Source: Bacteroidia bacterium
Lineage (GTDB): Bacteria > Bacteroidota > Bacteroidia > Cytophagales > JAAEPT01
Reading direction: 5' to 3'
Length of the DNA: 64,000 nucleotides
Assembly (NCBI GenBank): GCA_030431525.1
Contig: JAUIJC010000020.1
Coordinates: 1 to 64,000 of the forward strand
The position numbers and the translations under genes are program-made. The notes under the pieces were generated by a model. The model saw only the letters and a program-made list of their open reading frames with translations. It made no database searches and was not told the DNA's origin. Numbering within the stretch: the first letter of the stretch is position 1; each line of letters starts with the position of its first letter. Positions 1-64,000 of the stretch are shown in pieces.

Positions 1-1
1 C

Positions 2-1099
2 GATAAAAATGTGAGCAAGCTTAAAGGGTCCTTGTTGTTAAGGCTGTTGATATACTGCTTAGCCGGTTCTGAAGACATAAGTCAAAGGACCTTAGCAAAG
101 ATTTTCAACGAAGACCTGCTGTTTAAAACTCTTTTAGGTGACAATGACGTGCACATTGTCCACTCAGCCATCTCTGCTCGTATGGGAAAAATTCCAGTCG
201 ATTTCTTCCGTAAGGCTTTTGGTGAAATTCGCTCCAAGCTTAAGCCGCTACTTGAGAGCGATGAGGTTTCCGGTCTCTCCATTCTCCGAGCTGATTCGAC
301 CATGATTACGGATGTGACTGGAAGGATGCATGGAGGTATGGTCCATGCCAATTATGGGCATGAGAAAGGGAAACATATGGTGAAAGTAACTCTGTCCTAT
401 GACCAAGACGGCCCAAACGAGGTAGAGCTCTTCACGGACAATGCAGCCTTCAATGAGAACAGTACAATTCCCCAAGTGGTCAGAAGCTCTAAAGTTGCAG
501 ACAAAGATGGTGTGATAGCTGTTTTTGACAGGGGTGTTTCCGACAGGAAAATATTGGCGGGCATGGAAAGTTTTATTACCCGCATCAAGGATAAAAGTAG
601 GTATGAGGTGCAATACGAAATGTCTAATACCCGCGGCAGGAGGTATGGGGAACTGACAATGATGACTGACCAAGTCGTGTTCCTTTGGAGTCGGGGAAAA
701 ATCCTCAAAACCCCTTTCCGCTTGGTAAGGGCGTTGGACTCAAAAAAAGGAAAAAAATACCTCTTACTGACCAACAGGCTTGACCTTAAAGCCAAAGATG
801 TATTGAAAATCTATAGGAAACGATGGGACATAGAGGTATTGTTCCGTTTTCTCAAGCAGGAACTTGATCTCAAGAACATGATTTCCCTTAATAGAAATGG
901 AATGGAGGTATTCATTTACGCCATCTTAACAACGGCAATAATGGTAATGGCCATCAAGAAAAAACTTGGGATGGGATTTAAGGAAGCTAGGCAAACACTA
1001 ATCATCGCCTTGCAGAATTCTGCGGTACATTTAGTAGCAGTAAAAGCCCAAAGAGGTGACAGCATAACCAGAACCAATCAATGCATGATGAACCTGTAA
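2..1099 (+). CDS. IS4-family DDE transposase, 5' end cut by the window
   Basis: Catalyses cut-and-paste transposition of an IS4-type insertion sequence. Counting from the GTG at position 11 (362 residues), the DDE residues appear as D95 (RADSTM), D173 (VFDRGVSD) and E275 inside YRKRWDIEVLFRFLKQ, which is the Y-R-E-K signature of the IS4 family. The frame is open to the window edge (three codons before the GTG), so the true start probably lies upstream. A 7-bp hairpin (ATCCCTT/AAGGGAT) overlaps the stop region. The left terminal inverted repeat is outside the window, so the element boundaries and intactness cannot be judged. Confidence 0.85.
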   Translation, partial: DKNVSKLKGSLLLRLLIYCLAGSEDISQRTLAKIFNEDLLFKTLLGDNDVHIVHSAISARMGKIPVDFFRKAFGEIRSKLKPLLESDEVSGLSILRADSTMITDVTGRMHGGMVHANYGHEKGKHMVKVTLSYDQDGPNEVELFTDNAAFNENSTIPQVVRSSKVADKDGVIAVFDRGVSDRKILAGMESFITRIKDKSRYEVQYEMSNTRGRRYGELTMMTDQVVFLWSRGKILKTPFRLVRALDSKKGKKYLLLTNRLDLKAKDVLKIYRKRWDIEVLFRFLKQELDLKNMISLNRNGMEVFIYAILTTAIMVMAIKKKLGMGFKEARQTLIIALQNSAVHLVAVKAQRGDSITRTNQCMMNL

Positions 1100-1213
1100 T
1101 CCCTTCTAAAGGGATAGCTATGTCTATTCAGTTCCTAAGACATTAAATGATTGAGAGAGACACTGATTCTTTATCTATTCGGTCAAAACCCAATAGATTT
1201 TATCTTCTTGAAA

Positions 1214-1382
1214 AAAAACAAAATTTCAGGGGAAGCATTCATATATGCCTCTCCTGAAAAGTTTTGAACACGAGTGGTGTAAAACCACTCGTGTTCAAAA
1301 CTTTCTTTCAAAAACAAAATTTCAGGGGAAGCATTCATATATGCCTCTCCTGAAAAGTTTTGAACACGAGTGGTGTAAAACC
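1214..1382. repeat. Two copies of a 73-bp direct repeat with internal hairpins
   Basis: This fills most of the 336-bp gap between the transposase and rsmE. Copies at 1214-1286 and 1310-1382 (offset 96 bp) look identical by eye. Each holds an imperfect hairpin (TTTCAGGGGAAGC against its near-complement, first copy 1224-1259) and the arm GTTTTGAACACGAGTGGT. After the first copy the reverse complement of that arm follows, giving a perfect 18-bp stem at 1261-1278/1284-1301 with a 5-nt loop. The second copy lacks the partner arm. The element may be part of the IS end, or an intergenic repeat the IS landed beside. No gene is supported here. Confidence 0.85.
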
Positions 1383-1435
1383 CGACGTTACGGAGTAGCC
1401 GTAGTTTCAAAAACCTATGGCGCCAGTGCAGTAGC

Positions 1436-2131
1436 TCACCAATGCAACAAATTTAACATCAACACCCCCGCAACCCCAGCAGTCTCAGTCCTCAATCGTG
1501 AAGGGCCGAGCGTTACAGGCTTGAAGTCATTTTCATAGGCCAGTGAAATCTCATTGGGGGAAAAGTCGCCCTCTGGGCCAATCAGCAGGCAGTAATCTGC
1601 CTTGGAATGATCAAGGTTCTGAATAGTGTGGCGTTCACCTTCCTCCAAATGGGCAATCATTTTGGAGGCGTTCCCACAGTTCTGAACAAACTCTTTGATC
1701 GAAACCAGCTCATTCAATTTTGGGAGAGACGCCTTGAGGGATTGCTTCATGGCTGAAACGGCAATGCGTTCCATGCGATCCATTTTCAAGGTTTTTCGCT
1801 CAGAATGGTCGCAAAGCAAAAAGCTGATTTCATCCACACCCATTTCAATGGCTTTCTCAACGAACCATTCCGTGCGGTCAATGTTCTTGGTAGGGGCAAT
1901 GGCCAAGTGAACGTAGTGCGGTTTCTTCTCCTCGTGTCTTTCCTCAATAATCTCAATCCCACATTTTTTGTGATGCGGGTTTACCACTTTGCAGGTATAC
2001 CAACCACCTTTTCCATCAATGACGGTAATTTCATCTCCTTGCTTCAGGCGTAAGACCTTTACACAATGACGGGATTCATCTTCGGGAAGAATCTTGGAAG
2101 TAGAAATTTCGGGATGGTAGAAGAGGTGCAT
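1436..2131 (-). CDS. rsmE: 16S rRNA (uracil-1498-N3)-methyltransferase RsmE
   Basis: Methylates N3 of U1498 in the decoding region of 16S rRNA using S-adenosylmethionine. The 231-residue protein has the N-terminal PUA-like region (SRHCVKVLRLKQGD) and a C-terminal SPOUT knot. The knot motifs IGPEGDFS and LGPSRLRTETAG form the SAM site, and length is normal for the family. I chose the ATG at 2131 (MHLFYHPEIS) over an in-frame TTG nine codons upstream, because family members begin at this segment. It lies downstream of the exonuclease gene on the same strand but is separated from it by a palindromic element. Confidence 0.95.
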   Translation of the reverse strand: MHLFYHPEISTSKILPEDESRHCVKVLRLKQGDEITVIDGKGGWYTCKVVNPHHKKCGIEIIEERHEEKKPHYVHLAIAPTKNIDRTEWFVEKAIEMGVDEISFLLCDHSERKTLKMDRMERIAVSAMKQSLKASLPKLNELVSIKEFVQNCGNASKMIAHLEEGERHTIQNLDHSKADYCLLIGPEGDFSPNEISLAYENDFKPVTLGPSRLRTETAGVAGVLMLNLLHW

Positions 2132-2164
2132 GGGTAATTGAAGTTCAGACTTTGACAAAAGTAT

Positions 2165-2214
2165 CAGGCATCAAGTATCATGACCGCATTGTGGGTCTTG
2201 CTACTTGATACCTG
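2165..2214. repeat. REP-like imperfect palindrome
   Basis: CAGGCATCAAGTA (2165-2177) pairs with TACTTGATACCTG (2202-2214) with one mismatch. The enclosed TGACC/GGGTC can extend the fold. Extra GTATC/GATAC copies flank it (2161-2165 and about 2222-2227). It sits between two minus-strand genes. A role as a transcript-stabilising or terminating structure, or a REP element, is inferred. Confidence 0.6.
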
Positions 2215-2239
2215 TGTCCTTTGATACCTTTCTTCAGAT

Positions 2240-3043
2240 TTATTTGCCAGTCAAAGCACGCATACGAATGCGGGTCAAAGCGCGCTTGGTATCCATTGGG
2301 AAGTCGCCTTTCATCATCCAGTCGTAATAGCCTGGTTCCTTCGCCAATACGGATTCCACCGTTTGGCCCTTGAACTTACCAAAGTTGAAGACTTCCTCAC
2401 CCTTATCATTGTAAGCGAAACGTCCCGCCAAATCCACAAATTTCGAGGCGGTCAACCCGTGCAAGGCATCAATGTCATTGACGATTGGAGCTTTTTCCTC
2501 ACCGTCCATTTCAATGGTTACCCCCTCATAGCGCTCCACTTGTGCCTTCAATACCTCAAGCGTTGCCTGAGTATCTGCCAAGGCGCTGTGAGCGTTGTCT
2601 AAGCTCTTACCACAGAAATATTTGTAAGCGGCCTTAAGCGTGCGTGGCTCCATCAAATAGAAGATGTGCTGGGCATCCACGATGCGGTGGCGAGTAGGGT
2701 CGAAGTTGATTTCCGAGCGAGAAAACTCCTCGTTCAAAACTGGCACGTCGAAACGCAGGAGGTTGTATCCTGCCAGGTCACAATCTTCTATGAAACGCAG
2801 AATTTCCATGGCCACCTCCTTGAAGTTTGGCTCATCCTTAACGTCCATGTCCGTGATGCCATGCACCTCAGTGGATTCCTTTGGAATCGGCATCTCAGGG
2901 TTCACACGGCCACTGATGCTGACCTGGCTTTCGTCGGGCATCAATTTGATGAATGCGTATTCAATGATGCGGTCCTTGCTTGGGTTTGTTCCCGTCGTTT
3001 CAAGGTCGAAGAAAACCAATGGACGTTTTAGGTTGAGTTTCAT
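2240..3043 (-). CDS. DnaQ-like 3'-5' exonuclease
   Basis: A DEDDh-type exonuclease of 267 residues. Exo I is FFDLETTGT (around residue 11), Exo II is AGYNLLRFDVPVL (around 93), and Exo III is AHSALADTQAT (around 152), carrying the catalytic His and Asp. The C-terminal 65 residues (FNFGKFKGQTVESV...YYDWMMKGDFP) are a small extra domain often appended to such exonucleases in Bacteroidota. It is separate from the exonuclease domain fused to DnaE in this window, so it probably acts in repair or RNA/DNA end trimming rather than replicative proofreading. The exact substrate cannot be told from sequence. Confidence 0.85.
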   Translation of the reverse strand: MKLNLKRPLVFFDLETTGTNPSKDRIIEYAFIKLMPDESQVSISGRVNPEMPIPKESTEVHGITDMDVKDEPNFKEVAMEILRFIEDCDLAGYNLLRFDVPVLNEEFSRSEINFDPTRHRIVDAQHIFYLMEPRTLKAAYKYFCGKSLDNAHSALADTQATLEVLKAQVERYEGVTIEMDGEEKAPIVNDIDALHGLTASKFVDLAGRFAYNDKGEEVFNFGKFKGQTVESVLAKEPGYYDWMMKGDFPMDTKRALTRIRMRALTGK

Positions 3044-3140
3044 AAAGTGGTGAATATGGAATAAGAAGACTTCCTGTAAAGGAGCCTAATCTTTAGCGTG
3101 TGCGTGAAATCAAAACTGATTGCAAACATACAAAAGAAAA

Positions 3141-3172
3141 CGCCCTCCATCCGAAAAATTGGATGGAGGGCG
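3141..3172 (-). terminator. Rho-independent terminator after the M48 peptidase gene
   Basis: A 12-bp stem CGCCCTCCATCC/GGATGGAGGGCG (3141-3152/3161-3172) with an 8-nt loop. On the minus strand it is followed by GTTTTCTTTT. It lies just past the stop of the minus-strand peptidase gene. Confidence 0.85.
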
Positions 3173-3184
3173 TTTGTTTCAAAT

Positions 3185-3197
3185 CCCCAAATTGGGG
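3185..3197. promoter_or_regulatory. Palindromic CCCCAAATTGGGG element
   Basis: A palindrome with AT-rich flanks (TCAAAT on the left, TTTA on the right) between the peptidase stop codon and its terminator. The same core, reverse-complemented, recurs at 61520-61532 upstream of parA, and related cores lie at 61450 and inside parB. It could be a protein-binding site shared with the partition locus or a dispersed repeat. Confidence 0.4.
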
Positions 3198-3208
3198 TTT
3201 AGATAGTA

Positions 3209-4012
3209 TTAAAGGCTGTTTTGGAAGCTTACCCAGCTGTTGGAGTACTCTTCATCTTTTTCCGTTCCGCAACTTTTGGAATCAGCTTCGGCTTTGATAT
3301 CCTCAACACGGTTTTCCGGTGATGGGTGAGTGCTTAGGAATTCCTCCAAGGCAGATTGTGAGCCGTTTTCATCCAAGATTTTCTCAAAGAAGCTTGCAGC
3401 ACCGTCTGCGTGGTAATCGGTAGGGCAGAGGTACTTTACCGAATACTCATCTGCCTCAGCTTCATGGGAACGACTGAATTGTAATTGGGTGAGGTTGGAC
3501 AGGAGGGCGGCTAATTGTGATTCGCTGGCGTCTCCTGCTGCAACAGTTAAGAGGAGTTGCAGGCCTAAAGCCTGTTGCATTTGGCGGGTAGAGTGACGCT
3601 GATCAGCATGTGCAATCTCATGGCCAAGTACTCCGGCAAAATCACTTTCCTTGTCAAGGTATTTTATGATTCCGGTGTACACATAAATGTATCCTCCTGG
3701 AGCGGCAAAAGCATTTAAGGTGTTATCATCATCAATGATGGTGACTTTCCATTCAAAATCATCTTTGTGAACAACCTCTCCAGAATTAAGGATGTTGTCT
3801 CGAATTCGACGAAGGTGGCCATATGCGTCTGGGTGAGTGGTCTCATCCAAAATGGGATATTCGCTTGGCTTTGATTGAATCTCCTGATCCAATTGAGCAC
3901 CAAGTTGTTTGTCCTGAGATAGGGGAATCAACACAAACCCGCCTCCATCTTTTTTACACGCACCAAGGCCAAGCAAACCAGTGAATGCCAGCCCGTATAG
4001 TAATTTTTTCAT
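3209..4012 (-). CDS. M48-family metalloprotease lipoprotein
   Basis: A 267-residue zinc protease predicted to be anchored as a lipoprotein. It starts with a type II signal peptide ending LGLGAC (Cys about residue 19). The zinc site is HEIAHADQRHS (HExxH), with the third ligand in EAEADEYSVKYL. These features match periplasmic BepA/LoiP-like proteases that handle outer-membrane protein quality control, which is the likely role. An upstream in-frame start at 4090 adds 26 residues ahead of the signal peptide and is rejected. A terminator follows the gene. Confidence 0.9.
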   Translation of the reverse strand: MKKLLYGLAFTGLLGLGACKKDGGGFVLIPLSQDKQLGAQLDQEIQSKPSEYPILDETTHPDAYGHLRRIRDNILNSGEVVHKDDFEWKVTIIDDDNTLNAFAAPGGYIYVYTGIIKYLDKESDFAGVLGHEIAHADQRHSTRQMQQALGLQLLLTVAAGDASESQLAALLSNLTQLQFSRSHEAEADEYSVKYLCPTDYHADGAASFFEKILDENGSQSALEEFLSTHPSPENRVEDIKAEADSKSCGTEKDEEYSNSWVSFQNSL

Positions 4013-4101
4013 AACAAGATTGAATTCAGTAAGGAAACATTTCCTACCAAAATGGGTTCCAAAAATAGGGAAATTCCACTGCAATGTCATTTAACATTTT
4101 T

Positions 4102-4126
4102 GGTATATCGCAATATTAAAATAAAA
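4102..4126. promoter_or_regulatory. Repeated motif TATATCGCAATATTAAAATA, first copy
   Basis: A 25-nt sequence (core as named) that recurs exactly at 55801-55825. Both copies are preceded by AACATTT a few bases upstream. Similar sequences occur upstream of mnmA (about 58525) and of the arsR-like gene (about 48305). This copy is about 90 bp upstream of the M48 peptidase start, within the 305-bp divergent region (4013-4317) that also serves the AAA ATPase. Nothing else stands out in that gap. Confidence 0.4.
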
Positions 4127-4317
4127 TTTAGCTCGATGTAAAGTATGCGGAACAGAAGGGTAAATTCCTTACATTGGTTTGAATTTTGGTGGAGGGAGAG
4201 ACGGAGTTGGTAAAAACTATTCTTACTGGTTCACCAAAAGGACAAGCAGATGAATTGAGCTTAGACTTCTCAAGTTGCTTAGAAGGGAGGATTTTAGTGT
4301 ATTATCATTTTTTTTAG

Positions 4318-5487
4318 ATGCGAAATTTCAAAACTACAGCCTATACAGATTTTTACGTTGGGGACTATGACCATTTGAACCACTTTGTGGAGCAGAAAGG
4401 CCACTTCCCCTTTGTGACCACCTTTAATGACCACGACTGGGAAGACAACAGTTTGATGGCTGAGAAGCTGTATAGAAAATTAGAGCTTGAGGCCAAGCTC
4501 ATCCATAAACACGAACGCTACCGTAAAGGTGAGGCAATGTCCTTCACCTTTGAGTTTCCTGATGGGACGCTCGTTGCCGTTGAGGGCACTTATTTGACAG
4601 ATTCGAAAAACCTGCCCGAGGTTGAGGATGACTTTGTGACGAAGGGCAAAGTGCGTGTCGTCCGTATGCTTCATGTTTTTCATGCGGAGGAAAAATTACC
4701 TGAAAAGATCAATGAGCTGATTTTTCAGAGTTTTACCGTTTTCAAAAAGCGTCCGAGCATTTCCTTGGTGGCCAGAAGCCAAAGTGGTTTCTACCTCAAG
4801 TTCATGGAGTTGGATGCTTCGGAGATTTCCACTGATTTGGATCTCTATTATGGAGATGGGTTTTCGGAGTTCCATCGCCTGTTTCTCAATCGTCTTTCCA
4901 AAACCAGCAAAGGCATCGCCCTGTTGCACGGTGATCCGGGTACGGGAAAAACCTGTTACATCAAACGCCTGCTTGTGGACCTGCTTGAGCGGATCGACAA
5001 ACGAATCATCTTGGTGCCAACCAATTTGGTAGCTTACCTGATTGAGCCAGAATTCAACTCCTTTTTATTGGAGGAAGTCCGCGATGATGACCAAGAGGAA
5101 GGAAAGGGGACCATTTTGGTTATTGAAGATGCCGAGGCCGTGTTACAACGCCGTGAAGGTGGAATGAATTCCCAAAGCACTTCAAACATCCTAAACCTAA
5201 CGGACGGGCTGTTGAACGATGTGTTTGATATGCAGGTGATTGCCACCTACAATTCAGCTGATGATATCATTGACCCTGCCATTCTTCGTGAGAAACGCCT
5301 AATGGCCAAAAGGAATTTCGGGAAGCTGGGTGTTGAAGAGGCGAAAAAGTTGGCTACTCATATTGGCGCTCATTCCAAAAACGTAAAGGCCCCAATGTCC
5401 ATAGCGGAGATTTACGCCATGTTGGAGCGTGAAGAGAATGAGATTTTGATTGGCAAGACAAAGCCTGAGAATCGGATTGGTTTTTAG
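4318..5487 (+). CDS. AAA-family ATPase, BCS1/FtsH-like core
   Basis: A 389-residue protein with a roughly 190-residue N-terminal region of unknown fold and a C-terminal AAA module. Walker A is GDPGTGKT (around residue 205), Walker B is ILVIEDAE (around 264), and sensor I lies in QVIATYNSADD. No signal peptide or transmembrane segment is visible, so it is probably cytosolic. The family is annotated only as AAA ATPase in Bacteroidota, and its substrate is unknown. It stands alone, with pbp1A 90 bp downstream on the same strand. Confidence 0.8.
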   Translation: MRNFKTTAYTDFYVGDYDHLNHFVEQKGHFPFVTTFNDHDWEDNSLMAEKLYRKLELEAKLIHKHERYRKGEAMSFTFEFPDGTLVAVEGTYLTDSKNLPEVEDDFVTKGKVRVVRMLHVFHAEEKLPEKINELIFQSFTVFKKRPSISLVARSQSGFYLKFMELDASEISTDLDLYYGDGFSEFHRLFLNRLSKTSKGIALLHGDPGTGKTCYIKRLLVDLLERIDKRIILVPTNLVAYLIEPEFNSFLLEEVRDDDQEEGKGTILVIEDAEAVLQRREGGMNSQSTSNILNLTDGLLNDVFDMQVIATYNSADDIIDPAILREKRLMAKRNFGKLGVEEAKKLATHIGAHSKNVKAPMSIAEIYAMLEREENEILIGKTKPENRIGF

Positions 5488-5576
5488 TTCTTTAAAAAGT
5501 CAATGATAGCCGAACTTTAAGGCCATAGGATTGTTGGGATGCAGAACAACGCATTTCATAGATATATCCTTGGCTG

Positions 5577-7997
5577 ATGACCTCAACCTCTACTGATCCT
5601 TCTGCCAATTCTTCATCGACTTTATTTCAACGACTGGTACCATCGGGTATCGGTCGTTTTGTTATAAAATTGGTTTTCTGGCCTACTCTCGTTGCGGTAA
5701 TTGGCGTTTTGATGACCGTACTGGGCTTGTATTGGGCTGTCCATTCTGGGCAATACGGCAAGCTTCCAACAAGCGAGGAACTTGTGGAAAGAGCGACAGC
5801 ACTTCCCCAAGCCTCTGAGATTTATTCCTCAGACGGGGTTTTGTTGGGCCGTTTCTACCTTGAGAATAGGACCAATATCGGTTACAAAGAAATTCCGCAA
5901 AAGCTCCTCAATGCCTTGCTGGCCACGGAGGATATCCGATTTTTTGAACATAGCGGGATTGATTACAAAAGTTTCATTCGTGTCTTTTTCAGGACGGTAG
6001 TTCTTGGTGATCCTTCCGGTGGTGGGGGAAGCACCATCAGCCAGCAGTTGATTAAAAACCTTTATCCTAGGGAGGATCATGGCCGGTATTCGCTGGTGGT
6101 GAACAAATTCAGGGAAATCATTTTGGCAGGGCGATTAGAGGAAGCCTATGACAAAAAGCAGATTCTTGTTTCCTATTTGAATACTGTTCCATTTGGCGAG
6201 TCGGCATTTGGGATTCGCGTGGCATCGCTTCGTTATTTTTCAAAGGAACCCATGGAGTTGGATTGGCAAGAATCGGCCACGCTCGTGGGGATGCTGAAAG
6301 GAAACTCGGCCTACAATCCAAGGCGTTATCCCGAAAAGGCTAAGGAGCGAAGAAATATCGTTTTGGCCCAATTGGCAAAGTATGGTTTCCTTTCCCAGAC
6401 GGAGGCCGAAAAGTTTCAAGAAGCACCTATTCAGCTTCAGTACAACCGTCTGGATACTCATGATGGCATGGCCACCTATTTCCGTGAGGCACTCAGGATG
6501 CATGCCGACAGGTATTTGGGAGGTTTGAGTAAGGAGTCAGGGAAGGGTTTTAATCCTTATACCGACGGACTAAAGATTCACACAACGCTGAACAGCCGAA
6601 TGCAGGCCATGGCTGAGGAGGCCGTGGAGTATCATTTGGATACCCTCCAGAAAGTCTTTAACCAGCAGTTGGCAAAACGTCCAAAGTATTGGAAACCAAT
6701 TTTGAGAAAGTTGGTCAGCCAAACGAATCGTTATAAACGGTTTGAAAAATCGGGTATTCCCGAGGAGCAAATTTGGGATAGTTTAGCTGTTGCCATTCCT
6801 TCCACCTTGTTTATCAATGGCAGGGAAATGGACACGCTCATCAGTCCTTTTGATTCCGCAGTTCATTATTTCACTTCATTGCAAGCTGGTTTTATGGCGA
6901 TAAACCCAAAGAATGGGGAAGTGATGGCTTGGGTGGGCGGTAATGATCTGCGGAACCACGCCTATGACCATGTGCTGGCCAAGCGCCAAGTGGGTTCTAC
7001 TTTTAAGCCGATTGTGTATGCCAATGCCCTGATGCAGGGGATTGAACCATGCGAGTTGGTCGGCAATTATAGAAGGAATTACGGCGGTTGGTCACCGCGA
7101 AATGCTGATGGGAAATATGGTGGCTTTTATTCGGTGAAAGGCGGTTTGGCCAATTCAGTGAATACTGTGACCGTTGAGATGATACGGCGAGGAAATGTGG
7201 ACAGCGTCATTGCGCTTACCCGTGCCATGGGCATTACTGCTCCTCTGCCAAGGAACCTGACGCTTGCTTTGGGAACGGCTTCCATTTCGCTCTATGAAAT
7301 GGTGGGAGCGTATTCGGTATTTGCCGGTGAAGGTATTTACAGAGAACCTGTGATTGTTGCATCCATCGAGGACAAGAAAGGCAGGTTGATTTATCGCGGG
7401 GATCAGGGAAAACAGGCAAAAGTGATGGAGCCAGATTACGCCCGCATGGTCACGGATATGTTGCAGGCGGTAGTGGACAGCGGTACCGCTCGTCGATTGC
7501 GTTTCCGTTATGGTTTTGAGGAGCCTATCGCAGGAAAGACGGGGACCACCCAAAAGCAACGCGATGGCTGGTTTATTGGCTATACGCCAAACCTGTTGGC
7601 AGGAGTGTGGGTCGGGGCTGATAATCCAAGCGTGCATTTTACCTCCATGCATTACGGTCAGGGGGCAAATACCGCTTTGCCGATTTGGGCAGAGTTCTTT
7701 AAGCGAAGCAAAGAAGATCCCTACATGGGCAAACAACTGGTAGGAGAATTTTCTGCTTCGGAACTAACCTGTCCACTTTATTCGCGAGTGGGAAATGGAA
7801 AACGGAGACAGAAAAAGGCGCTGGCGGATTCCTTAAAAAAGCCACAGGAAACGATTGCTTCTCCACTGTTACGTTATCATGAGGAGCATTACCCCAAGGG
7901 ACTGCCTTTCTCGGAAAGACATCCAATGCCTTCAATTGGTGAAAAGGAAGATTCCAAGCAACGCCACCGAACGGGGTTGGAATGGTGGAAAAAATAA
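5577..7997 (+). CDS. Class A penicillin-binding protein (PBP1A type)
   Basis: A bifunctional peptidoglycan synthase of 806 residues. It has one N-terminal membrane segment (about residues 28-55). The GT51 glycosyltransferase domain follows, with the catalytic Glu in LLATEDIRFFEHSG (E118) and the GGGGSTISQQL motif (148-158). The C-terminal transpeptidase has S474-T-F-K477, an SVN motif (NSVNTVTVEM) and KTGTTQ (around residue 655). All catalytic motifs are intact. A close paralogue lies at 36951-39365. The gene is followed by a strong terminator and converges on the helicase gene. Confidence 0.95.
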   Translation: MTSTSTDPSANSSSTLFQRLVPSGIGRFVIKLVFWPTLVAVIGVLMTVLGLYWAVHSGQYGKLPTSEELVERATALPQASEIYSSDGVLLGRFYLENRTNIGYKEIPQKLLNALLATEDIRFFEHSGIDYKSFIRVFFRTVVLGDPSGGGGSTISQQLIKNLYPREDHGRYSLVVNKFREIILAGRLEEAYDKKQILVSYLNTVPFGESAFGIRVASLRYFSKEPMELDWQESATLVGMLKGNSAYNPRRYPEKAKERRNIVLAQLAKYGFLSQTEAEKFQEAPIQLQYNRLDTHDGMATYFREALRMHADRYLGGLSKESGKGFNPYTDGLKIHTTLNSRMQAMAEEAVEYHLDTLQKVFNQQLAKRPKYWKPILRKLVSQTNRYKRFEKSGIPEEQIWDSLAVAIPSTLFINGREMDTLISPFDSAVHYFTSLQAGFMAINPKNGEVMAWVGGNDLRNHAYDHVLAKRQVGSTFKPIVYANALMQGIEPCELVGNYRRNYGGWSPRNADGKYGGFYSVKGGLANSVNTVTVEMIRRGNVDSVIALTRAMGITAPLPRNLTLALGTASISLYEMVGAYSVFAGEGIYREPVIVASIEDKKGRLIYRGDQGKQAKVMEPDYARMVTDMLQAVVDSGTARRLRFRYGFEEPIAGKTGTTQKQRDGWFIGYTPNLLAGVWVGADNPSVHFTSMHYGQGANTALPIWAEFFKRSKEDPYMGKQLVGEFSASELTCPLYSRVGNGKRRQKKALADSLKKPQETIASPLLRYHEEHYPKGLPFSERHPMPSIGEKEDSKQRHRTGLEWWKK

Positions 7998-8057
7998 GCT
8001 GGAACAACCCTTCTTACAAAGTTTCAAAATCGTAGCCCTGAAAGGGCGATTCTTCTC

Positions 8058-8087
8058 AGCGAAGGACGCAAGTCCTTCGCTTTTTTT
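8058..8087 (+). terminator. Rho-independent terminator after pbp1A
   Basis: A perfect 10-bp stem AGCGAAGGAC/GTCCTTCGCT with a GCAA tetraloop, followed by a T-run. It separates the converging PBP and helicase genes. Confidence 0.9.
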
Positions 8088-8093
8088 GGATGC

Positions 8094-10340
8094 CTAAGCC
8101 TCAACAGCCCGTTTCTCCGCCATCACCATTTTGATATCCGAGTAGCTGAAATCATCACCCAAGTGTTCTTTGAGCGCTTTCCAGCTCCCTTCTGTCTCAA
8201 TGGTTTCAGAGGCTTTTAGGATAGTGTTCATCTTGTCCAAAGACATGAAATCCGTAGCACGTAATTGACCCAATTCAATGTATTTGGTCAGATGCCCTGC
8301 AATAGTGGAATTGGTAAGTCCACGTTCCTCGGCGATTTCGGCAATGGATTTTCCTGTTTGCTGAAGCTCAAAAGAGATTTCAGCGGTTGGTTTTTTGGCC
8401 ACCTTGGGTTTTGGTGAGGTACTCGGTGATTTCCCTGACTTGACGATTTTTCGGGACTCCAAGGCTTCCAATCGTTCCTTGTAGAAGGAGGCATTTTGGA
8501 ACTCCTCTTTGCTCAATTCTGAGTTGTTCAGGTGGGCGACCAAAACGGCCTCAGCGCGGTGAATGCGTTCAAGTTGTCTGAAAATCAGGCGGTCAATTTC
8601 CTCCAATTCTTGGAGGTAGGTTTTAATGCGCTTTTCATCGTTCAATTGACGGATGTGGTCCAATACTTTTTCGTAGGCTCCCACCAAAGGAGAGTGAAAA
8701 TAGGCCGTGGCTTTGGTGACACGTTCTTGTAATTTTTCAAGTTCCCCGCCGTGTAATATGGATTGGATTTGCCCTGCGAATTTCCCTGCGGTTTCCTCCA
8801 ATGGTTTTGTTTCCTGAAGCAATTCCTTGGCCCAAGGCAGGTATTTTTGCTTCGTGGAACGATTCCCTTCTTCCTTGTTATAACTCGCCAAATGAAGGTC
8901 CAAGTAGGAAATCAATAGCTTGAAGTTGAAGGCTTCCAAGAGTTGGTTGCCCAAAAATAGGAGTGATTCTCTGCGGAAGGTGGAGACAAGGGCAGATTTG
9001 TCGGGCTTGGTCTCCGCGAAGCGCTGTACCGCTGAATTGGTTTGTAGGGAATTCGGCTGGATAGGTTGGTTAAGTACCAAGCCATCCAATGAAGTTAGGC
9101 GGGAGAGAGCCACGTAAATTTGTCCCGGAGCAAAGGCTTTCGAAACATCAATGATGGCCTTCTCAAAGGTGAGTCCTTGGCTTTTGTGGACGGTGATGGC
9201 CCAAGCGAGTTTAAGCGGGTAGTGGAAGAATGAGCCAACGGTCTTTTCCTCAATTTCTCCTGTTGCGGAGTTCAATTCATACTTTTTGTTTTCCCAGAGG
9301 TATTTCTCCACGAAAATGGGCTCCTTGTCATCATCCAAATCCACCCAGATGCCTTCCTCGGAGATTTTACTCACCTTGCCAATCTTGCCGTTGAAATACC
9401 GTTGCATGCCCGAATAATCGTTTTTCACGAACATGACTTGGGCGCCTTCCTTCAATTCCAATTGTTTTTCAATCGGGTAGTTGTTGTCGTGGAAATCGCC
9501 TTTCACCTCAGCCTCGAAAGTTGCTGATTTGCCTGGGAGCTCACTGAGTTTTTCAAGGTTGAGGGTATCCGCCTTTCGGTTGTGCGTGCTCAGGAAAATA
9601 TAGCCATCACCCTCTTTAGGTTTGAATTCAGGACGATGGTATTGGTTCAACACCGCCATGTCCTCGGGCAGGATTTTGTTATTTCTAAGATTGTTGAGGA
9701 TCGTGATGAACTTGTCGTCCGCTTGGCGGTAAATTTTATCCAATTCGATGTACACCGGCTCATTGCCACGGAGCGCTACAGCATCGAAGAAATTGATGCT
9801 TCGGTAGTGGGCGCTTAACGCTTTCCATTCCATGTCCTTGACCACCGGTGGAAGCTGGAGTAAGTCACCGATAAACAGGATTTGTACCCCGCCAAATGGA
9901 ACGCTTTTCCCCCTTACTTTTCGTAGCGTAACATCAATGGCATCTAGAAGGTCCGCCCGCAACATGCTGACCTCGTCGATGATAAGTAATTCCAATTCAC
10001 GGAGCAGTTTACGCTTGGTCTCATGCATTTTGAACTGCCTGAGCAAACTTTCTGGGGTGTTGACCTGAACCCCAGCTGCCGGAGCGCCAACGACTTGTTT
10101 GGGCACAAAGGCCCCAAAAGGCAATTGGAAAAGTGAATGAAGCGTAACGCCCCCTGCGTTAATGGCGGCAATGCCCGTTGAGGCGGCAATCATCGTGTTT
10201 TTGTGCGTGTGCTTGACAATATGTTTGAGGAAGGTCGTTTTTCCTGTTCCCGCTTTACCCGTCAAAAAAATGTGCTTATGGGTATTGTTGACAAACTTGG
10301 ATGCGGCTTTGGCGGCGTTGCTTTCCGAGGAATTGGACAT
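8094..10340 (-). CDS. PIF1/RecD-like superfamily 1 helicase with C-terminal HTH domain
   Basis: A 748-residue 5'-3' type DNA helicase. Walker A is GKAGTGKTTFL (around residue 29), motif II is LLIIDEVSML, motif III is GDLLQLPPV, and the C-terminal helicase motifs are LAWAITVHKSQGLTF and YVALSRLTSLDGL. The last 90 or so residues (KSIAEIAEERGLTNSTIAGHL...) form a winged-helix/HTH domain of the kind found at the end of RecQ-type helicases and Bacteroidota PIF1 proteins. The likely role is resolving structured DNA or replication-repair intermediates. It is a single gene transcribed towards pbp1A. Confidence 0.9.
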   Translation of the reverse strand: MSNSSESNAAKAASKFVNNTHKHIFLTGKAGTGKTTFLKHIVKHTHKNTMIAASTGIAAINAGGVTLHSLFQLPFGAFVPKQVVGAPAAGVQVNTPESLLRQFKMHETKRKLLRELELLIIDEVSMLRADLLDAIDVTLRKVRGKSVPFGGVQILFIGDLLQLPPVVKDMEWKALSAHYRSINFFDAVALRGNEPVYIELDKIYRQADDKFITILNNLRNNKILPEDMAVLNQYHRPEFKPKEGDGYIFLSTHNRKADTLNLEKLSELPGKSATFEAEVKGDFHDNNYPIEKQLELKEGAQVMFVKNDYSGMQRYFNGKIGKVSKISEEGIWVDLDDDKEPIFVEKYLWENKKYELNSATGEIEEKTVGSFFHYPLKLAWAITVHKSQGLTFEKAIIDVSKAFAPGQIYVALSRLTSLDGLVLNQPIQPNSLQTNSAVQRFAETKPDKSALVSTFRRESLLFLGNQLLEAFNFKLLISYLDLHLASYNKEEGNRSTKQKYLPWAKELLQETKPLEETAGKFAGQIQSILHGGELEKLQERVTKATAYFHSPLVGAYEKVLDHIRQLNDEKRIKTYLQELEEIDRLIFRQLERIHRAEAVLVAHLNNSELSKEEFQNASFYKERLEALESRKIVKSGKSPSTSPKPKVAKKPTAEISFELQQTGKSIAEIAEERGLTNSTIAGHLTKYIELGQLRATDFMSLDKMNTILKASETIETEGSWKALKEHLGDDFSYSDIKMVMAEKRAVEA

Positions 10341-10440
10341 GAGGCGAGGATGTTTTTGTGATTTTTTGGATAATCCAGTTAAACCTAAAAGTTAGTGGTC
10401 GGTGTTTTTCTACGGATTCTTTTAATCAAGGTTTGTTTTC

Positions 10441-11601
<1,161 letters not shown>

Positions 11602-11666
11602 CTATAAAATTAACATAATATTTTTTCATTTCAATTTTGAGATATTATGATTTTTACGAGGTTAGC

Positions 11667-14600
11667 TTAGGTCAACACTCTAACCTCCACTTCTTTTAAT
11701 TCTCGTATTCCCTCCATAAAGTCGTCATCCGGATCAATAAGGAATTTTCGGGAAATCATGTCTGTACGCAGTCCGTCCGTACCGTCGAAGAATTGGAATT
11801 TCACCTGCTTGTCTCCAGCTTTTGTTTTGGAAAGCAGTCCCGTGATTTGACTGATGAATTCATCCGAAATGAGGCTGGCGTCCATCTTAAGAAGAATCCC
11901 TTTGAGCTGGTTTTTCCGGAGGCTTTCCATGGTGTCGATGTGACTTGGTGTGAAGTCATAGTCATCGTCAGAGATGCGCATTTCAGGATTGTATTGTTGC
12001 TCCTGAGCCTTTCGCCAGTTGAGCGCCACACGGCCTTTGGCGTAGAGGAACTCACCTTCTTGGAAAAGGTGGTCGTATTTCTTGGCGAAGTTGCCGATCA
12101 GGAAGAGGTCAATTTTTCCTTCGTAGTCCTCAAGACCTGCTGAGAGATAGCTTTTTCCGCTTTTGGTCATGCCCTTGCGGACTCCAACCACGGCGCCACA
12201 AACAGTAACGTCCTTATTTTTGAATTCAGGAATTTGGTTGGAGGAGCAGTTGACAAAGGTGTCAATCTCCAACTTGAAGGCGTCTAGCGGGTGACCGGAG
12301 ATGAACAGCCCAACCACTTCCTTCTCCAGTTTCAATTCCTCGATTTTGCCGTAAGGCTCCATCTGGGTGATTTTTGGGCGTGGGACCTCTTCACCGCTTC
12401 CACCACCGAACAAGGATACCTGCGCACTTTCCTTTTCCTCCTTAATCTTGTTGGCGTACTTGGTCACCTTTTCCACCAAGCTCATTTCCCCCTCCGGCGC
12501 CTCCAAGTATTGACGACGGTGGAAAGTGTCAAGGTTATCAAAACTACCAGCCTGCGCCAAGGCCTCAAAAGTCTTCTTATTGACCGTTTTCAGGTTGACA
12601 CGCTCGGCAAAATCAAACAGGTCATTATAGTGGCCGTTTTCCTCGCGCTCCCCAATGATAGCCCGAACAGCGGCATCACCACTACCTTTAATGGCACCCA
12701 AACCAAAGCGGATTTGACCTTCTTGGTTTACGGTGAACTTCACCCCAGATTCATTCACGTCAGGACCCAATACGTCGATGCCCATGCGCGCGCATTCCTC
12801 CATAAAGAAGGTGACCTGCTTGATGTCGTTCATGTTGTTGGACAACACCGAGGCCATGTATTCGGCAGGGTAGTGGGCCTTTAGGTAGGCCGTTTGGTAG
12901 GCGACCCAAGCGTAACAGGTAGAGTGGGATTTGTTAAAGGCGTAGGAGGCGAAGGCTTCCCAGTCTTTCCAAACTTTTTCCAGAGGGGCTTTTTCATGGC
13001 CCTTCTCCATGGCTTGGTTGATGAACTTCGGCTTGAGTTTCTCCAGCAGGGCAAAGATTTTCTTACCCATGGCCTTACGGAGCATATCCGCCTCACCCTT
13101 AGTGAATCCCGCCAATTTCTGGGAGAGCAACATCACCTGCTCCTGATAGACGGTAATACCGTAAGTTTCCTCAAGGTATTCCTCCATGCCCTCCAAATCG
13201 TAGGTGATTTCCTCCTCACCGTGTTTCCTTCGGATAAAGGAAGGGATGTATTCCAGCGGTCCAGGACGGTAGAGGGCGTTCATCGCAATCAAGTCACCAA
13301 ATACCGTTGGCTTCAGCTCCCGCATGTATTTCTGCATACCAGGAGATTCGTACTGGAAGATGCCGACGGTTTCACCGCGTTGGAAGAGCTCGTAGGTCTT
13401 GGTGTCGTCGATGGGAAAGTCATCGGACACCAGCTGGACATCATGGGTTTCCTTGACGTTCTTGATGGCATCCTTGATGAGTGTCAGGGTTTTTAGCCCC
13501 AAAAAGTCCATCTTCAGCAATCCAGCATCCTCTACCACAGAGTTGTCGAACTGCGTGCAATACATGTCCGAGTCCTTGGCGGTGGCCACGGGCACGAAGT
13601 TCGTGATGTCGTCCGGCGTGATGATGACGCCACAAGCGTGAATTCCGGTGTTCCGGACCGAACCTTCCAAGACCCTGGCCTGATTCAGCACCTGGGAATC
13701 CAAACCTTCGCCTTTGGACAACTCTTTGAGCTCATTGGCCATGGCGATGGAATCCGCATTGTTTTTCAGCTTGTCCGCCAATGCCTCATCATCCAACCCA
13801 AAGAGTTTTCCGAGCTTGATGTCGGGCACCAATTTGGCAATCCTGTCAGATTCCTGAAGAGGAAGTTCCATCACTCGGGCGGTATCCCGAATGGAGGACT
13901 TGGCCGCCATGGTACCGTAAGTGATGATTTGCGCTACCTGGTTGGCACCGTACTTTTTAATTACATAATCGATAACCCGTCCACGTCCCTCGTCATCGAA
14001 GTCAATATCAATATCGGGAAGGGATACACGGTCGGGGTTTAGGAATCTCTCAAAAAGGAGGTCGTACTTGATGGGGTCCACATTGGTAATACCAATGCAG
14101 TAGGCTACGGCTGAACCTGCGGCTGAACCACGACCTGGACCAACGGAAACGCCCATGTTGCGCGCCTCGGTGGTGAAGTCCTGAACAATCAGGAAGTAAC
14201 CTGGATATCCCGTGTTTTGGATAACGCTCAGTTCAAAGTCAAGGCGCTCACGAATGTCGTCGGTAATTTCATCGTACCGCTTTTTGGCGCCTTCGTAGGT
14301 GAGGTGTCGCAGGTATGCATTCTCACCGATTTTCAGGCTTGGGTCCTCATCATCCCTTGGGTCTTTGAATTCATCTGGAATATCAAATTTTGGGAGGAGG
14401 ACATCACGGGCGAGTTCATACGGCTCAATTTTGTCGAGAATCTCACCGACGGTCAAAATCGCCTCAGGGATGTCAGCAAACAGCTGTTTCATCTCCTCGG
14501 GTGATTTGATGTAGAATTCGTCGTTAGGGAAACCAAATCGGAACTCGCGTCCTCGCTTGCCGATGTATTTTTTCGGCTTGGAAACAGGGTCTGCGTCCTT

Positions 14601-15986
14601 CACACAAAGGAGAACGTCATGTGCAGAAGCTTGGTCCTTATTGGTGTAGTAAGAACTGTTTGCCGCAAAGTATTTGATGCCATGTTTTCGGGCAAAGCCC
14701 AGCATGACGTCGTTGACAACCTCTTCTTCCTCAATGCCGTGGCGGTTAAGCTCGATGTAAAAGTCTTCACCGAAATGCTCTTTCCACCAAAGCAAAGCCT
14801 CCTCGGCGGATTCCTCACCTTCGTTCAAAATCTTGAAAGGAATCTCACCCCAAAGTCCGCCCGAGGTGATAATCAAGTCTTCCTTGTATTCAAGTAGAAT
14901 CTGCTTGTCAATTCGAGGGACATAATAGAAGCCCTCCACTTGAGCGAAAGAGGCAAGCTTCGCCAAGTTGTGGTAGCCTTTTTTGTTTTTGGCAAGAATG
15001 ACGATTTGGTCACCGTCATTTTTCCGTGACTTGTCCTTACGATCCGCCGTTACATAAAACTCACAACCTACAACGGGTTTCAAATCCGCTTTGAGCGCGT
15101 CGCGCACAAAGTGATAGGCGGCCATCATATTGCCGTGGTCTGTAAGGGCAATGGCGGGCATTCCAGACTCCTTTGCCTTATTGACCATGGCGCCCACTTG
15201 TGAGGTCGCCTGAAGGATGGAGAATTGAGAGTGGCAATGGAGCTGTGCAAAAGGGGCGTCAGCTATAGCCTCAATGGAAAGCCCAGCATTTCGCTTAGTT
15301 GGCGTAAGGTCAGAGAACTGACGACGGAATTCTTCATCAGCCTCAAAGTTGGCCTCCTCCAATTCAGGGGCTTCATAAATGACCGCTTCTGGGTCAAGAA
15401 TCTCCTCAGGCAGACAAGCCTTGTGGTTGACCAAGCCAAAGAAACATTTGGCCGTGGCGTCAACGTCATAGGCGGCATCGTGGGCGTCACCAAAAGGAAC
15501 ACCGAAAAGCTTGGTGTGGAGCTCGGTAAGAGTAGGCCATTTGTACTGTCCGCCCCGTCCGCCTGGAATTTTACAGAAATCCGTGCCATCGTCCTTGGTG
15601 TCAATGACCTTCAGTTCGGCGATGTTGGAGTCGATTTCCTTCCTGTAGAATTCACTGCCGACAATGTTGATGTCGAAGCCAATGTTGTGACCGACGTTGT
15701 AGGTGGACCTTGCCAAGTCCTTGTTGAACTCCTCAAGAACGAAGCTCAGGTCATGACCGTCCCGCATGGCGCGGTCCGTGGAAATGCCATGTACCTTGAC
15801 GACGTTGTAGGGAATTGTGTATCCCTCCGGCTTGATGATATAGTTCTTGTTCGAGATCAGCTTGCCGTCTACATCGTGTAACTGCCAAGCAAGTTGGACC
15901 ATTCGGGGCCAGTTGTCGGTGTCCGTGATGGGGGCGTCCCAGTTTTTGGGTAAACCAGTGGTCTCGGTATCAAATACAAGAAACAT
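11667..15986 (-). CDS. dnaE: DNA polymerase III alpha subunit with fused proofreading exonuclease
   Basis: The replicative polymerase, 1439 residues. An N-terminal DnaQ-like exonuclease (FDTETTG at residues 5-11, NVGHNIGFDINIV, HDAAYDVDAT) is followed by the PHP domain (QLHCHSQFSILQ, about 250). The C-family polymerase core has GPGRGSAAGSAVAY and LPDIDIDFDDEGRGRVIDYV, the latter with the catalytic aspartates. After the core come the tandem HhH region, an OB-fold and a C-terminal tail. The exonuclease-polymerase fusion is usual in Bacteroidota, where proofreading is carried on the same chain. It starts with ATG at 15986 and runs away from the cas operon. Confidence 0.97.
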   Translation of the reverse strand: MFLVFDTETTGLPKNWDAPITDTDNWPRMVQLAWQLHDVDGKLISNKNYIIKPEGYTIPYNVVKVHGISTDRAMRDGHDLSFVLEEFNKDLARSTYNVGHNIGFDINIVGSEFYRKEIDSNIAELKVIDTKDDGTDFCKIPGGRGGQYKWPTLTELHTKLFGVPFGDAHDAAYDVDATAKCFFGLVNHKACLPEEILDPEAVIYEAPELEEANFEADEEFRRQFSDLTPTKRNAGLSIEAIADAPFAQLHCHSQFSILQATSQVGAMVNKAKESGMPAIALTDHGNMMAAYHFVRDALKADLKPVVGCEFYVTADRKDKSRKNDGDQIVILAKNKKGYHNLAKLASFAQVEGFYYVPRIDKQILLEYKEDLIITSGGLWGEIPFKILNEGEESAEEALLWWKEHFGEDFYIELNRHGIEEEEVVNDVMLGFARKHGIKYFAANSSYYTNKDQASAHDVLLCVKDADPVSKPKKYIGKRGREFRFGFPNDEFYIKSPEEMKQLFADIPEAILTVGEILDKIEPYELARDVLLPKFDIPDEFKDPRDDEDPSLKIGENAYLRHLTYEGAKKRYDEITDDIRERLDFELSVIQNTGYPGYFLIVQDFTTEARNMGVSVGPGRGSAAGSAVAYCIGITNVDPIKYDLLFERFLNPDRVSLPDIDIDFDDEGRGRVIDYVIKKYGANQVAQIITYGTMAAKSSIRDTARVMELPLQESDRIAKLVPDIKLGKLFGLDDEALADKLKNNADSIAMANELKELSKGEGLDSQVLNQARVLEGSVRNTGIHACGVIITPDDITNFVPVATAKDSDMYCTQFDNSVVEDAGLLKMDFLGLKTLTLIKDAIKNVKETHDVQLVSDDFPIDDTKTYELFQRGETVGIFQYESPGMQKYMRELKPTVFGDLIAMNALYRPGPLEYIPSFIRRKHGEEEITYDLEGMEEYLEETYGITVYQEQVMLLSQKLAGFTKGEADMLRKAMGKKIFALLEKLKPKFINQAMEKGHEKAPLEKVWKDWEAFASYAFNKSHSTCYAWVAYQTAYLKAHYPAEYMASVLSNNMNDIKQVTFFMEECARMGIDVLGPDVNESGVKFTVNQEGQIRFGLGAIKGSGDAAVRAIIGEREENGHYNDLFDFAERVNLKTVNKKTFEALAQAGSFDNLDTFHRRQYLEAPEGEMSLVEKVTKYANKIKEEKESAQVSLFGGGSGEEVPRPKITQMEPYGKIEELKLEKEVVGLFISGHPLDAFKLEIDTFVNCSSNQIPEFKNKDVTVCGAVVGVRKGMTKSGKSYLSAGLEDYEGKIDLFLIGNFAKKYDHLFQEGEFLYAKGRVALNWRKAQEQQYNPEMRISDDDYDFTPSHIDTMESLRKNQLKGILLKMDASLISDEFISQITGLLSKTKAGDKQVKFQFFDGTDGLRTDMISRKFLIDPDDDFMEGIRELKEVEVRVLT

Positions 15987-16116
15987 CGTCGTCAGCTTTC
16001 GGTGTAAGAATTCAGGCGGACGACAAAAATACGGAAAAAGGGAGGGAGGTGGAAGTCAGGAAAGTATTCAAAAAGAATTGCTCCGCATGCTGGGTGCGGA
16101 GAGGGTATAGAGGTTG

Positions 16117-16196
16117 AGGCAAATTCCTTTGTGGAGTTATAAAGACACGACTTTAAACTTGTATAAGTTTCAATTCCTATGTGGAGAGGCTGTGAG
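16117..16196 (-). ncRNA. Candidate Cas-regulating mini-array: two degenerate repeats around a 20-nt pseudo-spacer
   Basis: Read on the minus strand, 16196-16167 resembles the CRISPR repeat with its 3' part intact (AGGAATTGAAAC, giving the 8-nt crRNA 5' handle ATTGAAAC). A pseudo-spacer TTATACAAGTTTAAAGTCGT (16166-16147) follows. The second degenerate repeat at 16146-16117 matches the array repeat at 21 of 30 positions, mainly in its 5' part. The poorly kept halves are those discarded when Cas6 releases a single crRNA. The pseudo-repeats share CTCCACAWAGGAATT, which differs from the array's CTCCATTGAGGAATT. Known CreR/CreA RNAs have this design near cas genes. No small toxin ORF is evident beside it. 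Expression is inferred. Confidence 0.6.
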
Positions 16197-16223
16197 TCGT
16201 GGAGTAAAATTACTGACAATTTG

Positions 16224-16252
16224 TTGACAAATGGGAGTAATTGATTTATTCT
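16224..16252 (+). promoter_or_regulatory. Possible cas operon promoter
   Basis: TTGACA (16224-16229), 17 nt, then TATTCT (16247-16252) fits a sigma70-type promoter with a start near 16259, 20-25 bp before the cas6 ATG. Bacteroidota housekeeping promoters usually look different (TTTG and TAnnTTTG), so this is tentative. The candidate mini-array must be transcribed from the same 85-bp region in the opposite direction. Confidence 0.4.
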
Positions 16253-16263
16253 TAAGATGAGTA

Positions 16264-16281
16264 CTTTAACTTTTATAATGA
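16264..16281. promoter_or_regulatory. Candidate Cascade target site in front of cas6
   Basis: On the minus strand 16278-16268 reads TTATAAAAGTT. It matches the first 11 nt of the pseudo-spacer (TTATACAAGTT) except at position 6, a base that is flipped out in type I Cascade and need not pair. The protospacer is preceded by TCA (16281-16279), a plausible type I-B PAM. The site ends one base before the cas6 ATG (16282), so bound Cascade would block transcription of the operon. It is inferred from sequence. Confidence 0.55.
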
Positions 16282-17082
16282 ATGATTTTTGAATTGCTTT
16301 TAGAAAGGACCTCCCAAGAACAAAGGCTGTCTTGTAATCATCAGTATCCATTAAGTGCTGTGGTTTTCCGGTCGGTGCAAGCTGTGGATGAGAAATTCTC
16401 TCAATGGTTGCACCAAGAAGGGGTCAAATTGGATACAGGTAAATCCTTCAAGCTCTTCTCCTTTTCCAACCTGATCCTTCCCTACGGGCAGTGGAAACAG
16501 GAAGGGGACCGACTTCGGCTCTTGGGCGACGAGGCCTCGTTGAAAATGGGTTTTTGTTTGCCGGAAGTTGCTCAAAAATTCATGAAGGGAGTCTGGCGAC
16601 AGGGGATGGAAATCGAGGTGGCAGACAGGAAATCGGCGGTAACGTTTCGGGTTAAGCAAGTCAAGCCCTTGAAACTTGAACTGCCAGAAGGAAAGGTGAA
16701 GGTGAAGGCATTGAGTCCGCTGGTCATCCGAAAAAAAGTGTTTGATGTTCGGGAGAAACGTGTTAAGAACCAGTGCATTTCTCCCAAAGACCCTGATTTT
16801 GAATTTCTCTTTTTCCAAGGATTGTACGACAAGTACAAGGCTTCATGTCAGTTCTTAGGTCAGGAAGCCAAAGCATTTGATTTGGATAAGATGCGGTTCA
16901 AGTTGCTCTCGAAACCTTATTCCAAAAGGGTGGAGTTGAAACAAGGGGCTTTTGTCTATGGGAACAAGTTTTCCTTTGAACTGGATGCGCCCAAGGAGCT
17001 CGTTGAGCTTGGCTTGACGGCCGGATTTGGGGCTTTGTCCAGTCAGGGATTTGGTTTTTGTGAATTGATGTCTAACAACTGA
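16282..17082 (+). CDS. cas6: CRISPR pre-crRNA endoribonuclease Cas6
   Basis: Cleaves the repeat in the precursor transcript to release crRNAs and stays within or near Cascade in type I-B. The 266-residue protein begins with the RAMP fold and a candidate catalytic His in SCNHQYPLSAVVFRSV (H19). It ends with the glycine-rich loop LTAGFGALSSQGFGFCEL, the Cas6 hallmark. It is first in an eight-gene operon, with cas8b starting 8 bp later. Its start codon lies immediately beside the candidate Cascade target described above. Confidence 0.93.
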   Translation: MIFELLLERTSQEQRLSCNHQYPLSAVVFRSVQAVDEKFSQWLHQEGVKLDTGKSFKLFSFSNLILPYGQWKQEGDRLRLLGDEASLKMGFCLPEVAQKFMKGVWRQGMEIEVADRKSAVTFRVKQVKPLKLELPEGKVKVKALSPLVIRKKVFDVREKRVKNQCISPKDPDFEFLFFQGLYDKYKASCQFLGQEAKAFDLDKMRFKLLSKPYSKRVELKQGAFVYGNKFSFELDAPKELVELGLTAGFGALSSQGFGFCELMSNN

Positions 17083-17090
17083 TTTTTTAT

Positions 17091-18920
17091 ATGATTCGTG
17101 AATTTGTAGCCTTGGCCACAAGCAATGAGTTTGACGCGCTGAAAGGCGAAGGCTTGGTGCCCAAAGACGGAGTATATTTCCGTATTGATCCCAAGAGCTG
17201 GGAGGTGCAGGAATACGAAGTCTATTCCAAAAAAAAGAATGAAGGCTTGTCTGATTTTTTGAGCACGTCGGCTCAAGTCATTGACAATTCGTGGATGGTA
17301 AGTACCAATAAATGTTTGGACTTGCCCAGTCGAGGCATTCACTCGGCAAGCCCGTTTTGCATTGCCTTTAAAAGGGATTCTTGGGTTGGGGGAGCAAAGT
17401 TTGCAAAGGACGGGGACAACAATCTCCTCTGTTTGGAAAGGATTCAAGACTATTTTTCAAAGACGAAAGGATTTTCAGATAAAGAGGACCACGCCTTGAT
17501 CGATGCTTTCCAGACGTTTTTTCTGGAAAAGGCGTCTTTGGTGCTTGACAGTAAAGCGGAGGTCCTTAACGAAATAGGCGATGCAGGATACATCACATTC
17601 TACTTGGATCTTCCTCTTGAAAAGTACCAAGAAGTACACGGAAGACATTTGAAGGATAAACTGTTCAATACGCCTCCCAAGGGCAAACCTGAAGAGGATG
17701 GGACCGTTTTCGGGACGAGTGATTTTTTCAATGGGTTCAACGTTAAAAAGCAGTTTTTGACCCATAATTCGGCAACCTTCGATGTTTCCCAAGTGATATC
17801 GGATAGGGAGGCAAAGGGACTCTATGATTTCAAGAAGGTTCTTGACCGGAAAATCCTTCCCAACCCACTTCCCATTTTTATCGACCGTGAGGAATTGACG
17901 GGGCGAGCCATCCGAATAGACCGTGGAAGGGAGGACAAGAAGTTGGGCTATCGGCGTATTGTCAGGGAGTTGTTAGAAGAGCATCGCCAAAATCTGGGGA
18001 ATTATTACCTGCTTTTTTACCAACAAGGAGAAATCAAGGACTTTGATTTCGTCAGTAAGTTCGACTATGAACTTAAGGAGAATGGTCAGGTTTGGGTGGT
18101 TGAAAATCACTTGCCCTTGAAGGACTCTCCAGATAAAACCCAAATCAAAAACATTTTCGATTTCGAGAAGTGGGTGTTGTTCGCGATGTTCAACAACAAG
18201 TTGGTCGTGCTCAAGGATAACGAGCTGGTGAGCAACCGATATTTTGATGAGTTGAAAGCCGAGTATTGTGGTTCGGCGCATAATTACCAACAGATGCTGA
18301 AATACCGCAAAGCCTGTTATGACTTTGTGTATAAGTCTCGACGTAGTGCTATCAACGGGTTGATGTTCGACGATATCCTGATTTCAGGGATGATGGACGA
18401 TTTGCGGAATCACGAGTTGGATGACGGAAATACTTCGGCGCAGATCAAACGCAAACTGAATCTCTATTTTAGTCTTCACCATATTTTTCACAAAACCAAT
18501 CAATCCATGGCTTCTACATTGCCACAAATGCGATCGGCCATGCGCGAACTTCTCAATGAGGAAGAACGCGTGCTCGCCAATGACAAGGAATTCGGCTATA
18601 CGGCTGGACAGGTGATTTATTACCTATTGGCCCAAAGTAAAACATCGAAAAAGACCCATGCACTCTTAGAGCCTTTTATCCAGAAGAATGATGGGGCAAA
18701 GTTCAAAGAGGCCTTGGTGTCAACCTTCTTTAAGTATAAACATGAACCGTATCTCAATAGTAAGCGCTTCAATGCCTTGATGGCCGAGCTGATGGGCTAT
18801 GCGCCAGAAAAGAGCATCAAAGAAATCTGGCCGGAGATTCTTGCTGGATATTTTGACAAGAACCTCCTTTTCGAAAACAGCAATGCGGACAAGCCAGAGC
18901 TGGAGCTTTCCGAAAATTGA
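17091..18920 (+). CDS. cas8b: Type I-B Cascade large subunit Cas8b
   Basis: A 609-residue protein between cas6 and cas7, the place of the large subunit that recognises the PAM and recruits Cas3. Large subunits diverge quickly. I assign it by position, length and resemblance of parts (such as ITFYLDLPLEKYQEVHGRHLKDKLFN and the helical C-terminal third) to the TM1802/Csh1-type Cas8b of Bacteroidota. No Cys4 zinc finger is obvious. The helical C-terminal region (about 430-600) could be the fused small-subunit part, or an internal start could supply Cas11 as in other I-B systems. Confidence 0.85.
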   Translation: MIREFVALATSNEFDALKGEGLVPKDGVYFRIDPKSWEVQEYEVYSKKKNEGLSDFLSTSAQVIDNSWMVSTNKCLDLPSRGIHSASPFCIAFKRDSWVGGAKFAKDGDNNLLCLERIQDYFSKTKGFSDKEDHALIDAFQTFFLEKASLVLDSKAEVLNEIGDAGYITFYLDLPLEKYQEVHGRHLKDKLFNTPPKGKPEEDGTVFGTSDFFNGFNVKKQFLTHNSATFDVSQVISDREAKGLYDFKKVLDRKILPNPLPIFIDREELTGRAIRIDRGREDKKLGYRRIVRELLEEHRQNLGNYYLLFYQQGEIKDFDFVSKFDYELKENGQVWVVENHLPLKDSPDKTQIKNIFDFEKWVLFAMFNNKLVVLKDNELVSNRYFDELKAEYCGSAHNYQQMLKYRKACYDFVYKSRRSAINGLMFDDILISGMMDDLRNHELDDGNTSAQIKRKLNLYFSLHHIFHKTNQSMASTLPQMRSAMRELLNEEERVLANDKEFGYTAGQVIYYLLAQSKTSKKTHALLEPFIQKNDGAKFKEALVSTFFKYKHEPYLNSKRFNALMAELMGYAPEKSIKEIWPEILAGYFDKNLLFENSNADKPELELSEN

Positions 18921-18952
18921 TTTTCCTTTTTTAACCAAAAACATTCAGACAA

Positions 18953-19909
18953 ATGACTGCTTTTAAGAAACGCGTATATGGATGTGCCATCGTTAAGGCC
19001 ACTAATGCCAACTACAACGCCGATTTTTCACATCAACCACGTACCCTTCCCAATGGAGTGGTCTATGCCACGGACAAGGCCAAAAAGTATCCTGTTCGGA
19101 ATTTTCTGCTCAAGGAACTACAGGAAAAGGTCTTTTATTTTAAAAGTTTCAAGGAAGACACGCTCCAGCCAAGGGATTTGAATGAGCGCTATGAACAGCT
19201 TTTTGGAGTCTTTCCGACTGCTAAAGGAAAGGACAAGGATGCGGTCATCAAGAAGGCGGTTGCTTCCAATTTGTTGAGCTGTATTGATGTGCGTTTGTTC
19301 GGAGGAACCTTTGCCGGCAAAACAAACCTGTCTTTGCATGGCCCAGTTCAAATTACCCATGGCGAGAACCGTTATGCCTTGGAGAATACGATCTATTCCG
19401 AGCAGATCATGTCGCCTTTCCGCAACTCAAGTGAAAAGGGAGCGGATTCTGATGCAAGTACGTTGGGAACTCAGGCCCGTTTGCAGGAGGGACATTATGT
19501 GCACAACATTTCCGTAAACCCAAAAAATCTGGATGAGCTGAATGCTTTGTTGGGCGATCAGGGAACGGCTCTGTCGGAACAGGATATTGAAAAGCTGAAA
19601 GAAGCCCTTCGTGTCGGGGTTACTTATTATGATTCCTCATCCAAGGCCGGAGTTGAGAACGAGCTGTTGTTATGGGTGGAGCTGAAGGAAGGTTCCCGCC
19701 AAGTGATGCCTTCTTTTGTGAAATGGATAGCGGTAAGCGAGGATGGCGTGATTGACCTGTCAAAAGTATCCGCTTATTTGGCGCAAGAGCATATCAAAGC
19801 GCAGGTGGAAAAAGTAGAACTGTTTTACAACGAGTTTGTCACCCAAGTGGAGGGAGCGCCAAAGGGGGCCGTTGTCAGCCCGTTGGACGCGGTTTCTGCC
19901 TCGGTTTAA
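18953..19909 (+). CDS. cas7: Type I-B Cascade backbone Cas7 (Csh2 family)
   Basis: Forms the repeated backbone of Cascade along the crRNA. The 318-residue protein shows Csh2-family signatures: RVYGCAIVKATNANYNAD at the N-terminus, CIDVRLFGGTF, LHGPVQITHGEN, EQIMSPFRN and STLGTQARLQEGHYVHNISVNP. Cas7 is needed in about six copies per complex. The strong hairpin right after its stop may help supply that by protecting the upstream message. The gap to cas5 is 52 bp, wider than most junctions in the operon. Confidence 0.95.
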   Translation: MTAFKKRVYGCAIVKATNANYNADFSHQPRTLPNGVVYATDKAKKYPVRNFLLKELQEKVFYFKSFKEDTLQPRDLNERYEQLFGVFPTAKGKDKDAVIKKAVASNLLSCIDVRLFGGTFAGKTNLSLHGPVQITHGENRYALENTIYSEQIMSPFRNSSEKGADSDASTLGTQARLQEGHYVHNISVNPKNLDELNALLGDQGTALSEQDIEKLKEALRVGVTYYDSSSKAGVENELLLWVELKEGSRQVMPSFVKWIAVSEDGVIDLSKVSAYLAQEHIKAQVEKVELFYNEFVTQVEGAPKGAVVSPLDAVSASV

Positions 19910-19917
19910 GTTTTTAT

Positions 19918-19947
19918 TGGGCGACCAGTGAAATCACGGGTCGCCCA
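19918..19947 (+). promoter_or_regulatory. Hairpin between cas7 and cas5
   Basis: A 9-bp GC-rich stem TGGGCGACC/GGTCGCCCA encloses a second small stem (GTG/CAC). It starts 8 nt after the cas7 stop and ends 14 nt before the cas5 ATG. There is no T-run after it, so it is more likely an mRNA processing or stability element, or partial attenuator, than a full terminator. Confidence 0.65.
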
Positions 19948-19961
19948 TAAATTTCTTGTGT

Positions 19962-20699
19962 ATGCAACGATTGGTTTCGATTGACTTGAGCGCCGACTTT
20001 GCCTTTTTTCGAAAGCCTGACATCAATGATGGAATTTCATTGAGCTATAACATGCTCCACAAACCAGCCTTGTTGGGTGTTTTGGGTGCCATACTTGGCT
20101 TGGGTGGTTATCAGAAAAAGGGCGAGTGGCCGGAATACCATACGCGTCTCAAGCATATTCCCACCGGCGTGGAACCCTTGGGGTCTGACTGTGGGAACTT
20201 TTCAAAGACCGTGATTACCTATAACAACTCGGTAGGTTACGCCAATAAGGACGGCAACTGGATATTGAAGGAAAGCACCTTGGTGAATCCAACCTATCGG
20301 TGTTATTTCCTGTTGAACGAAGGGAATTCCGATGAAAAAAAGCTGTTGGAATACCTTGAAAAAGGCTGGGCCGAATTCATTCCTTACCTCGGGAAGAACG
20401 AGCATACGGCTTGGTGGGAGAATTTTCAGGAGTATGCTGAGTTCGAAGTGAAAACGGTTTTCCGGAAGAATGCTCCCGTGAACGTAGACGAAGAGGTGGA
20501 GTTTGATCTGTTCGCAATGGATTATGAAGAGATGGAGGAACCACCGTTCTACTATTTTGAGCGTTTGCCAGTTGGTTTCGACGAGCGGTTGTACCAGTAT
20601 GAGCTGGGCGAGTTTGTGTACACGGACCGCATTTTTACCGACAGGGATTTTTCCAATCTGTTCAAGTTGGAAAATGATGCGGTGGTTCAACTGAATTGA
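19962..20699 (+). CDS. cas5: Type I-B Cascade subunit Cas5
   Basis: Binds the crRNA 5' handle and joins Cas8 to the Cas7 backbone. The 245-residue protein starts with the RAMP strand LVSIDLSADFAFFRKPDIN. The family segment YNMLHKPALLGVLGAILGLGGY follows, typical of Cas5 in I-B and related systems. I start at the ATG at 19962; a TTG two codons upstream is in frame but less likely. It is followed within about 50 bp by cas3. Confidence 0.93.
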   Translation: MQRLVSIDLSADFAFFRKPDINDGISLSYNMLHKPALLGVLGAILGLGGYQKKGEWPEYHTRLKHIPTGVEPLGSDCGNFSKTVITYNNSVGYANKDGNWILKESTLVNPTYRCYFLLNEGNSDEKKLLEYLEKGWAEFIPYLGKNEHTAWWENFQEYAEFEVKTVFRKNAPVNVDEEVEFDLFAMDYEEMEEPPFYYFERLPVGFDERLYQYELGEFVYTDRIFTDRDFSNLFKLENDAVVQLN

Positions 20700-20751
20700 T
20701 GAACAAGGCTGGTCCGATGTGAAATTTCGTGCCAGCCATTTTTTTGACCTT

Positions 20752-23505
20752 ATGATGCTTACAGAAGATACCCTTGATGTTTTTGTGGGAATTGATCTGA
20801 AAACCCTGATCAAGGATGCCGATTCCTATTTGGCGCATACGCCCGATGAAACCTTGGTAGAACACCTGACTTTGGTGATGGATTATGTATCGGCCTTGGT
20901 GAAGGAGCATGCTTTGGAGTCCGTCATTGAACAGTTGATCGAAGGCTGTTTGCCGGAATGTTCTGAGGAAGAGCAGGAAAACTTGAGGGCCTTTCTGAAG
21001 GAGCTGTTTTTTGCCTCCATCGTGTACCATGATTTCGGGAAAGTGAACGAGAACTTTCAGAAGGAGAAAATGGAGCGTGAGGAGGTGGCCTCTAATCCAT
21101 CGAATGGAATCTCCACGGAACATTCTGTGCTTAGTGCATACATTTTTATTGTCCACTATTCGGAGCAGATAGGAGCGTTTTCATCTAAAAAACTGCATGG
21201 ATTTCTGTCTCGGGCAGTATTCGCGTTTGCTCTTCCGATACTTCGCCATCATGGTTCTTGTTTGCCTGACTTGTTGGACGATAATCCAATGGGACGATTT
21301 GACTTGGAACTTTGTGAGAAGCTTGCCCCTTATCTTGATGTCTTCACCAAAAAGTTTTCAAAAGGGACGGGCCAAAGACCAAGTTTGGCTTTGAAGATTC
21401 TTCGAGAGGAGGCTTTGAATAAGAAAGGGCAAATGTTGAGCATTTTGCCGAGCAAAGACCCCTTTGCTTTTTTCGCCTTGCTCAAGCTCAATTATTCACT
21501 GCTCACCGCTTCGGATTACTATGCCACGGCTGAATATTATTCGAAAGAGCGGATTGGTGATTTTGGGGTGTTTTCTGGAGAACAAAAGAATGGGATTGCC
21601 AGTGCATTGAGGGAGCATCCCGACAAGGATTACAATCGAAGGGCTTTGGAAGAGACCGAAACGATTATCGGTCAGCCTTTGGAGGAACTCTCGCAAAAGG
21701 ATAATGAAAATCTGAACAAACTGCGTTTGCGGATGGCTTCCGAGGCGGTTGCCAATGTTCGTGAGAATATTGATAACCGTCTTTTTTATCTGGAAGCGCC
21801 GACGGGCGGGGGAAAAACGAATACGTCTTTGCTCGTGGCCGGAGAGCTGATGCGCCTTTGTCCGGAGGTCAACAAAATAGTCTATGTTTTTCCGTTTACG
21901 ACTCTGGCCACACAGACCAAGAAGGTCGTGCAGGAAACGTATGGATTAGACGAAGGTTATGTGGCGGAGCTTCACGGAAGGGCGCCCATGCCCGAAAAGC
22001 CAGAAGTCGATGGCGAATATGGGGACGATCGAAAGCATTATATCCATTACCAGTTTGCCAACTATCCCTTTGCGCTGATGACGCACATCCGTTTTTTTGA
22101 TGTGCTCAAGGGAAATGGAAAGGAGCTGAATTACCTTTTGCACCGACTGGCCAATTCGGTGGTCGTTTTGGACGAGATTCAGGGATACACGCCCCTGTTG
22201 TGGGACAAGGTCATTTACTTGCTGAAGAAGTACGCCCGCTATTTTAATATCCGATTTGTAGTGATGTCGGCCACCTTGCCCAAGGTTGACCATTTGGTGG
22301 ATACGGGAGACAGTTTTGTGCATTGCATCAAAAAACCCATTGAGCGCTTTTTCCAAAACCCCAATTTTTCGGGACGCGTCGCTTTCGATTTGTCCATGCT
22401 TGGGAATGAGGAATGGAATCGACCAAGCTCTGACGAGGAGAAAGCCGATTATCTACAACGTTTGGCAAGGCTTGTTCATGAAAAATCAGAAGCGTTTGCT
22501 GAGCAACATCACCAAGGACAGAAAGTACATGCCGTTATCGAATTCATTTTCAAGCGCACAGCATCGGAATTCAGAAAGATTGCCAATGAGGTATTCCCTG
22601 ATTATCAGGTCTTGGAGATTTCGGGAAGTATTCTGGAACCCCGACGCAAGGAGGTCATCAATTTGTTGAAACGGCAAGGAAAGACCGATGCTGGCAAAGT
22701 CCTATTGGTCACCACTCAAGTCGTGGAAGCCGGTGTGGATATCGACATGGACTTGGGATTCAAGGACGTTTCCATCATTGACAGCGAGGAACAGCTGGCG
22801 GGACGCATCAACCGGAACGTGAAGAAAGCGGGATGTACGCTTTATCTGTTTGATTTGGACAAGGCTGGCGTGATCTACGGGAAGGACTTCCGTTATCAGG
22901 AGCAGGCGAGGGAAGGTGCTAAGCTTTGGGAGGCCTATCAATCAACGCTTGCCTCAAAAGATTTTGACAAGTGGTACAATGGCGTGATGAAGCGTTTGGA
23001 CCAATCCAATAAGGCCGAGGGCAAGCAAAGCCTTCCAGAATATGAGGAATTTATCTCCTCACTGTCTTTTGCAAGAATTGACCAAGAGTTCCGTTTGATC
23101 GACCAGCAAAACGTCACGGTGTTCGTTCCCCTTCAAATGCCCAAGGAAATCCAAGCCGAAGAAGGCGATATGGAACCTGTTTTCAAGGATTCAGAACTAC
23201 GCTTTCTGGAGAAAAATGGTGTGGATGTTTCTGGAAGTGAGGTTTGTGGGATTGAGGTGTTTGAGCTTTACAAATCGCTGGTGCAGGACAGAATGAACAG
23301 CGCACGATTCATTGATTTGAAGCAAATGCAGAGTATCCTGTCCAAATACAGTTTTTCCGTTTTTGCGAACTCAAAAGACGTGGACCATTTACGTGGCAAA
23401 GGGAACGAGGAGGTTTATGGTTATCTCTACGCCGTTCACCATGATTTTTACACGTTTGAGAACGGGGTTGACGGTGAGGTTTTGAAAGACACCGACTTTT
23501 TTTGA
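20752..23505 (+). CDS. cas3: CRISPR nuclease-helicase Cas3 (HD plus DExH)
   Basis: Degrades target DNA after recruitment by Cascade. The protein of about 917 residues has an N-terminal HD nuclease (VEHLTLVMDYV, then YHDFGKVNENFQ, then an ILRHHG His pair). The SF2 helicase has EAPTGGGKT (around residue 350), VVLDEIQG (the DEIQ box, around 473), VMSATLP and a C-terminal QLAGRINRN. Both halves look intact. ATGs at 20752 and 20755 are preferred over a GTG 11 codons upstream. Its stop overlaps the cas4 start as TGATG, suggesting coupled translation. Confidence 0.95.
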   Translation: MMLTEDTLDVFVGIDLKTLIKDADSYLAHTPDETLVEHLTLVMDYVSALVKEHALESVIEQLIEGCLPECSEEEQENLRAFLKELFFASIVYHDFGKVNENFQKEKMEREEVASNPSNGISTEHSVLSAYIFIVHYSEQIGAFSSKKLHGFLSRAVFAFALPILRHHGSCLPDLLDDNPMGRFDLELCEKLAPYLDVFTKKFSKGTGQRPSLALKILREEALNKKGQMLSILPSKDPFAFFALLKLNYSLLTASDYYATAEYYSKERIGDFGVFSGEQKNGIASALREHPDKDYNRRALEETETIIGQPLEELSQKDNENLNKLRLRMASEAVANVRENIDNRLFYLEAPTGGGKTNTSLLVAGELMRLCPEVNKIVYVFPFTTLATQTKKVVQETYGLDEGYVAELHGRAPMPEKPEVDGEYGDDRKHYIHYQFANYPFALMTHIRFFDVLKGNGKELNYLLHRLANSVVVLDEIQGYTPLLWDKVIYLLKKYARYFNIRFVVMSATLPKVDHLVDTGDSFVHCIKKPIERFFQNPNFSGRVAFDLSMLGNEEWNRPSSDEEKADYLQRLARLVHEKSEAFAEQHHQGQKVHAVIEFIFKRTASEFRKIANEVFPDYQVLEISGSILEPRRKEVINLLKRQGKTDAGKVLLVTTQVVEAGVDIDMDLGFKDVSIIDSEEQLAGRINRNVKKAGCTLYLFDLDKAGVIYGKDFRYQEQAREGAKLWEAYQSTLASKDFDKWYNGVMKRLDQSNKAEGKQSLPEYEEFISSLSFARIDQEFRLIDQQNVTVFVPLQMPKEIQAEEGDMEPVFKDSELRFLEKNGVDVSGSEVCGIEVFELYKSLVQDRMNSARFIDLKQMQSILSKYSFSVFANSKDVDHLRGKGNEEVYGYLYAVHHDFYTFENGVDGEVLKDTDFF

Positions 23506-24005
23506 TGAGACTCATAGCCACATACATCAATCTGTTCCATGTCTGCAAACGGCAACTGTGGTTGCACGCGCATGGAATCACCATGGAACATTCTTCGGGG
23601 ACGGTTTCCGAAGGGAAATTGGTACAGGATACGTCATTCCAGAAACGCTCTGCTTCCTACGCTGAATTGGAAATTGAAGGAGGAAAAATCGATTTTTTTG
23701 ATGCTAAAAATCGGATCGTCCACGAGGTGAAAAAGTCGGACAGACTTCGAAAAGTGCATCTGGCCCAATTGAAATACTACTTGTACCTCTTGGAAAACAA
23801 AGGCTTGGAGGGCGTCCGTGGGATTTTGGAGTATCCAAAGCAACGAAAAAAGGAAGAGGTGGAGCTTTCTGATGAGGATCGGACAGCGATTCCAACTTGG
23901 GAAAAGGAGATCAAAACCTTATTGGAAGATGAACGATGTCCACCATTGGTCAAGAAACCCTATTGCAAAACATGCAGTTATTTCGATTTCTGCTATTCCG
24001 ACTAA
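23505..24005 (+). CDS. cas4: CRISPR adaptation exonuclease Cas4
   Basis: Trims prespacers and checks the PAM before integration by Cas1-Cas2. The 166-residue protein is a RecB-type nuclease with catalytic residues in GGKIDFFD and HEVKKSD. Four cysteines suited to an Fe-S cluster are present: one in FHVCKRQLW near the N-terminus and three in PYCKTCSYFDFCYSD at the C-terminus. Its ATG overlaps the cas3 stop by one base. A TTG start one codon earlier is possible but unlikely. Confidence 0.93.
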   Translation: MRLIATYINLFHVCKRQLWLHAHGITMEHSSGTVSEGKLVQDTSFQKRSASYAELEIEGGKIDFFDAKNRIVHEVKKSDRLRKVHLAQLKYYLYLLENKGLEGVRGILEYPKQRKKEEVELSDEDRTAIPTWEKEIKTLLEDERCPPLVKKPYCKTCSYFDFCYSD

Positions 24006-24011
24006 TTTTTT

Positions 24012-25016
24012 ATGCGAAGCTCAAAATACCTTTTCAATCCTGGGCGGATGGAACGCCGAGACCACACGCTGAAGTTCACGCCCGTAGATGCCGAGGGCAG
24101 GGAAGGGGCGCCCAAGTTCATCCCCGTCGAACAGGTTGATGACCTGTATGTGTTTGGGAGTTTACAGGCCAACAGTGCCTTGTTCAACTTCTTGGGCAAG
24201 CAACGGATCAACGTCCATTTTTTCGATTACTACGAGCACTATACGGGCTCGTTTATGGCCAAGGATTATCTGCTGGCGGGCAAGATGCAGGTGGAGCAGA
24301 CCAGTCATTACCTTTCGGTGGCCAAGCGCTTGACTTTGGCCCGTTCCATTTTGGATGGGGCATCTTTCAACATCCTCAAGAACCTGAGGTATTATGCCAA
24401 TCGGGACAGGGATCTTGACGATGTGATGGGGGAGATTGTGGCCTTGCAAGGTGAACTGGTTAAATGTGCTGATTTTGGTGAGTTGATGGGCATTGAAGGG
24501 AATATCCGGAAAGCCTATTACCGTGGTTTCGATGAAATCATCACCGGTTTTGAGATGGGCGGACGGGAAAAGCAACCGCCTTCAAATGAAGTGAACGCCT
24601 TGGTTTCTTTCGGAAACATGATGTGCTATACGCTCTGTTTGGGCATGATTTACCATACACAGCTCAACCCCACCATCAGTTTTTTGCATGAGCCAGGTAC
24701 GCGTCGCTATTCTTTGGCCTTGGATCTGGCCGAGATTTTCAAACCATTGTTGGTGGACCGGACCATTTTCAAGGTCCTCAACAAAGGGATGCTGGGCAAG
24801 TCGGATTTTGAACAACGAGCCGATGGTTGTTTCCTCAAGGATAAAGGCCGAAAAGTGTTTGCCAAGGCGTGGGACGAACGGCTCAAGGAAACCATCCAGC
24901 ACCGTTCGCTTGGGCGCAAGGTGATGTACAAGAATTTGGTGAAGTTGGAAGCGTACAAAATATCTAAGCATTGTTTGGGTATTCAGCAATACGAACCCTT
25001 CAAAATGTGGTGGTAA
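24012..25016 (+). CDS. cas1: CRISPR integrase Cas1
   Basis: Integrates new spacers at the leader end. The 334-residue protein carries the three metal ligands typical of the family: Glu in LMGIEGNIRKAYY (around residue 162), His in SFLHEPGTRR (around 228) and acidic residues in LALDLAEIFKPLLVDR. The N-terminal beta domain begins KYLFNPGRMERRDHTLKF, as in type I-B Cas1. It lies 6 bp after cas4 and 1 bp before cas2. Confidence 0.97.
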   Translation: MRSSKYLFNPGRMERRDHTLKFTPVDAEGREGAPKFIPVEQVDDLYVFGSLQANSALFNFLGKQRINVHFFDYYEHYTGSFMAKDYLLAGKMQVEQTSHYLSVAKRLTLARSILDGASFNILKNLRYYANRDRDLDDVMGEIVALQGELVKCADFGELMGIEGNIRKAYYRGFDEIITGFEMGGREKQPPSNEVNALVSFGNMMCYTLCLGMIYHTQLNPTISFLHEPGTRRYSLALDLAEIFKPLLVDRTIFKVLNKGMLGKSDFEQRADGCFLKDKGRKVFAKAWDERLKETIQHRSLGRKVMYKNLVKLEAYKISKHCLGIQQYEPFKMWW

Positions 25017-25017
25017 G

Positions 25018-25281
25018 ATGTATGTGATTTTGATGTACGATTGTGGAGAGAAACGCGTCGGCAAGATGCTCAAGCTTTGTCGTCGTTACCTGACTTGGAT
25101 TCAGAACTCCGTTTTCGAGGGCGAAATAACGGAATACAAGCTGAAGGAACTCATATCCATGGCCAAGGATATTATGGAAGAGGATGAGGACAGTCTTATC
25201 GTCTTCAAGAGCCGTTCAGATAAATGGCTTGACAAGGAGATCGTCGGCGTGAACAAAAACGAGCCCAACGACTTCTTTTGA
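25018..25281 (+). CDS. cas2: CRISPR adaptation protein Cas2
   Basis: The central dimer of the spacer integration complex. The 87-residue protein has the ferredoxin-like start YVILMYDCGEKRVGKMLKLCRRYLTWIQNSVFEGE, with the conserved Asp after the first strand. It is the last gene of the cas operon, and the CRISPR leader begins right after it. Confidence 0.96.
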   Translation: MYVILMYDCGEKRVGKMLKLCRRYLTWIQNSVFEGEITEYKLKELISMAKDIMEEDEDSLIVFKSRSDKWLDKEIVGVNKNEPNDFF

Positions 25282-25484
25282 GGGGTTTTGTCGTCGAAGG
25301 CGTCTCAAGTGGCCCGCTGATTTTTCAAATACTCCTATTTATGTTGAAAATCAAGGGCTAACAATATGTAAGCGTGGTTGTCGAAGCTCCGGCTTTTTTG
25401 CCGTTTTGTACTTCGACAACCTTAGAGACAGAAATGTTCTTTGAAATCTTGGTTTATTGAATGTAGAGGTGTGATCTTGCACCT
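25282..25484 (+). promoter_or_regulatory. CRISPR leader with internal hairpin
   Basis: A 203-bp non-coding segment between cas2 and the first repeat, expected to hold the array promoter and the integration signals. It contains a perfect 11-bp inverted repeat GGTTGTCGAAG/CTTCGACAACC (25376-25386/25411-25421), with a smaller GGC/GCC stem around a T-run in its loop. A short AGGTG/CACCT stem precedes repeat 1. The orientation is supported by repeat decay at the far end of the array. Confidence 0.85.
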
Positions 25485-27698
25485 GTTTTTATAGCTCCAT
25501 TGAGGAATTGAAATGTACAGAAGGAATAAAGCCCTTCAAGATCATCGCGGTTTTTATAGCTCCATTGAGGAATTGAAATAAAAGAACGAGCGTGACCGTG
25601 AGGAATACTTGAAAGTTTTTATAGCTCCATTGAGGAATTGAAATTAGTGCATCCGAATCATTGTCACCGATTCATACATGGTTTTTATAGCTCCATTGAG
25701 GAATTGAAATAAGAATATGCACGTAGGAGAGTTACAAGGTAACGGGTTTTTATAGCTCCATTGAGGAATTGAAATGAAATAAGAACCTCTCTCCCGTAGG
25801 GCGATTTAGCAGTTTTTATAGCTCCATTGAGGAATTGAAATCTGGGACTTCAAGAGGTGTACATTGACACTGGAATAGTTTTTATAGCTCCATTGAGGAA
25901 TTGAAATAAGAAAGGCACAGAGCTTATTGCTACGCAGTTGATTGTTTTTATAGCTCCATTGAGGAATTGAAATATGTGGCTGACACCGAGACCTTGGTGA
26001 CTGGCAGGGGTTTTTATAGCTCCATTGAGGAATTGAAATCTGCTTATCCAAGCCTTGGCCATCGCATGGAACTCGGTTTTTATAGCTCCATTGAGGAATT
26101 GAAATATCGACCGCTTGCCCACCCTCGGGCGCTGGGCTAATGTTTTTATAGCTCCATTGAGGAATTGAAATGTCACCCAAGCGGTGCTGTCTGCTGTGGT
26201 GTTGAAAGTTTTTATAGCTCCATTGAGGAATTGAAATATGATGATCTGACACCGCCAAACCCAAGCCTTCCGGTTTTTATAGCTCCATTGAGGAATTGAA
26301 ATATGCTTTTGGTCGGCGGTAGTTCTTTATCGCCTTGTGTTTTTATAGCTCCATTGAGGAATTGAAATAGCTCAACTCCGACTTGACCGTCAACTGGACA
26401 GAGGGTTTTTATAGCTCCATTGAGGAATTGAAATCGCTGAAAGAAGCTTGAACCGACTGCTTTACGCTGGTTTTTATAGCTCCATTGAGGAATTGAAATC
26501 GCTGAAAGAAGCTTGAACCGACTGCTTTACGCTGGTTTTTATAGCTCCATTGAGGAATTGAAATCTTTAAATCACTTTTAAAATGACCAAGAAAAAGAAA
26601 GTTTTTATAGCTCCATTGAGGAATTGAAATTTAGACGTGTATTGTGTAAAGAAAACTCAACTTTGGTTTTTATAGCTCCATTGAGGAATTGAAATCTTCC
26701 TTGCCGTCAAAGACTTCGTTGGTATCCAGAGGTTTTTATAGCTCCATTGAGGAATTGAAATCCCGACGGCTGTGTTTAGAGAGCACAGCATTTTCCAGTT
26801 TTTATAGCTCCATTGAGGAATTGAAATTCGTATGATGCCTACGAAGCTAATAACCGATAACGGGTTTTTTATAGCTCCATTGAGGAATTGAAATTGCCAC
26901 ACCAGGCATGAGACGCCAAGTGTATCTATAGTTTTTATAGCTCCATTGAGGAATTGAAATCTAAAAACTGCAACAAGAATAAGGTTGGCGATAAAAGTTT
27001 TTATAGCTCCATTGAGGAATTGAAATATCAGGGCGCTTTGCACCTACCTTTACATACGAAAGTTTTTATATCTCCATTGAGGAATTGAAATCAGCACGGG
27101 CTTGTTGAACGCCAGACGGATAATGCAGTTTTTATAGCTCCATTGAGGAATTGAAATCAGAAACAAGTAACCAGGGAAATATTGGTCCGGTAGGGTTTTT
27201 ATAGCTCCATTGAGGAATTGAAATCCAGAAAAGTCCATGCGATGGCGCCATTCCAACAAAGTTTTTATAGCTCCATTGAGGAATTGAAATTGTGATTGCA
27301 ATCAGTAACAATTGCTGATGCCCATTTGCTTAGCAAGGTTTTTATATCTCCATTGAGGAATTGAAATAGCCATTGAGGTAGGCACTGTCAGCGATGAGGA
27401 CTTGTTTTTATATCTCCATTGAGGAATTGAAATTGGTAAAGTTCCGGGCTGGCTCCCCAAACACGGCCGTTTTTATATCTCCATTGAGGAATTGAAATAC
27501 GTAAGGCTGAATGCTGAAATATGGTCCGAGCGTGGTTTTTATATCTCCATTGAGGGATTGAAAGAGATACACGGTTTGGCGCTCACAAGAAAGATCTTGT
27601 TTTTATTATATCTCCATTGAGGAATTGAAATCAGGAGGATGCTTTGAAGGGGTACTTGAGGAAATACCGTTTTTATATCTCTACCGAGGAATTGACAC
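25485..27698 (+). CRISPR. Type I-B CRISPR array, 34 repeats and 33 spacers
   Basis: The repeat is 30 bp, starts GTTTTTATAGCTCC and ends GAATTGAAAT, with the usual 8-nt handle ATTGAAAT. Spacers are mostly 35-37 bp. Repeat starts include 25485, 25550, 25615, 25681 and so on to 27669. Repeats 25 (27062) and 29-33 carry TATATCTCC instead of TATAGCTCC. Repeat 32 also has GGGATTGAAAG, repeat 33 has a 3-bp insertion, and the last (27669) is clearly degenerate. Decay at this end marks it as leader-distal. Spacers at 26435-26469 and 26500-26534 are identical. The spacer at 27291-27337 is 47 bp. Confidence 0.98.
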
Positions 27699-28067
27699 TT
27701 ATAGTCCACAATCATGCCCGGCTTATGATCTTGTCATACAGTCCTTCATGTTTAGTCTTGAAGTGAACACAACTTTATCTGGACTTCAATAAGACCCCAA
27801 AGCAGTCATCCTGATGAGGATGCTAACTCCAATATAGGTTTAGGTCGTTTGTGATTCAGTATTTTGTGAGTAGAACGTTTTTATAACGAATAATTGCTTT
27901 ATAGCGATGAATTGCGACTTCAATAAGGCTTGTTATTATCTCATGATCTCAAAATTTGGTGATACTGGTTTTGTGAATGCAGGAAAAGTTCAGGAAAACG
28001 AAACACTAAGATGGTGTAAGTTTTCTGGAAAATATGTTTTTTTGTCTTATCGAAAAGCTTGGAGTGG
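27699..28067. other. Intergenic region after the array
   Basis: 369 bp with no convincing gene. GACTTCAATAAG occurs twice (about 27782 and 27909). A CATCC/GGATG hairpin lies near 27810. GTTTTTATA at about 27880 matches the first nine bases of the repeat and could be a relic or chance. It probably contains the promoter of the following STAS-like gene. Confidence 0.5.
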
Positions 28068-28553
28068 ATGAAGAAAGGTAGCTCAACAGTAGGAAAGGAA
28101 CTGTCCGAGTTTTTGGGGACAGACAGATGGGAGTATTTGTTGGAGGATGAGTTTATCCTGTTCGAACGTGTGGGAGAATTTTTGCTTTGTATTTACAAAG
28201 ATTTTCCCGTCCTAAACCTTGAAGTGGCTCAAAAGGTAGCAGAAACCCGTCGAATTGCTATCGAAATGATGGGACAGGAAAAAGTGTTTCTGTTTGTGGA
28301 TATGAGCCAGGTGAAAAAATCAACTACAGAGGCCAGGGACTTTTTTGATAAACCTGAGGAGACAAAGGCTTTTGCGGCAATGGCATTGTACACAGAGTCT
28401 TTATTGGCTTATGTGGTAGGAACCTTTTACCTCAAGTTTACTAAATTCAAAGGGGTCTATCAGCAGATCTTTTTTGATAAGAAAAAAGCATGTCAATGGC
28501 TGGAAAAGGAAGTGATTACAGGTAAATATGCACCAGTGTCAAAGGTTGCATAG
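28068..28553 (+). CDS. STAS/SEC14-like domain protein, first paralogue
   Basis: A 161-residue soluble protein resembling small STAS-like proteins of Bacteroidota. It has the pattern VFLFVDMSQVKKSTTEARDFF (strand then helix), AMALYTESLLAYVVGTFYLKF and a final FFDKKKACQWLEK, much like SpoIIAA-type sequences. Its biochemical role is unknown. I start at ATG 28068; a TTG three codons earlier is in frame. A tandem paralogue follows at 28841 and shares an almost identical 5' DNA block. Confidence 0.7.
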   Translation: MKKGSSTVGKELSEFLGTDRWEYLLEDEFILFERVGEFLLCIYKDFPVLNLEVAQKVAETRRIAIEMMGQEKVFLFVDMSQVKKSTTEARDFFDKPEETKAFAAMALYTESLLAYVVGTFYLKFTKFKGVYQQIFFDKKKACQWLEKEVITGKYAPVSKVA

Positions 28554-28840
28554 CCAGCTTTTTGCAGATAACAGTTAGTTGTTGATAATCTGCTTGTTGT
28601 CTCATTTATGCTTGAGTCATGATTTTATTTCCTGTTTTTAATTGAGGGTCTAACTCAAGACCAGTAGTCTTTGAGTTGTTAGTACTTAACCAGCCATTTT
28701 GACTTTTTTGGTCTAAAAGAAAGAGGTGTGATTTTTTGAAAGCCCCGCGCTGATTTTGCCAAAAATGGTACGTTTCATGTTATGGGAATGTAAGGTTATT
28801 AATACATGGTGGTTTTACACTTTTGATAATTCTGGAGAGT

Positions 28841-29338
28841 ATGCAGAAAGGAAAATCCCTGTTGGGAAAGGAATTGTCCGAGTTTTTGGGGACAGACAGA
28901 TGGGAGTATTTGTTGGAGGATGAGTTTATCCTGTTTGAACGGGTCGGAGATTTAATGTTGTGTATCTATAAAGAGATTCCTGTATTGGATATTTCCATTG
29001 CCAAAAAAGTGGCAATAACCCGACGAAAAGCTGTGGAAATGATGAATCAACAGCAAGTGTTTTTGTTTGTTGATTTGACAAAGGTTATCAGGTCCACAAC
29101 AGAGGCGAGGCATTTTTATGATAGGCCAGAAGAAACTGTAAGTTTTGGAGCCATGGCACTTTATACGGAGTCCATTATTTCCTATGTAGTTGGAGCTTTT
29201 TATTTCAAAATGTCCAATTTCAATAAGGTCTCGCAACAGGTTTTTTTAGATAAGGAAAAAGCTTGTGAGTGGGTGATGAAGAAGAAGCAAGAAGCTGAAA
29301 GGGAGATGGAGAAAGAAGCGATGACAGAATCTGTATGA
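28841..29338 (+). CDS. STAS/SEC14-like domain protein, second paralogue
   Basis: A 165-residue paralogue of the gene at 28068 with the same layout (VFLFVDLTKVIRSTTEARHFYDRPEE, then AMALYTESIISYVVGAFYFKM, then VFLDKEKACEWV). It has an extra charged C-terminal tail (KKKQEAEREMEKEAMT). About 75 bases of its 5' coding DNA differ from the first copy at only a couple of positions, while the rest diverges freely. The 287-bp gap before it holds no gene I can support. Function is unknown. Confidence 0.7.
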   Translation: MQKGKSLLGKELSEFLGTDRWEYLLEDEFILFERVGDLMLCIYKEIPVLDISIAKKVAITRRKAVEMMNQQQVFLFVDLTKVIRSTTEARHFYDRPEETVSFGAMALYTESIISYVVGAFYFKMSNFNKVSQQVFLDKEKACEWVMKKKQEAEREMEKEAMTESV

Positions 29339-29346
29339 TGAGACAC

Positions 29347-30160
29347 TTACTTTATTAAAGCAACAATCCTCAACGGAGCTCCGCTTCCCCCTTTGATTTT
29401 CATGGGAAGTGCAATGATCTCAAAACCAGTAGGAGGTAGTTTGTCAAGGGCCGCCACATTTTCAAAAACAGGAATGTTTTGAGAGAGTAAAATCACATGG
29501 CTTTGGAAGAGCGTAGATTGGCCGTAGTCGATGCTTGGCGTGTCAATACCGATGGCGTTGATATTGCGGTGCTCGACCAACCATTTGGACGCCTCGGGTG
29601 AAATGCCGGGAAAATGAAGGAGCTTAACGGCCTCAGGTCCACGTTTTGTGGTGCCCAGATACTTTTGCTTATCAGGATAGAATTTGAAAAATCCAGTTTC
29701 CAACAGGACGATGCTTCCATTAGGAATCTCTCCGTGGTCATTTTTCCCAAGCAGTTAAATCTCCCACTGTAATTTGGTAGTCAGGGTCGAATAGTGACTT
29801 TTTGGAAACATCAATTTTGATGGCTTTGCCCATCAATTTTTCCACGGGGATTTCATCTACCGTTTGGGTGCCTTCGGCAAAATGGATGGGTGCGTCCACA
29901 TGAGTGCCACCATGTTCTGCCGTGCTAAAGTTGAACGCTGAATAGTAATAACCCTTTTCCGTTTTTCCCTCAAACACGGTGTCAAGCTCAAATTCTTGGG
30001 CAGTAACCCAGTAAACAGTGTTCTCTGAAAAATCATGGGTTAAATCCACGGTTCTTGACTTCTCTGGGTTTTCAGTTAGGGTATCGGGACCTGAACAGGC
30101 ATTAAGAATTATGCTGAAACCCAAGAGGAGGGGAATGCGAAAAAAATGCTTCATCATCAT
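29347..30160 (-). pseudogene. Cyclase-family (kynurenine formamidase-like) lipoprotein, frameshifted
   Basis: Two adjacent reading frames together make one cyclase protein. The upstream part (30160 to 29738) has a lipoprotein signal ending ILNAC and the metal-binding HGGTHVDAPIHF. The downstream part (from about 29703) has the family C-terminus FEIIALPMKIKGGSGAPLRIVALI. They join near 29748 at a run of five A (minus strand). Four A would read TAWENDHGEIPNGSIVLLETG without interruption. The break is thus a one-base insertion in a homopolymer: a recent mutation, phase variation or a sequencing error. An intact cytoplasmic relative lies at 35250. Confidence 0.8.
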
Positions 30161-30260
30161 GAAAAAAATGTAGGCTGAATATAATTAAAGCTGTGCTTTT
30201 CAGGAATGGGAAATGAATCTTACTATCTACGAAAATATTAAAGTGAAACGCTGAATTAAG

Positions 30261-30302
30261 AGAAAAAGCCCGCTTAAACCGAAGTTTAGGCGGGCTTTTT
30301 CT
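30261..30302. terminator. Bidirectional terminator
   Basis: AGAAAAAGCCCGCTTAAAC pairs with GTTTAGGCGGGCTTTTTCT with a single G-T type mismatch. The A/T tracts on both sides make it usable on either strand. It lies just downstream of the minus-strand gene at 30323-30760. Confidence 0.85.
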
Positions 30303-30322
30303 ATATTATTTTTTCGAAATGA

Positions 30323-30760
30323 TTACTCACATTCCTTCACGTCTTCTTCAGGGTGAAGGTGTACTTTTTCACTAACCTCCATGGCCAAGTGCGCAAATTC
30401 ATGTGAAGTTTCCAAGTCAATGGAATAGTAAGCTTGAGTGGTGGCGATCACCATTTCTTCCGTCAGCTCCTTAGCCTCATTTGCCTCTTTCAGAGCGTCC
30501 TCACAACCACAGTGCTCGGCGTATCGCTTGGCGTGGTTCGCCTCGTGTTTTGCTTTTTGGGCTTCAAGCATGGCCCTGTGGGCAAAGTATTCAGCATCCT
30601 TGAAGTCCTCAGCCAAATATGATTTTTCGGCGTAATCATGTGTTCGAGAAACCAGTTCTTCGGTTTTTGTCAAAGACGCCTTCACATCTTCCGAGGTCTT
30701 TTCATGAAAGAAAGGAATGAGTTGAAGGATTCCTGTTAAAAGTAAAAAAGCCTTAAACAT
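30323..30760 (-). CDS. Secreted helical protein of unknown function
   Basis: 145 residues with a short N-terminal hydrophobic signal (MFKAFLLLTGILQLIPFF). The rest is almost entirely charged helix rich in Ala, Glu, Lys and His (for example YFAHRAMLEAQKAKHEANHAKRYAEHCGC), probably a coiled coil. Two Cys in CGC and one near the C-terminus could form disulfides outside the cytoplasm. I do not recognise a characterised family. It is followed by a terminator and is transcribed alone. Confidence 0.65.
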   Translation of the reverse strand: MFKAFLLLTGILQLIPFFHEKTSEDVKASLTKTEELVSRTHDYAEKSYLAEDFKDAEYFAHRAMLEAQKAKHEANHAKRYAEHCGCEDALKEANEAKELTEEMVIATTQAYYSIDLETSHEFAHLAMEVSEKVHLHPEEDVKECE

Positions 30761-31035
30761 AACTCTAAGTGTTAAATGTACCTTTGAGGGTAATACTAAC
30801 TTCTAATATAGTTGATTTTTACGGAATTGGAAAAGGCGATAAAGAGGGGAATGGTTTAGAAATCCGAATGCAACAGCTAATGTTTTAGCTCTTTCGAGAA
30901 TAATTCTTCATTATTGGCGAGAGCCCTTATTTTTGTGGATTGGCCTATTGGTGGCCCCTGTTTTTGTCTTTTATCATTGTTTTGCAAAAGAAAAAGAACA
31001 AGCCGACTGGGCCAGTTTATTATTTCACTTTCGCT

Positions 31036-34000
31036 ATGCAATCCTCCCTCGACGACATTTTCGGCAAACTTGACGATTCTGAAAAATTGGTCTTGTTTGG
31101 CTATACGCTTCATCTGGAACCCGTCAGCCAGCTTTCCATGGTGGATTTTCTTGAGGATATTGGTGTTCGCAGGGAGGACGGAGAGCCGTTGATGAGTAGG
31201 GATGTTGGGGCGATTAAGCGCAGGCTGATGCGTCTGAACCTGCTGGTGGAACCACAAGGTGCCTATGGTAACATGACCATTGCGCCTGAATACTTCTCTA
31301 CCTTATGGGATAAGGTGGCGGAGCATCCGAAGGTGGAGAAAATGGTTGAAGTTATTCGTCGGGAGTATCCAGTTTCCGTGGAGGCATTTTTTAAGGAGGA
31401 GGATTTGCCGTCCTATATCAGGGAACTGAGGTTTTGCCTATTGATGGATGACGGGAAGCGGTTTGTTGAATTCTGGGAATACCTCAATCAGGAAGGACGC
31501 TTGGAAGACAGGGCCATTTTGCTGGAGCGAGTGTTTGGAAAGCCCTTCAATCCATACTATTTGGCCAAGGCCTCGACTACCATTCAAGCGGAAGTCATTC
31601 GCTTTTGGCTGGAGCGGAAGCTTCTCCATTTTGAGGATTGGGGACCTGTGCAGGAGGTCTTGGAGGAAAAGGCCAAGAGCCTCGACAATTTTGAGTTTTC
31701 CCCGTATTTCAAACAGCAATTGAGCTACGCCCTCATGACTGGAGTTGGCGTAGAGGAGGGCTTGAAAGAAGAAGATTACAGGGCTGATTTGTTACCTTAT
31801 ATTGGCTGGGAGGCTTTTTTGAAAGGGAATAATGAGAAGGCGATTCTCGCTTTTGAAAAGGGATTGTCCGAGATCAAAAAGCGGGAAGGCAAGCATCACG
31901 ATTTTTTCAGCCAGCCTTATGCGCCATTCTTCATTTTGAGTTTGATCAAAACGCAGGATCCTGCTCAATGGCAGCTGGCCGAAAAATATTTAAAGCAAGG
32001 AAAGGAAATTTTGGGCCGTGAGGTGCTCCGCGCCATTCTGGCTTTCCTTCAAAACGATTCTGAAAAGGGCTTTACCTTGGTGTGGAAACCCCGTCAAGGT
32101 GATGTCCTTACGGAAATCATTTATTGTCACTGTTGTCTGTGGTTTTGTCCTGAAGAATTGCAGGATCCAGATATTTTAAAGGAACTCTCCACATTGTTGG
32201 AACGCGCCAAATCGGCCAAGCTGAATTGGGCGGTGATGGAATTGACCACCATTTTGGTGGAGATTCAAGGAGAGGAGTCGCCTCTAAAGGAGGAGCTGGA
32301 AAGCATCACATCCGATTCCAAATTCGTCAGTATTAAGTCTTGCATCCAAAGGGTGCCTGAGTGGCAACGTGCCCTTAAGGCATTGGAGTCTATTTCCTCG
32401 GATCAGCCACGCAAAAGGTCGGATGCTTCGGCCAATGAAAGTCGTGTGGTGTGGTTGATAGACCCGCTCAACCAAGAGATTCAGCCAAAGTTACAGAAGC
32501 TTGGAAAAAGTGGTTGGTCATTGGGTAGGAATATCGCCCTGAAAACCCTGAGGGAGAATGGCGCGGAAGGGATGACGGATCAGGATCGCCGAATCGCTTC
32601 AGCAATCGTTACTGAGGTGACGGGTTATGGCTATGGCCAAGGTGAGAATTTCCATTGGGATGAGGAAAAAGCCCTTCGGGAAATGGTGGGTCACCCTCTG
32701 CTTTTCCTTTATGATGCGCCAAAAGTGGCTTGCGAACTGGTCTTGGGAAAACCCGAATTGGAGGTCAGCCAAAACGAGGAAGGCTTCATGATTGAAATCA
32801 CAGAGGATTCCTCAGAGACGGGTATTCGCTGTGTGAAGGAAACGCCCACCCGTTTCAAATTGATTGATATTACCCCGACGCACGTTCGGGTGTTTAACGC
32901 CTTGGGTGGCGATCGCCTGCAAGTGCCGAAGGAAGGCGCTGGCCAAGTAGCTAATATTTTGGGTTCCCTTTCACGTCTGATGACGGTGCACTCGGATTTG
33001 GAACAAAGCACTGCAACTGCTGTCGAATGTGAGCCGGACACCATTCCCCATGTGCATTTATTGCCTGTGGGAGATGGTTTTAAGTTGGAGATCTTCACCA
33101 AGCCCTTTAGGGATTTTCCTCCTTATTTTCATCCCGGCGAAGGCCGTGAAAATGTTTTGGCTACGGATGCCCACCATCAAGCTTTCAAGGTGAGAAGGAG
33201 CCTTAAGGAAGAACGCCATCAGGCCATCGCCCTTGTGAAAAATAGTGTGGCTTTGTCCATGACGGATTCTGGAAATTGGGAATGGAACTTCCAGACGCCA
33301 GAATCTTGTTTGGAGGTCTTGTCCGATCTACAAGGACTTCAAAAGGACTGCATTTTGGAATGGCCGGAGGGTGAAAAACTGAAAATCACTCATGCCATTT
33401 CTACTCAAGATTTATCCTTGAAAATCGGCAAAAAGAACAATTGGTTCAGCCTTTCTGGTGAGGTGCGATTGGATGACAATAAGGTATTGTCACTGCAGGA
33501 ATTGTTGCGAATGGTGGGGAATACCAATTCGCGATTCATTGCCCTAAGCGAAGGACAGTTTTTGGCATTGAGCGATAGCTTTAGAAAGCGCTTGAAAGAA
33601 TTGGAGGTGTACACCAATAAGGATGGTCAAGATTTGGTCATTCATCCGTTAGTGAGCGGAGCCCTTGAGGACTTCACCAAAGAGGTGGGGAACCTCAATG
33701 TGGATTCCGCTTGGAAGGAACAGTTGGAGCGTCTGAAGTCCATTCGTTCTCATTTACCAGATGTGCCGTCAACCCTACAAGCTGATTTGCGAAGCTATCA
33801 GGAAGAGGGTTATCACTGGTTGTCTCAGCTGTGTTACTGGGGCGTTGGAGCCTGTTTGGCCGATGATATGGGTTTGGGTAAAACCCTTCAGGCCATTTCC
33901 CTGATGCTGGAAAAGGCGTCCAATGGGCCGTCATTGGTTATCGCTCCTTCCTCGGTTTGTCCGAACTGGGTCAAGGAGGTGGGTAAGTTCGCGCCTACGC

Positions 34001-35154
34001 TTAATGTCCAACTTTTTGGAGAGGGCGACCGCAAGGAGACGATAGAAAATCTGGGCAAGTTTGATTTGCTTGTGGTTAGCTACGGGCTTTTGATTTCGGA
34101 AGACGAATTGTTGACCGAAAAGGATTGGAACATCATCTGTATTGATGAGGCTCAGGCGATTAAGAACGCCGGCACGAAACGTTCCAAAACGGCCATGATG
34201 CTCAAGGGTGATTTCAGGATGTTGACCACCGGTACGCCTGTAGAAAACCATTTGGGTGAGTTGTGGAATTTGTTCCAGTTCTTGAATCCAGGCCTCTTGG
34301 GAAGTCTCAATCAGTTTAATGACCGTTTTGCTCTGCCGATTGAGCGCGACCGTGATTTGGAGCGCAAACACCAGCTCAAAAAACTCATTCATCCGTTTAT
34401 CCTCCGCCGACGAAAAAATCAGGTGCTTGATGAATTGCCTGAGAAAACTGAGGTGACCCTTTCTGTGGAAATGGGCGATGAGGAAACACATTTCTATGAA
34501 GCCCTTCGCAGGGATTCTCTCCAAAAGTTGGAGGAGATGCAAGGGGAGGCCTCCGGCCAACAATTCCAGATTTTGGCCGAGCTCACTAAGCTTCGTCAAG
34601 CATCCTGCCACCCGCGTTTGGTCGCCAAGGATTCCGCCATTCCTAGTTCAAAGCTTGAGCTGTTTGGCGAGTTGTTGCAGGAAATATTAGAGGGCGGACA
34701 CAAGGTGTTGGTGTTTAGTCAGTTTGTCAGTCACCTCTCACTTATTCGTGAAAAGCTGGCCATGATGAAGGTGAGTTACCAATATTTGGATGGCAGTACA
34801 CCGCTCAAGAAAAGGGAGCAATCCATCGAGGACTTCCAATCTGGCAAAGGCGAGGTCTTCCTAATCAGCCTAAAAGCCGGAGGTGTTGGTCTCAACCTCA
34901 CCGCCGCTGACTATGTCATCCACATGGATCCATGGTGGAACCCAGCCGTGGAGGACCAAGCGACGGACCGAGCGCACCGTATCGGTCAACAGCGCCCTGT
35001 CACCGTTTATCGATTAGTGACCAAAAACACCATTGAGGAGAAAATTGTAAAACTTCACCACGACAAGCGTGACCTTGCCGACTCCTTGTTGGAAGGAACT
35101 GAGGCCAGCGGAAAGCTCAGTGCCAATGAGTTGTTGGATTTGATGAAGGAGTAA
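31036..35154 (+). CDS. SNF2-family DEAD/H-box ATPase
   Basis: A 1372-residue helicase-like ATPase. A long N-terminal region of about 900 residues, part of it helical and repeat-like, precedes the SNF2 core. The core has ADDMGLGKTLQAISLM (Walker A), ICIDEAQAIKN (DEAQ box), TTGTPVEN, and a C-terminal helicase part with LKAGGVGLNLTAADYVIHMDPWWNP and QATDRAHRIGQ. Bacterial SNF2 proteins of this build are thought to remodel protein-DNA or polymerase complexes. I chose ATG 31036 (MQSSLDDIF) over an upstream TTG with a poor N-terminus. Confidence 0.9.
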   Translation: MQSSLDDIFGKLDDSEKLVLFGYTLHLEPVSQLSMVDFLEDIGVRREDGEPLMSRDVGAIKRRLMRLNLLVEPQGAYGNMTIAPEYFSTLWDKVAEHPKVEKMVEVIRREYPVSVEAFFKEEDLPSYIRELRFCLLMDDGKRFVEFWEYLNQEGRLEDRAILLERVFGKPFNPYYLAKASTTIQAEVIRFWLERKLLHFEDWGPVQEVLEEKAKSLDNFEFSPYFKQQLSYALMTGVGVEEGLKEEDYRADLLPYIGWEAFLKGNNEKAILAFEKGLSEIKKREGKHHDFFSQPYAPFFILSLIKTQDPAQWQLAEKYLKQGKEILGREVLRAILAFLQNDSEKGFTLVWKPRQGDVLTEIIYCHCCLWFCPEELQDPDILKELSTLLERAKSAKLNWAVMELTTILVEIQGEESPLKEELESITSDSKFVSIKSCIQRVPEWQRALKALESISSDQPRKRSDASANESRVVWLIDPLNQEIQPKLQKLGKSGWSLGRNIALKTLRENGAEGMTDQDRRIASAIVTEVTGYGYGQGENFHWDEEKALREMVGHPLLFLYDAPKVACELVLGKPELEVSQNEEGFMIEITEDSSETGIRCVKETPTRFKLIDITPTHVRVFNALGGDRLQVPKEGAGQVANILGSLSRLMTVHSDLEQSTATAVECEPDTIPHVHLLPVGDGFKLEIFTKPFRDFPPYFHPGEGRENVLATDAHHQAFKVRRSLKEERHQAIALVKNSVALSMTDSGNWEWNFQTPESCLEVLSDLQGLQKDCILEWPEGEKLKITHAISTQDLSLKIGKKNNWFSLSGEVRLDDNKVLSLQELLRMVGNTNSRFIALSEGQFLALSDSFRKRLKELEVYTNKDGQDLVIHPLVSGALEDFTKEVGNLNVDSAWKEQLERLKSIRSHLPDVPSTLQADLRSYQEEGYHWLSQLCYWGVGACLADDMGLGKTLQAISLMLEKASNGPSLVIAPSSVCPNWVKEVGKFAPTLNVQLFGEGDRKETIENLGKFDLLVVSYGLLISEDELLTEKDWNIICIDEAQAIKNAGTKRSKTAMMLKGDFRMLTTGTPVENHLGELWNLFQFLNPGLLGSLNQFNDRFALPIERDRDLERKHQLKKLIHPFILRRRKNQVLDELPEKTEVTLSVEMGDEETHFYEALRRDSLQKLEEMQGEASGQQFQILAELTKLRQASCHPRLVAKDSAIPSSKLELFGELLQEILEGGHKVLVFSQFVSHLSLIREKLAMMKVSYQYLDGSTPLKKREQSIEDFQSGKGEVFLISLKAGGVGLNLTAADYVIHMDPWWNPAVEDQATDRAHRIGQQRPVTVYRLVTKNTIEEKIVKLHHDKRDLADSLLEGTEASGKLSANELLDLMKE

Positions 35155-35188
35155 GCGCTTCCTGAAAAAAAAATAGGCTGTAACATTC

Positions 35189-35212
35189 TCCTCCCCTTGG
35201 ATAAGGGGAGGA
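35189..35212. repeat. REP-like hairpin TCCTCCCCTT/AAGGGGAGGA
   Basis: A perfect 10-bp stem with a 4-nt loop, followed by GACAGAGGAGGGGTTGACC, between the SNF2 and cyclase genes. There is no T-run directly after the stem. The G/C-rich pattern resembles dispersed intergenic palindromes of Bacteroidota genomes. Confidence 0.55.
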
Positions 35213-35249
35213 CAGAGGAGGGGTTGACCCACCCAAAAAAAGTAAACCC

Positions 35250-36011
35250 ATGCAAATTATCGACCTGTCCAAGACCATCGAATACAAGAAAGAAGACCCT
35301 TGGTTTATGCGCATCAAAGTGAAGAACTTTTCGCATAAACGGAGCAAGTTCTTGATTCGCTTTTTCCTTGGATTGCCCAAGAAGCTGTTCCCAAAAAACT
35401 TCGAGGGATGGGCGGACGACAAGATTGTGAGCATGGGCGTTCATGCCTCCACCCATATCGATGCACCTTGGCATTACAGTCCAACGGTTGGGGGCAAAAA
35501 GGCAAAAACCATTGATGAGATTCCCTTGGAATGGCTTCATGGTGAAGGTGTGGTGTTGGATATGACCCACAAAGCTGATTTTGATGAAATCACCTTGGAG
35601 GATGTCCAAAAGGACCTTGAAAAATCTGGAGCCAAGCTTAAAGCCGGAACCATCGTTTTGATTCGCACTGACCGTGACAAGCTCACAGGGGAGGATTTTG
35701 TCAATAAGGGAACAGGCATGAGCAAGGAGGCGACCGAATGGCTGATTGACCAAGGCATCAAGGTGATGGGCATTGACCAATGGGGCTTTGATTTACCACT
35801 CCGACATTTGGTGGCCGAGGCCAAAAAACACCAAGACCCCGATATGTTTTGGAAGGCTCATTTGGTGGGGCAGGAAAAGGAATACCTCCACATGGAGCAA
35901 TTGACCAACCTCAAAGCCCTGCCATCTCATGGGTTTAAAGTCTCGGTTTTTCCATTGAAAATCAAGGGCGCTTCAGGGGCTCCGGCAAGGGTGGTGGCAA
36001 TGGTTGAGTAG
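35250..36011 (+). CDS. Cyclase family protein (kynurenine formamidase-like)
   Basis: A 253-residue metal-dependent hydrolase of the cyclase/KynB family. The metal motif is GVHASTHIDAPWHY (HxGTHxDxPxH-like, with Ala-Ser before the Thr). Later family segments are AGTIVLIRTDRD, IKVMGIDQWGFDLP and the C-terminal FPLKIKGASGAPARVVAMVE. There is no signal peptide, unlike the frameshifted lipoprotein relative at 29347-30160. The substrate is unknown; members hydrolyse amides or lactones such as N-formylkynurenine. Confidence 0.85.
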   Translation: MQIIDLSKTIEYKKEDPWFMRIKVKNFSHKRSKFLIRFFLGLPKKLFPKNFEGWADDKIVSMGVHASTHIDAPWHYSPTVGGKKAKTIDEIPLEWLHGEGVVLDMTHKADFDEITLEDVQKDLEKSGAKLKAGTIVLIRTDRDKLTGEDFVNKGTGMSKEATEWLIDQGIKVMGIDQWGFDLPLRHLVAEAKKHQDPDMFWKAHLVGQEKEYLHMEQLTNLKALPSHGFKVSVFPLKIKGASGAPARVVAMVE

Positions 36012-36034
36012 AATATAAAATCAAACAAGAAGGT

Positions 36035-36811
36035 ATGTTGGGAGGGTTGTTGGCTGTTTCAATTCTGATTTTGCTGTTTCTTATCATGCGGTATTCTCTC
36101 AAGAATCTTGATAAGGAAAATGAACAATCAAAGGATACTGATATTCCTGATGGTTATTTGTACGATGAAGATTCAGGTACTTTAGTTACCGTGGAAGAGA
36201 TAGAAAATGGTGAGGTTCCACAGGGAAGAACTGCAAGGGTGAAAAGCCAAGAGGAGATTGAGGCGATTTATGATGGGGATGAGAAAGAAATCAAGCTTGT
36301 TGAGAATACCTTGAGGGAAAAGGCCATTGAGATACTTCAATCAGAAGAAGAAGATTTCTTGAATGTTTTGGAAGGATTGAGTTTGTTGGCTCTTTATTCC
36401 GAGTGGGCAGTTGACGAGGATGTCTACAAGTTGAGTGAAAAGCTGATTGTAGGGCTTTTGGAAGTTCAGTTGGGCACTGACCGAGCTTCCTATTCTGATG
36501 AGCAATTAATCTTCGTGTTGCGTCTGGATGGTGATTATGGCCATTATGTTTTCGAACAACAATCATCAGAAGGCTGGATTCAATCTGTTTTATCAGGCAG
36601 TAAGGGTCCTAAGATTGAAGGGTTTGACACCCATATTATCCAAGAAGTTAGGCCTGACGAAGAATTGTCATTTCTTCAGCCTTTCAAAAACTCAAAATAT
36701 CTTGCATTGGAATTGGTTCGAAACTTTTTGGTTGTTAAGACAACTCGACAAGCCAATTTGAAAGATTTTCACACGATTATGTGTAATCTTGAAAAATGCT
36801 TGGATGCGTAG
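36035..36811 (+). CDS. Membrane-anchored protein of unknown function
   Basis: 258 residues with one N-terminal transmembrane segment (GLLAVSILILLFLIMRY) and an acidic soluble domain (for example GYLYDEDSGTLVTVEEIENGEVPQG). Two long helical stretches follow. I do not recognise a family. It starts 23 bp after the cyclase gene and could be co-transcribed with it. Confidence 0.65.
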   Translation: MLGGLLAVSILILLFLIMRYSLKNLDKENEQSKDTDIPDGYLYDEDSGTLVTVEEIENGEVPQGRTARVKSQEEIEAIYDGDEKEIKLVENTLREKAIEILQSEEEDFLNVLEGLSLLALYSEWAVDEDVYKLSEKLIVGLLEVQLGTDRASYSDEQLIFVLRLDGDYGHYVFEQQSSEGWIQSVLSGSKGPKIEGFDTHIIQEVRPDEELSFLQPFKNSKYLALELVRNFLVVKTTRQANLKDFHTIMCNLEKCLDA

Positions 36812-36950
36812 TTCCAACGAAGAATAGTGGTTGGAAGGAATTAGTGTATGGCCTTTTAAAAAGGGATGCCACTTTTTCAAGGAAGAAGTTGGCCGTGGGG
36901 AACTAAACGAACAGTTCTGCCCCTTTATAGATTGAGGCAAAAGACCCGTC

Positions 36951-39365
36951 ATGAAATTAAAGATAAGAGATAAAGAGTTTGACATACAGTTCACCCGTAA
37001 GAACATCCTAAAGTACGGAGGGATATCCTTTGCCGTACTTTTTTTGTTGGGTTTGCTGAGTGTATTCGGGCTCTATTTTGCGGTGTCGGCAGGATTCTTT
37101 GGGCCGATTCCTAATAAGGAGGAGTTGAAAAATGTGAAGCACCAGCAAGCCTCTGAGGTTTATTCGGCTGATGGCGTGCTTTTGGGTCGCTACTTTAAGG
37201 AGAACCGAATCAATGTGAAAATTGAGCAGGTGCCAAAGGACTTGTTGGATGCTTTGGTGGCCACTGAGGACGCACGTTTTTATGAGCACGATGGGGTGGA
37301 CAACCAGAGTTTGTTGAGGGTGTTTTTCAAGTCCATTTTGATGGGCAAAAAGTCGGCTGGTGGAGGAAGTACCATCACCCAGCAGTTGGCGAAAAACCTC
37401 TTTCCACGGAAGACGCATGGCATGCTGACCATGCCGGTGAACAAGCTCCGTGAGATGCAGGTTGCCAAATCCTTGGAGGAGATTTATTCCAAAAAGGAGA
37501 TTTTGGAAATGTACCTCAACAAGGTGGCTTTCGGTGAGGATGTTTATGGGATTGGCGTGGCATCCAGCCGTTATTTTTCAAAGGATCCAAAGGAGCTTAC
37601 CTTGAATGAGTCGGCCACTTTGGTGGGTATGCTAAAGGCGAATACCGCCTATAATCCAAGGCTTTATCCCGAGCGTTCGGAACAGCGACGCAATGTGGTG
37701 TTGGGCCAGATGGCCAAGTACGGCTATTTGACGGCTGAGAAAAAAGACTCCTTGCAAGCCATTCCGTTAGAGTTGAACTACAAGCGTCTGGATCACCACG
37801 AGGGTTTGGCGCCTTATTTCAGGGAGCATCTTCGCAAGGAGCTGGACAAGTATTTTGAGGAGCATCCGAATGCCGAAGGCAAAAATTACAATCCATACAC
37901 TGATGGCCTGAAAATCTACACGACCATTGATAGCCGATTGCAGGACATTGCTCAGGTTGCCGTGGAGAAGCGGACCAAGAGCTTACAAAAGCTTTTGAGG
38001 CAGGAGATGCGGGCCAATTCCAAGTATTGGAAGAAAACCTTGATGGATATCGCCAAGGAGTCTGACCGCTATAAAAAATTGGTGGAGGAAGAGGACGACC
38101 CAGCGGTGCGCCGAAAGGTGATGACCACTCGTGTGCCGATGGAAATTTATGATCCATTGCTCGGCGAGGTGGATACATTGATGAGCCCGTTTGATTCCAT
38201 CATTCATCGTTTGAGTGTGCTACAGGCTGGCTTTATGGCCATGGACCCAAGGGACGGTCGCATTATGGCTTGGGTGGGTGGTATTGACCATCGTCATTTC
38301 CCCTATGACCACGTGACTTCACAACGTCAGGTGGGCTCCACTTTTAAGCCTATTGTGTATGCCAACGCCCTCCGGCAGGAGATGGATCCTTGTGAATACA
38401 TTTCGAATGAGCGCAGGGTTTATGAGGATTACAAGGATTGGTCACCTCGAAATTCTGGCGGAAAATACGATGGCTTTTACACCATGAAAGGTGGCTTGGC
38501 CAATTCAGTGAATACCATTACCGCCGAGGTAATTATGAAGGGCGGTGTGGAGCGCACGGTGAACTTGGCCAAGGAAATGGGCATTACGGCTGACCTTCCG
38601 CCAGATCCATCGATCGGTTTGGGAACGGCATCCATTTCACTCTACGAAATGCTTGGCGCCTATACCGTTTTTGCGCACGAAGGGGAATATCACAAGCCGA
38701 TTTTCGTGACCAAAATAACGGATGCCAAGGGCAATATCATTTACGAGGAGAAAGGCTATTCGAAGCAAGTTTTGCCGGAGGAAGAGGCGGATATGATCAC
38801 TGAAATGCTTCGTTGTGTGGTTGATAGTGGAACGGCACGAAGACTTCGATATACCTATAAGTTTAAGGATGATATCGCTGGCAAAACCGGAACTACCCAG
38901 TACAATAAGGATGGTTGGTTTATTGGCTACACGCCGAGGTTGTTGGCAGGTGCATGGGTTGGTGCCGATGATTCAAGGGTGCATTTCAAATCGACCAGAT
39001 ATGGACAGGGTGCGAATACGGCCCTTCCGATTTGGGCCTATTTCTTCCATGAGGCAAAGAAGCAAAAGGAGATCAGCCTGACAGGATATTTCCCTGAGCC
39101 AACCTTGGATTGTCCGCTTTATGTTGATACGATTCCTTCGGAAAATCTCTTCGAGCGATTGAACATCAACATCCCGCCACTGTTCAAAAGGAATGAAAGT
39201 TCAGGCGATGGCCCCGATTATAGGCGCTATCCAAAGAAGAAATACCAGATTAAGAAACAGCCCCAGAAACGTAAAAGCAATCCGATTTTCAAGCCTCGGC
39301 GAAAGAAGCCTAAGCAATACAAAAAGAAGAAAAAGGATTGGAGGAATTTTGGGCGAAGGGGGTGA
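36951..39365 (+). CDS. Class A penicillin-binding protein (PBP1A type), second paralogue
   Basis: An 804-residue bifunctional peptidoglycan synthase closely related to the one at 5577. It has an N-terminal membrane segment (GGISFAVLFLLGLLSVFGLYFAV). The GT51 motifs are LVATEDARFYEHDG and GGGSTITQQLAKNLFPR. The transpeptidase motifs are GSTFKPIVYA, NSVNTITAEV and AGKTGTTQ. The C-terminus is different: a very basic Lys/Arg-rich tail (KRKSNPIFKPRRKKPKQYKKKKK) absent from the other copy. All catalytic motifs are intact. The two proteins may differ in partner or condition of use. Confidence 0.95.
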   Translation: MKLKIRDKEFDIQFTRKNILKYGGISFAVLFLLGLLSVFGLYFAVSAGFFGPIPNKEELKNVKHQQASEVYSADGVLLGRYFKENRINVKIEQVPKDLLDALVATEDARFYEHDGVDNQSLLRVFFKSILMGKKSAGGGSTITQQLAKNLFPRKTHGMLTMPVNKLREMQVAKSLEEIYSKKEILEMYLNKVAFGEDVYGIGVASSRYFSKDPKELTLNESATLVGMLKANTAYNPRLYPERSEQRRNVVLGQMAKYGYLTAEKKDSLQAIPLELNYKRLDHHEGLAPYFREHLRKELDKYFEEHPNAEGKNYNPYTDGLKIYTTIDSRLQDIAQVAVEKRTKSLQKLLRQEMRANSKYWKKTLMDIAKESDRYKKLVEEEDDPAVRRKVMTTRVPMEIYDPLLGEVDTLMSPFDSIIHRLSVLQAGFMAMDPRDGRIMAWVGGIDHRHFPYDHVTSQRQVGSTFKPIVYANALRQEMDPCEYISNERRVYEDYKDWSPRNSGGKYDGFYTMKGGLANSVNTITAEVIMKGGVERTVNLAKEMGITADLPPDPSIGLGTASISLYEMLGAYTVFAHEGEYHKPIFVTKITDAKGNIIYEEKGYSKQVLPEEEADMITEMLRCVVDSGTARRLRYTYKFKDDIAGKTGTTQYNKDGWFIGYTPRLLAGAWVGADDSRVHFKSTRYGQGANTALPIWAYFFHEAKKQKEISLTGYFPEPTLDCPLYVDTIPSENLFERLNINIPPLFKRNESSGDGPDYRRYPKKKYQIKKQPQKRKSNPIFKPRRKKPKQYKKKKKDWRNFGRRG

Positions 39366-39390
39366 TTGATTAAGTGATAATTGGGAATTA

Positions 39391-39774
39391 ATGGACGAAC
39401 AGCTTCTCATTAAATACTTGGATTTCCTTTGCAAGGAGGTTGAAAAATATCAAGCGGATAAAAGCCTTTCAGGGAATCATATTGATAGCTTGAATATTGA
39501 ACTGTTCAGGTTCAAGGATAAAGTAGTGGAAAGTGATTTACCAGAACAATGGCAAAAAAAAGTAGTTGAGTTTCAGATTCCAGAAAGTGCTGTCACCAAG
39601 AAAGGGATATTGTTTAGTGTTCTCTTTATCATCTTTGGAGGTATTGGAGGCTTTGCTTCCTACAGAAAACAGCAGGAAGAAATGCGTCAGAATTTGGGCA
39701 AGTTCAAGGTGGATTTGCAGAATCTGAAAATGCGGATTCAGTCGAGTTTTTTCGAGGAAGCCGAAATCAAATAA
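39391..39774 (+). CDS. Small membrane protein of unknown function
   Basis: 127 residues with a helical charged N-terminal half and one transmembrane segment (GILFSVLFIIFGGIGGFASY, about residues 70-90). A short helical C-terminus follows (LGKFKVDLQNLKMRIQSSF). No family recognised. It begins 26 bp after the second PBP gene, so it may be co-transcribed and associated with it. Confidence 0.6.
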   Translation: MDEQLLIKYLDFLCKEVEKYQADKSLSGNHIDSLNIELFRFKDKVVESDLPEQWQKKVVEFQIPESAVTKKGILFSVLFIIFGGIGGFASYRKQQEEMRQNLGKFKVDLQNLKMRIQSSFFEEAEIK

Positions 39775-39785
39775 TTACACTTTTT

Positions 39786-39903
39786 AGATCCTTCCTTCGT
39801 CAGGATGACAGCCCGTTTTTCAAAAGAGCATGTTTCAGGCACCCATTTTTTTAAGGAGTGATTGTACAAAGAGTGGTCTGTCATCCTGACGAAGGAAGGA
39901 TCT
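39786..39903. repeat. Long inverted repeat with 26-bp perfect arms
   Basis: The arms at 39786-39811 and 39878-39903 are exact reverse complements (core ATCCTTCCTTCGTCAGGATG) around a 66-nt spacer. It lies between a plus-strand gene and alkD. Similar GTCATCCTGACGAAGGAAGG elements are common REP-like repeats in Bacteroidota. It may act as a terminator or mRNA stabiliser. Confidence 0.8.
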
Positions 39904-39933
39904 GATAGAAAACAACGCTATTTCATTCTCCCC

Positions 39934-40599
39934 ATGAATTTCCTCTCCACCTCCCGCCTTCAATTTGAACAATACGCCAACCCAGCAGACATGGAGCCGA
40001 TGGCTCAATACATGCGGAATCAATTTTCCTTTTTGGGGCTTAAAGCTCCAATTCGAAGAAAGTTGCAGACTGAAATCTTGAAGGAATTTCCCATTAAAAA
40101 TGTCATCGAGCTAAGGGAAACAGTCCAAACTCTATGGTCTCAGGAGGAACGGGAATTCCAGTATTTCGCCCTCGACCTGCTTGACAAACGGAAAAAGCTG
40201 TGGGATGAAGAAATGCTTCCCTTGATGGAGGAAATGATTTTGGACCGTTCGTGGTGGGATACTGTAGATTTGATTGCTGGGAAATTATTGGGGTATTATT
40301 TTCAGCGATTCCCTGAAGGAAAACAGGAGTTTGCGAATAAATGTCTGTTCCATGATGATTTCTGGATGAACCGAACGGGCATCCTTTTTCAGCTGAAATA
40401 CAAAGAAAAAACGGATACCCAGCTTTTGACTCAGCACATTTTGAGACATAAGGATTCTGATGAGTTCTTTTTACAGAAAGCGATTGGTTGGGTCTTGAGA
40501 GAGTATGGGAAAACCAATCCCGACTTTGTGTTGGGTTTTGTGAAAGAATATGAATTGAAGCCCTTGAGTCGGAGGGAAGCGCTGAAGCATTTGAAATAG
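39934..40599 (+). CDS. DNA alkylation repair protein, AlkD-like
   Basis: A HEAT-repeat DNA glycosylase of the AlkD/AlkC type that removes bulky alkylated bases. The 221-residue all-helical protein has family segments MRNQFSFLGLKAPIRRKL, DRSWWDTVDLIAGKLLG (with the base-contacting Trp and Asp) and KAIGWVLREYGKTNPDFV. I start at ATG 39934, because the upstream TTG at 39862 would place the start inside the inverted repeat. Confidence 0.88.
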   Translation: MNFLSTSRLQFEQYANPADMEPMAQYMRNQFSFLGLKAPIRRKLQTEILKEFPIKNVIELRETVQTLWSQEEREFQYFALDLLDKRKKLWDEEMLPLMEEMILDRSWWDTVDLIAGKLLGYYFQRFPEGKQEFANKCLFHDDFWMNRTGILFQLKYKEKTDTQLLTQHILRHKDSDEFFLQKAIGWVLREYGKTNPDFVLGFVKEYELKPLSRREALKHLK

Positions 40600-40608
40600 A
40601 ATTAGAGT

Positions 40609-40728
40609 TTTTTTAAACCACTGAGGGCACGGAGGAAGAGAGAGAAGGAGGCATCTAAATCTCAATAATTCTTGTATATGAAAGAAGGTGGTCTCCTTAC
40701 TTCCCTTCCTCTGTGGTCAAAAAAAACT
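40609..40728. repeat. REP-like degenerate inverted repeat
   Basis: TTTTTTTAAACCACTGAGGG (40609-40628, followed by CACGGAGGAAG) and CTTCCTCTGTGGTC with A-runs (about 40705-40728) are imperfect reverse complements. They lie in the convergent gap between alkD and the GSCFA gene. It may serve as a terminator for both genes. The CCACNGAGGNNCGGAGG pattern resembles a dispersed repeat type. Confidence 0.45.
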
Positions 40729-40753
40729 TCCTTACCAATAAATTTCCATGCGT

Positions 40754-41719
40754 TCAATAAAGTAGCCGTTTAAGGTTATTTATCTCTGTGCTAAAATCCA
40801 CTTTCTCATTGAGCACCTTCAGCTTTTCTAAGGTTTTTCGTTGGAAGGTCTTGTGGGCTTCGCTATCAGGATTAAACGGACGGTGAGATAAGGCAAGCAT
40901 GATTTTCTCAATTTCTCCCATTAATGGAACTACCTTTTGAGAAATACATGTAGTAGAAAATTTCTCCCAAATATAACCCTTTGAGGTTATGGTCGGATGA
41001 AGCATATCTTCCTCAAAAAACCGATAGTCACGGAGGTCGTCCAACAACAGCTCATAGGCTGGGAAGTAATGGCAATGTTCCAGCTCTTCACAAAGTTTGT
41101 GAACGGCCAATCTCAAGGTGGATTTGCTGACGCTATTCAATTCAAGCGTGTCCTTTAGGTGGCGAACAGGGCTCACCGTGATGATGACTTGTTTGAGTTG
41201 TGGGAATAGTTTCAGGGTTTCCTTGGCGTCCTTGACGATTTGATCTACTGAGAGCAATTCCTTTTCAAATTCCTTGGCGGGGACCTTATGGCAGTTGGCT
41301 ACGATTTCTCCAGTTGCCTTGTGGCGATACACGAATGCAGTCCCGAAAGTGAGGATTAGCGTATCCGTGTTTTGCATCCAGTTGGCCGTCTGCTCCAAAA
41401 TTTGTTCAGCCTTTTCCTTGAGTGCATCCTTGCTTGATGCAGAAATGCAGGAGTGAAAGTCGTAATGTCTCCAGATGCCTTCCCGTTCGACATACAAATT
41501 CTCTGAAAAACACTGACCGTTTACGGTTTGTTTGAGTGTTTTGAGTAGGGAGATTGGATTGAAGATGATGCCGAATGGATTGACTCGGATGTTGAACTTC
41601 CGTTCAGCCAGTTTTCCGCCAATGGCCTCGGCAAAGCATGAGCCCATAAAGAGCACATTGGAATCGTAGTCGATGCGATGTGGTGAGGGCTGGGGATTGA
41701 TTTCGGTGCGGAATTTCAT
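40754..41719 (-). CDS. GSCFA-domain protein
   Basis: A 321-residue protein with the defining GSCFAEAIG near the N-terminus (around residue 29), then RVNPFGIIFNPISL and LILTFGTAFVYRHK. VITVSPVRHLKDTLELNSVSK follows further on. The fold is SGNH/GDSL hydrolase-like, with Ser in GSCF and a late His likely catalytic. Its substrate is unknown but may be an acyl or acetyl ester. I use ATG 41719; a TTG two codons upstream is less likely. The gene is divergent from the sensor kinase gene 54 bp away. Confidence 0.88.
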   Translation of the reverse strand: MKFRTEINPQPSPHRIDYDSNVLFMGSCFAEAIGGKLAERKFNIRVNPFGIIFNPISLLKTLKQTVNGQCFSENLYVEREGIWRHYDFHSCISASSKDALKEKAEQILEQTANWMQNTDTLILTFGTAFVYRHKATGEIVANCHKVPAKEFEKELLSVDQIVKDAKETLKLFPQLKQVIITVSPVRHLKDTLELNSVSKSTLRLAVHKLCEELEHCHYFPAYELLLDDLRDYRFFEEDMLHPTITSKGYIWEKFSTTCISQKVVPLMGEIEKIMLALSHRPFNPDSEAHKTFQRKTLEKLKVLNEKVDFSTEINNLKRLLY

Positions 41720-41773
41720 TGGCAAAGGATGTGTGGCAAATCGTACCTTGCAACAAAAGTATCATTTTGTCTT

Positions 41774-44770
41774 ATGTACCGACTGTTTGCGGTCTGTTTG
41801 TTTTTGTGTCTTTCCATTCATGCTGGTTGGGCACAACACTATCATTTTACGGGTTATTCCTTGAAGGAGGGGCTTTCGCAGTCACAGGTTTATTCCTTGA
41901 TGGAAGATTCAAGGGGCAAACTTTGGATTGGTACCCAAGGTGGTGGCGTGGATGTGTTTGACGGCATTGGCTTTGAAAACTATTCGGAGTTAGAGGGATT
42001 GGCCAACAATTTTGTGAATGCTATTGCCGAGGATGAGGACCTGAATGTCTGGGTGGGAACCGATGAAGGGGTAACAGTTTTCGATGGAGATACCGCTCAC
42101 AGTTTTTTGTTTGATGAGGAGATAGCCTGTTTGGTAAGTGATTCGGGTACCATGTTGGTGGGAACAGCCAATGGTTTACTGAAATGCACCCTTTCCAAAA
42201 ATACTTTTGGCACCTATGAGTATGAAGCCTCTAACAACCCCATTACGTCGATGGTCATGGATACCAGCTGGGTGCTGAAAGGCGAGGTTGTGGATGATGT
42301 GAAACGGGACTCCCTTGGACGCTATTTATTAGGAACCGAAAACGGTTTGATGGTTTGGGATGGGAAGGCTTTGGAGGCTGTTGGTGGAAAGCATCATCTC
42401 CGTAGGATTTCTTCGGATGGGAAAGGTGGTTGGTGGCTGGCTTATTATGGTCTGGGATTGTGGTATTTAGGACCTGATGGTGTCAGGAAAATGCCAATTG
42501 AATTGGGTAAAGGAAATGTGGTATCTCTATATGTTGACCCGTTGGATAAAAGTGTTTGGGCGGGAACGCTTTATGGTGGATTGTATCATTTGAGAGGAAA
42601 AGATGATGAGGTCGAATTGATTCGGCAGTATGGGGTCAATAACGGCTTAGGTTCTAATCGGATTCGGTCGGTGTTGCGAGATCGAGATGGTGGTCTTTGG
42701 ATTGGAAATAGTGGTGCCGGAGTATATCGATTTAGTGGTGACCGCTTCCTTCATTTTGGTGAAGATGAGGGCGTTTTGGGTGGAGGTGCCTTTTCCATTC
42801 AGGGTGATAAGAAAGGCCTTTGGATTGGATGTTTTGCTGGAGGTTTGGTGAGGCTTGATGATGAAGGTTATCGGCATTTTGGCATTGCTGATGGCCTGAC
42901 GGATGCCAAGATTTATTCCATGGCCAAGATGGGAGATGAATGGTATTTCGGCTCCGAAGGTCGAGGACTTTATCGTTATGACGGAGAGCGTTTTGAACGA
43001 CAAATTGAGGTAGAAAAACAGGTTGGTCGTTTTGTTCGGACGCTTTTGCCTGATGGACAAGGTGGGCTTTGGATTGGTTCTGCTGATTGCGGATTGTTGC
43101 ACTGGAAAACAGATGGAACCTTTGTCAAATTCTCAAAAACTAAAGGAGAGCTTGGTGGTGATCGGGTAAATGATTTGGCCTACGATCAGGACTCGGCTTT
43201 GTGGGTTGCCAATTTTGGTGGAGTTTCGGTTTTTAAAGAGGATCAAAAAGTGGCGATTCCTGCTTTGGAGGTCTTAGATGGAATTCGAGTGAAGTCTGTG
43301 GTTTGTGACCAGTGGGGAAGGATGTGGTTGGGCACCAATGGTAAGGGGCTTTTTTGCTATTCTGATAAAGAATTGAAACCTGTGGAAGGCTTGCATTCGC
43401 GCAACATTTACATGGTGCATTGGGATAAGCTTGGCAGGCTTTGGGTGGGAACAGAACGCGGGTTGGATCGTTTTTCCTTTGATAGAAATGGCGAAATAAA
43501 CGGGCAGGAATTCTTTGGTTATGCTGAAGGATTTACGGGCATGGAGCTTATCCAAAATGCCGTTTGGGAGGACGCGAACAATCATTTGTGGTTTGGAACC
43601 GTCAAGGGATTGAGCTGTTATTTCCCAGAATTGGATGCGGATCGCATAAGCCAAGAGGTTCCAGCAATTGAATTGAATGAAATTCGTCTCTTTTATAAAC
43701 CGCTTCAAAACACGGCTTATGGTGAGGGTTTGTCAGGATGGAGTAAGGTGCCTTCAGGTTTGGAATTGGAATATGATGAGAACCACCTATCATTCAATTT
43801 TCAGGCGGTGTCTCTGCAAGCGGGCAAGGACATTTTTTATGAATGGAAACTGGAGGGTTTTGACAAGGAATGGTCTCCGCGAACAACCCAGCAATTGGCC
43901 ACTTATTCCAACCTTCCTTCAGGTCATTACAGCTTTAAGGTACGGCCAATTTTGAATGGTGTTTCAGGGGAAGAAACCCAATTCACTTTTAAGGTGAATT
44001 CTCCGTTTTGGGTGCGATGGTGGTTTCTCCTCGGTTTTTTTGTATTCGGTCTTTCCATTGCTTGGCTGGTGTATTCATGGAGGAAAAAGGTGTGGCGCGA
44101 GCGTGATCGCAAGAAACATGAGTTGGAGGTGTTGTCCTTGAAGCTTTCTGAATTGGAGCAAAAATCCTTGAGGCTTCAGATGAATCCACATTTTTTATTC
44201 AATTGTCTGAATTCCATTAAGGGGCTAATTGCTGAAGGAAAGGCCAGAGAGGCGCGTTTGAATTTGACCCGTTTTGCACGTTTGATGCGTTCAACTTTGG
44301 ACCATTCTCGTCTTTCCCACATTCCATTAAATCAGGAACTTGATAGCCTGAGGAGCTATTTGGAATTGGAGCAAATGAGCCACGAGGGCAAATTTGACTT
44401 TCATATCAATGCCCCAGAGGAAAGCATCGACATGCTTGTTCCTCCCATGCTTGTTCAGCCATTTGTGGAGAATGCCTTGATTCATGGAGTGTTGCCCAAA
44501 GGCGATGGGGAAGTTTCGGTGAGCTTTTTGTTGGAAGGTGGGCTGTTGAAATGCGTGGTGGAGGATAATGGTGTTGGTCGTGAGAAGGCGATGGAAAAGA
44601 AATCTAAAGATCATCAGTCCTCAGGCTTGGCGATTACTCAGGAACGATTGCGGTTGTTGTTTGGGGAGAAGGCTCCTGAAGAGGTGGTGGTTTTTGAGGA
44701 TCACATCAACGCAAGTGGCGATTCGCAGGGAACGTCTGTTTCGATATTTATTCCCCCATTTATTTCTTAA
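41774..44770 (+). CDS. LytS-type sensor histidine kinase with beta-propeller sensor
   Basis: 998 residues. A signal peptide (LFAVCLFLCLSIHAGWAQ) leads to a periplasmic propeller of reg_prop repeats (recurring LWIGTQGGGV, VWVGTDEGV, LWIGNSGAGVYRF). Next come a Y_Y_Y domain (FFYEWKLEGFDKEWSPRT-like region), one transmembrane segment (WWFLLGFFVFGLSIAWLVY) and a coiled coil. The His_kinase domain has LQMNPHFLFNCLNSIKGLI with the phospho-acceptor His, and the ATPase has ENALIHGVLP. It phosphorylates the LytTR regulator encoded two genes downstream. The ligand is unknown. Confidence 0.92.
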   Translation: MYRLFAVCLFLCLSIHAGWAQHYHFTGYSLKEGLSQSQVYSLMEDSRGKLWIGTQGGGVDVFDGIGFENYSELEGLANNFVNAIAEDEDLNVWVGTDEGVTVFDGDTAHSFLFDEEIACLVSDSGTMLVGTANGLLKCTLSKNTFGTYEYEASNNPITSMVMDTSWVLKGEVVDDVKRDSLGRYLLGTENGLMVWDGKALEAVGGKHHLRRISSDGKGGWWLAYYGLGLWYLGPDGVRKMPIELGKGNVVSLYVDPLDKSVWAGTLYGGLYHLRGKDDEVELIRQYGVNNGLGSNRIRSVLRDRDGGLWIGNSGAGVYRFSGDRFLHFGEDEGVLGGGAFSIQGDKKGLWIGCFAGGLVRLDDEGYRHFGIADGLTDAKIYSMAKMGDEWYFGSEGRGLYRYDGERFERQIEVEKQVGRFVRTLLPDGQGGLWIGSADCGLLHWKTDGTFVKFSKTKGELGGDRVNDLAYDQDSALWVANFGGVSVFKEDQKVAIPALEVLDGIRVKSVVCDQWGRMWLGTNGKGLFCYSDKELKPVEGLHSRNIYMVHWDKLGRLWVGTERGLDRFSFDRNGEINGQEFFGYAEGFTGMELIQNAVWEDANNHLWFGTVKGLSCYFPELDADRISQEVPAIELNEIRLFYKPLQNTAYGEGLSGWSKVPSGLELEYDENHLSFNFQAVSLQAGKDIFYEWKLEGFDKEWSPRTTQQLATYSNLPSGHYSFKVRPILNGVSGEETQFTFKVNSPFWVRWWFLLGFFVFGLSIAWLVYSWRKKVWRERDRKKHELEVLSLKLSELEQKSLRLQMNPHFLFNCLNSIKGLIAEGKAREARLNLTRFARLMRSTLDHSRLSHIPLNQELDSLRSYLELEQMSHEGKFDFHINAPEESIDMLVPPMLVQPFVENALIHGVLPKGDGEVSVSFLLEGGLLKCVVEDNGVGREKAMEKKSKDHQSSGLAITQERLRLLFGEKAPEEVVVFEDHINASGDSQGTSVSIFIPPFIS

Positions 44771-44800
44771 ATTCAAAGGTTTGAATCAGGTCGAATTTGT

Positions 44801-45358
44801 ATGAAAAAAAGAATTTGTCTTTCCTTTATAGGTCTTCTATTGAGCTTTGTTGCCCTTGCTGACGGGCCCTTGTTGTTTAAGAAAAAAATTGAGGTTTATA
44901 CCCGAAAAACGGGGGTGTTGGTTGGTTTTCAGCAGGCTAAATATTTCAATCTTGAATTAGGGTTGGAGCATCAATGGAAGAAAATTCGACTTAAAAAGCC
45001 TTGGACCTATGCTGTTCATGGTCGGTTAGAATACGCCTTGAAACAAAATGTGATTGGGTATAAGTGTGGGGTTTGGATGAAGCAAGGACGCTTGGATTTT
45101 ACCTATGGCTTGCAGGGAGGATACTATTCAAATGCTGAATTCGGAGGAGGAAATTTTGTGTTTGGTCCTGAGTTAGGCCTGAAATTGATTGGCTTTCATT
45201 TCTTTGCGGGCTATCAATATCGTGTCAAGAATAATGAGCTTGATATGGAAGATGTTGTGGTGAATGGTCGAATTGTGGGAATCAATCCAGTGTATGTTGG
45301 GGTTCGATATTTCTTGGCAAAGAACAGGAAGACAAAAGTGAAAAAGACTCCTAAATGA
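44801..45358 (+). CDS. Small secreted, probably outer-membrane protein
   Basis: 185 residues with a signal peptide (MKKRICLSFIGLLLSFVALA). Alternating aromatic strands such as RLDFTYGLQGGYYSN, FHFFAGYQYRV and PVYVGVRYFL suggest a small beta-barrel. It sits between the sensor kinase and its regulator. Its stop overlaps the regulator's ATG (ATGA), so it is probably part of that signalling operon. Function is not known. Confidence 0.7.
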   Translation: MKKRICLSFIGLLLSFVALADGPLLFKKKIEVYTRKTGVLVGFQQAKYFNLELGLEHQWKKIRLKKPWTYAVHGRLEYALKQNVIGYKCGVWMKQGRLDFTYGLQGGYYSNAEFGGGNFVFGPELGLKLIGFHFFAGYQYRVKNNELDMEDVVVNGRIVGINPVYVGVRYFLAKNRKTKVKKTPK

Positions 45359-46095
45359 GAGCGTTAATCGTCGATGACATCCAAAAAGCTCGGGTTGCCC
45401 TAAAGGCGGACTTGGAGGATTACTGTCCTGAAGTTGAGCTGGTAGGGGAAGCGGGGAGTGTGGCTGAAGCAGTGGAGAAAATTGGGACTTTAACTCCCGA
45501 GGTGATTTTTCTTGATATTCAATTGGGAGATGGCACCGGATTCGATGTCTTGAAAAAGGTGAATAGCGAGTCCTTTAAGGTTATTTTTACGACGGCCTAT
45601 GATGAGTTTGCGGTAAAGGCTTTTCGGTTTAATGCCATCGATTACCTTCTTAAGCCGATTGATCCAGACGAATTGGTGTCTGCAGTGAAAAAGGTAAATG
45701 TAAATCCTTCCCTCACTGAAAACAGCCATCTTGATTCCCTCTTAAAACAATTGAAGCAAGAGGTGAAGCCTAAACGGATTGCCTTGAGTGATTCAAGTCG
45801 GATAAGGTTTGTGGAGGTGAATGAGATTATGCGCTGTGAGGCAGAGAAGAATTACACCACTTTTTACCTAAATGGAGGGGAGAAAGTGGTGGTTACCGAG
45901 ACCCTTAAAACCTACGACGAGTTATTGGCTGAATACGGTTTTATCCGTTCCCATCATTCACATTTGGTCAATCCCGAATTTGTGAAGGAGTTAGTGAAGA
46001 CGGATGGAAGCTATTTGAGGATGCTGGATGGAGCCATGGTTCCCGTTTCGGTTCGTAAGAAAGAGGAGGTTTTGTCTGGCCTTCGTTCATTTTGA
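45355..46095 (+). CDS. LytTR-family response regulator
   Basis: 246 residues. The N-terminal receiver domain has the acidic pair DD at 7-8, the phospho-Asp in VIFLDIQLGDGTGFD (around 57), Thr in IFTTAYDEFA and Lys in DYLLKPID. The C-terminal LytTR DNA-binding domain has IMRCEAEKNYTTFYLNGGEKVVVTETLK and FIRSHHSHLVNPEFV. It is the expected partner of the LytS-type kinase upstream. It ends 4 bp from the convergent ATPase gene. Confidence 0.93.
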   Translation: MRALIVDDIQKARVALKADLEDYCPEVELVGEAGSVAEAVEKIGTLTPEVIFLDIQLGDGTGFDVLKKVNSESFKVIFTTAYDEFAVKAFRFNAIDYLLKPIDPDELVSAVKKVNVNPSLTENSHLDSLLKQLKQEVKPKRIALSDSSRIRFVEVNEIMRCEAEKNYTTFYLNGGEKVVVTETLKTYDELLAEYGFIRSHHSHLVNPEFVKELVKTDGSYLRMLDGAMVPVSVRKKEEVLSGLRSF

Positions 46096-46099
46096 TTTT

Positions 46100-47212
46100 T
46101 TAATAGAAGTATCGGATGTAAAAGGCTAAGAAGATGTCGTAGAGACGGTATTTCCCATGCTCTTCCACGATGTACTGCTTTTCTTCCAGTGCCTTGATAA
46201 TCCGCTTCATTCCTGTGTATTGTTTCACGCCGGCTTTGTTGCGGAACTCTTCACCAAAAGGATTTTCTACTTTCCCCGTCGAGGCGATGGCTTTTAGAGT
46301 GGCAAACTGCTGATCGGTTAGCCGTTTGTGCGTGGTGTCATAAAGCGACCGCTGAGACCGGAGGAACGGTTTGAATATCGCATGGAATTGCTCCATGTTT
46401 TCAGGCTGTTGTCTTTGGCTAAAGAGGTAGTTGAAGATGCGCTGAACGTAGTGGGTGTGAAGGTGGGTGAGCTCCAAGATTTCCTCTACCAAAGTCGGGT
46501 TGATTGATTTTTTCGCTTTTTGAAACTGCTCCAAAATAAAGCCCTTATAGGTTTCAAGTGGGATTGGTTCCATGGTCAACATGGTGGTTGACTGATAAAA
46601 AGGTTGGCGGTAGTTGTTGAACATGTCCGAAATGATGTGGTGTTCACTACCACAAAAAATAAATCTGATGTCTCCAAAATCCTGAACAAGACTCCTGAGC
46701 TGTGCCTCCAATGGTACCGATTCTCCATAAGTGCGGATTTCCTGAAACTCATCGATGGCTACAACGACAGTCTTTTTTTGCTTGGCCAAAAACTGTAGAA
46801 TCTCCCTTAGGCTTTTGAAATAATTAGTGCTCTGGTCGTGAGCGAATTCAATGCCTGGCTTTCCCGTTTCATCATAGGTGAATACGCCTTTCACGGCTTT
46901 TACAAAGTCCAATGCCTTTTTGCCCATGCTCCGTGTATTGAAGACCTGAGAGTCAAAGACGGCCTGAGCAAAATTCTTGATAAAGCCGGAGAGGTCTTGG
47001 GTGCCCCAGATATCGAAGTAGATGCAAAAGCAATCTTGGTCCAGTTGACGGAAAACATGTTTAATCATCGCGGATTTGCCTGTCCTGCGAATGCCATAAA
47101 TGGTCACGTTTTGCCCGTTTTCAATGGAGCTTTTCAGTTGAGAAGTCTCTTCTGACCTTCCACAAAAATACTCTGGACCTTGGTAGTCGATTAAAATGAA
47201 GGGGTTTTTCAT
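46100..47212 (-). CDS. AAA-family ATPase (archaeal-type, DUF234-like context)
   Basis: 370 residues with Walker A IYGIRRTGKSAMIK (around residue 40) and Walker B TVVVAIDEFQEI, then a sensor IRFIFCGSEHHIISDMF. A C-terminal winged helix follows (QFATLKAIASTGKVENPFGEEFRNKAGVKQYTGMKRIIKALEEKQYI). This build is typical of the archaeal/bacterial STAND-like ATPase group with no settled function. Three tandem copies of a 14-bp sequence lie just upstream of the start, suggesting control by a repeat-binding factor. Confidence 0.8.
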   Translation of the reverse strand: MKNPFILIDYQGPEYFCGRSEETSQLKSSIENGQNVTIYGIRRTGKSAMIKHVFRQLDQDCFCIYFDIWGTQDLSGFIKNFAQAVFDSQVFNTRSMGKKALDFVKAVKGVFTYDETGKPGIEFAHDQSTNYFKSLREILQFLAKQKKTVVVAIDEFQEIRTYGESVPLEAQLRSLVQDFGDIRFIFCGSEHHIISDMFNNYRQPFYQSTTMLTMEPIPLETYKGFILEQFQKAKKSINPTLVEEILELTHLHTHYVQRIFNYLFSQRQQPENMEQFHAIFKPFLRSQRSLYDTTHKRLTDQQFATLKAIASTGKVENPFGEEFRNKAGVKQYTGMKRIIKALEEKQYIVEEHGKYRLYDIFLAFYIRYFY

Positions 47213-47232
47213 AAAAGCAGATTCTTACGTTC

Positions 47233-47270
47233 TGTAAGTTACACTTTGTAAGTTACACTTTGTAAGTGAG
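47233..47270 (-). promoter_or_regulatory. Tandem 14-bp repeat upstream of the AAA ATPase gene
   Basis: TGTAAGTTACACTT occurs at 47233-47246 and 47247-47260, then TGTAAGTGAG starts a partial third copy. It lies 20-58 bp upstream of the minus-strand start at 47212. It overlaps the likely promoter and could be an operator array or a variable-number repeat. Confidence 0.5.
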
Positions 47271-47356
47271 TGATCAAAAATATAGGGAGCCAAACAGAAG
47301 TGGTTCCCCAGCAAGTTAAAGCCAATGATAGAGAAGGTAAGGGCAAGCCTAATGGT

Positions 47357-47872
47357 TTAGCCAAAAGGATTCCCAGGCATTGATCCGAATACCTTCCTGA
47401 TTTTAGCCTCGCGCAACAAAGCGTCCAGTGTGAGGAGAATATGTGATTGATCAGCTTGCTCAAGCTCCTCCAACAGTTTTAACCTTTCAGCAAATTCATG
47501 GGAGAGACTGGTTTTGGGAGAGGGGGGTTTTTCCGATTCCACCTCTTTTTTTGATGTGACCGAAAAAGATTCCTCCGAAGTTTCGTCTTCTTTAGCTTCA
47601 GTAGGAGGGGCTTGGACTTCAGAGACGTTAGGAGTGTTGGCGTTTACGGTTTCTGTTTCAATGGATATTTCTTCCACTTCGCCAATAAGACGCCCCAAAG
47701 TAGAGCCTAAGAGATGCGCAATGGTCCGTGCAGTTTCAAGAGAAGGAACCATTTCATCACGTTCGTATCGGCTAATGACCGAAACCGATGTGTTGAGCTT
47801 ACCTGCCAATTCAGCTTGAGAAACGCCTTCCAGTTTTCTCAATCGAGCTAAACGTTTACCGAAAGTCTCCAT
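47357..47872 (-). CDS. XRE-family transcriptional regulator
   Basis: 171 residues. The N-terminal HTH_XRE domain (FGKRLARLRKLEGVSQAELAGKLNTSVSVISRYERDEMVPSLETA) binds DNA. An acidic Pro/Ser/Thr linker (about 75-125) and a short helical C-terminus (AERLKLLEELEQADQSHILLTLDALLREAKIRKVFG) follow, probably for dimerisation. Its targets are unknown. Candidates are its own promoter and the divided region towards the AAA ATPase. Confidence 0.88.
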   Translation of the reverse strand: METFGKRLARLRKLEGVSQAELAGKLNTSVSVISRYERDEMVPSLETARTIAHLLGSTLGRLIGEVEEISIETETVNANTPNVSEVQAPPTEAKEDETSEESFSVTSKKEVESEKPPSPKTSLSHEFAERLKLLEELEQADQSHILLTLDALLREAKIRKVFGSMPGNPFG

Positions 47873-47962
47873 ATAATATGTGTGTTGTATCTACAGTAAA
47901 GAAGTCTTTCCTGTAAAACTAAAAGAAAAAGAGTGACCGTAAAAGGTTTTTTAATACTCTTT

Positions 47963-48286
47963 TTAGAAGATGCTTGGCTGGAAACCTGCGAAAAACTGAT
48001 GTATAGTCGAATCCGCCTTGTTCCAGATTTCTTTGTTGATGGTGTAGAACATGGAGGTTCCATCGATTCTACCATCTAAAATCTTGATGGCCTTCAATTC
48101 ATTCAGGTGCTGAGAGATGGTAGACTGGGCCAAAGGCAACTCATCGACCAAGTCACCACAGGTGCATTGCTTGTGCTTAATTAAAAATTGTAAAATAGCT
48201 ACCCGTGCTGGGTGGGCAACGGCTTTGGCAAAGGTCGCAATCTCATTTTGCTTCTTGCTGAAGGCTTCTTTCTTGGTCAGTCCCAT
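47963..48286 (-). CDS. ArsR-family transcriptional regulator
   Basis: A 107-residue winged-helix repressor with the family core AVAHPARVAILQFLIKHKQCTCGDLVDELPLAQSTISQHLNELKAIKIL. The CTCGD segment carries two Cys at the start of the recognition region (CTCGD, around residues 39-42), as in metal- or thiol-sensing ArsR proteins. A motif similar to those near 4102, 55801 and 58525 lies just upstream of its start, so autoregulation is possible. Confidence 0.9.
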   Translation of the reverse strand: MGLTKKEAFSKKQNEIATFAKAVAHPARVAILQFLIKHKQCTCGDLVDELPLAQSTISQHLNELKAIKILDGRIDGTSMFYTINKEIWNKADSTIHQFFAGFQPSIF

Positions 48287-48304
48287 GAATGTCTATGTTT
48301 ATTA

Positions 48305-48328
48305 TTATAGCAATTTTACGTTAAAAAG
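48305..48328 (-). promoter_or_regulatory. Possible ArsR operator
   Basis: The plus strand reads TATTATAGCAATTTTACGTT followed by AAAAA, 20-40 bp upstream of the arsR-like start. It resembles the motif upstream of mnmA (CGCTATTTACCGTTAAAAA) and, less closely, the repeated TATATCGCAATATTAAAATA element. It is a candidate binding site only. Confidence 0.35.
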
Positions 48329-48362
48329 AATTTCGGGGCAAGGCAGGTGAGAGCATAAAAAA

Positions 48363-48393
48363 ACTGTGACCACCCAGAGAGGGTAGCCACAGT
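48363..48393 (-). terminator. Terminator after dapD
   Basis: ACTGTGACCACCC and GGGTAGCCACAGT pair with two non-Watson-Crick positions around a short loop. On the minus strand the stem is followed by TTTTTTTATG. It lies about 27 bp past the dapD stop. Confidence 0.75.
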
Positions 48394-48419
48394 CATTGAA
48401 AAGAAACTTTTCGGAGCGA

Positions 48420-49577
48420 TTAACCGTGAAGGCTTTCGTTCAACTCAATTGCCTTAGGGTTTGGCTTGGCGATCAACTTGCCTGACTGGGAGTCCTGCAA
48501 GAAGAGAAGGCCTTCCTTGCCATTCAGTTCAAGACCTTTAACGATGTTTTCACCTTCAGCAACGGTGTTGCCATTGATGTCCACTGGTTGGCCTTCTCTG
48601 CCGTAGAGGGAGATTTTTGCTCCAGCAGTCACATAAACGCCTGCGGCGATTGTGCTCTTGTCACCCAAGGAAATGCCAGTACCAGAGTTAGCACCCAACA
48701 AGCATTCCTTGCCGATGGAGATCACGTTCTTGTTTCCGCCAGAAAGGGTACCCATGATAGATACACCACCACCGAGGTCAGAATTCTCGTCAACCACCAC
48801 ACCGGCAGAGATACGACCTTCGACCATGGCGTTGCCCAACGTACCAGCGTTGAAGTTTACATAGCCGGCAGGCATTACGGTAGTTCCTGAAGCCAAGTGA
48901 GCACCGAGACGAACCTGTGAGCCGGAGGCTACGCGAACACCTTGTGGGATGTGGAAGTTGAGGAGGTAAGGGAATTTGTCAACGTGGGAAACCACGATTT
49001 CCTCACCTTTAGCGAGAGCCTTGATGCGCTCACCATCTACATCCTCAGGAAGGATAGGGCCTTTATTAGTCCAAGCAACATTGGTCAATTGGCCAAATAC
49101 ACCGTCCAAGGTCAAGCCATGTGGCTTAACAAGTGTCTTGGAAATCAACTGAAGCTTAAAGTAACCCTCTTCAGCGGAGGCAACAGCTTGATCCTTGTCA
49201 TAAAGGAAGTAAGCGATAAGGTCAGTTTCCTGATAGCTATCAGCAGGCGTTCCAAAGTTTAGGAACTCGCGGAAAACCTTAAGGTTTGGATGCTCTTCCC
49301 ATTCGTGATGGAAAGCCTCGAACTTTGCATAGATGGTAGCCATTTGGTCTTTGCCTACCACTTTGTATCCATTCTCGCTTCCAGTTTGGCCAAGTACGTC
49401 AGCCAAAACAGCAGCTGTGCCATAGGCTCCCTCGAAATTCAGCGCTGGGAACCATACGTCGAGAACCTTGTCGTTCTTGCGACGACGTACGCCTAAACCA
49501 AATGCCAAAGGCTTAACATACCCTTGACCAGCTTCCACCTGGGCTACGTAAGCCTTGAAGTCCGCTGTGCTTGCCAT
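48420..49577 (-). CDS. dapD: Tetrahydrodipicolinate N-succinyltransferase DapD (long form)
   Basis: Adds a succinyl group to tetrahydrodipicolinate in lysine and meso-diaminopimelate synthesis, supplying peptidoglycan. The 385-residue protein has an N-terminal alpha/beta region and a left-handed beta-helix of hexapeptide repeats (VASGSQVRLGAHLASGTTVMP, GNAMVEGRISAGVVVDENSDLGGG). The conserved GGNKNVISIGKECLLGANSGTGISLGD follows. I use ATG 49577 (MASTADFKAYV); an upstream extension of 28 residues is not supported. It is divergent from acpS, with a terminator downstream. Confidence 0.9.
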   Translation of the reverse strand: MASTADFKAYVAQVEAGQGYVKPLAFGLGVRRRKNDKVLDVWFPALNFEGAYGTAAVLADVLGQTGSENGYKVVGKDQMATIYAKFEAFHHEWEEHPNLKVFREFLNFGTPADSYQETDLIAYFLYDKDQAVASAEEGYFKLQLISKTLVKPHGLTLDGVFGQLTNVAWTNKGPILPEDVDGERIKALAKGEEIVVSHVDKFPYLLNFHIPQGVRVASGSQVRLGAHLASGTTVMPAGYVNFNAGTLGNAMVEGRISAGVVVDENSDLGGGVSIMGTLSGGNKNVISIGKECLLGANSGTGISLGDKSTIAAGVYVTAGAKISLYGREGQPVDINGNTVAEGENIVKGLELNGKEGLLFLQDSQSGKLIAKPNPKAIELNESLHG

Positions 49578-49723
49578 ATCTCTATAAAATTTGTCTAAGG
49601 ACGAAATGTGATTTGGGGGCGAAGTTAAGGAACTTTGCAACGGGAGGAAAGCTGATAGCATTAGTAGGCTGTTCAGAATCCAATCATGTAAGGAAGTTCG
49701 TTGTACACAAAATAAAAGTAGAA

Positions 49724-50098
49724 ATGATTTTAGGCTTGGGTACGGATATCGTGGAGGTGTCGAGGATTGAGAAGGCGGTTCAAAAAAAGGCGTTTTGTGA
49801 ACGTGTATTTACAGAGGAGGAGATTGCCTATTGTGAGGAGTCGGCAAAGGCAAAGGGGGAGCGTTATGCTGCACGTTTTGCAGCTAAGGAAGCTATTCTA
49901 AAAGCCCTGGGGACAGGGTTGAGTGACGGTTTGACTTTTCTGGATTTTGAAGTAAAAAAGGACGATAAAGGCAAGCCATTTTTTGTGTGCAAAGGGGAGG
50001 CCGAGAAGATGCTGACCTCCCTTGGTTGCACTCAAATTCACCTGACAATGTCCCATCAAAAGAGCTATGCGACTGCCACAGTTATACTGGAATCTTAG
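49724..50098 (+). CDS. acpS: Holo-[acyl-carrier-protein] synthase
   Basis: Transfers the 4'-phosphopantetheine group from CoA to apo-ACP for fatty acid synthesis. The 124-residue protein has the family signatures GLGTDIVEVSRIE (Mg-binding Asp), FTEEEIAYC and RYAARFAAKEAILKALGTG with the catalytic Glu/Lys pair. HLTMSHQKSYATATVIL is at the C-terminus. I start at ATG 49724; a long upstream extension in frame has no family support. Its 3' end overlaps the convergent formyltransferase gene by 17 bp. Confidence 0.95.
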   Translation: MILGLGTDIVEVSRIEKAVQKKAFCERVFTEEEIAYCEESAKAKGERYAARFAAKEAILKALGTGLSDGLTFLDFEVKKDDKGKPFFVCKGEAEKMLTSLGCTQIHLTMSHQKSYATATVILES

Positions 50099-50915
50099 TG
50101 TTTTTGGCGGAAATGCGGTTTTTACGTTTGTAACTGACTGATATTAAGAGGTCTTTGGTGGTTTGTTTAAACCATTGCTTTAATCCAGGTTGGCTATATA
50201 TTGGACCGTACCTGCTAATTTTTTTTGCTAAGAATTTTGGGCTTGAAATGTGTTCCACGGCCTCGTACATCATCCTTCGAGAATTTTCTGTGTACAGTTT
50301 CTCGGCAGAGAAGAATGTCTCGTGTGGACGGAATTTAAGGCTTTTCTCTTTTACTGGAATTCCGCAATCTATTCCGGTGGAGACAAGCTGAACGGTGACC
50401 CCCATTTCCTTCTCCCCATTATAGAGTTCCCAGAAGGCTGGAGGTGTTCCACGGTACTTCCGCATGTTCCCAAAATGGTAGGAAAGTACCTTGCCTTTGT
50501 TCAGGGTAATAAATGGTTTTTTGATGATGCCGCCATAGCCCACCAGAAGGGTAGCCTCGGCTCCTGTTTCCTTAACAAAGTCAGACACCTCTTTGGAGCA
50601 TCTTTTTTTGTCGGCCGTGTATAGCCTCTTAGTACGAAGAACAGGAATGTGATGTTGGCCAAAAAATGATTCAGGTGTTTCTGTGGTTTTCTTCTCGGGT
50701 GTGATTTTGTTGATGAGGAATTCAGCTCCCATCACCATCACGAATCCTCCGCGCCCTTTCTTTATATTTTCTTTGAGTTTCCTACCGATAGACTTCTGCG
50801 GCCGTTGATGGGCGATACAACCAACAATTTTATGCTTTCTTGATTTCAGGAAAGGTTTTATTACTTCTTGGTCTTCTGCTGATATGCTTCCTTGGTTGAG
50901 TATGAGTACTTTCAT
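50082..50915 (-). CDS. Formyltransferase-family protein
   Basis: A 277-residue protein of the methionyl-tRNA formyltransferase/formyl-sugar fold. The key segment is VLSYHFGNMRKYRGTPPAFWELYNGEKEMGVTVQLVSTGIDCG, where His and Asp match the formyl-transfer catalytic residues. LLVGYGGII is the folate-side loop. It is shorter than Fmt and lacks the usual C-terminal RNA-binding domain, so a small-molecule acceptor such as an amino sugar is more likely than tRNA. The acceptor cannot be told from context. Confidence 0.8.
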   Translation of the reverse strand: MKVLILNQGSISAEDQEVIKPFLKSRKHKIVGCIAHQRPQKSIGRKLKENIKKGRGGFVMVMGAEFLINKITPEKKTTETPESFFGQHHIPVLRTKRLYTADKKRCSKEVSDFVKETGAEATLLVGYGGIIKKPFITLNKGKVLSYHFGNMRKYRGTPPAFWELYNGEKEMGVTVQLVSTGIDCGIPVKEKSLKFRPHETFFSAEKLYTENSRRMMYEAVEHISSPKFLAKKISRYGPIYSQPGLKQWFKQTTKDLLISVSYKRKNRISAKNTKIPV

Positions 50916-50990
50916 GTGTAGGGACTGCTATTGTTTATTTTTGGTACGGCAGTCCCGCTACAGAAGGCTGTAAGTTTTGTTCCCGAAATG

Positions 50991-51030
50991 AGAAAACCCG
51001 TGCAAAACATAAAGTTTGCACGGGTTTTCT
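50991..51030. terminator. Bidirectional terminator
   Basis: A perfect 16-bp inverted repeat AGAAAACCCGTGCAAA/TTTGCACGGGTTTTCT with an 8-nt loop, lying downstream of the minus-strand gene at 51056. Short A/T tracts flank both sides. Confidence 0.85.
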
Positions 51031-51055
51031 GACATCAAGCTGGAAAAGTAAGTTG

Positions 51056-51745
51056 CTACATCCCAAGTCCAATTCTGATACCAGCAAGTAACATATTCCC
51101 TGAATAACCGGGGTCGAACCAGGTTTCATCATGTGGGTAGTCATAACCACCATTAATGGTTTCTTCACCATCCAAAGGAACTTGGTTAATCTTTGCTTGC
51201 TGAATTAAAATGCCCATGAAAAAATCACAAACAAAGGTGTTTCCCACAACAAGACGGTTGCCCATGGCAAAACTGTAAGCAAACTGGTTGATTTTGGTTG
51301 TTCGCTCCACATCTTGACTGGTTAGGATTTGATTGCCATCCGAATCCGTTGATTGAACCCAAGCTATGCCTTGCCCCACATCCTGTAGGTGATTGAAGCG
51401 AGGACCATGCATGAAGTACCAGCGGGAAGTTCTCCCAGATGGAGAGGTATAAATTTTATGAATCAGCTCTAAGCCAAAGCCAGTCAAGTCATTGGTTTCA
51501 CTTTCGCCAGTTCCTGAGTTCCAGTTGGTCAAGTTTCTCTGTGTGTAAGAAAGCGTGGATAACAAGCTGTGTTTGGAGGTAAGGTCTCTTTCAAAGCCAA
51601 GGCTCGCTTTCCCTACTAAAAGAGTTTGTGGCGTAAGAAGGAGAAAGCTTCTTGGTGGAACTTCCTCAGTGTTGTCAACCTCCTGACCAATGGCCGAAAG
51701 ACAAAGCCCAATGAGGGTAAATAGGAGAAGGAATGATTTCTTCAT
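51056..51745 (-). CDS. Probable outer-membrane beta-barrel protein
   Basis: 229 residues with a signal peptide (MKKSFLLLFTLIGLCLSAIGQ). The body has alternating strands (ASLGFERDLTSKHSLLSTLSYTQRN, GFGLELIHKIYTS, FAYSFAMGNRLVVGNTFVCDFFMGILIQQ, MLLAGIRIGLGM) ending in a typical barrel C-terminus. It resembles DUF3575-type Bacteroidota outer-membrane proteins. It lies 6 bp downstream of the LVIVD lipoprotein gene and is probably its operon partner. Confidence 0.75.
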   Translation of the reverse strand: MKKSFLLLFTLIGLCLSAIGQEVDNTEEVPPRSFLLLTPQTLLVGKASLGFERDLTSKHSLLSTLSYTQRNLTNWNSGTGESETNDLTGFGLELIHKIYTSPSGRTSRWYFMHGPRFNHLQDVGQGIAWVQSTDSDGNQILTSQDVERTTKINQFAYSFAMGNRLVVGNTFVCDFFMGILIQQAKINQVPLDGEETINGGYDYPHDETWFDPGYSGNMLLAGIRIGLGM

Positions 51746-51751
51746 GGTGAT

Positions 51752-52525
51752 TTAGTTGAAGTCAATGGTGCTAAGTAAAGTAATGGAATCTCCACGAATA
51801 TCGTATTGACGGAAAGCTTCTGGAGCGATGGCCATCAAAACGCCACTGTTGGGAATTACATCAAAGGCTTGAATATCTGTGAAATGTTGGGTGAGGTTCA
51901 GGTCTGTGGGATCTTGAGCGTCGAACACCTTCAATCCATCGTCACAGACGAATAGTTTATCACCTGATTTCCCTAATCCATTTGGGCCTTCCATGGCATA
52001 AACTCCAACCTGTTGTGGCGAATGGAGGTTAGAGATATCCAACACCTGAAGTTCGTTGGAAAAGCGGCCACAGTTGTTTCCGTTGGCCCGTAAGGTGACA
52101 TATGCATAGTCATTGTCCGCTACAACAGGATCGCAGCTGAAGACATGGTTAAACTGGGAAATGTATTGCGGCGAAGCCGGATTTGAAACGTCGTAGATAT
52201 ACATTCCCCACTGGGAGCCAACAAAAAGCAGGCTATCTTTTGGGAAAAGCGTCTCGATGTCTGCTCCAACGTTTGTGTTTCCCTCATTCACAGGATTACC
52301 GGCAGAGGAGACATCAAAGCTTGTAATCTCACGGTTTCCAGAAATTACAAAGAGGTGGTTGCCCTTTAGGCTGAACCTCGCGGTTGATCCCCCTTTGTTG
52401 CCATTGACATCACTTTTGGCATCAGTTGACCCACTGGGGCTGGCAGAGCTGTCACTGCTGCAACCAAAGGAGGAGAGGAGTACGCCTAACAAGAGGCAGG
52501 AAATGATGATTAAAGAATTACGCAT
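51752..52525 (-). CDS. LVIVD-repeat lipoprotein, first
   Basis: 257 residues with a lipoprotein signal (LIIISCLLLGVLLSSFGC). A beta-propeller-like body of LVIVD repeats follows (LFVISGNREITSFDVSSAGNPV, LFVGSQWGMYIYDVSNPASPQYI, LQVLDISNLHSPQQVG, LFVCDDGLKVFDAQDPTDL). Such proteins are surface- or periplasm-exposed and of unknown function. It sits between a second LVIVD lipoprotein upstream and a barrel protein downstream, as a small envelope operon. Confidence 0.85.
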   Translation of the reverse strand: MRNSLIIISCLLLGVLLSSFGCSSDSSASPSGSTDAKSDVNGNKGGSTARFSLKGNHLFVISGNREITSFDVSSAGNPVNEGNTNVGADIETLFPKDSLLFVGSQWGMYIYDVSNPASPQYISQFNHVFSCDPVVADNDYAYVTLRANGNNCGRFSNELQVLDISNLHSPQQVGVYAMEGPNGLGKSGDKLFVCDDGLKVFDAQDPTDLNLTQHFTDIQAFDVIPNSGVLMAIAPEAFRQYDIRGDSITLLSTIDFN

Positions 52526-52565
52526 GGCATTCTAAGAGTCTTGAGTTTGATTTGAAAAAAGGAGC

Positions 52566-53084
52566 TTAGTTTTCCTTCCACCCTATAATAACTGTGTTTT
52601 CAGGTCGGGCCGATGCCGAATATTCCCAAGGGATATTTCCGTTAGGGGAAGCCAGTTCTGGGAAAATATTTTTGGTGCGGGAAAGGACAATTGGGGTGCT
52701 TGGGGAACTAATATCCACTTCCACCAGGTCTGTAGCATTGTCCACAAACATGATATTTCCCTTGACGGCAACATCCAAACAACCTGGAACTTTGATGAAA
52801 CCTAAAGAGGTTGGAGCTGAAGGATTAGAATTGTCTAAAATATGAACCCCCTTGTAAGGCTCAGTAATGAAAACTCGATTTCCAGAAACATAGATTTTCC
52901 CGCCTTTAAGAATGGGGCGGTCGGCTATGTAGGAAATGGAGTTATCCAGTGCCTCACGGGTCATTAGCTGGGCCGAGTAGTTTCCTTGGGGTTCATTACT
53001 AATCCCTGGAGAGATCTCTCCATCGTCATTCCCAACACAACCAAAAAGTAGGAAGGGCAAAAGAGTAAAAATGCTTTTTTTCAT
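52566..53084 (-). CDS. LVIVD-repeat lipoprotein, second (short)
   Basis: 172 residues with a lipoprotein signal (KKSIFTLLPFLLFGC). It has two or three LVIVD repeats (VFITEPYKGVHILDNSNPSAPTSLGF, IMFVDNATDLVEVDISSPSTPIVLS). It is shorter than its neighbour and ends soon after the last repeat. ATG 53084 is used, because a GTG one codon earlier is less likely. It is first gene of the likely operon with the two downstream envelope genes. Confidence 0.8.
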   Translation of the reverse strand: MKKSIFTLLPFLLFGCVGNDDGEISPGISNEPQGNYSAQLMTREALDNSISYIADRPILKGGKIYVSGNRVFITEPYKGVHILDNSNPSAPTSLGFIKVPGCLDVAVKGNIMFVDNATDLVEVDISSPSTPIVLSRTKNIFPELASPNGNIPWEYSASARPENTVIIGWKEN

Positions 53085-53191
53085 CACTTGATTGGAATGA
53101 ATCTAAATAATAGGTATTCCAATTTAGAGATTGGCTAAAAGCAGAGCAAGAAAAAATAGAAAAATGCTCCTTTAAGGAATTGAGAGGATGC

Positions 53192-53815
53192 TTATTTGAG
53201 CTGAATAGCCCTGTAGATGAGGACGATAGCAAGGACAATAAAGCCAATGCCAATCCCTATGTTCGCGATGCGAAGGCTTTTGGTAGTGATGTGGTGCTTT
53301 ATGCGTCTGGCTAGTAGGATTTTGCCTTGATCAACAAAACCAAAAATCAGGAAAGCCATGGTGTAACAAGCCAAGAGTGGAAGATTTCCCTTGTCGCTGT
53401 CTACCCTGGTATAAATGAGTGTAGTGGTCGTAAGCCAAAAGAAAAAGACCAAAGGGTTGAGGATGTTGAGCATGAAGCCCTTCCCCAAATGATGGATGTT
53501 GGTCCGCACCTTGGTTTCTTGGTGCATCATGCCTTTCGGCTTCTTCAGGGCGCGGGAAAGTCCCATCACCAAAAAGACCAGACCACCAATGATGTCTAAT
53601 TCAAACTCCCTTTGGGCAAGGCCTCGGAGTGGAGCAGCGGCAATCATGGCCAGCACCAAGAATAGCAGGTCACTAAAAATCACCCCAAGACTAAAGGACA
53701 AAGCCTTGGTATAACCTTCCTTAATACTGGTTTCCAGGAGGATGAAAAACACAGGGCCGATCATGAAACTCAAGATCATGCCAAGCCATCCACCTAATTT
53801 AATCGCCTCAACCAT
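53192..53815 (-). CDS. LysE-family amino acid exporter
   Basis: 207 residues with about six transmembrane segments and the LysE/RhtB pattern: GWLGMILSFMIGPVFFILLETSIKEGYTKALSFSLGVIFSDLLFLVLAM, then the later GLVFLVMGLSRALKKPK, GFMLNILNPLVFFFW and a final hydrophobic GIGIGFIVLAIVLIYRAIQL. It exports amino acids or related compounds; the substrate is not evident. The gene is 53 bp downstream of a methyltransferase gene. Confidence 0.88.
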   Translation of the reverse strand: MVEAIKLGGWLGMILSFMIGPVFFILLETSIKEGYTKALSFSLGVIFSDLLFLVLAMIAAAPLRGLAQREFELDIIGGLVFLVMGLSRALKKPKGMMHQETKVRTNIHHLGKGFMLNILNPLVFFFWLTTTTLIYTRVDSDKGNLPLLACYTMAFLIFGFVDQGKILLARRIKHHITTKSLRIANIGIGIGFIVLAIVLIYRAIQLK

Positions 53816-53868
53816 TCATAAATAGTTTTTGGGATTGTCGGAATTTACCGTTCAAAAGGAAACGGTAA

Positions 53869-54642
53869 TCACACCTTCTTTTTTTTGCATACGTAAAGAA
53901 TCTCCGTTTCGTCGAATCCGTAGCGTTTACGGTCCTCCGGGGAGAATTCATGGACAAGGTCAAGCTCCTCAACTTCGAAGCCACCTTGGCGAAGGCGGTC
54001 CCCATAATCACGACCAAACATCCTCAAATGGTCGTCCTGACCAAAGCGTTTTTCCCTTTCGGCAGGATCCGTTACAGTAGGGTCCTCATCAGTAGTGGCA
54101 AGCTTAAGGTCAATTGGCGATTGCAAAATTGCCCAACCACCAGGTTTTAGGACGCGGTAAAACTCCTGCAATACCCTAAGGTCGCTTTCCACATGTTCCA
54201 AAACATGGTTACAGAAAACCACATCAAATTCATTCTCTGGAAAAGGAATGTCATGTACATCCATGTGCACTTTTGCCCATGGAGATTCCAAATCCGCGGT
54301 GATATAATCAAGGTTTGGAAGTGCCTCAAAACGATGGATGAAGCAAATCTCTGGAGCGACGTGTAAGAGCCGGAGCTTGGCCGAGAAGAAATCTGTTTTT
54401 TCCTTCAGGAAGGTCCACATCAAGCGGTGGCGCTCCAAGGAAAGACAACTCGGGCAAAGGGCGTTTTCACGTGGCTCTAATCTTCCAAAGGGGAGAAATT
54501 TGCGGAATGTTCCACCACACACGGTGCATTCCACATTATTACCCTTGTAAAGGATGGGCAAAACTTTGCGCCCCAAGCGGCTTGCCGTCTGGAGGTATTT
54601 ACGGGGAACCCTGCGAAGCAGGAAGCTGATGAGATTCTTCAT
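53869..54642 (-). CDS. Class I SAM-dependent methyltransferase
   Basis: 257 residues. An N-terminal basic stretch (NLISFLLRRVPRKYLQTASRLGRK) is followed by a small zinc-like CTVCGG...ALCPSCLSLERHRLMW motif. The Rossmann methyltransferase has LRLLHVAPEICFIHRFEALPNLDYITADLE, FDVVFCNHVLEHVESDLRVLQEFYRVLKPGGWAILQ. The Cys-rich front resembles enzymes in polysaccharide or glycan modification. ATG 54642 is chosen over an upstream start at 54705. The substrate is unknown. Confidence 0.85.
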   Translation of the reverse strand: MKNLISFLLRRVPRKYLQTASRLGRKVLPILYKGNNVECTVCGGTFRKFLPFGRLEPRENALCPSCLSLERHRLMWTFLKEKTDFFSAKLRLLHVAPEICFIHRFEALPNLDYITADLESPWAKVHMDVHDIPFPENEFDVVFCNHVLEHVESDLRVLQEFYRVLKPGGWAILQSPIDLKLATTDEDPTVTDPAEREKRFGQDDHLRMFGRDYGDRLRQGGFEVEELDLVHEFSPEDRKRYGFDETEILYVCKKKKV

Positions 54643-54714
54643 GGTCCTAAAAACGGGCGTAAAGATAATGAAATCACCCATTTTTGGGCAGAAAGGACGG
54701 AGCAATCACAAATA

Positions 54715-54750
54715 AAAAACGCCAGAACAACGAATGTTCTGGCGTTTTTG
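54715..54750 (-). terminator. Terminator after the 99-residue gene
   Basis: AACGCCAGAACA and TGTTCTGGCGTT form a strong stem with A-tract and T-tract flanks on either side. It lies about 30 bp past the stop at 54780 on the minus strand. Confidence 0.85.
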
Positions 54751-54779
54751 AACTTGAAACGAATTCAAGATGCTTGTTG

Positions 54780-55079
54780 TCAGGCTTTAACGTAGGTGTC
54801 GGCATATTTCTCAATAGCCTTCTCCAATTTGTCCAAAACCTTCTTGGTGACTTTGGTTTTGTAGCCCTTCTGTTGTTTCTGCTCCTTGAGCATTTCCAAG
54901 GCTTTGATGCCAATTTCATTCAAACCAACAGGGTTCTTATCGTAAGCATAGCTACCGATAACCCATTCGAGTTTGGCTTGTACCTCGGCAAAGGTCTCGA
55001 TGTCGAGCTTCTTCATTAAATCCAAAGACTCTTTACAGCCCTCATTGAGGCTTTCGTTTACTTTTTCGTTGTCCAGCAT
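54780..55079 (-). CDS. Small helical protein of unknown function
   Basis: A 99-residue cytosolic protein (start MLDNEKVNESLNEG at ATG 55079) that is almost entirely helical and charged (CKESLDLMKKLDIETFAEVQAKLEWVIGSYAYDKN, KQQKGYKTKVTKKVLDKLEKAIEKYADTYVKA). No family recognised. A 44-residue upstream extension is open but without support. Confidence 0.7.
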   Translation of the reverse strand: MLDNEKVNESLNEGCKESLDLMKKLDIETFAEVQAKLEWVIGSYAYDKNPVGLNEIGIKALEMLKEQKQQKGYKTKVTKKVLDKLEKAIEKYADTYVKA

Positions 55080-55276
55080 GGTTTCGTAAAAATTGATTGT
55101 TGGGTGATAACAAAAGCTAAAGCAATATAAAAGAGTACGGGCAGTATGACAAAAAGGAGGGCTGAAATTAGAGTTTTTTTGGTCTTTAGTCGCAAGTTTT
55201 ATCATCGCCATTCGTTACACATGTGCAACGGGATGAAGTCTAGGGCGTATAATAAATCGACTTATAAAGAGAACTT

Positions 55277-55741
55277 ATGGAAAAGATAAGAAAGGAATTA
55301 GATGAAGGCGCTCTAAAGTACGGTTTGATGATTACTGGTGGGCTTACAGTCTACTTTCTGTTGATGCGCGTTTTAGGGCTACATGAGGTATTGCCATTAA
55401 GGTTCCTCAATGGGCTGATTATGGCCGGAGGTATTTATCTGGCATTAAAACACTACCGTGATTTGGCTGGAAACCATTTCCATTACCTTCCAGCGCTTGG
55501 TCTGGGATTAAGGACGACTGCTGTTGGAGTAGGGGGGTTCATGCTGTTCATGTATGTTTATTTAACCTACCTTGATCCTGGCTTTATGGAGTATTTGGCC
55601 AGCCAACAGCGGATGGGGAAGGAGCTAAATAGGTTCAGTGCATCCATTGCCCTTTTCCTTGAAGGAATGGGAAGTGGTATGGTGATGAGTTTTATGTTCC
55701 TACAATGGTTAAAGGTGCCTCACTCTCAAGAATTAGAATAA
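55277..55741 (+). CDS. DUF4199-type membrane protein
   Basis: 154 residues with four likely transmembrane segments (YGLMITGGLTVYFLLMRVL, LNGLIMAGGIYLAL, GVGGFMLFMYVYLTYL, FLEGMGSGMVMSFMFLQWL). It has the charged helix-loop typical of DUF4199 proteins of Bacteroidota, a family of unknown function. A terminator follows directly. Confidence 0.75.
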   Translation: MEKIRKELDEGALKYGLMITGGLTVYFLLMRVLGLHEVLPLRFLNGLIMAGGIYLALKHYRDLAGNHFHYLPALGLGLRTTAVGVGGFMLFMYVYLTYLDPGFMEYLASQQRMGKELNRFSASIALFLEGMGSGMVMSFMFLQWLKVPHSQELE

Positions 55742-55762
55742 AATGTTTTGGTGCAGAAAGCG

Positions 55763-55788
55763 AGGGGCAGCAAAGCCCCTTCTTTTTT
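55763..55788 (+). terminator. Terminator after the DUF4199 gene
   Basis: A 6-bp stem AGGGGC/GCCCCT around AGCAAA, followed by TCTTTTTT. Confidence 0.8.
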
Positions 55789-55800
55789 GGAACATTTGTA

Positions 55801-55825
55801 GGTATATCGCAATATTAAAATAAAA
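55801..55825. promoter_or_regulatory. Repeated motif TATATCGCAATATTAAAATA, second copy
   Basis: An exact repeat of the 25-nt element at 4102-4126, again preceded by AACATTT. Here it lies between two convergent genes, which does not fit an ordinary promoter. It may be a dispersed repeat rather than a promoter element. Confidence 0.4.
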
Positions 55826-55862
55826 ACCTTTGTAAAAAGACTTTAGAATAGAGAGGAATACA

Positions 55863-56789
55863 TTAATTAGGTACCCTCATTGATCGTGGTTTTTCCTTCG
55901 AGCATTTCAGCATATAAGTGGAATAGTCGTTTAACCACGGATTATATTCTCGAAGTGTTTTATAGCTCAATCCCAATTTTTGAGCATAGGAGGGCATAAA
56001 GGCGGTGCTGTCCAACGTGACTTCCTTGAATTTCCAAGGAGAATAACGTTCGGAAGGAGGGATGTTATAGCCGTAGGTTTCTGGGGATTCTAAAATGACT
56101 TTGAAGGCCAGGATACGATAAATGTAACGGGCAGTTTCAGGATTCAAGAAGAGGTCATAATAGGAATCTGTGCCTTGCTCCTTTAGGGCGTTTTGCATGC
56201 CTGTCATTCCTCGATTATAAGAAGCAGCGGCTAAGGTCCAGTTTTGACCCAATTTGCCATGGGCTTCCTTTAGGTATGAGGCCGCGGCCTTTGTGGCTTT
56301 AAAAGGGTCACGACGCTCATCTACATCGCTGGAAACCTCCAAGCCATGTTTTCTGGCTGGTTCTTCCAGCATCTGCCACATACCCATAGCGTCTTTGGGA
56401 GACAAGGCCCTGTTATCCAATAGGCTTTCAGCGATTGCCAAATACAAGAAGTCTTCTGGAACATGCTCATTTTTCAGGATGTTCTTCAAAGGTTTGTTCC
56501 AGCGCCCAAGGCGTTTTAGTGCCAAACTTGTTCTGGAATGAAGAAAGGATTGGATGGTTAATTCCCTTTCCAAGGCTTCCTTAATATCCTGTCGGTGAAG
56601 GGGCACCGGCTCGCCAGCAAAATCCAGTTTTGCAGGAAGTGGAATGGAAGTGACGTTTTGGTGGAGCCCATCGCTTTCGGTAGAGGCATTTGCCACCAGC
56701 GCCTTCGGTTTTTTTATATCCTTACTTTGGCAAGAAATAAGAAGGCAAAGGGCTAAGAAGAAGTATGAAAATGTTTGAAGGAATTTCAT
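55863..56789 (-). CDS. Lytic transglycosylase lipoprotein (MltD-like)
   Basis: 308 residues with a lipoprotein signal (FSYFFLALCLLISC). The SLT goose-lysozyme-like domain has FLYLAIAESLLDNRALSPKDAMGMWQMLEEPARKHGL, in which the Glu of AIAES is catalytic, and AAASYNRGMTGM. It cleaves peptidoglycan glycan strands in the periplasm. No LysM domain is seen at the C-terminus. It starts 20 bp after the SRPBCC gene and is probably co-transcribed with it. ATG 56789 is chosen. Confidence 0.9.
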   Translation of the reverse strand: MKFLQTFSYFFLALCLLISCQSKDIKKPKALVANASTESDGLHQNVTSIPLPAKLDFAGEPVPLHRQDIKEALERELTIQSFLHSRTSLALKRLGRWNKPLKNILKNEHVPEDFLYLAIAESLLDNRALSPKDAMGMWQMLEEPARKHGLEVSSDVDERRDPFKATKAAASYLKEAHGKLGQNWTLAAASYNRGMTGMQNALKEQGTDSYYDLFLNPETARYIYRILAFKVILESPETYGYNIPPSERYSPWKFKEVTLDSTAFMPSYAQKLGLSYKTLREYNPWLNDYSTYMLKCSKEKPRSMRVPN

Positions 56790-56809
56790 GTTTAAAAAAT
56801 AAGGGTGAG

Positions 56810-57274
56810 TCAATAATCAAGATGCTGTGATTCAGCGAATTCTTTCAGGGCAAGGTTACGGGTTGTGATGAGTTTTCGCAAATGTCTTTGGAGGAAAAGA
56901 ACATCAAATAGTTTCCCAAGAATTCCATAGGGGACGGTGTACCGGATTTCATCCAGCATTTGCGTGCCTTTTTGGTGGGTGAGAAATTCGTGTTTGTGCC
57001 AGAAAGAAGAAAAAGCCCCCTGTACCATTTCATCAATGAATGACTCAGGGGACTTTATAAACGTGATTTTGGCAGTCAGTTTCTGCTTGATGCCGAAGTG
57101 GACAGCTTCCCACGTCACTTGTTCACCCAATCCCAGTAACCCAGAGGTCTTGCCGGCCACAGCTTTCTCCTTTGTATGGGCAAAAGCATTTGCATGAAAA
57201 TCGACATTCCGAGAAAGGTCGAATAGGGTTTTGGGTGAGGCTTTAACAATCGTGGTAAAGCGTAGGGTTGTCAT
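56810..57274 (-). CDS. SRPBCC-domain protein
   Basis: A 154-residue START/SRPBCC fold protein (LRFTTIVKASPKTLFDLSRNVDFHANAF, LLGLGEQVTWEAVHFGIKQKLTAKI, MLDEIRYTVPYGILGKLFDVLFLQRHLRKLI). The C-terminal helix resembles cell-division-inhibitor/CDP-paratose-epimerase-type SRPBCC proteins. Ligand unknown. It lies 10 bp downstream of mnmA and is probably in its operon. Confidence 0.8.
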   Translation of the reverse strand: MTTLRFTTIVKASPKTLFDLSRNVDFHANAFAHTKEKAVAGKTSGLLGLGEQVTWEAVHFGIKQKLTAKITFIKSPESFIDEMVQGAFSSFWHKHEFLTHQKGTQMLDEIRYTVPYGILGKLFDVLFLQRHLRKLITTRNLALKEFAESQHLDY

Positions 57275-57284
57275 GTGAGTTATG

Positions 57285-58457
57285 TTAGGCTATTACGCCA
57301 GAACCAACCAATTCGTCTTCTAAGTGCCATGCGGCAAATTGCCCTGGAGTTATGCCCTTTTGGGGATTTTCAAATTCAATGAACAAGCCTTCTTCTGTTC
57401 GATGTAGGGTACCCTTTTCCAATGGTTGTCGATAGCGAATCCTTACTAAGAACTCCTTGCTCACATTGGCTTGGAGGACCAAATCAGGGCGCACCCAGTG
57501 GATGTCCTTGTTCGGAATGAATAGTGCCTTGCGCCAAAGTCCTGGGTGCTGGTCTCCCTGACCTGTATAGACTACATTCTGCTCGACATCAGTGCCAATA
57601 ACAAAAAGTGGCAGGGGAGTGCCGCCAATACCGAGTCCTTTACGTTGACCAATGGTGAAATAGTGAGCGCCGATATGTTCTCCTACAACCTTTCCGTCTT
57701 CAGGGGAATAGCTGAAAGGAGTGGATAATGTAACAAGGTCATTTGTCTCACCTACATTTGAATAGATTGGAGACTCGGCTGGAATCTCTACCACTTTGCC
57801 AGTTTTTGGTTTAAGCTGTTGCTGAAGGAAGTCTGGAAGGCGAACCTTGCCAATGAAACAAAGTCCCTGGGAATCCTTCTTTTCAGCAGTAACTAAATCC
57901 AGTTTCTTGGCGATTTCGCGAACTTCTGGTTTTGTCAACTCACCAATGGGGAAAAGCGCTTTTGAAAGCTGATCCTGATTCAATTGACAAAGGAAGTAGC
58001 TTTGATCCTTGTTGCCGTCCTTACCAGCTAAGAGCTGATAGGCCGTTCCATTCTCATTGGTGAGAGAGGATTTTCGGCAGTAGTGACCAGTGGCCACATA
58101 GTCTGCGCCCAGTGAAAGGGCGGCTTCCAAAAAGACATCGAATTTTATCTCCCGATTGCAGAGTACATCAGGATTTGGGGTTCTTCCACTCTCATACTCC
58201 TTAAACATGTAGTCAACAATGCGCTCCTTATACTGCTCACTTAAGTCAATGGTTTGGAAGGGGATTCCCAATTTTTCGGCCACCAATAGCGCATCGTTGC
58301 TGTCTTCAAGCCAAGGGCATTCATCACTAATGGTGACGGAGTCGTCATGCCAGTTTTTCATGAAAAGCCCAATCACCTCATAACCCTGTTCCAAGAGTAG
58401 GTGGGCGGCGACACTTGAGTCGACGCCTCCAGAAAGCCCTACAACCACTCGTTTCAT
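57285..58457 (-). CDS. mnmA: tRNA 2-thiouridylase MnmA
   Basis: Installs the 2-thio group on U34 of tRNAs for Lys, Glu and Gln using ATP and persulfide sulfur. The 390-residue protein has the PP-loop [16 protein letters not shown] (residues 6-16), the catalytic Cys in [13 protein letters not shown] and the second Cys in [24 protein letters not shown] is the substrate loop. All are intact. A motif similar to the arsR-region site lies about 70-95 bp upstream. It shares its tRNA target (Gln UUG) with the tandem tRNA-Gln genes about 2.2 kb away. Confidence 0.96.
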
Positions 58458-58523
58458 TCGCCCTAAAGTCTTTTGAAGGTTTTTAATTAAGAGAGATACA
58501 AAGATACGCCTTTTGATTTACTA

Positions 58524-58548
58524 GATATATCGCTATTTACCGTTAAAA
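58524..58548. promoter_or_regulatory. Motif upstream of mnmA resembling the arsR-region site
   Basis: GATATATCGCTATTTACCGTTAAAAAA is close to the site upstream of the arsR-like gene (ATTTTACGTTAAAAA) and shares TATATCGC with the repeated 25-nt element. It lies between the glycosyltransferase stop and the mnmA promoter region. Candidate regulatory site. Confidence 0.3.
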
Positions 58549-58554
58549 AATACT

Positions 58555-59664
58555 TCACTTCAAAAATTCAATCAAGGTCATAGTCTCTTTGTTCCATAAG
58601 CATTCTTGTAAAACGGACTGCGGCAAAGAAGGGGAGTGGAGCTGATTAATCTTGTTTAATTCTACTTCAGAAAGTAATTTACATATGTAAACCATGTTCT
58701 CCAGCGATTTAGGAAATAAAACTTCTTCAGTTGAAATCACTGTAAGGCCATTAGCCAAATACTCGTAGAGCTTTGTAGGTATGCGGTTAGAGATGCTGAC
58801 GTTCTCTTGATAGGCCAACACCCCAACATCAGCACTTCTTATTGCAGAAACGATTCTTTGATGAGGAACTAGATGATCAATTCCGATAAGCTGGATATAA
58901 TCTTTCTCGTTACAGATGGCCTTCAATTTTTCACCTACATGTTTTTGTGCCGCATATCCAATAATAGTGAGCTTGACTGGACACCCTTCTCTATGAAACC
59001 TGTCCACCATTTCTACACAATCAAACACCCCATAATGCTCTGCTATGGTTCCTGAGAATAAAAAATGAAGCGTAGAATCGCTCTGCTTGGGTTCTGGAGG
59101 AGGTAAGATGCCAGAAGGAAAAGGATTGTATTTGTTTTCTAAAAGCGCTGTTTTAGTGACCGAAAAAGGTAATTCCTCCAAATAGCATCTTTCGGCCATA
59201 AAATTCGCCTCGATAAATGGCTGAACAAGTCTTTCCTTAAGCCGAACCGAAAACGACAAAAACCGCCTCAACACTTTGGGAAATGCATTCGTGTGCAAAA
59301 TATTGAGCCCGTAATTTTCACGCACATCATAGAATAACCGTTTACGGAAAATCAGCTTGTACCACAGCCCAGCCCAAAGCAACTCATGGGTATTGACAAT
59401 CAGACAATCAGGCCGAACCCTCATGAATTCGATAAAGGCACGAAACGGAGCAAACAAACGTTTCCATCCAGCTCTTCCAAAATTGAAGACGGGATGAAAT
59501 ACAACCCTGTCTAAAGGCTTTTCTGGAATAGGATTACAACTCCCTAGAATATGCGTCTCCCAATCTGTCTCCTTAGAAATTGACCAAGCCATTCGCTCAT
59601 ACATGCGCACATCATCAATCGGCTTAAGCACCGAGGCGATCATGATTTTTTTAGGTTTGGCCAT
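58555..59664 (-). CDS. Glycosyltransferase, GT4 family
   Basis: A 369-residue group-1 glycosyltransferase. The N-terminal domain has KKIMIASVLKPIDDVRMYERMAWSISKE and CLIVNTHELLWAGLWYKL. The C-terminal nucleotide-sugar domain has LHFLFSGTIAEHYGVFDCVEM, KLTIIGYA and ADVGVLAYQENVSISNRIPTKLYEYLANGLTVISTE, which carries the usual late Glu-x7-Glu-like region. Probably adds a sugar in lipopolysaccharide, capsule or S-layer glycan synthesis. It stands alone, divergent from the Usp gene. Confidence 0.85.
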   Translation of the reverse strand: MAKPKKIMIASVLKPIDDVRMYERMAWSISKETDWETHILGSCNPIPEKPLDRVVFHPVFNFGRAGWKRLFAPFRAFIEFMRVRPDCLIVNTHELLWAGLWYKLIFRKRLFYDVRENYGLNILHTNAFPKVLRRFLSFSVRLKERLVQPFIEANFMAERCYLEELPFSVTKTALLENKYNPFPSGILPPPEPKQSDSTLHFLFSGTIAEHYGVFDCVEMVDRFHREGCPVKLTIIGYAAQKHVGEKLKAICNEKDYIQLIGIDHLVPHQRIVSAIRSADVGVLAYQENVSISNRIPTKLYEYLANGLTVISTEEVLFPKSLENMVYICKLLSEVELNKINQLHSPSLPQSVLQECLWNKETMTLIEFLK

Positions 59665-59740
59665 TTGCTCGCATTTAAGAATAATATCGAGGGGTAAATA
59701 TACGTCCTATTAAAAGGAGTTGACCACTAACACCATCGCC

Positions 59741-60562
59741 ATGAAAATCATTTGCCCTATTGACTTTAAGCCAGCGTCTTTGAACGCGCTTGAGTTCGCT
59801 GCACGAATTGCTGAACACAAACAGGAAGAGCTGTGGCTGGTTCACTTCCTTCCTAAACGCTCTGGCATAAGATCTATTGAGGATGGCCCAAGTTCTGACA
59901 GGGAAATGGTTGATCGAATGAACAGGCTCTGTGAGCTGACGGAAAGCAACTTTAACGTTAAGGCTTTCCCATGGGTGGAATACGCCCCTTTCCATGAGAA
60001 ACTAAAGCAGCTTTCAAAAGAAAGAGATACTGACCTGCTGGTAATGGGTACGGCTGGCGTAACAAGTATCTCTGAGTATTTCTTTGGCAGTAACACAGGG
60101 GACTTCGTAGAGAAGAGTGCCTCGCCGCTATTAACCATCCCTGAGACGGTTTCTTTTGATAGTATTCAGCATATCGCATACGCCTGTAACTACGAGCCTG
60201 ATGATGATGAATTTGTCAACAGGGTGCTTCCTGTGGCTAAATTCCTGAATGCTGATGTAACCGTCGTACATGTAGGGAAGAAGGATGAGCCTTATGGCGA
60301 AGAAATTTTTGAATCTTTTGCGCACAGCATCGAAAGGCACTTGGAGGGCTATACAGGCAACCTAAGGTATGAGCGTATCCTTTCAGAGGACATCGAAGCT
60401 GGCCTTATTGATTTTGTTCATAATCAAGGGATTGACATGGTTGTTACTTTGTCTGAACACCGTGGATTCTTCGAAAGCCTCTTCCATAGCAGCCTTAGTA
60501 GAAGGCTGGTTATGTTGGCAGAATTCCCTGTTTTAGTGTACCACAAGCGCCATGCGGCCTAA
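59741..60562 (+). CDS. Universal stress protein with two Usp domains
   Basis: 273 residues carrying two Usp modules (KIICPIDFKPASLNALEFAARIAEHKQEELWLVH, then HIAYACNYEPDDDEFVNRVLPVAKFLNADVTVVHV). The first module has a nucleotide-loop-like region (DLLVMGTAGVTSISEYFFGSNTGDFV), the second is weaker (DMVVTLSEHRGFFESLFHSSLSRRLV). ATG 59741 is used. A TTG at 59720 touches an AAAGGAG and has no usable spacing. Such proteins respond to stress; the specific role is unknown. Confidence 0.85.
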   Translation: MKIICPIDFKPASLNALEFAARIAEHKQEELWLVHFLPKRSGIRSIEDGPSSDREMVDRMNRLCELTESNFNVKAFPWVEYAPFHEKLKQLSKERDTDLLVMGTAGVTSISEYFFGSNTGDFVEKSASPLLTIPETVSFDSIQHIAYACNYEPDDDEFVNRVLPVAKFLNADVTVVHVGKKDEPYGEEIFESFAHSIERHLEGYTGNLRYERILSEDIEAGLIDFVHNQGIDMVVTLSEHRGFFESLFHSSLSRRLVMLAEFPVLVYHKRHAA

Positions 60563-60637
60563 AATTAATGGGGGCAATAGTTTGACATTTCCCTAGGCTT
60601 ACGTATGTTTGCATCACGTTTTGAGGGAAGGCGCAAT

Positions 60638-60713
60638 TGCCCGATGGTGTAACTGGCAACACGTCTGATTTTGGTTCAGAAGAGTCTAGGTTCGAGCCCT
60701 AGTCGGGCAACCA
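60638..60713 (+). tRNA. tRNA-Gln (anticodon TTG), first copy, CCA encoded
   Basis: The cloverleaf folds: acceptor TGCCCGA/TCGGGCA, D-stem GTGT/ACAC, anticodon stem TCTGA/TCAGA with loop TTTTGGT (anticodon TTG, reading CAA and CAG), T-arm CTAGG TTCGAGC CCTAG. The discriminator is A (60710), followed by genomic CCA. Confidence 0.93.
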
Positions 60714-60737
60714 AGTACCCGCCCGACCTCAAGACAA

Positions 60738-60810
60738 TGCCCGATGGTGTAACTGGCAACACGTCTGATTTTGGTTCAGAAGAGTCTAGGTTCGAGCCCT
60801 AGTCGGGCAA
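60738..60810 (+). tRNA. tRNA-Gln (anticodon TTG), second copy, no encoded CCA
   Basis: Identical in its 73 bases to the copy 100 bp upstream, but followed by CAC, not CCA, so its 3' end must be added by the CCA-adding enzyme. Together with the first copy it forms a tandem pair ending in the terminator at 60825. Confidence 0.93.
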
Positions 60811-60824
60811 CACAAAAATTACTG

Positions 60825-60857
60825 AAAGGCGCGGTTCAATTTGGACCGCGCCTTTTT
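60825..60857 (+). terminator. Terminator of the tRNA-Gln pair
   Basis: An 11-bp stem AAAGGCGCGGT/ACCGCGCCTTT with a 9-nt loop, followed by TT and C. It lies between the second tRNA and kptA. Confidence 0.85.
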
Positions 60858-60877
60858 CATTTTTTAATCACAATGAA

Positions 60878-61438
60878 ATGAACATTACAGACAAAGAAAA
60901 AATCAAGCTCAGCAAATTTTTAAGCTTGGTGCTAAGGCATAGTCCAGAAACCATCAATATTCAATTGGATGACAATGGATGGACGGATGTATCTAATTTA
61001 ATCAAGCAGCTGAATGCCAATGGCCGCAAAATCACACAGTCAATTTTAAAAGAGATTGTAGCAACAAGTGACAAAAAACGATTTGCTTTTGACGCCCATT
61101 GCAGGAAAATCAGGGCAAACCAAGGACATAGTGTAGCTGTTAATTTAGAATTGGAGGAAAGAACTCCCCCAGAAATACTCTACCATGGGACCGTTGAAAA
61201 ATACCTCGGACTTATCTGGCAAAAAGGCCTTCAAAAACAATCCCGACATCACGTACATCTCAGCAGTAATTTAGAGACCGCCAAAGCAGTCGGAAAGAGG
61301 AGAGGGGCACCTGTAATTTTAGAAGTCCTGTCAGGAGAAATGGCGGCCGCTGGAATGACTTTTTTTCTTTCCGAGAATGGCGTTTGGCTAACAGATCATG
61401 TACCTGTTGAATTTCTTTGGCCCCGCAGTGAGGAGTAA
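60878..61438 (+). CDS. kptA: RNA 2'-phosphotransferase KptA/Tpt1
   Basis: Removes an internal 2'-phosphate from RNA by NAD-dependent transfer, releasing ADP-ribose 1''-2''-cyclic phosphate. In eukaryotes it finishes tRNA splicing; its bacterial role is uncertain, perhaps RNA repair after ligation or ADP-ribosylation of nucleic-acid ends. The 186-residue protein has KFLSLVLRHSPE, RANQGHS, EILYHGTVEKYLGLIWQKGL and HHVHLSS, which include the conserved Arg-His-Arg-Arg catalytic set. Full length for the family. It lies about 70 bp after the tRNA-Gln pair. Confidence 0.95.
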   Translation: MNITDKEKIKLSKFLSLVLRHSPETINIQLDDNGWTDVSNLIKQLNANGRKITQSILKEIVATSDKKRFAFDAHCRKIRANQGHSVAVNLELEERTPPEILYHGTVEKYLGLIWQKGLQKQSRHHVHLSSNLETAKAVGKRRGAPVILEVLSGEMAAAGMTFFLSENGVWLTDHVPVEFLWPRSEE

Positions 61439-61540
61439 ATCCTTCAAAACCTCATTTTGGGGTTTTGAAGGATTTGGTGAATTGATGGTTTGAAAACACC
61501 AGCATTTTTTACATCAAATCCCCAATTTGGGGTTTTGATG
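61437..61540. promoter_or_regulatory. Two palindromic sites upstream of parAB
   Basis: In the 295-bp gap before parA. The first is a 15-bp perfect inverted repeat (61437-61451/61461-61475) centred on CCTCATTTTGGGG (61450-61462) and overlapping the kptA stop. The second is a near-perfect palindrome 61512-61540 centred on CCCCAATTTGGGG. Both resemble further copies inside parB and at 3185. They could be parS-like centromere sites or parA operators, while the first could also terminate kptA. The remaining 190 bp (AT-rich) should hold the parA promoter. Confidence 0.5.
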
Positions 61541-61733
61541 CTTTGATTACTCTGCTTTTTAGCTATTTTTACATTGGCATCACAAAAACGCCACTTTTAA
61601 GCACTTTCACGGCTTTTAGCCGCATTTATATATACTGTGAGGATTTGATTCCTCAACCTTCATTGTACGTTCTCAGCGACCTTTCAAAGGTTGTCTTTAT
61701 AAAATCAATCACACTTATTAAAAACGCACTCTA

Positions 61734-62474
61734 ATGAAAGTTATCAGTGTCGCTAACCACAAAGGTGGAGTGGCGAAAACGTGCACCGTGCAAAACCTTG
61801 GCAGGGCTCTAAGTCTTGCAGGCAAACGTACGCTTCTCGTGGATTGTGATGCCCAAGCCAACCTATCACAGGCCTTTGATGTGCAAGAGGCCGAAGCTAC
61901 TCTTACAGACGCTCTACAAGGCGCAAATCTCCCCATCTTTGAAGTAGAGGAGAACCTCCACATTGTTCCTGCGGATCTTGGACTCGGCCTTGCTGAGGAA
62001 GTTCTAAGAAGCAAAGGCATCAGCGGTTACAGTGCATTGTCGAACCACCTTAAGCAGTTGGACTATGATTATGTGATCCTTGACTGTCCTCCTGCTGTGG
62101 GAATGATTGTGTCCAATGCCTTTATCGCCTCCGACAGTATCCTCGTTCCTGTGGTTCCTGAGTCTGGTGCCATTCATGGCTTGGATAACGTTTTTACGCT
62201 CTATCAGGACTGTCTGCGCTTGAATCCCGACATCATTATTGAAGGTGTTGTGTTCACTCGCGTAAAAACAAATACTGCTTTGCACAGTCAGTTGATGGAG
62301 CAGATTCGTCAGAACTACGAGGAATTGTATATATTCGAAAGCGGAGTTCGCGAAGTGATTGCCTTGGCAGAGACCAGTGCTTACAAGTCAGACATTTTTG
62401 CACATGCTCCAAACTCCAAGGGCGCCGAAGATTATGGGGCGCTCGCCAAGGAGTTGATTGGCAAAGAAAACTGA
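61734..62474 (+). CDS. parA: ParA-family partition ATPase
   Basis: A 246-residue deviant-Walker ATPase. Walker A' is NHKGGVAKTCTVQNLGRAL (KGGVAKT, residues 9-15), A'' is LLVDCDAQANLSQAF and Walker B is YVILDCPPAVGMIVSNAF. No N-terminal HTH is present, so it is the small Soj-like (type Ib or chromosomal) form. It binds DNA non-specifically and moves ParB complexes for replicon or nucleoid segregation. The ParB-like gene follows 15 bp later. Confidence 0.93.
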   Translation: MKVISVANHKGGVAKTCTVQNLGRALSLAGKRTLLVDCDAQANLSQAFDVQEAEATLTDALQGANLPIFEVEENLHIVPADLGLGLAEEVLRSKGISGYSALSNHLKQLDYDYVILDCPPAVGMIVSNAFIASDSILVPVVPESGAIHGLDNVFTLYQDCLRLNPDIIIEGVVFTRVKTNTALHSQLMEQIRQNYEELYIFESGVREVIALAETSAYKSDIFAHAPNSKGAEDYGALAKELIGKEN

Positions 62475-62489
62475 TATTCTTTTTGAGAT

Positions 62490-63773
62490 ATGGCCAAGAA
62501 GATGATTCCAAACGTCGCGGCCCGAAACAAGCTCAAAACTCCTTTGGCCAATGTGCTGGACAAGGAGGAGCTTACAAAGGACCAACACGTAAAACAGAAT
62601 ATTGTTATTCTCGATGAGTTGCGCGACTTGATTCCGCCTTTGCAGGACGAGGAAAGTCAGCAGCTTGAAGATAATATTTCCAAGGAGGGCGTACGTGAAC
62701 CCTTGTTGTTATGGGCAATGATTGACGGTCGTTTTGCCATTGTTGATGGCCACAACCGTTACCGAATCGCCCAGAAGTTAGAGAAGGATTTCAACTATCA
62801 ATTCCTGAAATTCCCTAACATCACGGAAGCCAAGGACTGGATGATTAACAACCAGCTTGGTCGAAGAAACCTTTCTCCAATGCAGGCTTCTTACCTGCGT
62901 GGCCAACTTTACAACGCCACAAAACAGCAGAAAGGAGGCTATGACAATGTCATCAAGGGAAGGTCAAATCCTCAAAATGAGGAATTGATCAATGGCGAAA
63001 ACCCACAAGTTGATTCTATTCCCCAAAATGAGGTTTCGAAAGATACCTCGGCAATGATTGCCGAACGATACAGTGTTTCCAAAAACACTATCCAGCGTGA
63101 TGGTAAGTTTGCAGAGGCGATTGACGCGATCGGTAAGGTGAATAGGGAGGTCAAGCAGGATCTTTTGGCTGGAAAAACCAAAGCTAATAAACAGGACATC
63201 CAAACGCTGGCAAAGGCCAAGCCTGAGGAGCTTGTTATTGATAAGCCTGAGGACATCTCCAGAGAGGCCGATAAAGTCCGTAAGACTGCTAAGATTAAGA
63301 AACCCTCACCAACTAAGGAGATCGCAAAACCTAAGCGTCGCTGGACGCCTGAGGCTATGGCGAAAACCTTGGACTCAAAGTGGTATAGCGAAATTCCACA
63401 CGAGGAATGGGAGGGGAGTAGACACCTCCATTTCTTGGATATTGAGATTGGGGAAAAGAATTTCGATGCGGTTCTTTTTGCTAAGGACACCGCTGAAAGT
63501 TCCATCTTGATTGGATCACTTGTATTCACCTCCATTGAGGAATTGGCAAATGCCGTACTTGATGGCTTGAAAGATTCAGGTGCTGATTATGTTTTGGTAG
63601 GGGTTGCAGGTGATGCTGATCCTGCGGATATGCCTGAGATACCAGAAGGGTTTGGAGTGCTTTCTTTCGGTGAAAATAAGACGCCTCAACTGGTCAGGAA
63701 TCCTCAAAAGCTTTCCCCAGAAAGCAGTGGTCGTTCAGGCTTGTTGGAGGGATTACTTGGAAAGCTTCTCTAA
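62490..63773 (+). CDS. ParB-like partition protein
   Basis: 427 residues. The N-terminal ParB/Sulfiredoxin fold has ISKEGVREPLLLWAMIDGRFAIVDGHNRYRIAQ. An HTH-like region follows (NQLGRRNLSPMQASYLRGQLYNATKQQKG, then ERYSVSKNTIQRDGKFAEAIDAI). A long Lys/Pro linker and a C-terminal acidic domain of unknown type (HFLDIEIGEKNFDAVLFAKD, GADYVLVGVAGDAD) complete it. This is more like ParB-type proteins of Bacteroidota plasmids and mobile elements than chromosomal Spo0J. The C-terminal domain is unassigned. Possible parS-like sites lie within and before it. Confidence 0.8.
   Translation: MAKKMIPNVAARNKLKTPLANVLDKEELTKDQHVKQNIVILDELRDLIPPLQDEESQQLEDNISKEGVREPLLLWAMIDGRFAIVDGHNRYRIAQKLEKDFNYQFLKFPNITEAKDWMINNQLGRRNLSPMQASYLRGQLYNATKQQKGGYDNVIKGRSNPQNEELINGENPQVDSIPQNEVSKDTSAMIAERYSVSKNTIQRDGKFAEAIDAIGKVNREVKQDLLAGKTKANKQDIQTLAKAKPEELVIDKPEDISREADKVRKTAKIKKPSPTKEIAKPKRRWTPEAMAKTLDSKWYSEIPHEEWEGSRHLHFLDIEIGEKNFDAVLFAKDTAESSILIGSLVFTSIEELANAVLDGLKDSGADYVLVGVAGDADPADMPEIPEGFGVLSFGENKTPQLVRNPQKLSPESSGRSGLLEGLLGKLL
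62964..63036. promoter_or_regulatory. Two palindromic cores inside parB
   Basis: CCTCAAAATGAGG at 62970-62982 (flanks TCAAAT and AATTGA, nearly palindromic as a whole) and CCCCAAAATGAGG at 63021-63033 (flank TTTCGAA). The second is identical to the reverse complement of the core at 61450. They encode the repeated peptide PQNE in the linker, so the likeness may be partly protein-driven. Confidence 0.4.
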
Positions 63774-63799
63774 TTCCTGTTGAAATATTAAATTCATAC

Positions 63800-63833
63800 A
63801 AGCTCTTACAATTCATTTGTAAGAGCTTTTTTT
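63800..63833 (+). terminator. Terminator after parAB
   Basis: An 11-bp stem AAGCTCTTACA/TGTAAGAGCTT with a 7-nt loop and a run of T. The remaining 170 bp to the window end hold TTTAACATA twice (about 63845 and 63857) and no gene. Confidence 0.9.
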
Positions 63834-64000
63834 AACACACTGTATTTAACATAATGTTTAACATACATGATACGACTTAAGTAGGGCAGTAAATCAACGT
63901 ACATTTTTACAGCCTTCTAAATTTGAATGCAGGACTAGAAGTGAATGAGTCTGCTACAGCTTCATCTCAAGTAAAAAATTCAAGGTTTTTGAAGCGTTCA

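Follow-up and report, generated by a model that had tools for sequence, protein, structure and literature searches.

A degenerate mini-array upstream of a type I-B cas6 operon is a probable CreR-type guide for Cascade autorepression in a Bacteroidia bacterium

Does the short repeat-like element that lies ahead of a type I-B cas operon in a Bacteroidia bacterium direct Cascade back to the operon that encodes it? Based on our analysis of the window (the whole 64,000-nt stretch of DNA), the minus-strand mini-array at 16196-16117 is very probably a creR gene, whose guide steers Cascade to repress its own cas operon. The anatomy of the element, its PAM, its seed match, its terminator and the covariation of guide and target in relatives can be read directly from the sequences, and the element fits a CreR in every feature that is testable in this way.

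The window contains a complete type I-B operon, cas6-cas8-cas7-cas5-cas3-cas4-cas1-cas2 (16282-25281, plus strand). The first gene, cas6 (16282-17082), is followed on the same strand by a cas8-type large Cascade subunit (17091-18920), cas7 (18953-19909), cas5 (19956-20699), cas3 (20719-23505), and then cas4, a type I-B cas1 and cas2 (23502-25281). The typing is based on a Cas5 matching TIGR02592 (type I-B) and a Cas1b matching TIGR03641, both above cut-off, on a Cas6 matching TIGR01877, and on the matching CRISPR array alongside (25485-27698, plus strand), which comprises 34 repeats of GTTTTTATAGCTCCATTGAGGAATTGAAAT and 33 spacers of 35-37 nt, with one of 47 nt. The large subunit was assigned by its position and its homologues in relatives; no Pfam or NCBIfam model matched it, and homologues are found at roughly 30-43% identity across the class. 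The best plus-strand promoter match ahead of cas6 is TTGACA-17-TATTCT at 16224-16252, which is the predicted promoter of the operon by consensus match only. Within the array, the identical neighbouring spacers at 26435-26469 and 26500-26534 (CGCTGAAAGAAGCTTGAACCGACTGCTTTACGCTG) represent a duplicated repeat-spacer unit, and just past the array, at 28059-29338, there are tandem paralogous ORFs of 164 and 171 amino acids with 75% DNA identity over 300 nt.

Just upstream of the operon, the minus strand carries a degenerate mini-array composed of a first repeat (PsiR1), a pseudo-spacer (PsiS) and a second repeat (PsiR2), and then an intrinsic terminator. PsiR1 (16167-16196) agrees with the array repeat at 17 of 30 positions and keeps the 5'-handle ATTGAAAC intact, its last 20 nt showing 0 mismatches to CTCCANNNAGGAATTKRAAY. 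The 20-nt pseudo-spacer TTATACAAGTTTAAAGTCGT occupies 16147-16166, and PsiR2 (16117-16146) agrees with the repeat at 21 of 30 positions and has lost the 3' handle, with ATTTGCCT standing for ATTGAAAT. The full handle has been kept in PsiR1 while the rest has decayed, and in PsiR2 the 5' part has been kept and the handle is gone. In CreTA modules, PsiR1 is the more diverged repeat yet retains the 8-nt Cas5 handle, and PsiR2 is without it (PMC9458426); the window element obeys the same rule, with ATTGAAAC in PsiR1 and ATTTGCCT in PsiR2. Its two-part repeat score is 28, compared with a maximum of 23 in shuffled sequence. The intrinsic terminator at 16081-16101 (minus strand), the predicted end of the CreR RNA, consists of CTCCGCA-loop-TGCGGAG followed by CAATTCTTTTT. 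An Rfam search returned no match for the element. A minus-strand ORF running across it (15992-16351) had no Pfam match and was taken as spurious, and a repeat-like stretch at 63530, far from the CRISPR locus, was taken as chance.

The pseudo-spacer has a partial counterpart directly in front of cas6. The seed target TTATAAAAGTT (16268-16278, minus strand) pairs with PsiS at positions 1-5 and 7-11. A preliminary description of this DNA had reported 10 matches among the first 11 bases with the mismatch at position 6, and our rereading of the minus strand from 16278 to 16268 against PsiS confirms it. The PAM-side TCA is likewise found where it had been placed, at 16279-16281 on the minus strand, abutting the cas6 start codon (ATG at 16282). 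The further claim, that the match fades quickly past position 11, needs correcting. From 16278 downward the minus strand reads TTATAAAAGTTAAAG, in which position 12, like position 6 a base that Cascade flips out, is mismatched and positions 13-14 pair again, giving 12 of 14 paired positions with 6 and 12 as the sole mismatches within 1-14; when one deleted target base is allowed, the similarity extends to about 17 nt. The -10 hexamer of the predicted promoter lies 16 nt upstream of the site, and a 35-nt protospacer, which would occupy 16244-16278, would therefore cover the -10 and the likely start region.

Could so short a match have arisen by accident? The preliminary description had considered this unlikely, a view that our shuffles uphold and a simpler count does not. 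In first-order Markov shuffles of the 310-nt region, searched on either strand, a 10/10 seed (positions 1-5 and 7-11) was obtained in 0.18% and a 10/10 seed with a YCA PAM in 0.015%, but a naive, model-free count of ungapped 16-mers gave p 0.09. The window taken alone is thus suggestive but weak evidence, and the case is carried by the relatives. In the 4.24-Mb genome, TTATANAAGTT occurs 12 times, one occurrence being the pseudo-spacer itself, and the 11-nt seed is found at 10 further places beside the pseudo-spacer and the site. In a genome-wide search for a better-matching target, the 16-nt pattern gave no perfect second copy. It could be argued that the element is a decayed remnant, an array with two repeats surviving from an old rearrangement, that happens to lie near an accidental AT-rich seed match. 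The AT-rich gap, the naive count and a pairing (14 positions, 12 of them paired) shorter than in most relatives (16-18) are compatible with such an origin; the rarity of the seed with YCA in the shuffles, the intact handle, the terminator and the same kind of element in 18 relatives, with covarying pairs, argue against it, and we regard it as highly improbable.

These relatives come from a search for cas6 across 390 genomes of the order, which gave matches in 60; for most of the 60, the entire locus was retrieved. A two-part scan (PsiR1-gap-PsiR2), from which ordinary-array remnants in L042 and L078 were left out, recovered ten loci of other genomes with a clear element in the gap that follows cas6. 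The pseudo-spacers of these ten are different words, each found again close by on the same strand, preceded by TCA or CCA. A second scan, combining handle, seed and YCA, extended the set to 18 loci besides the window, nearly all with the element antisense and between cas6 and the effector genes. The finder run itself returned 19 positive loci, among which the discounted L041 is included and the window, missed by score, is not; the element was on the minus strand in 18 of the 19. The control PAM classes RCA, YAC, YGA, YCT, YTA, YAA and YTT gave 0 loci each and YCG gave 1, and 0 of 177 shuffled loci were positive. With relaxed cut-offs, applied to the loci not already positive and to the window, matches appeared only in the window and in the doubtful L041, which lies just past cas6, is off the mismatch pattern and was not counted. 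A terminator follows 14 of 19 elements, compared with 55 of 380 random positions. At one further locus (L096, cas6 start +829, minus), a single well-kept ectopic repeat was observed at the cas6 3' end, with no second repeat or target detected.

Pseudo-spacer and target had been expected to covary in relatives, and this is borne out where the element lies after cas6. True pairs score 9-10 of 10 in the seed, and swapped pairs mostly 5-7 (typically 6), with values above 8 being rare (3 of 110 with YCA). Covariation was assessed in this arrangement because no near relative in the sample shares that of the window: none of the sampled relatives has the element upstream of cas6, and in them it is found between cas6 and the effector genes instead. 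The closest cas6 among them is only 38% identical to that of the window, and the window's family is represented by two genomes in the sample, the second without a cas6 match. No element was detected upstream of cas6 in five type I-B relatives in which cas6 and cas8 are separated by a small gap or none (L052, L053, L054, L148 and L149), nor were convincing ectopic repeat pairs seen directly upstream of cas6 in relatives. The comparison also bears on a reading unrelated to Cascade, in which GACTTTAAACTTGTATAAG at 16148-16166 and GTACTTTAACTTTTATAAT at 16261-16279 would be the two copies of a directly repeated binding site for a transcription factor. Although the similarity does span about 17 nt with one gap, in relatives a repeat-like handle always precedes one copy and YCA the other, and the shared words vary by locus, so that a transcription factor would have no common motif to read; we find this explanation scarcely credible.

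The mismatches within the pairs are not evenly spread. In the ten repeat-found elements they fall at 14 of 20 positions 6 and 12, compared with 5 of 149 at the other positions to 17 (Fisher p 3.7e-12). Since the score used for picking sites omits 6 and 12, an unweighted choice of the best site was made as well, and the ten relatives and the window then had mismatches in 8/11, 8/11 and 6/11 cases at positions 6, 12 and 18, and in 0-3 elsewhere; this run gave L038 another site, its true site being beyond that search range. Pairing generally ends near 17-18, although, as positions 13-17 are within the score of the second finder, this end-point is less certain than the result for 6 and 12. It has been reported that Cascade flips out every sixth base and that, in the type I-E system of E. 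coli, a seed of five base pairs with a good PAM is enough for Cascade binding, whereas interference needs over 18 bp (PMC5904413), a length that the pairing in these loci generally falls short of. A mismatch frequency of about 70% at 6 and 12 is close to that of unconstrained positions, which suggests that the pairs are old. We put forward, at roughly even chances, that Cascade-guiding mini-arrays are an old regulatory family across one order, in which guide and target co-diverge freely and only the Cascade contacts (YCA, 1-5, 7-11 and 13-17) are kept. With 6 and 12 apparently saturated, the loci would record the bases that type I-B Cascade uses, the same kind of element having been re-aimed at cas6, at an effector operon or at a PIN-type toxin.

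The PAM is TCA at 7 and CCA at 12 of all 19 sites, the window included, and of six loci sharing the window's Cas8 family, five have TCA and one has CCA. Additionally, a spacer of a type I-B relative (G235) matches its own genome at 32 of 35 positions after TCA. The compatibility of the PAM with TCA, on which the preliminary description had depended, is thereby upheld. The phage collections, from which it had proposed to derive the PAM by spacer matches, yielded nothing usable. INPHARED, compared with the arrays of the window and three relatives, gave only weak matches that were taken as chance; a plasmid collection searched with the spacers and IMG/VR searched for exact spacer words gave nothing, and phages related to the resident prophage gave no further protospacers. 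The last (oldest) spacer of the window (27632-27668) matches its own genome at 34 of 37 positions in a phage-tail-like, prophage-like region (contig C6, 20730-20766; L138). The match is preceded by ACA and has a mismatch at position 1, which is consistent with a tolerated escape site; it is probably a prophage self-target that has escaped. The PAM was derived largely from the target sites, with two protospacers in addition.

In most relatives, the PAM side lies 0-270 nt from the first downstream operon gene (0 nt in L043, 10 in L055, 18 in L083, 27 in L064, 37 in L075, 51 in L047 and 4 in the window), with L065 as an outlier at 407 nt. In the relatives, cas6 stands apart from the effector operon, with element and target between them; in the window, cas6 heads one compact operon, and element and target hold the corresponding place ahead of it. 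A CreTA module would assign a different role to the target, which would be the promoter for a small toxin RNA (creT) transcribed on the minus strand toward the mini-array, so that a toxin and not the cas genes would be repressed. The position of the target, upstream of the pseudo-spacer on the same strand, is compatible with a creTA operon (PMC9458426), about 47 nt are free between the 35-nt protospacer and PsiR1 in the window, and L048 provides a DUF433/DUF5615 case in which 30 nt separate the target from the DUF5615 ATG downstream of it. However, the protospacer ends no more than 3 nt from PsiR1 in seven relatives (L043, L051, L055, L061, L064, L075 and L084), which leaves no room for a CreT toxin RNA, and in the window the cas6 ATG directly adjoins the PAM, while the stretch from site to mini-array is without an ORF of note. 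We consider this reading very unlikely.

For the preferred reading, a creR gene that represses the cas operon, we infer transcription, processing, binding, repression and physiology along the following lines. The creR transcript, ended by the terminator at 16101-16081, would be cut by Cas6 within PsiR1, and the resulting crRNA-like RNA would consist of the handle ATTGAAAC and the guide TTATACAAGTTTAAAGTCGT; the processed RNA is expected to start with ATTGAAACTTATACAAG and to measure roughly 50-80 nt. Type I-B Cascade loaded with this RNA would read TCA and about 12 bp (1-5, 7-11 and 13-14) from 16278 downward on the minus strand, and once bound would occupy the -10 and the start region of cas6-8-7-5-3-4-1-2 and block its transcription, while the R-loop would not be long enough to license Cas3. 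The output of cas genes would then be set by how much Cascade is free, and repression may be relieved by competition from ordinary crRNAs or by inhibition through an anti-CRISPR protein. Autorepression of the cas operon by its own Cascade, as originally suggested, gains support from the PAM and from the covariation in relatives. One prediction is that both crRNA load and anti-CRISPR proteins affect cas expression in these bacteria.

CreR, a cas-regulating RNA, is established in types I-B, I-E and V-A (Liu et al. 2023, Cell Host Microbe 31:1481, doi 10.1016/j.chom.2023.08.005; as presented in the reviews PMC13131331 and PMC12737573). The window shares with it a degenerate mini-CRISPR by the cas operon, a crRNA-like guide partly complementary to the cas promoter, the type I-B setting and the lack of a toxin gene, and differs in having the element upstream of cas6, a PAM abutting its start codon and a 20-nt pseudo-spacer. 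The CreR mechanism itself is already known; the unusual features here are that the element precedes cas6 and that its target borders directly on the start codon. Our literature search, in which the primary CreR paper was known through reviews, found no published CreR case from this order. CreTA (Li et al. 2021; PMC9458426) has in common with the window the PsiR1-PsiS-PsiR2 layout, the handle only in PsiR1, the partial promoter match and Cascade as repressor, but the window target is at the cas operon rather than at a toxin promoter, and the PAM is YCA rather than the haloarchaeal TTC. Raw sequence supports RNA-guided CRISPR-Cas autorepression in a lineage for which the literature searched held no published example. 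From the 19 natural guide-target pairs one can read, without experiment, YCA as the PAM and 6, 12 and probably 18 as the positions that these Cascades ignore, and the pairs supply a rule for finding CreR: a repeat-like handle, then a word that recurs after YCA at the neighbouring operon. Effector autorepression is also achieved by tracr-L of type II-A, through pairing of a truncated guide with the effector's own promoter, with Cas9 and a tracrRNA rather than Cascade and a mini-array. Cas9 autorepression is mentioned in PMC13131331.

Several relatives carry small genes beside such elements. In L048 (cas6 start +895 to +1670, plus), a DUF433/DUF5615 (PIN-like) pair of the toxin-antitoxin type is followed by a crRNA-like element, the pseudo-spacer of which matches at 18 of 18 positions the TCA-preceded site upstream of DUF5615. 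With the element after the gene pair and the target upstream of the second gene, the locus is similar to CrePA, the CRISPR-repressed toxin-antitoxin (PMC12737573), and looks like a CrePA-type Cascade-repressed toxin, whereas the window is without such a gene pair. Toxin-linked versions of the element therefore probably exist in the order. In L038 (cas6 start +902 to +1692, minus), target and mini-array are separated by two small genes (173 and 66 amino acids, no Pfam match), which suggests a Cascade-repressed gene pair, and genes similar to this pair are found in L051 beyond its element. Finally, small minus-strand ORFs of about 91 and 62 amino acids (e.g. MDIDFSELSLANGDYPDG...), with no Pfam match, recur beside the CreR elements in the gap after cas6 in L064 and its relatives.
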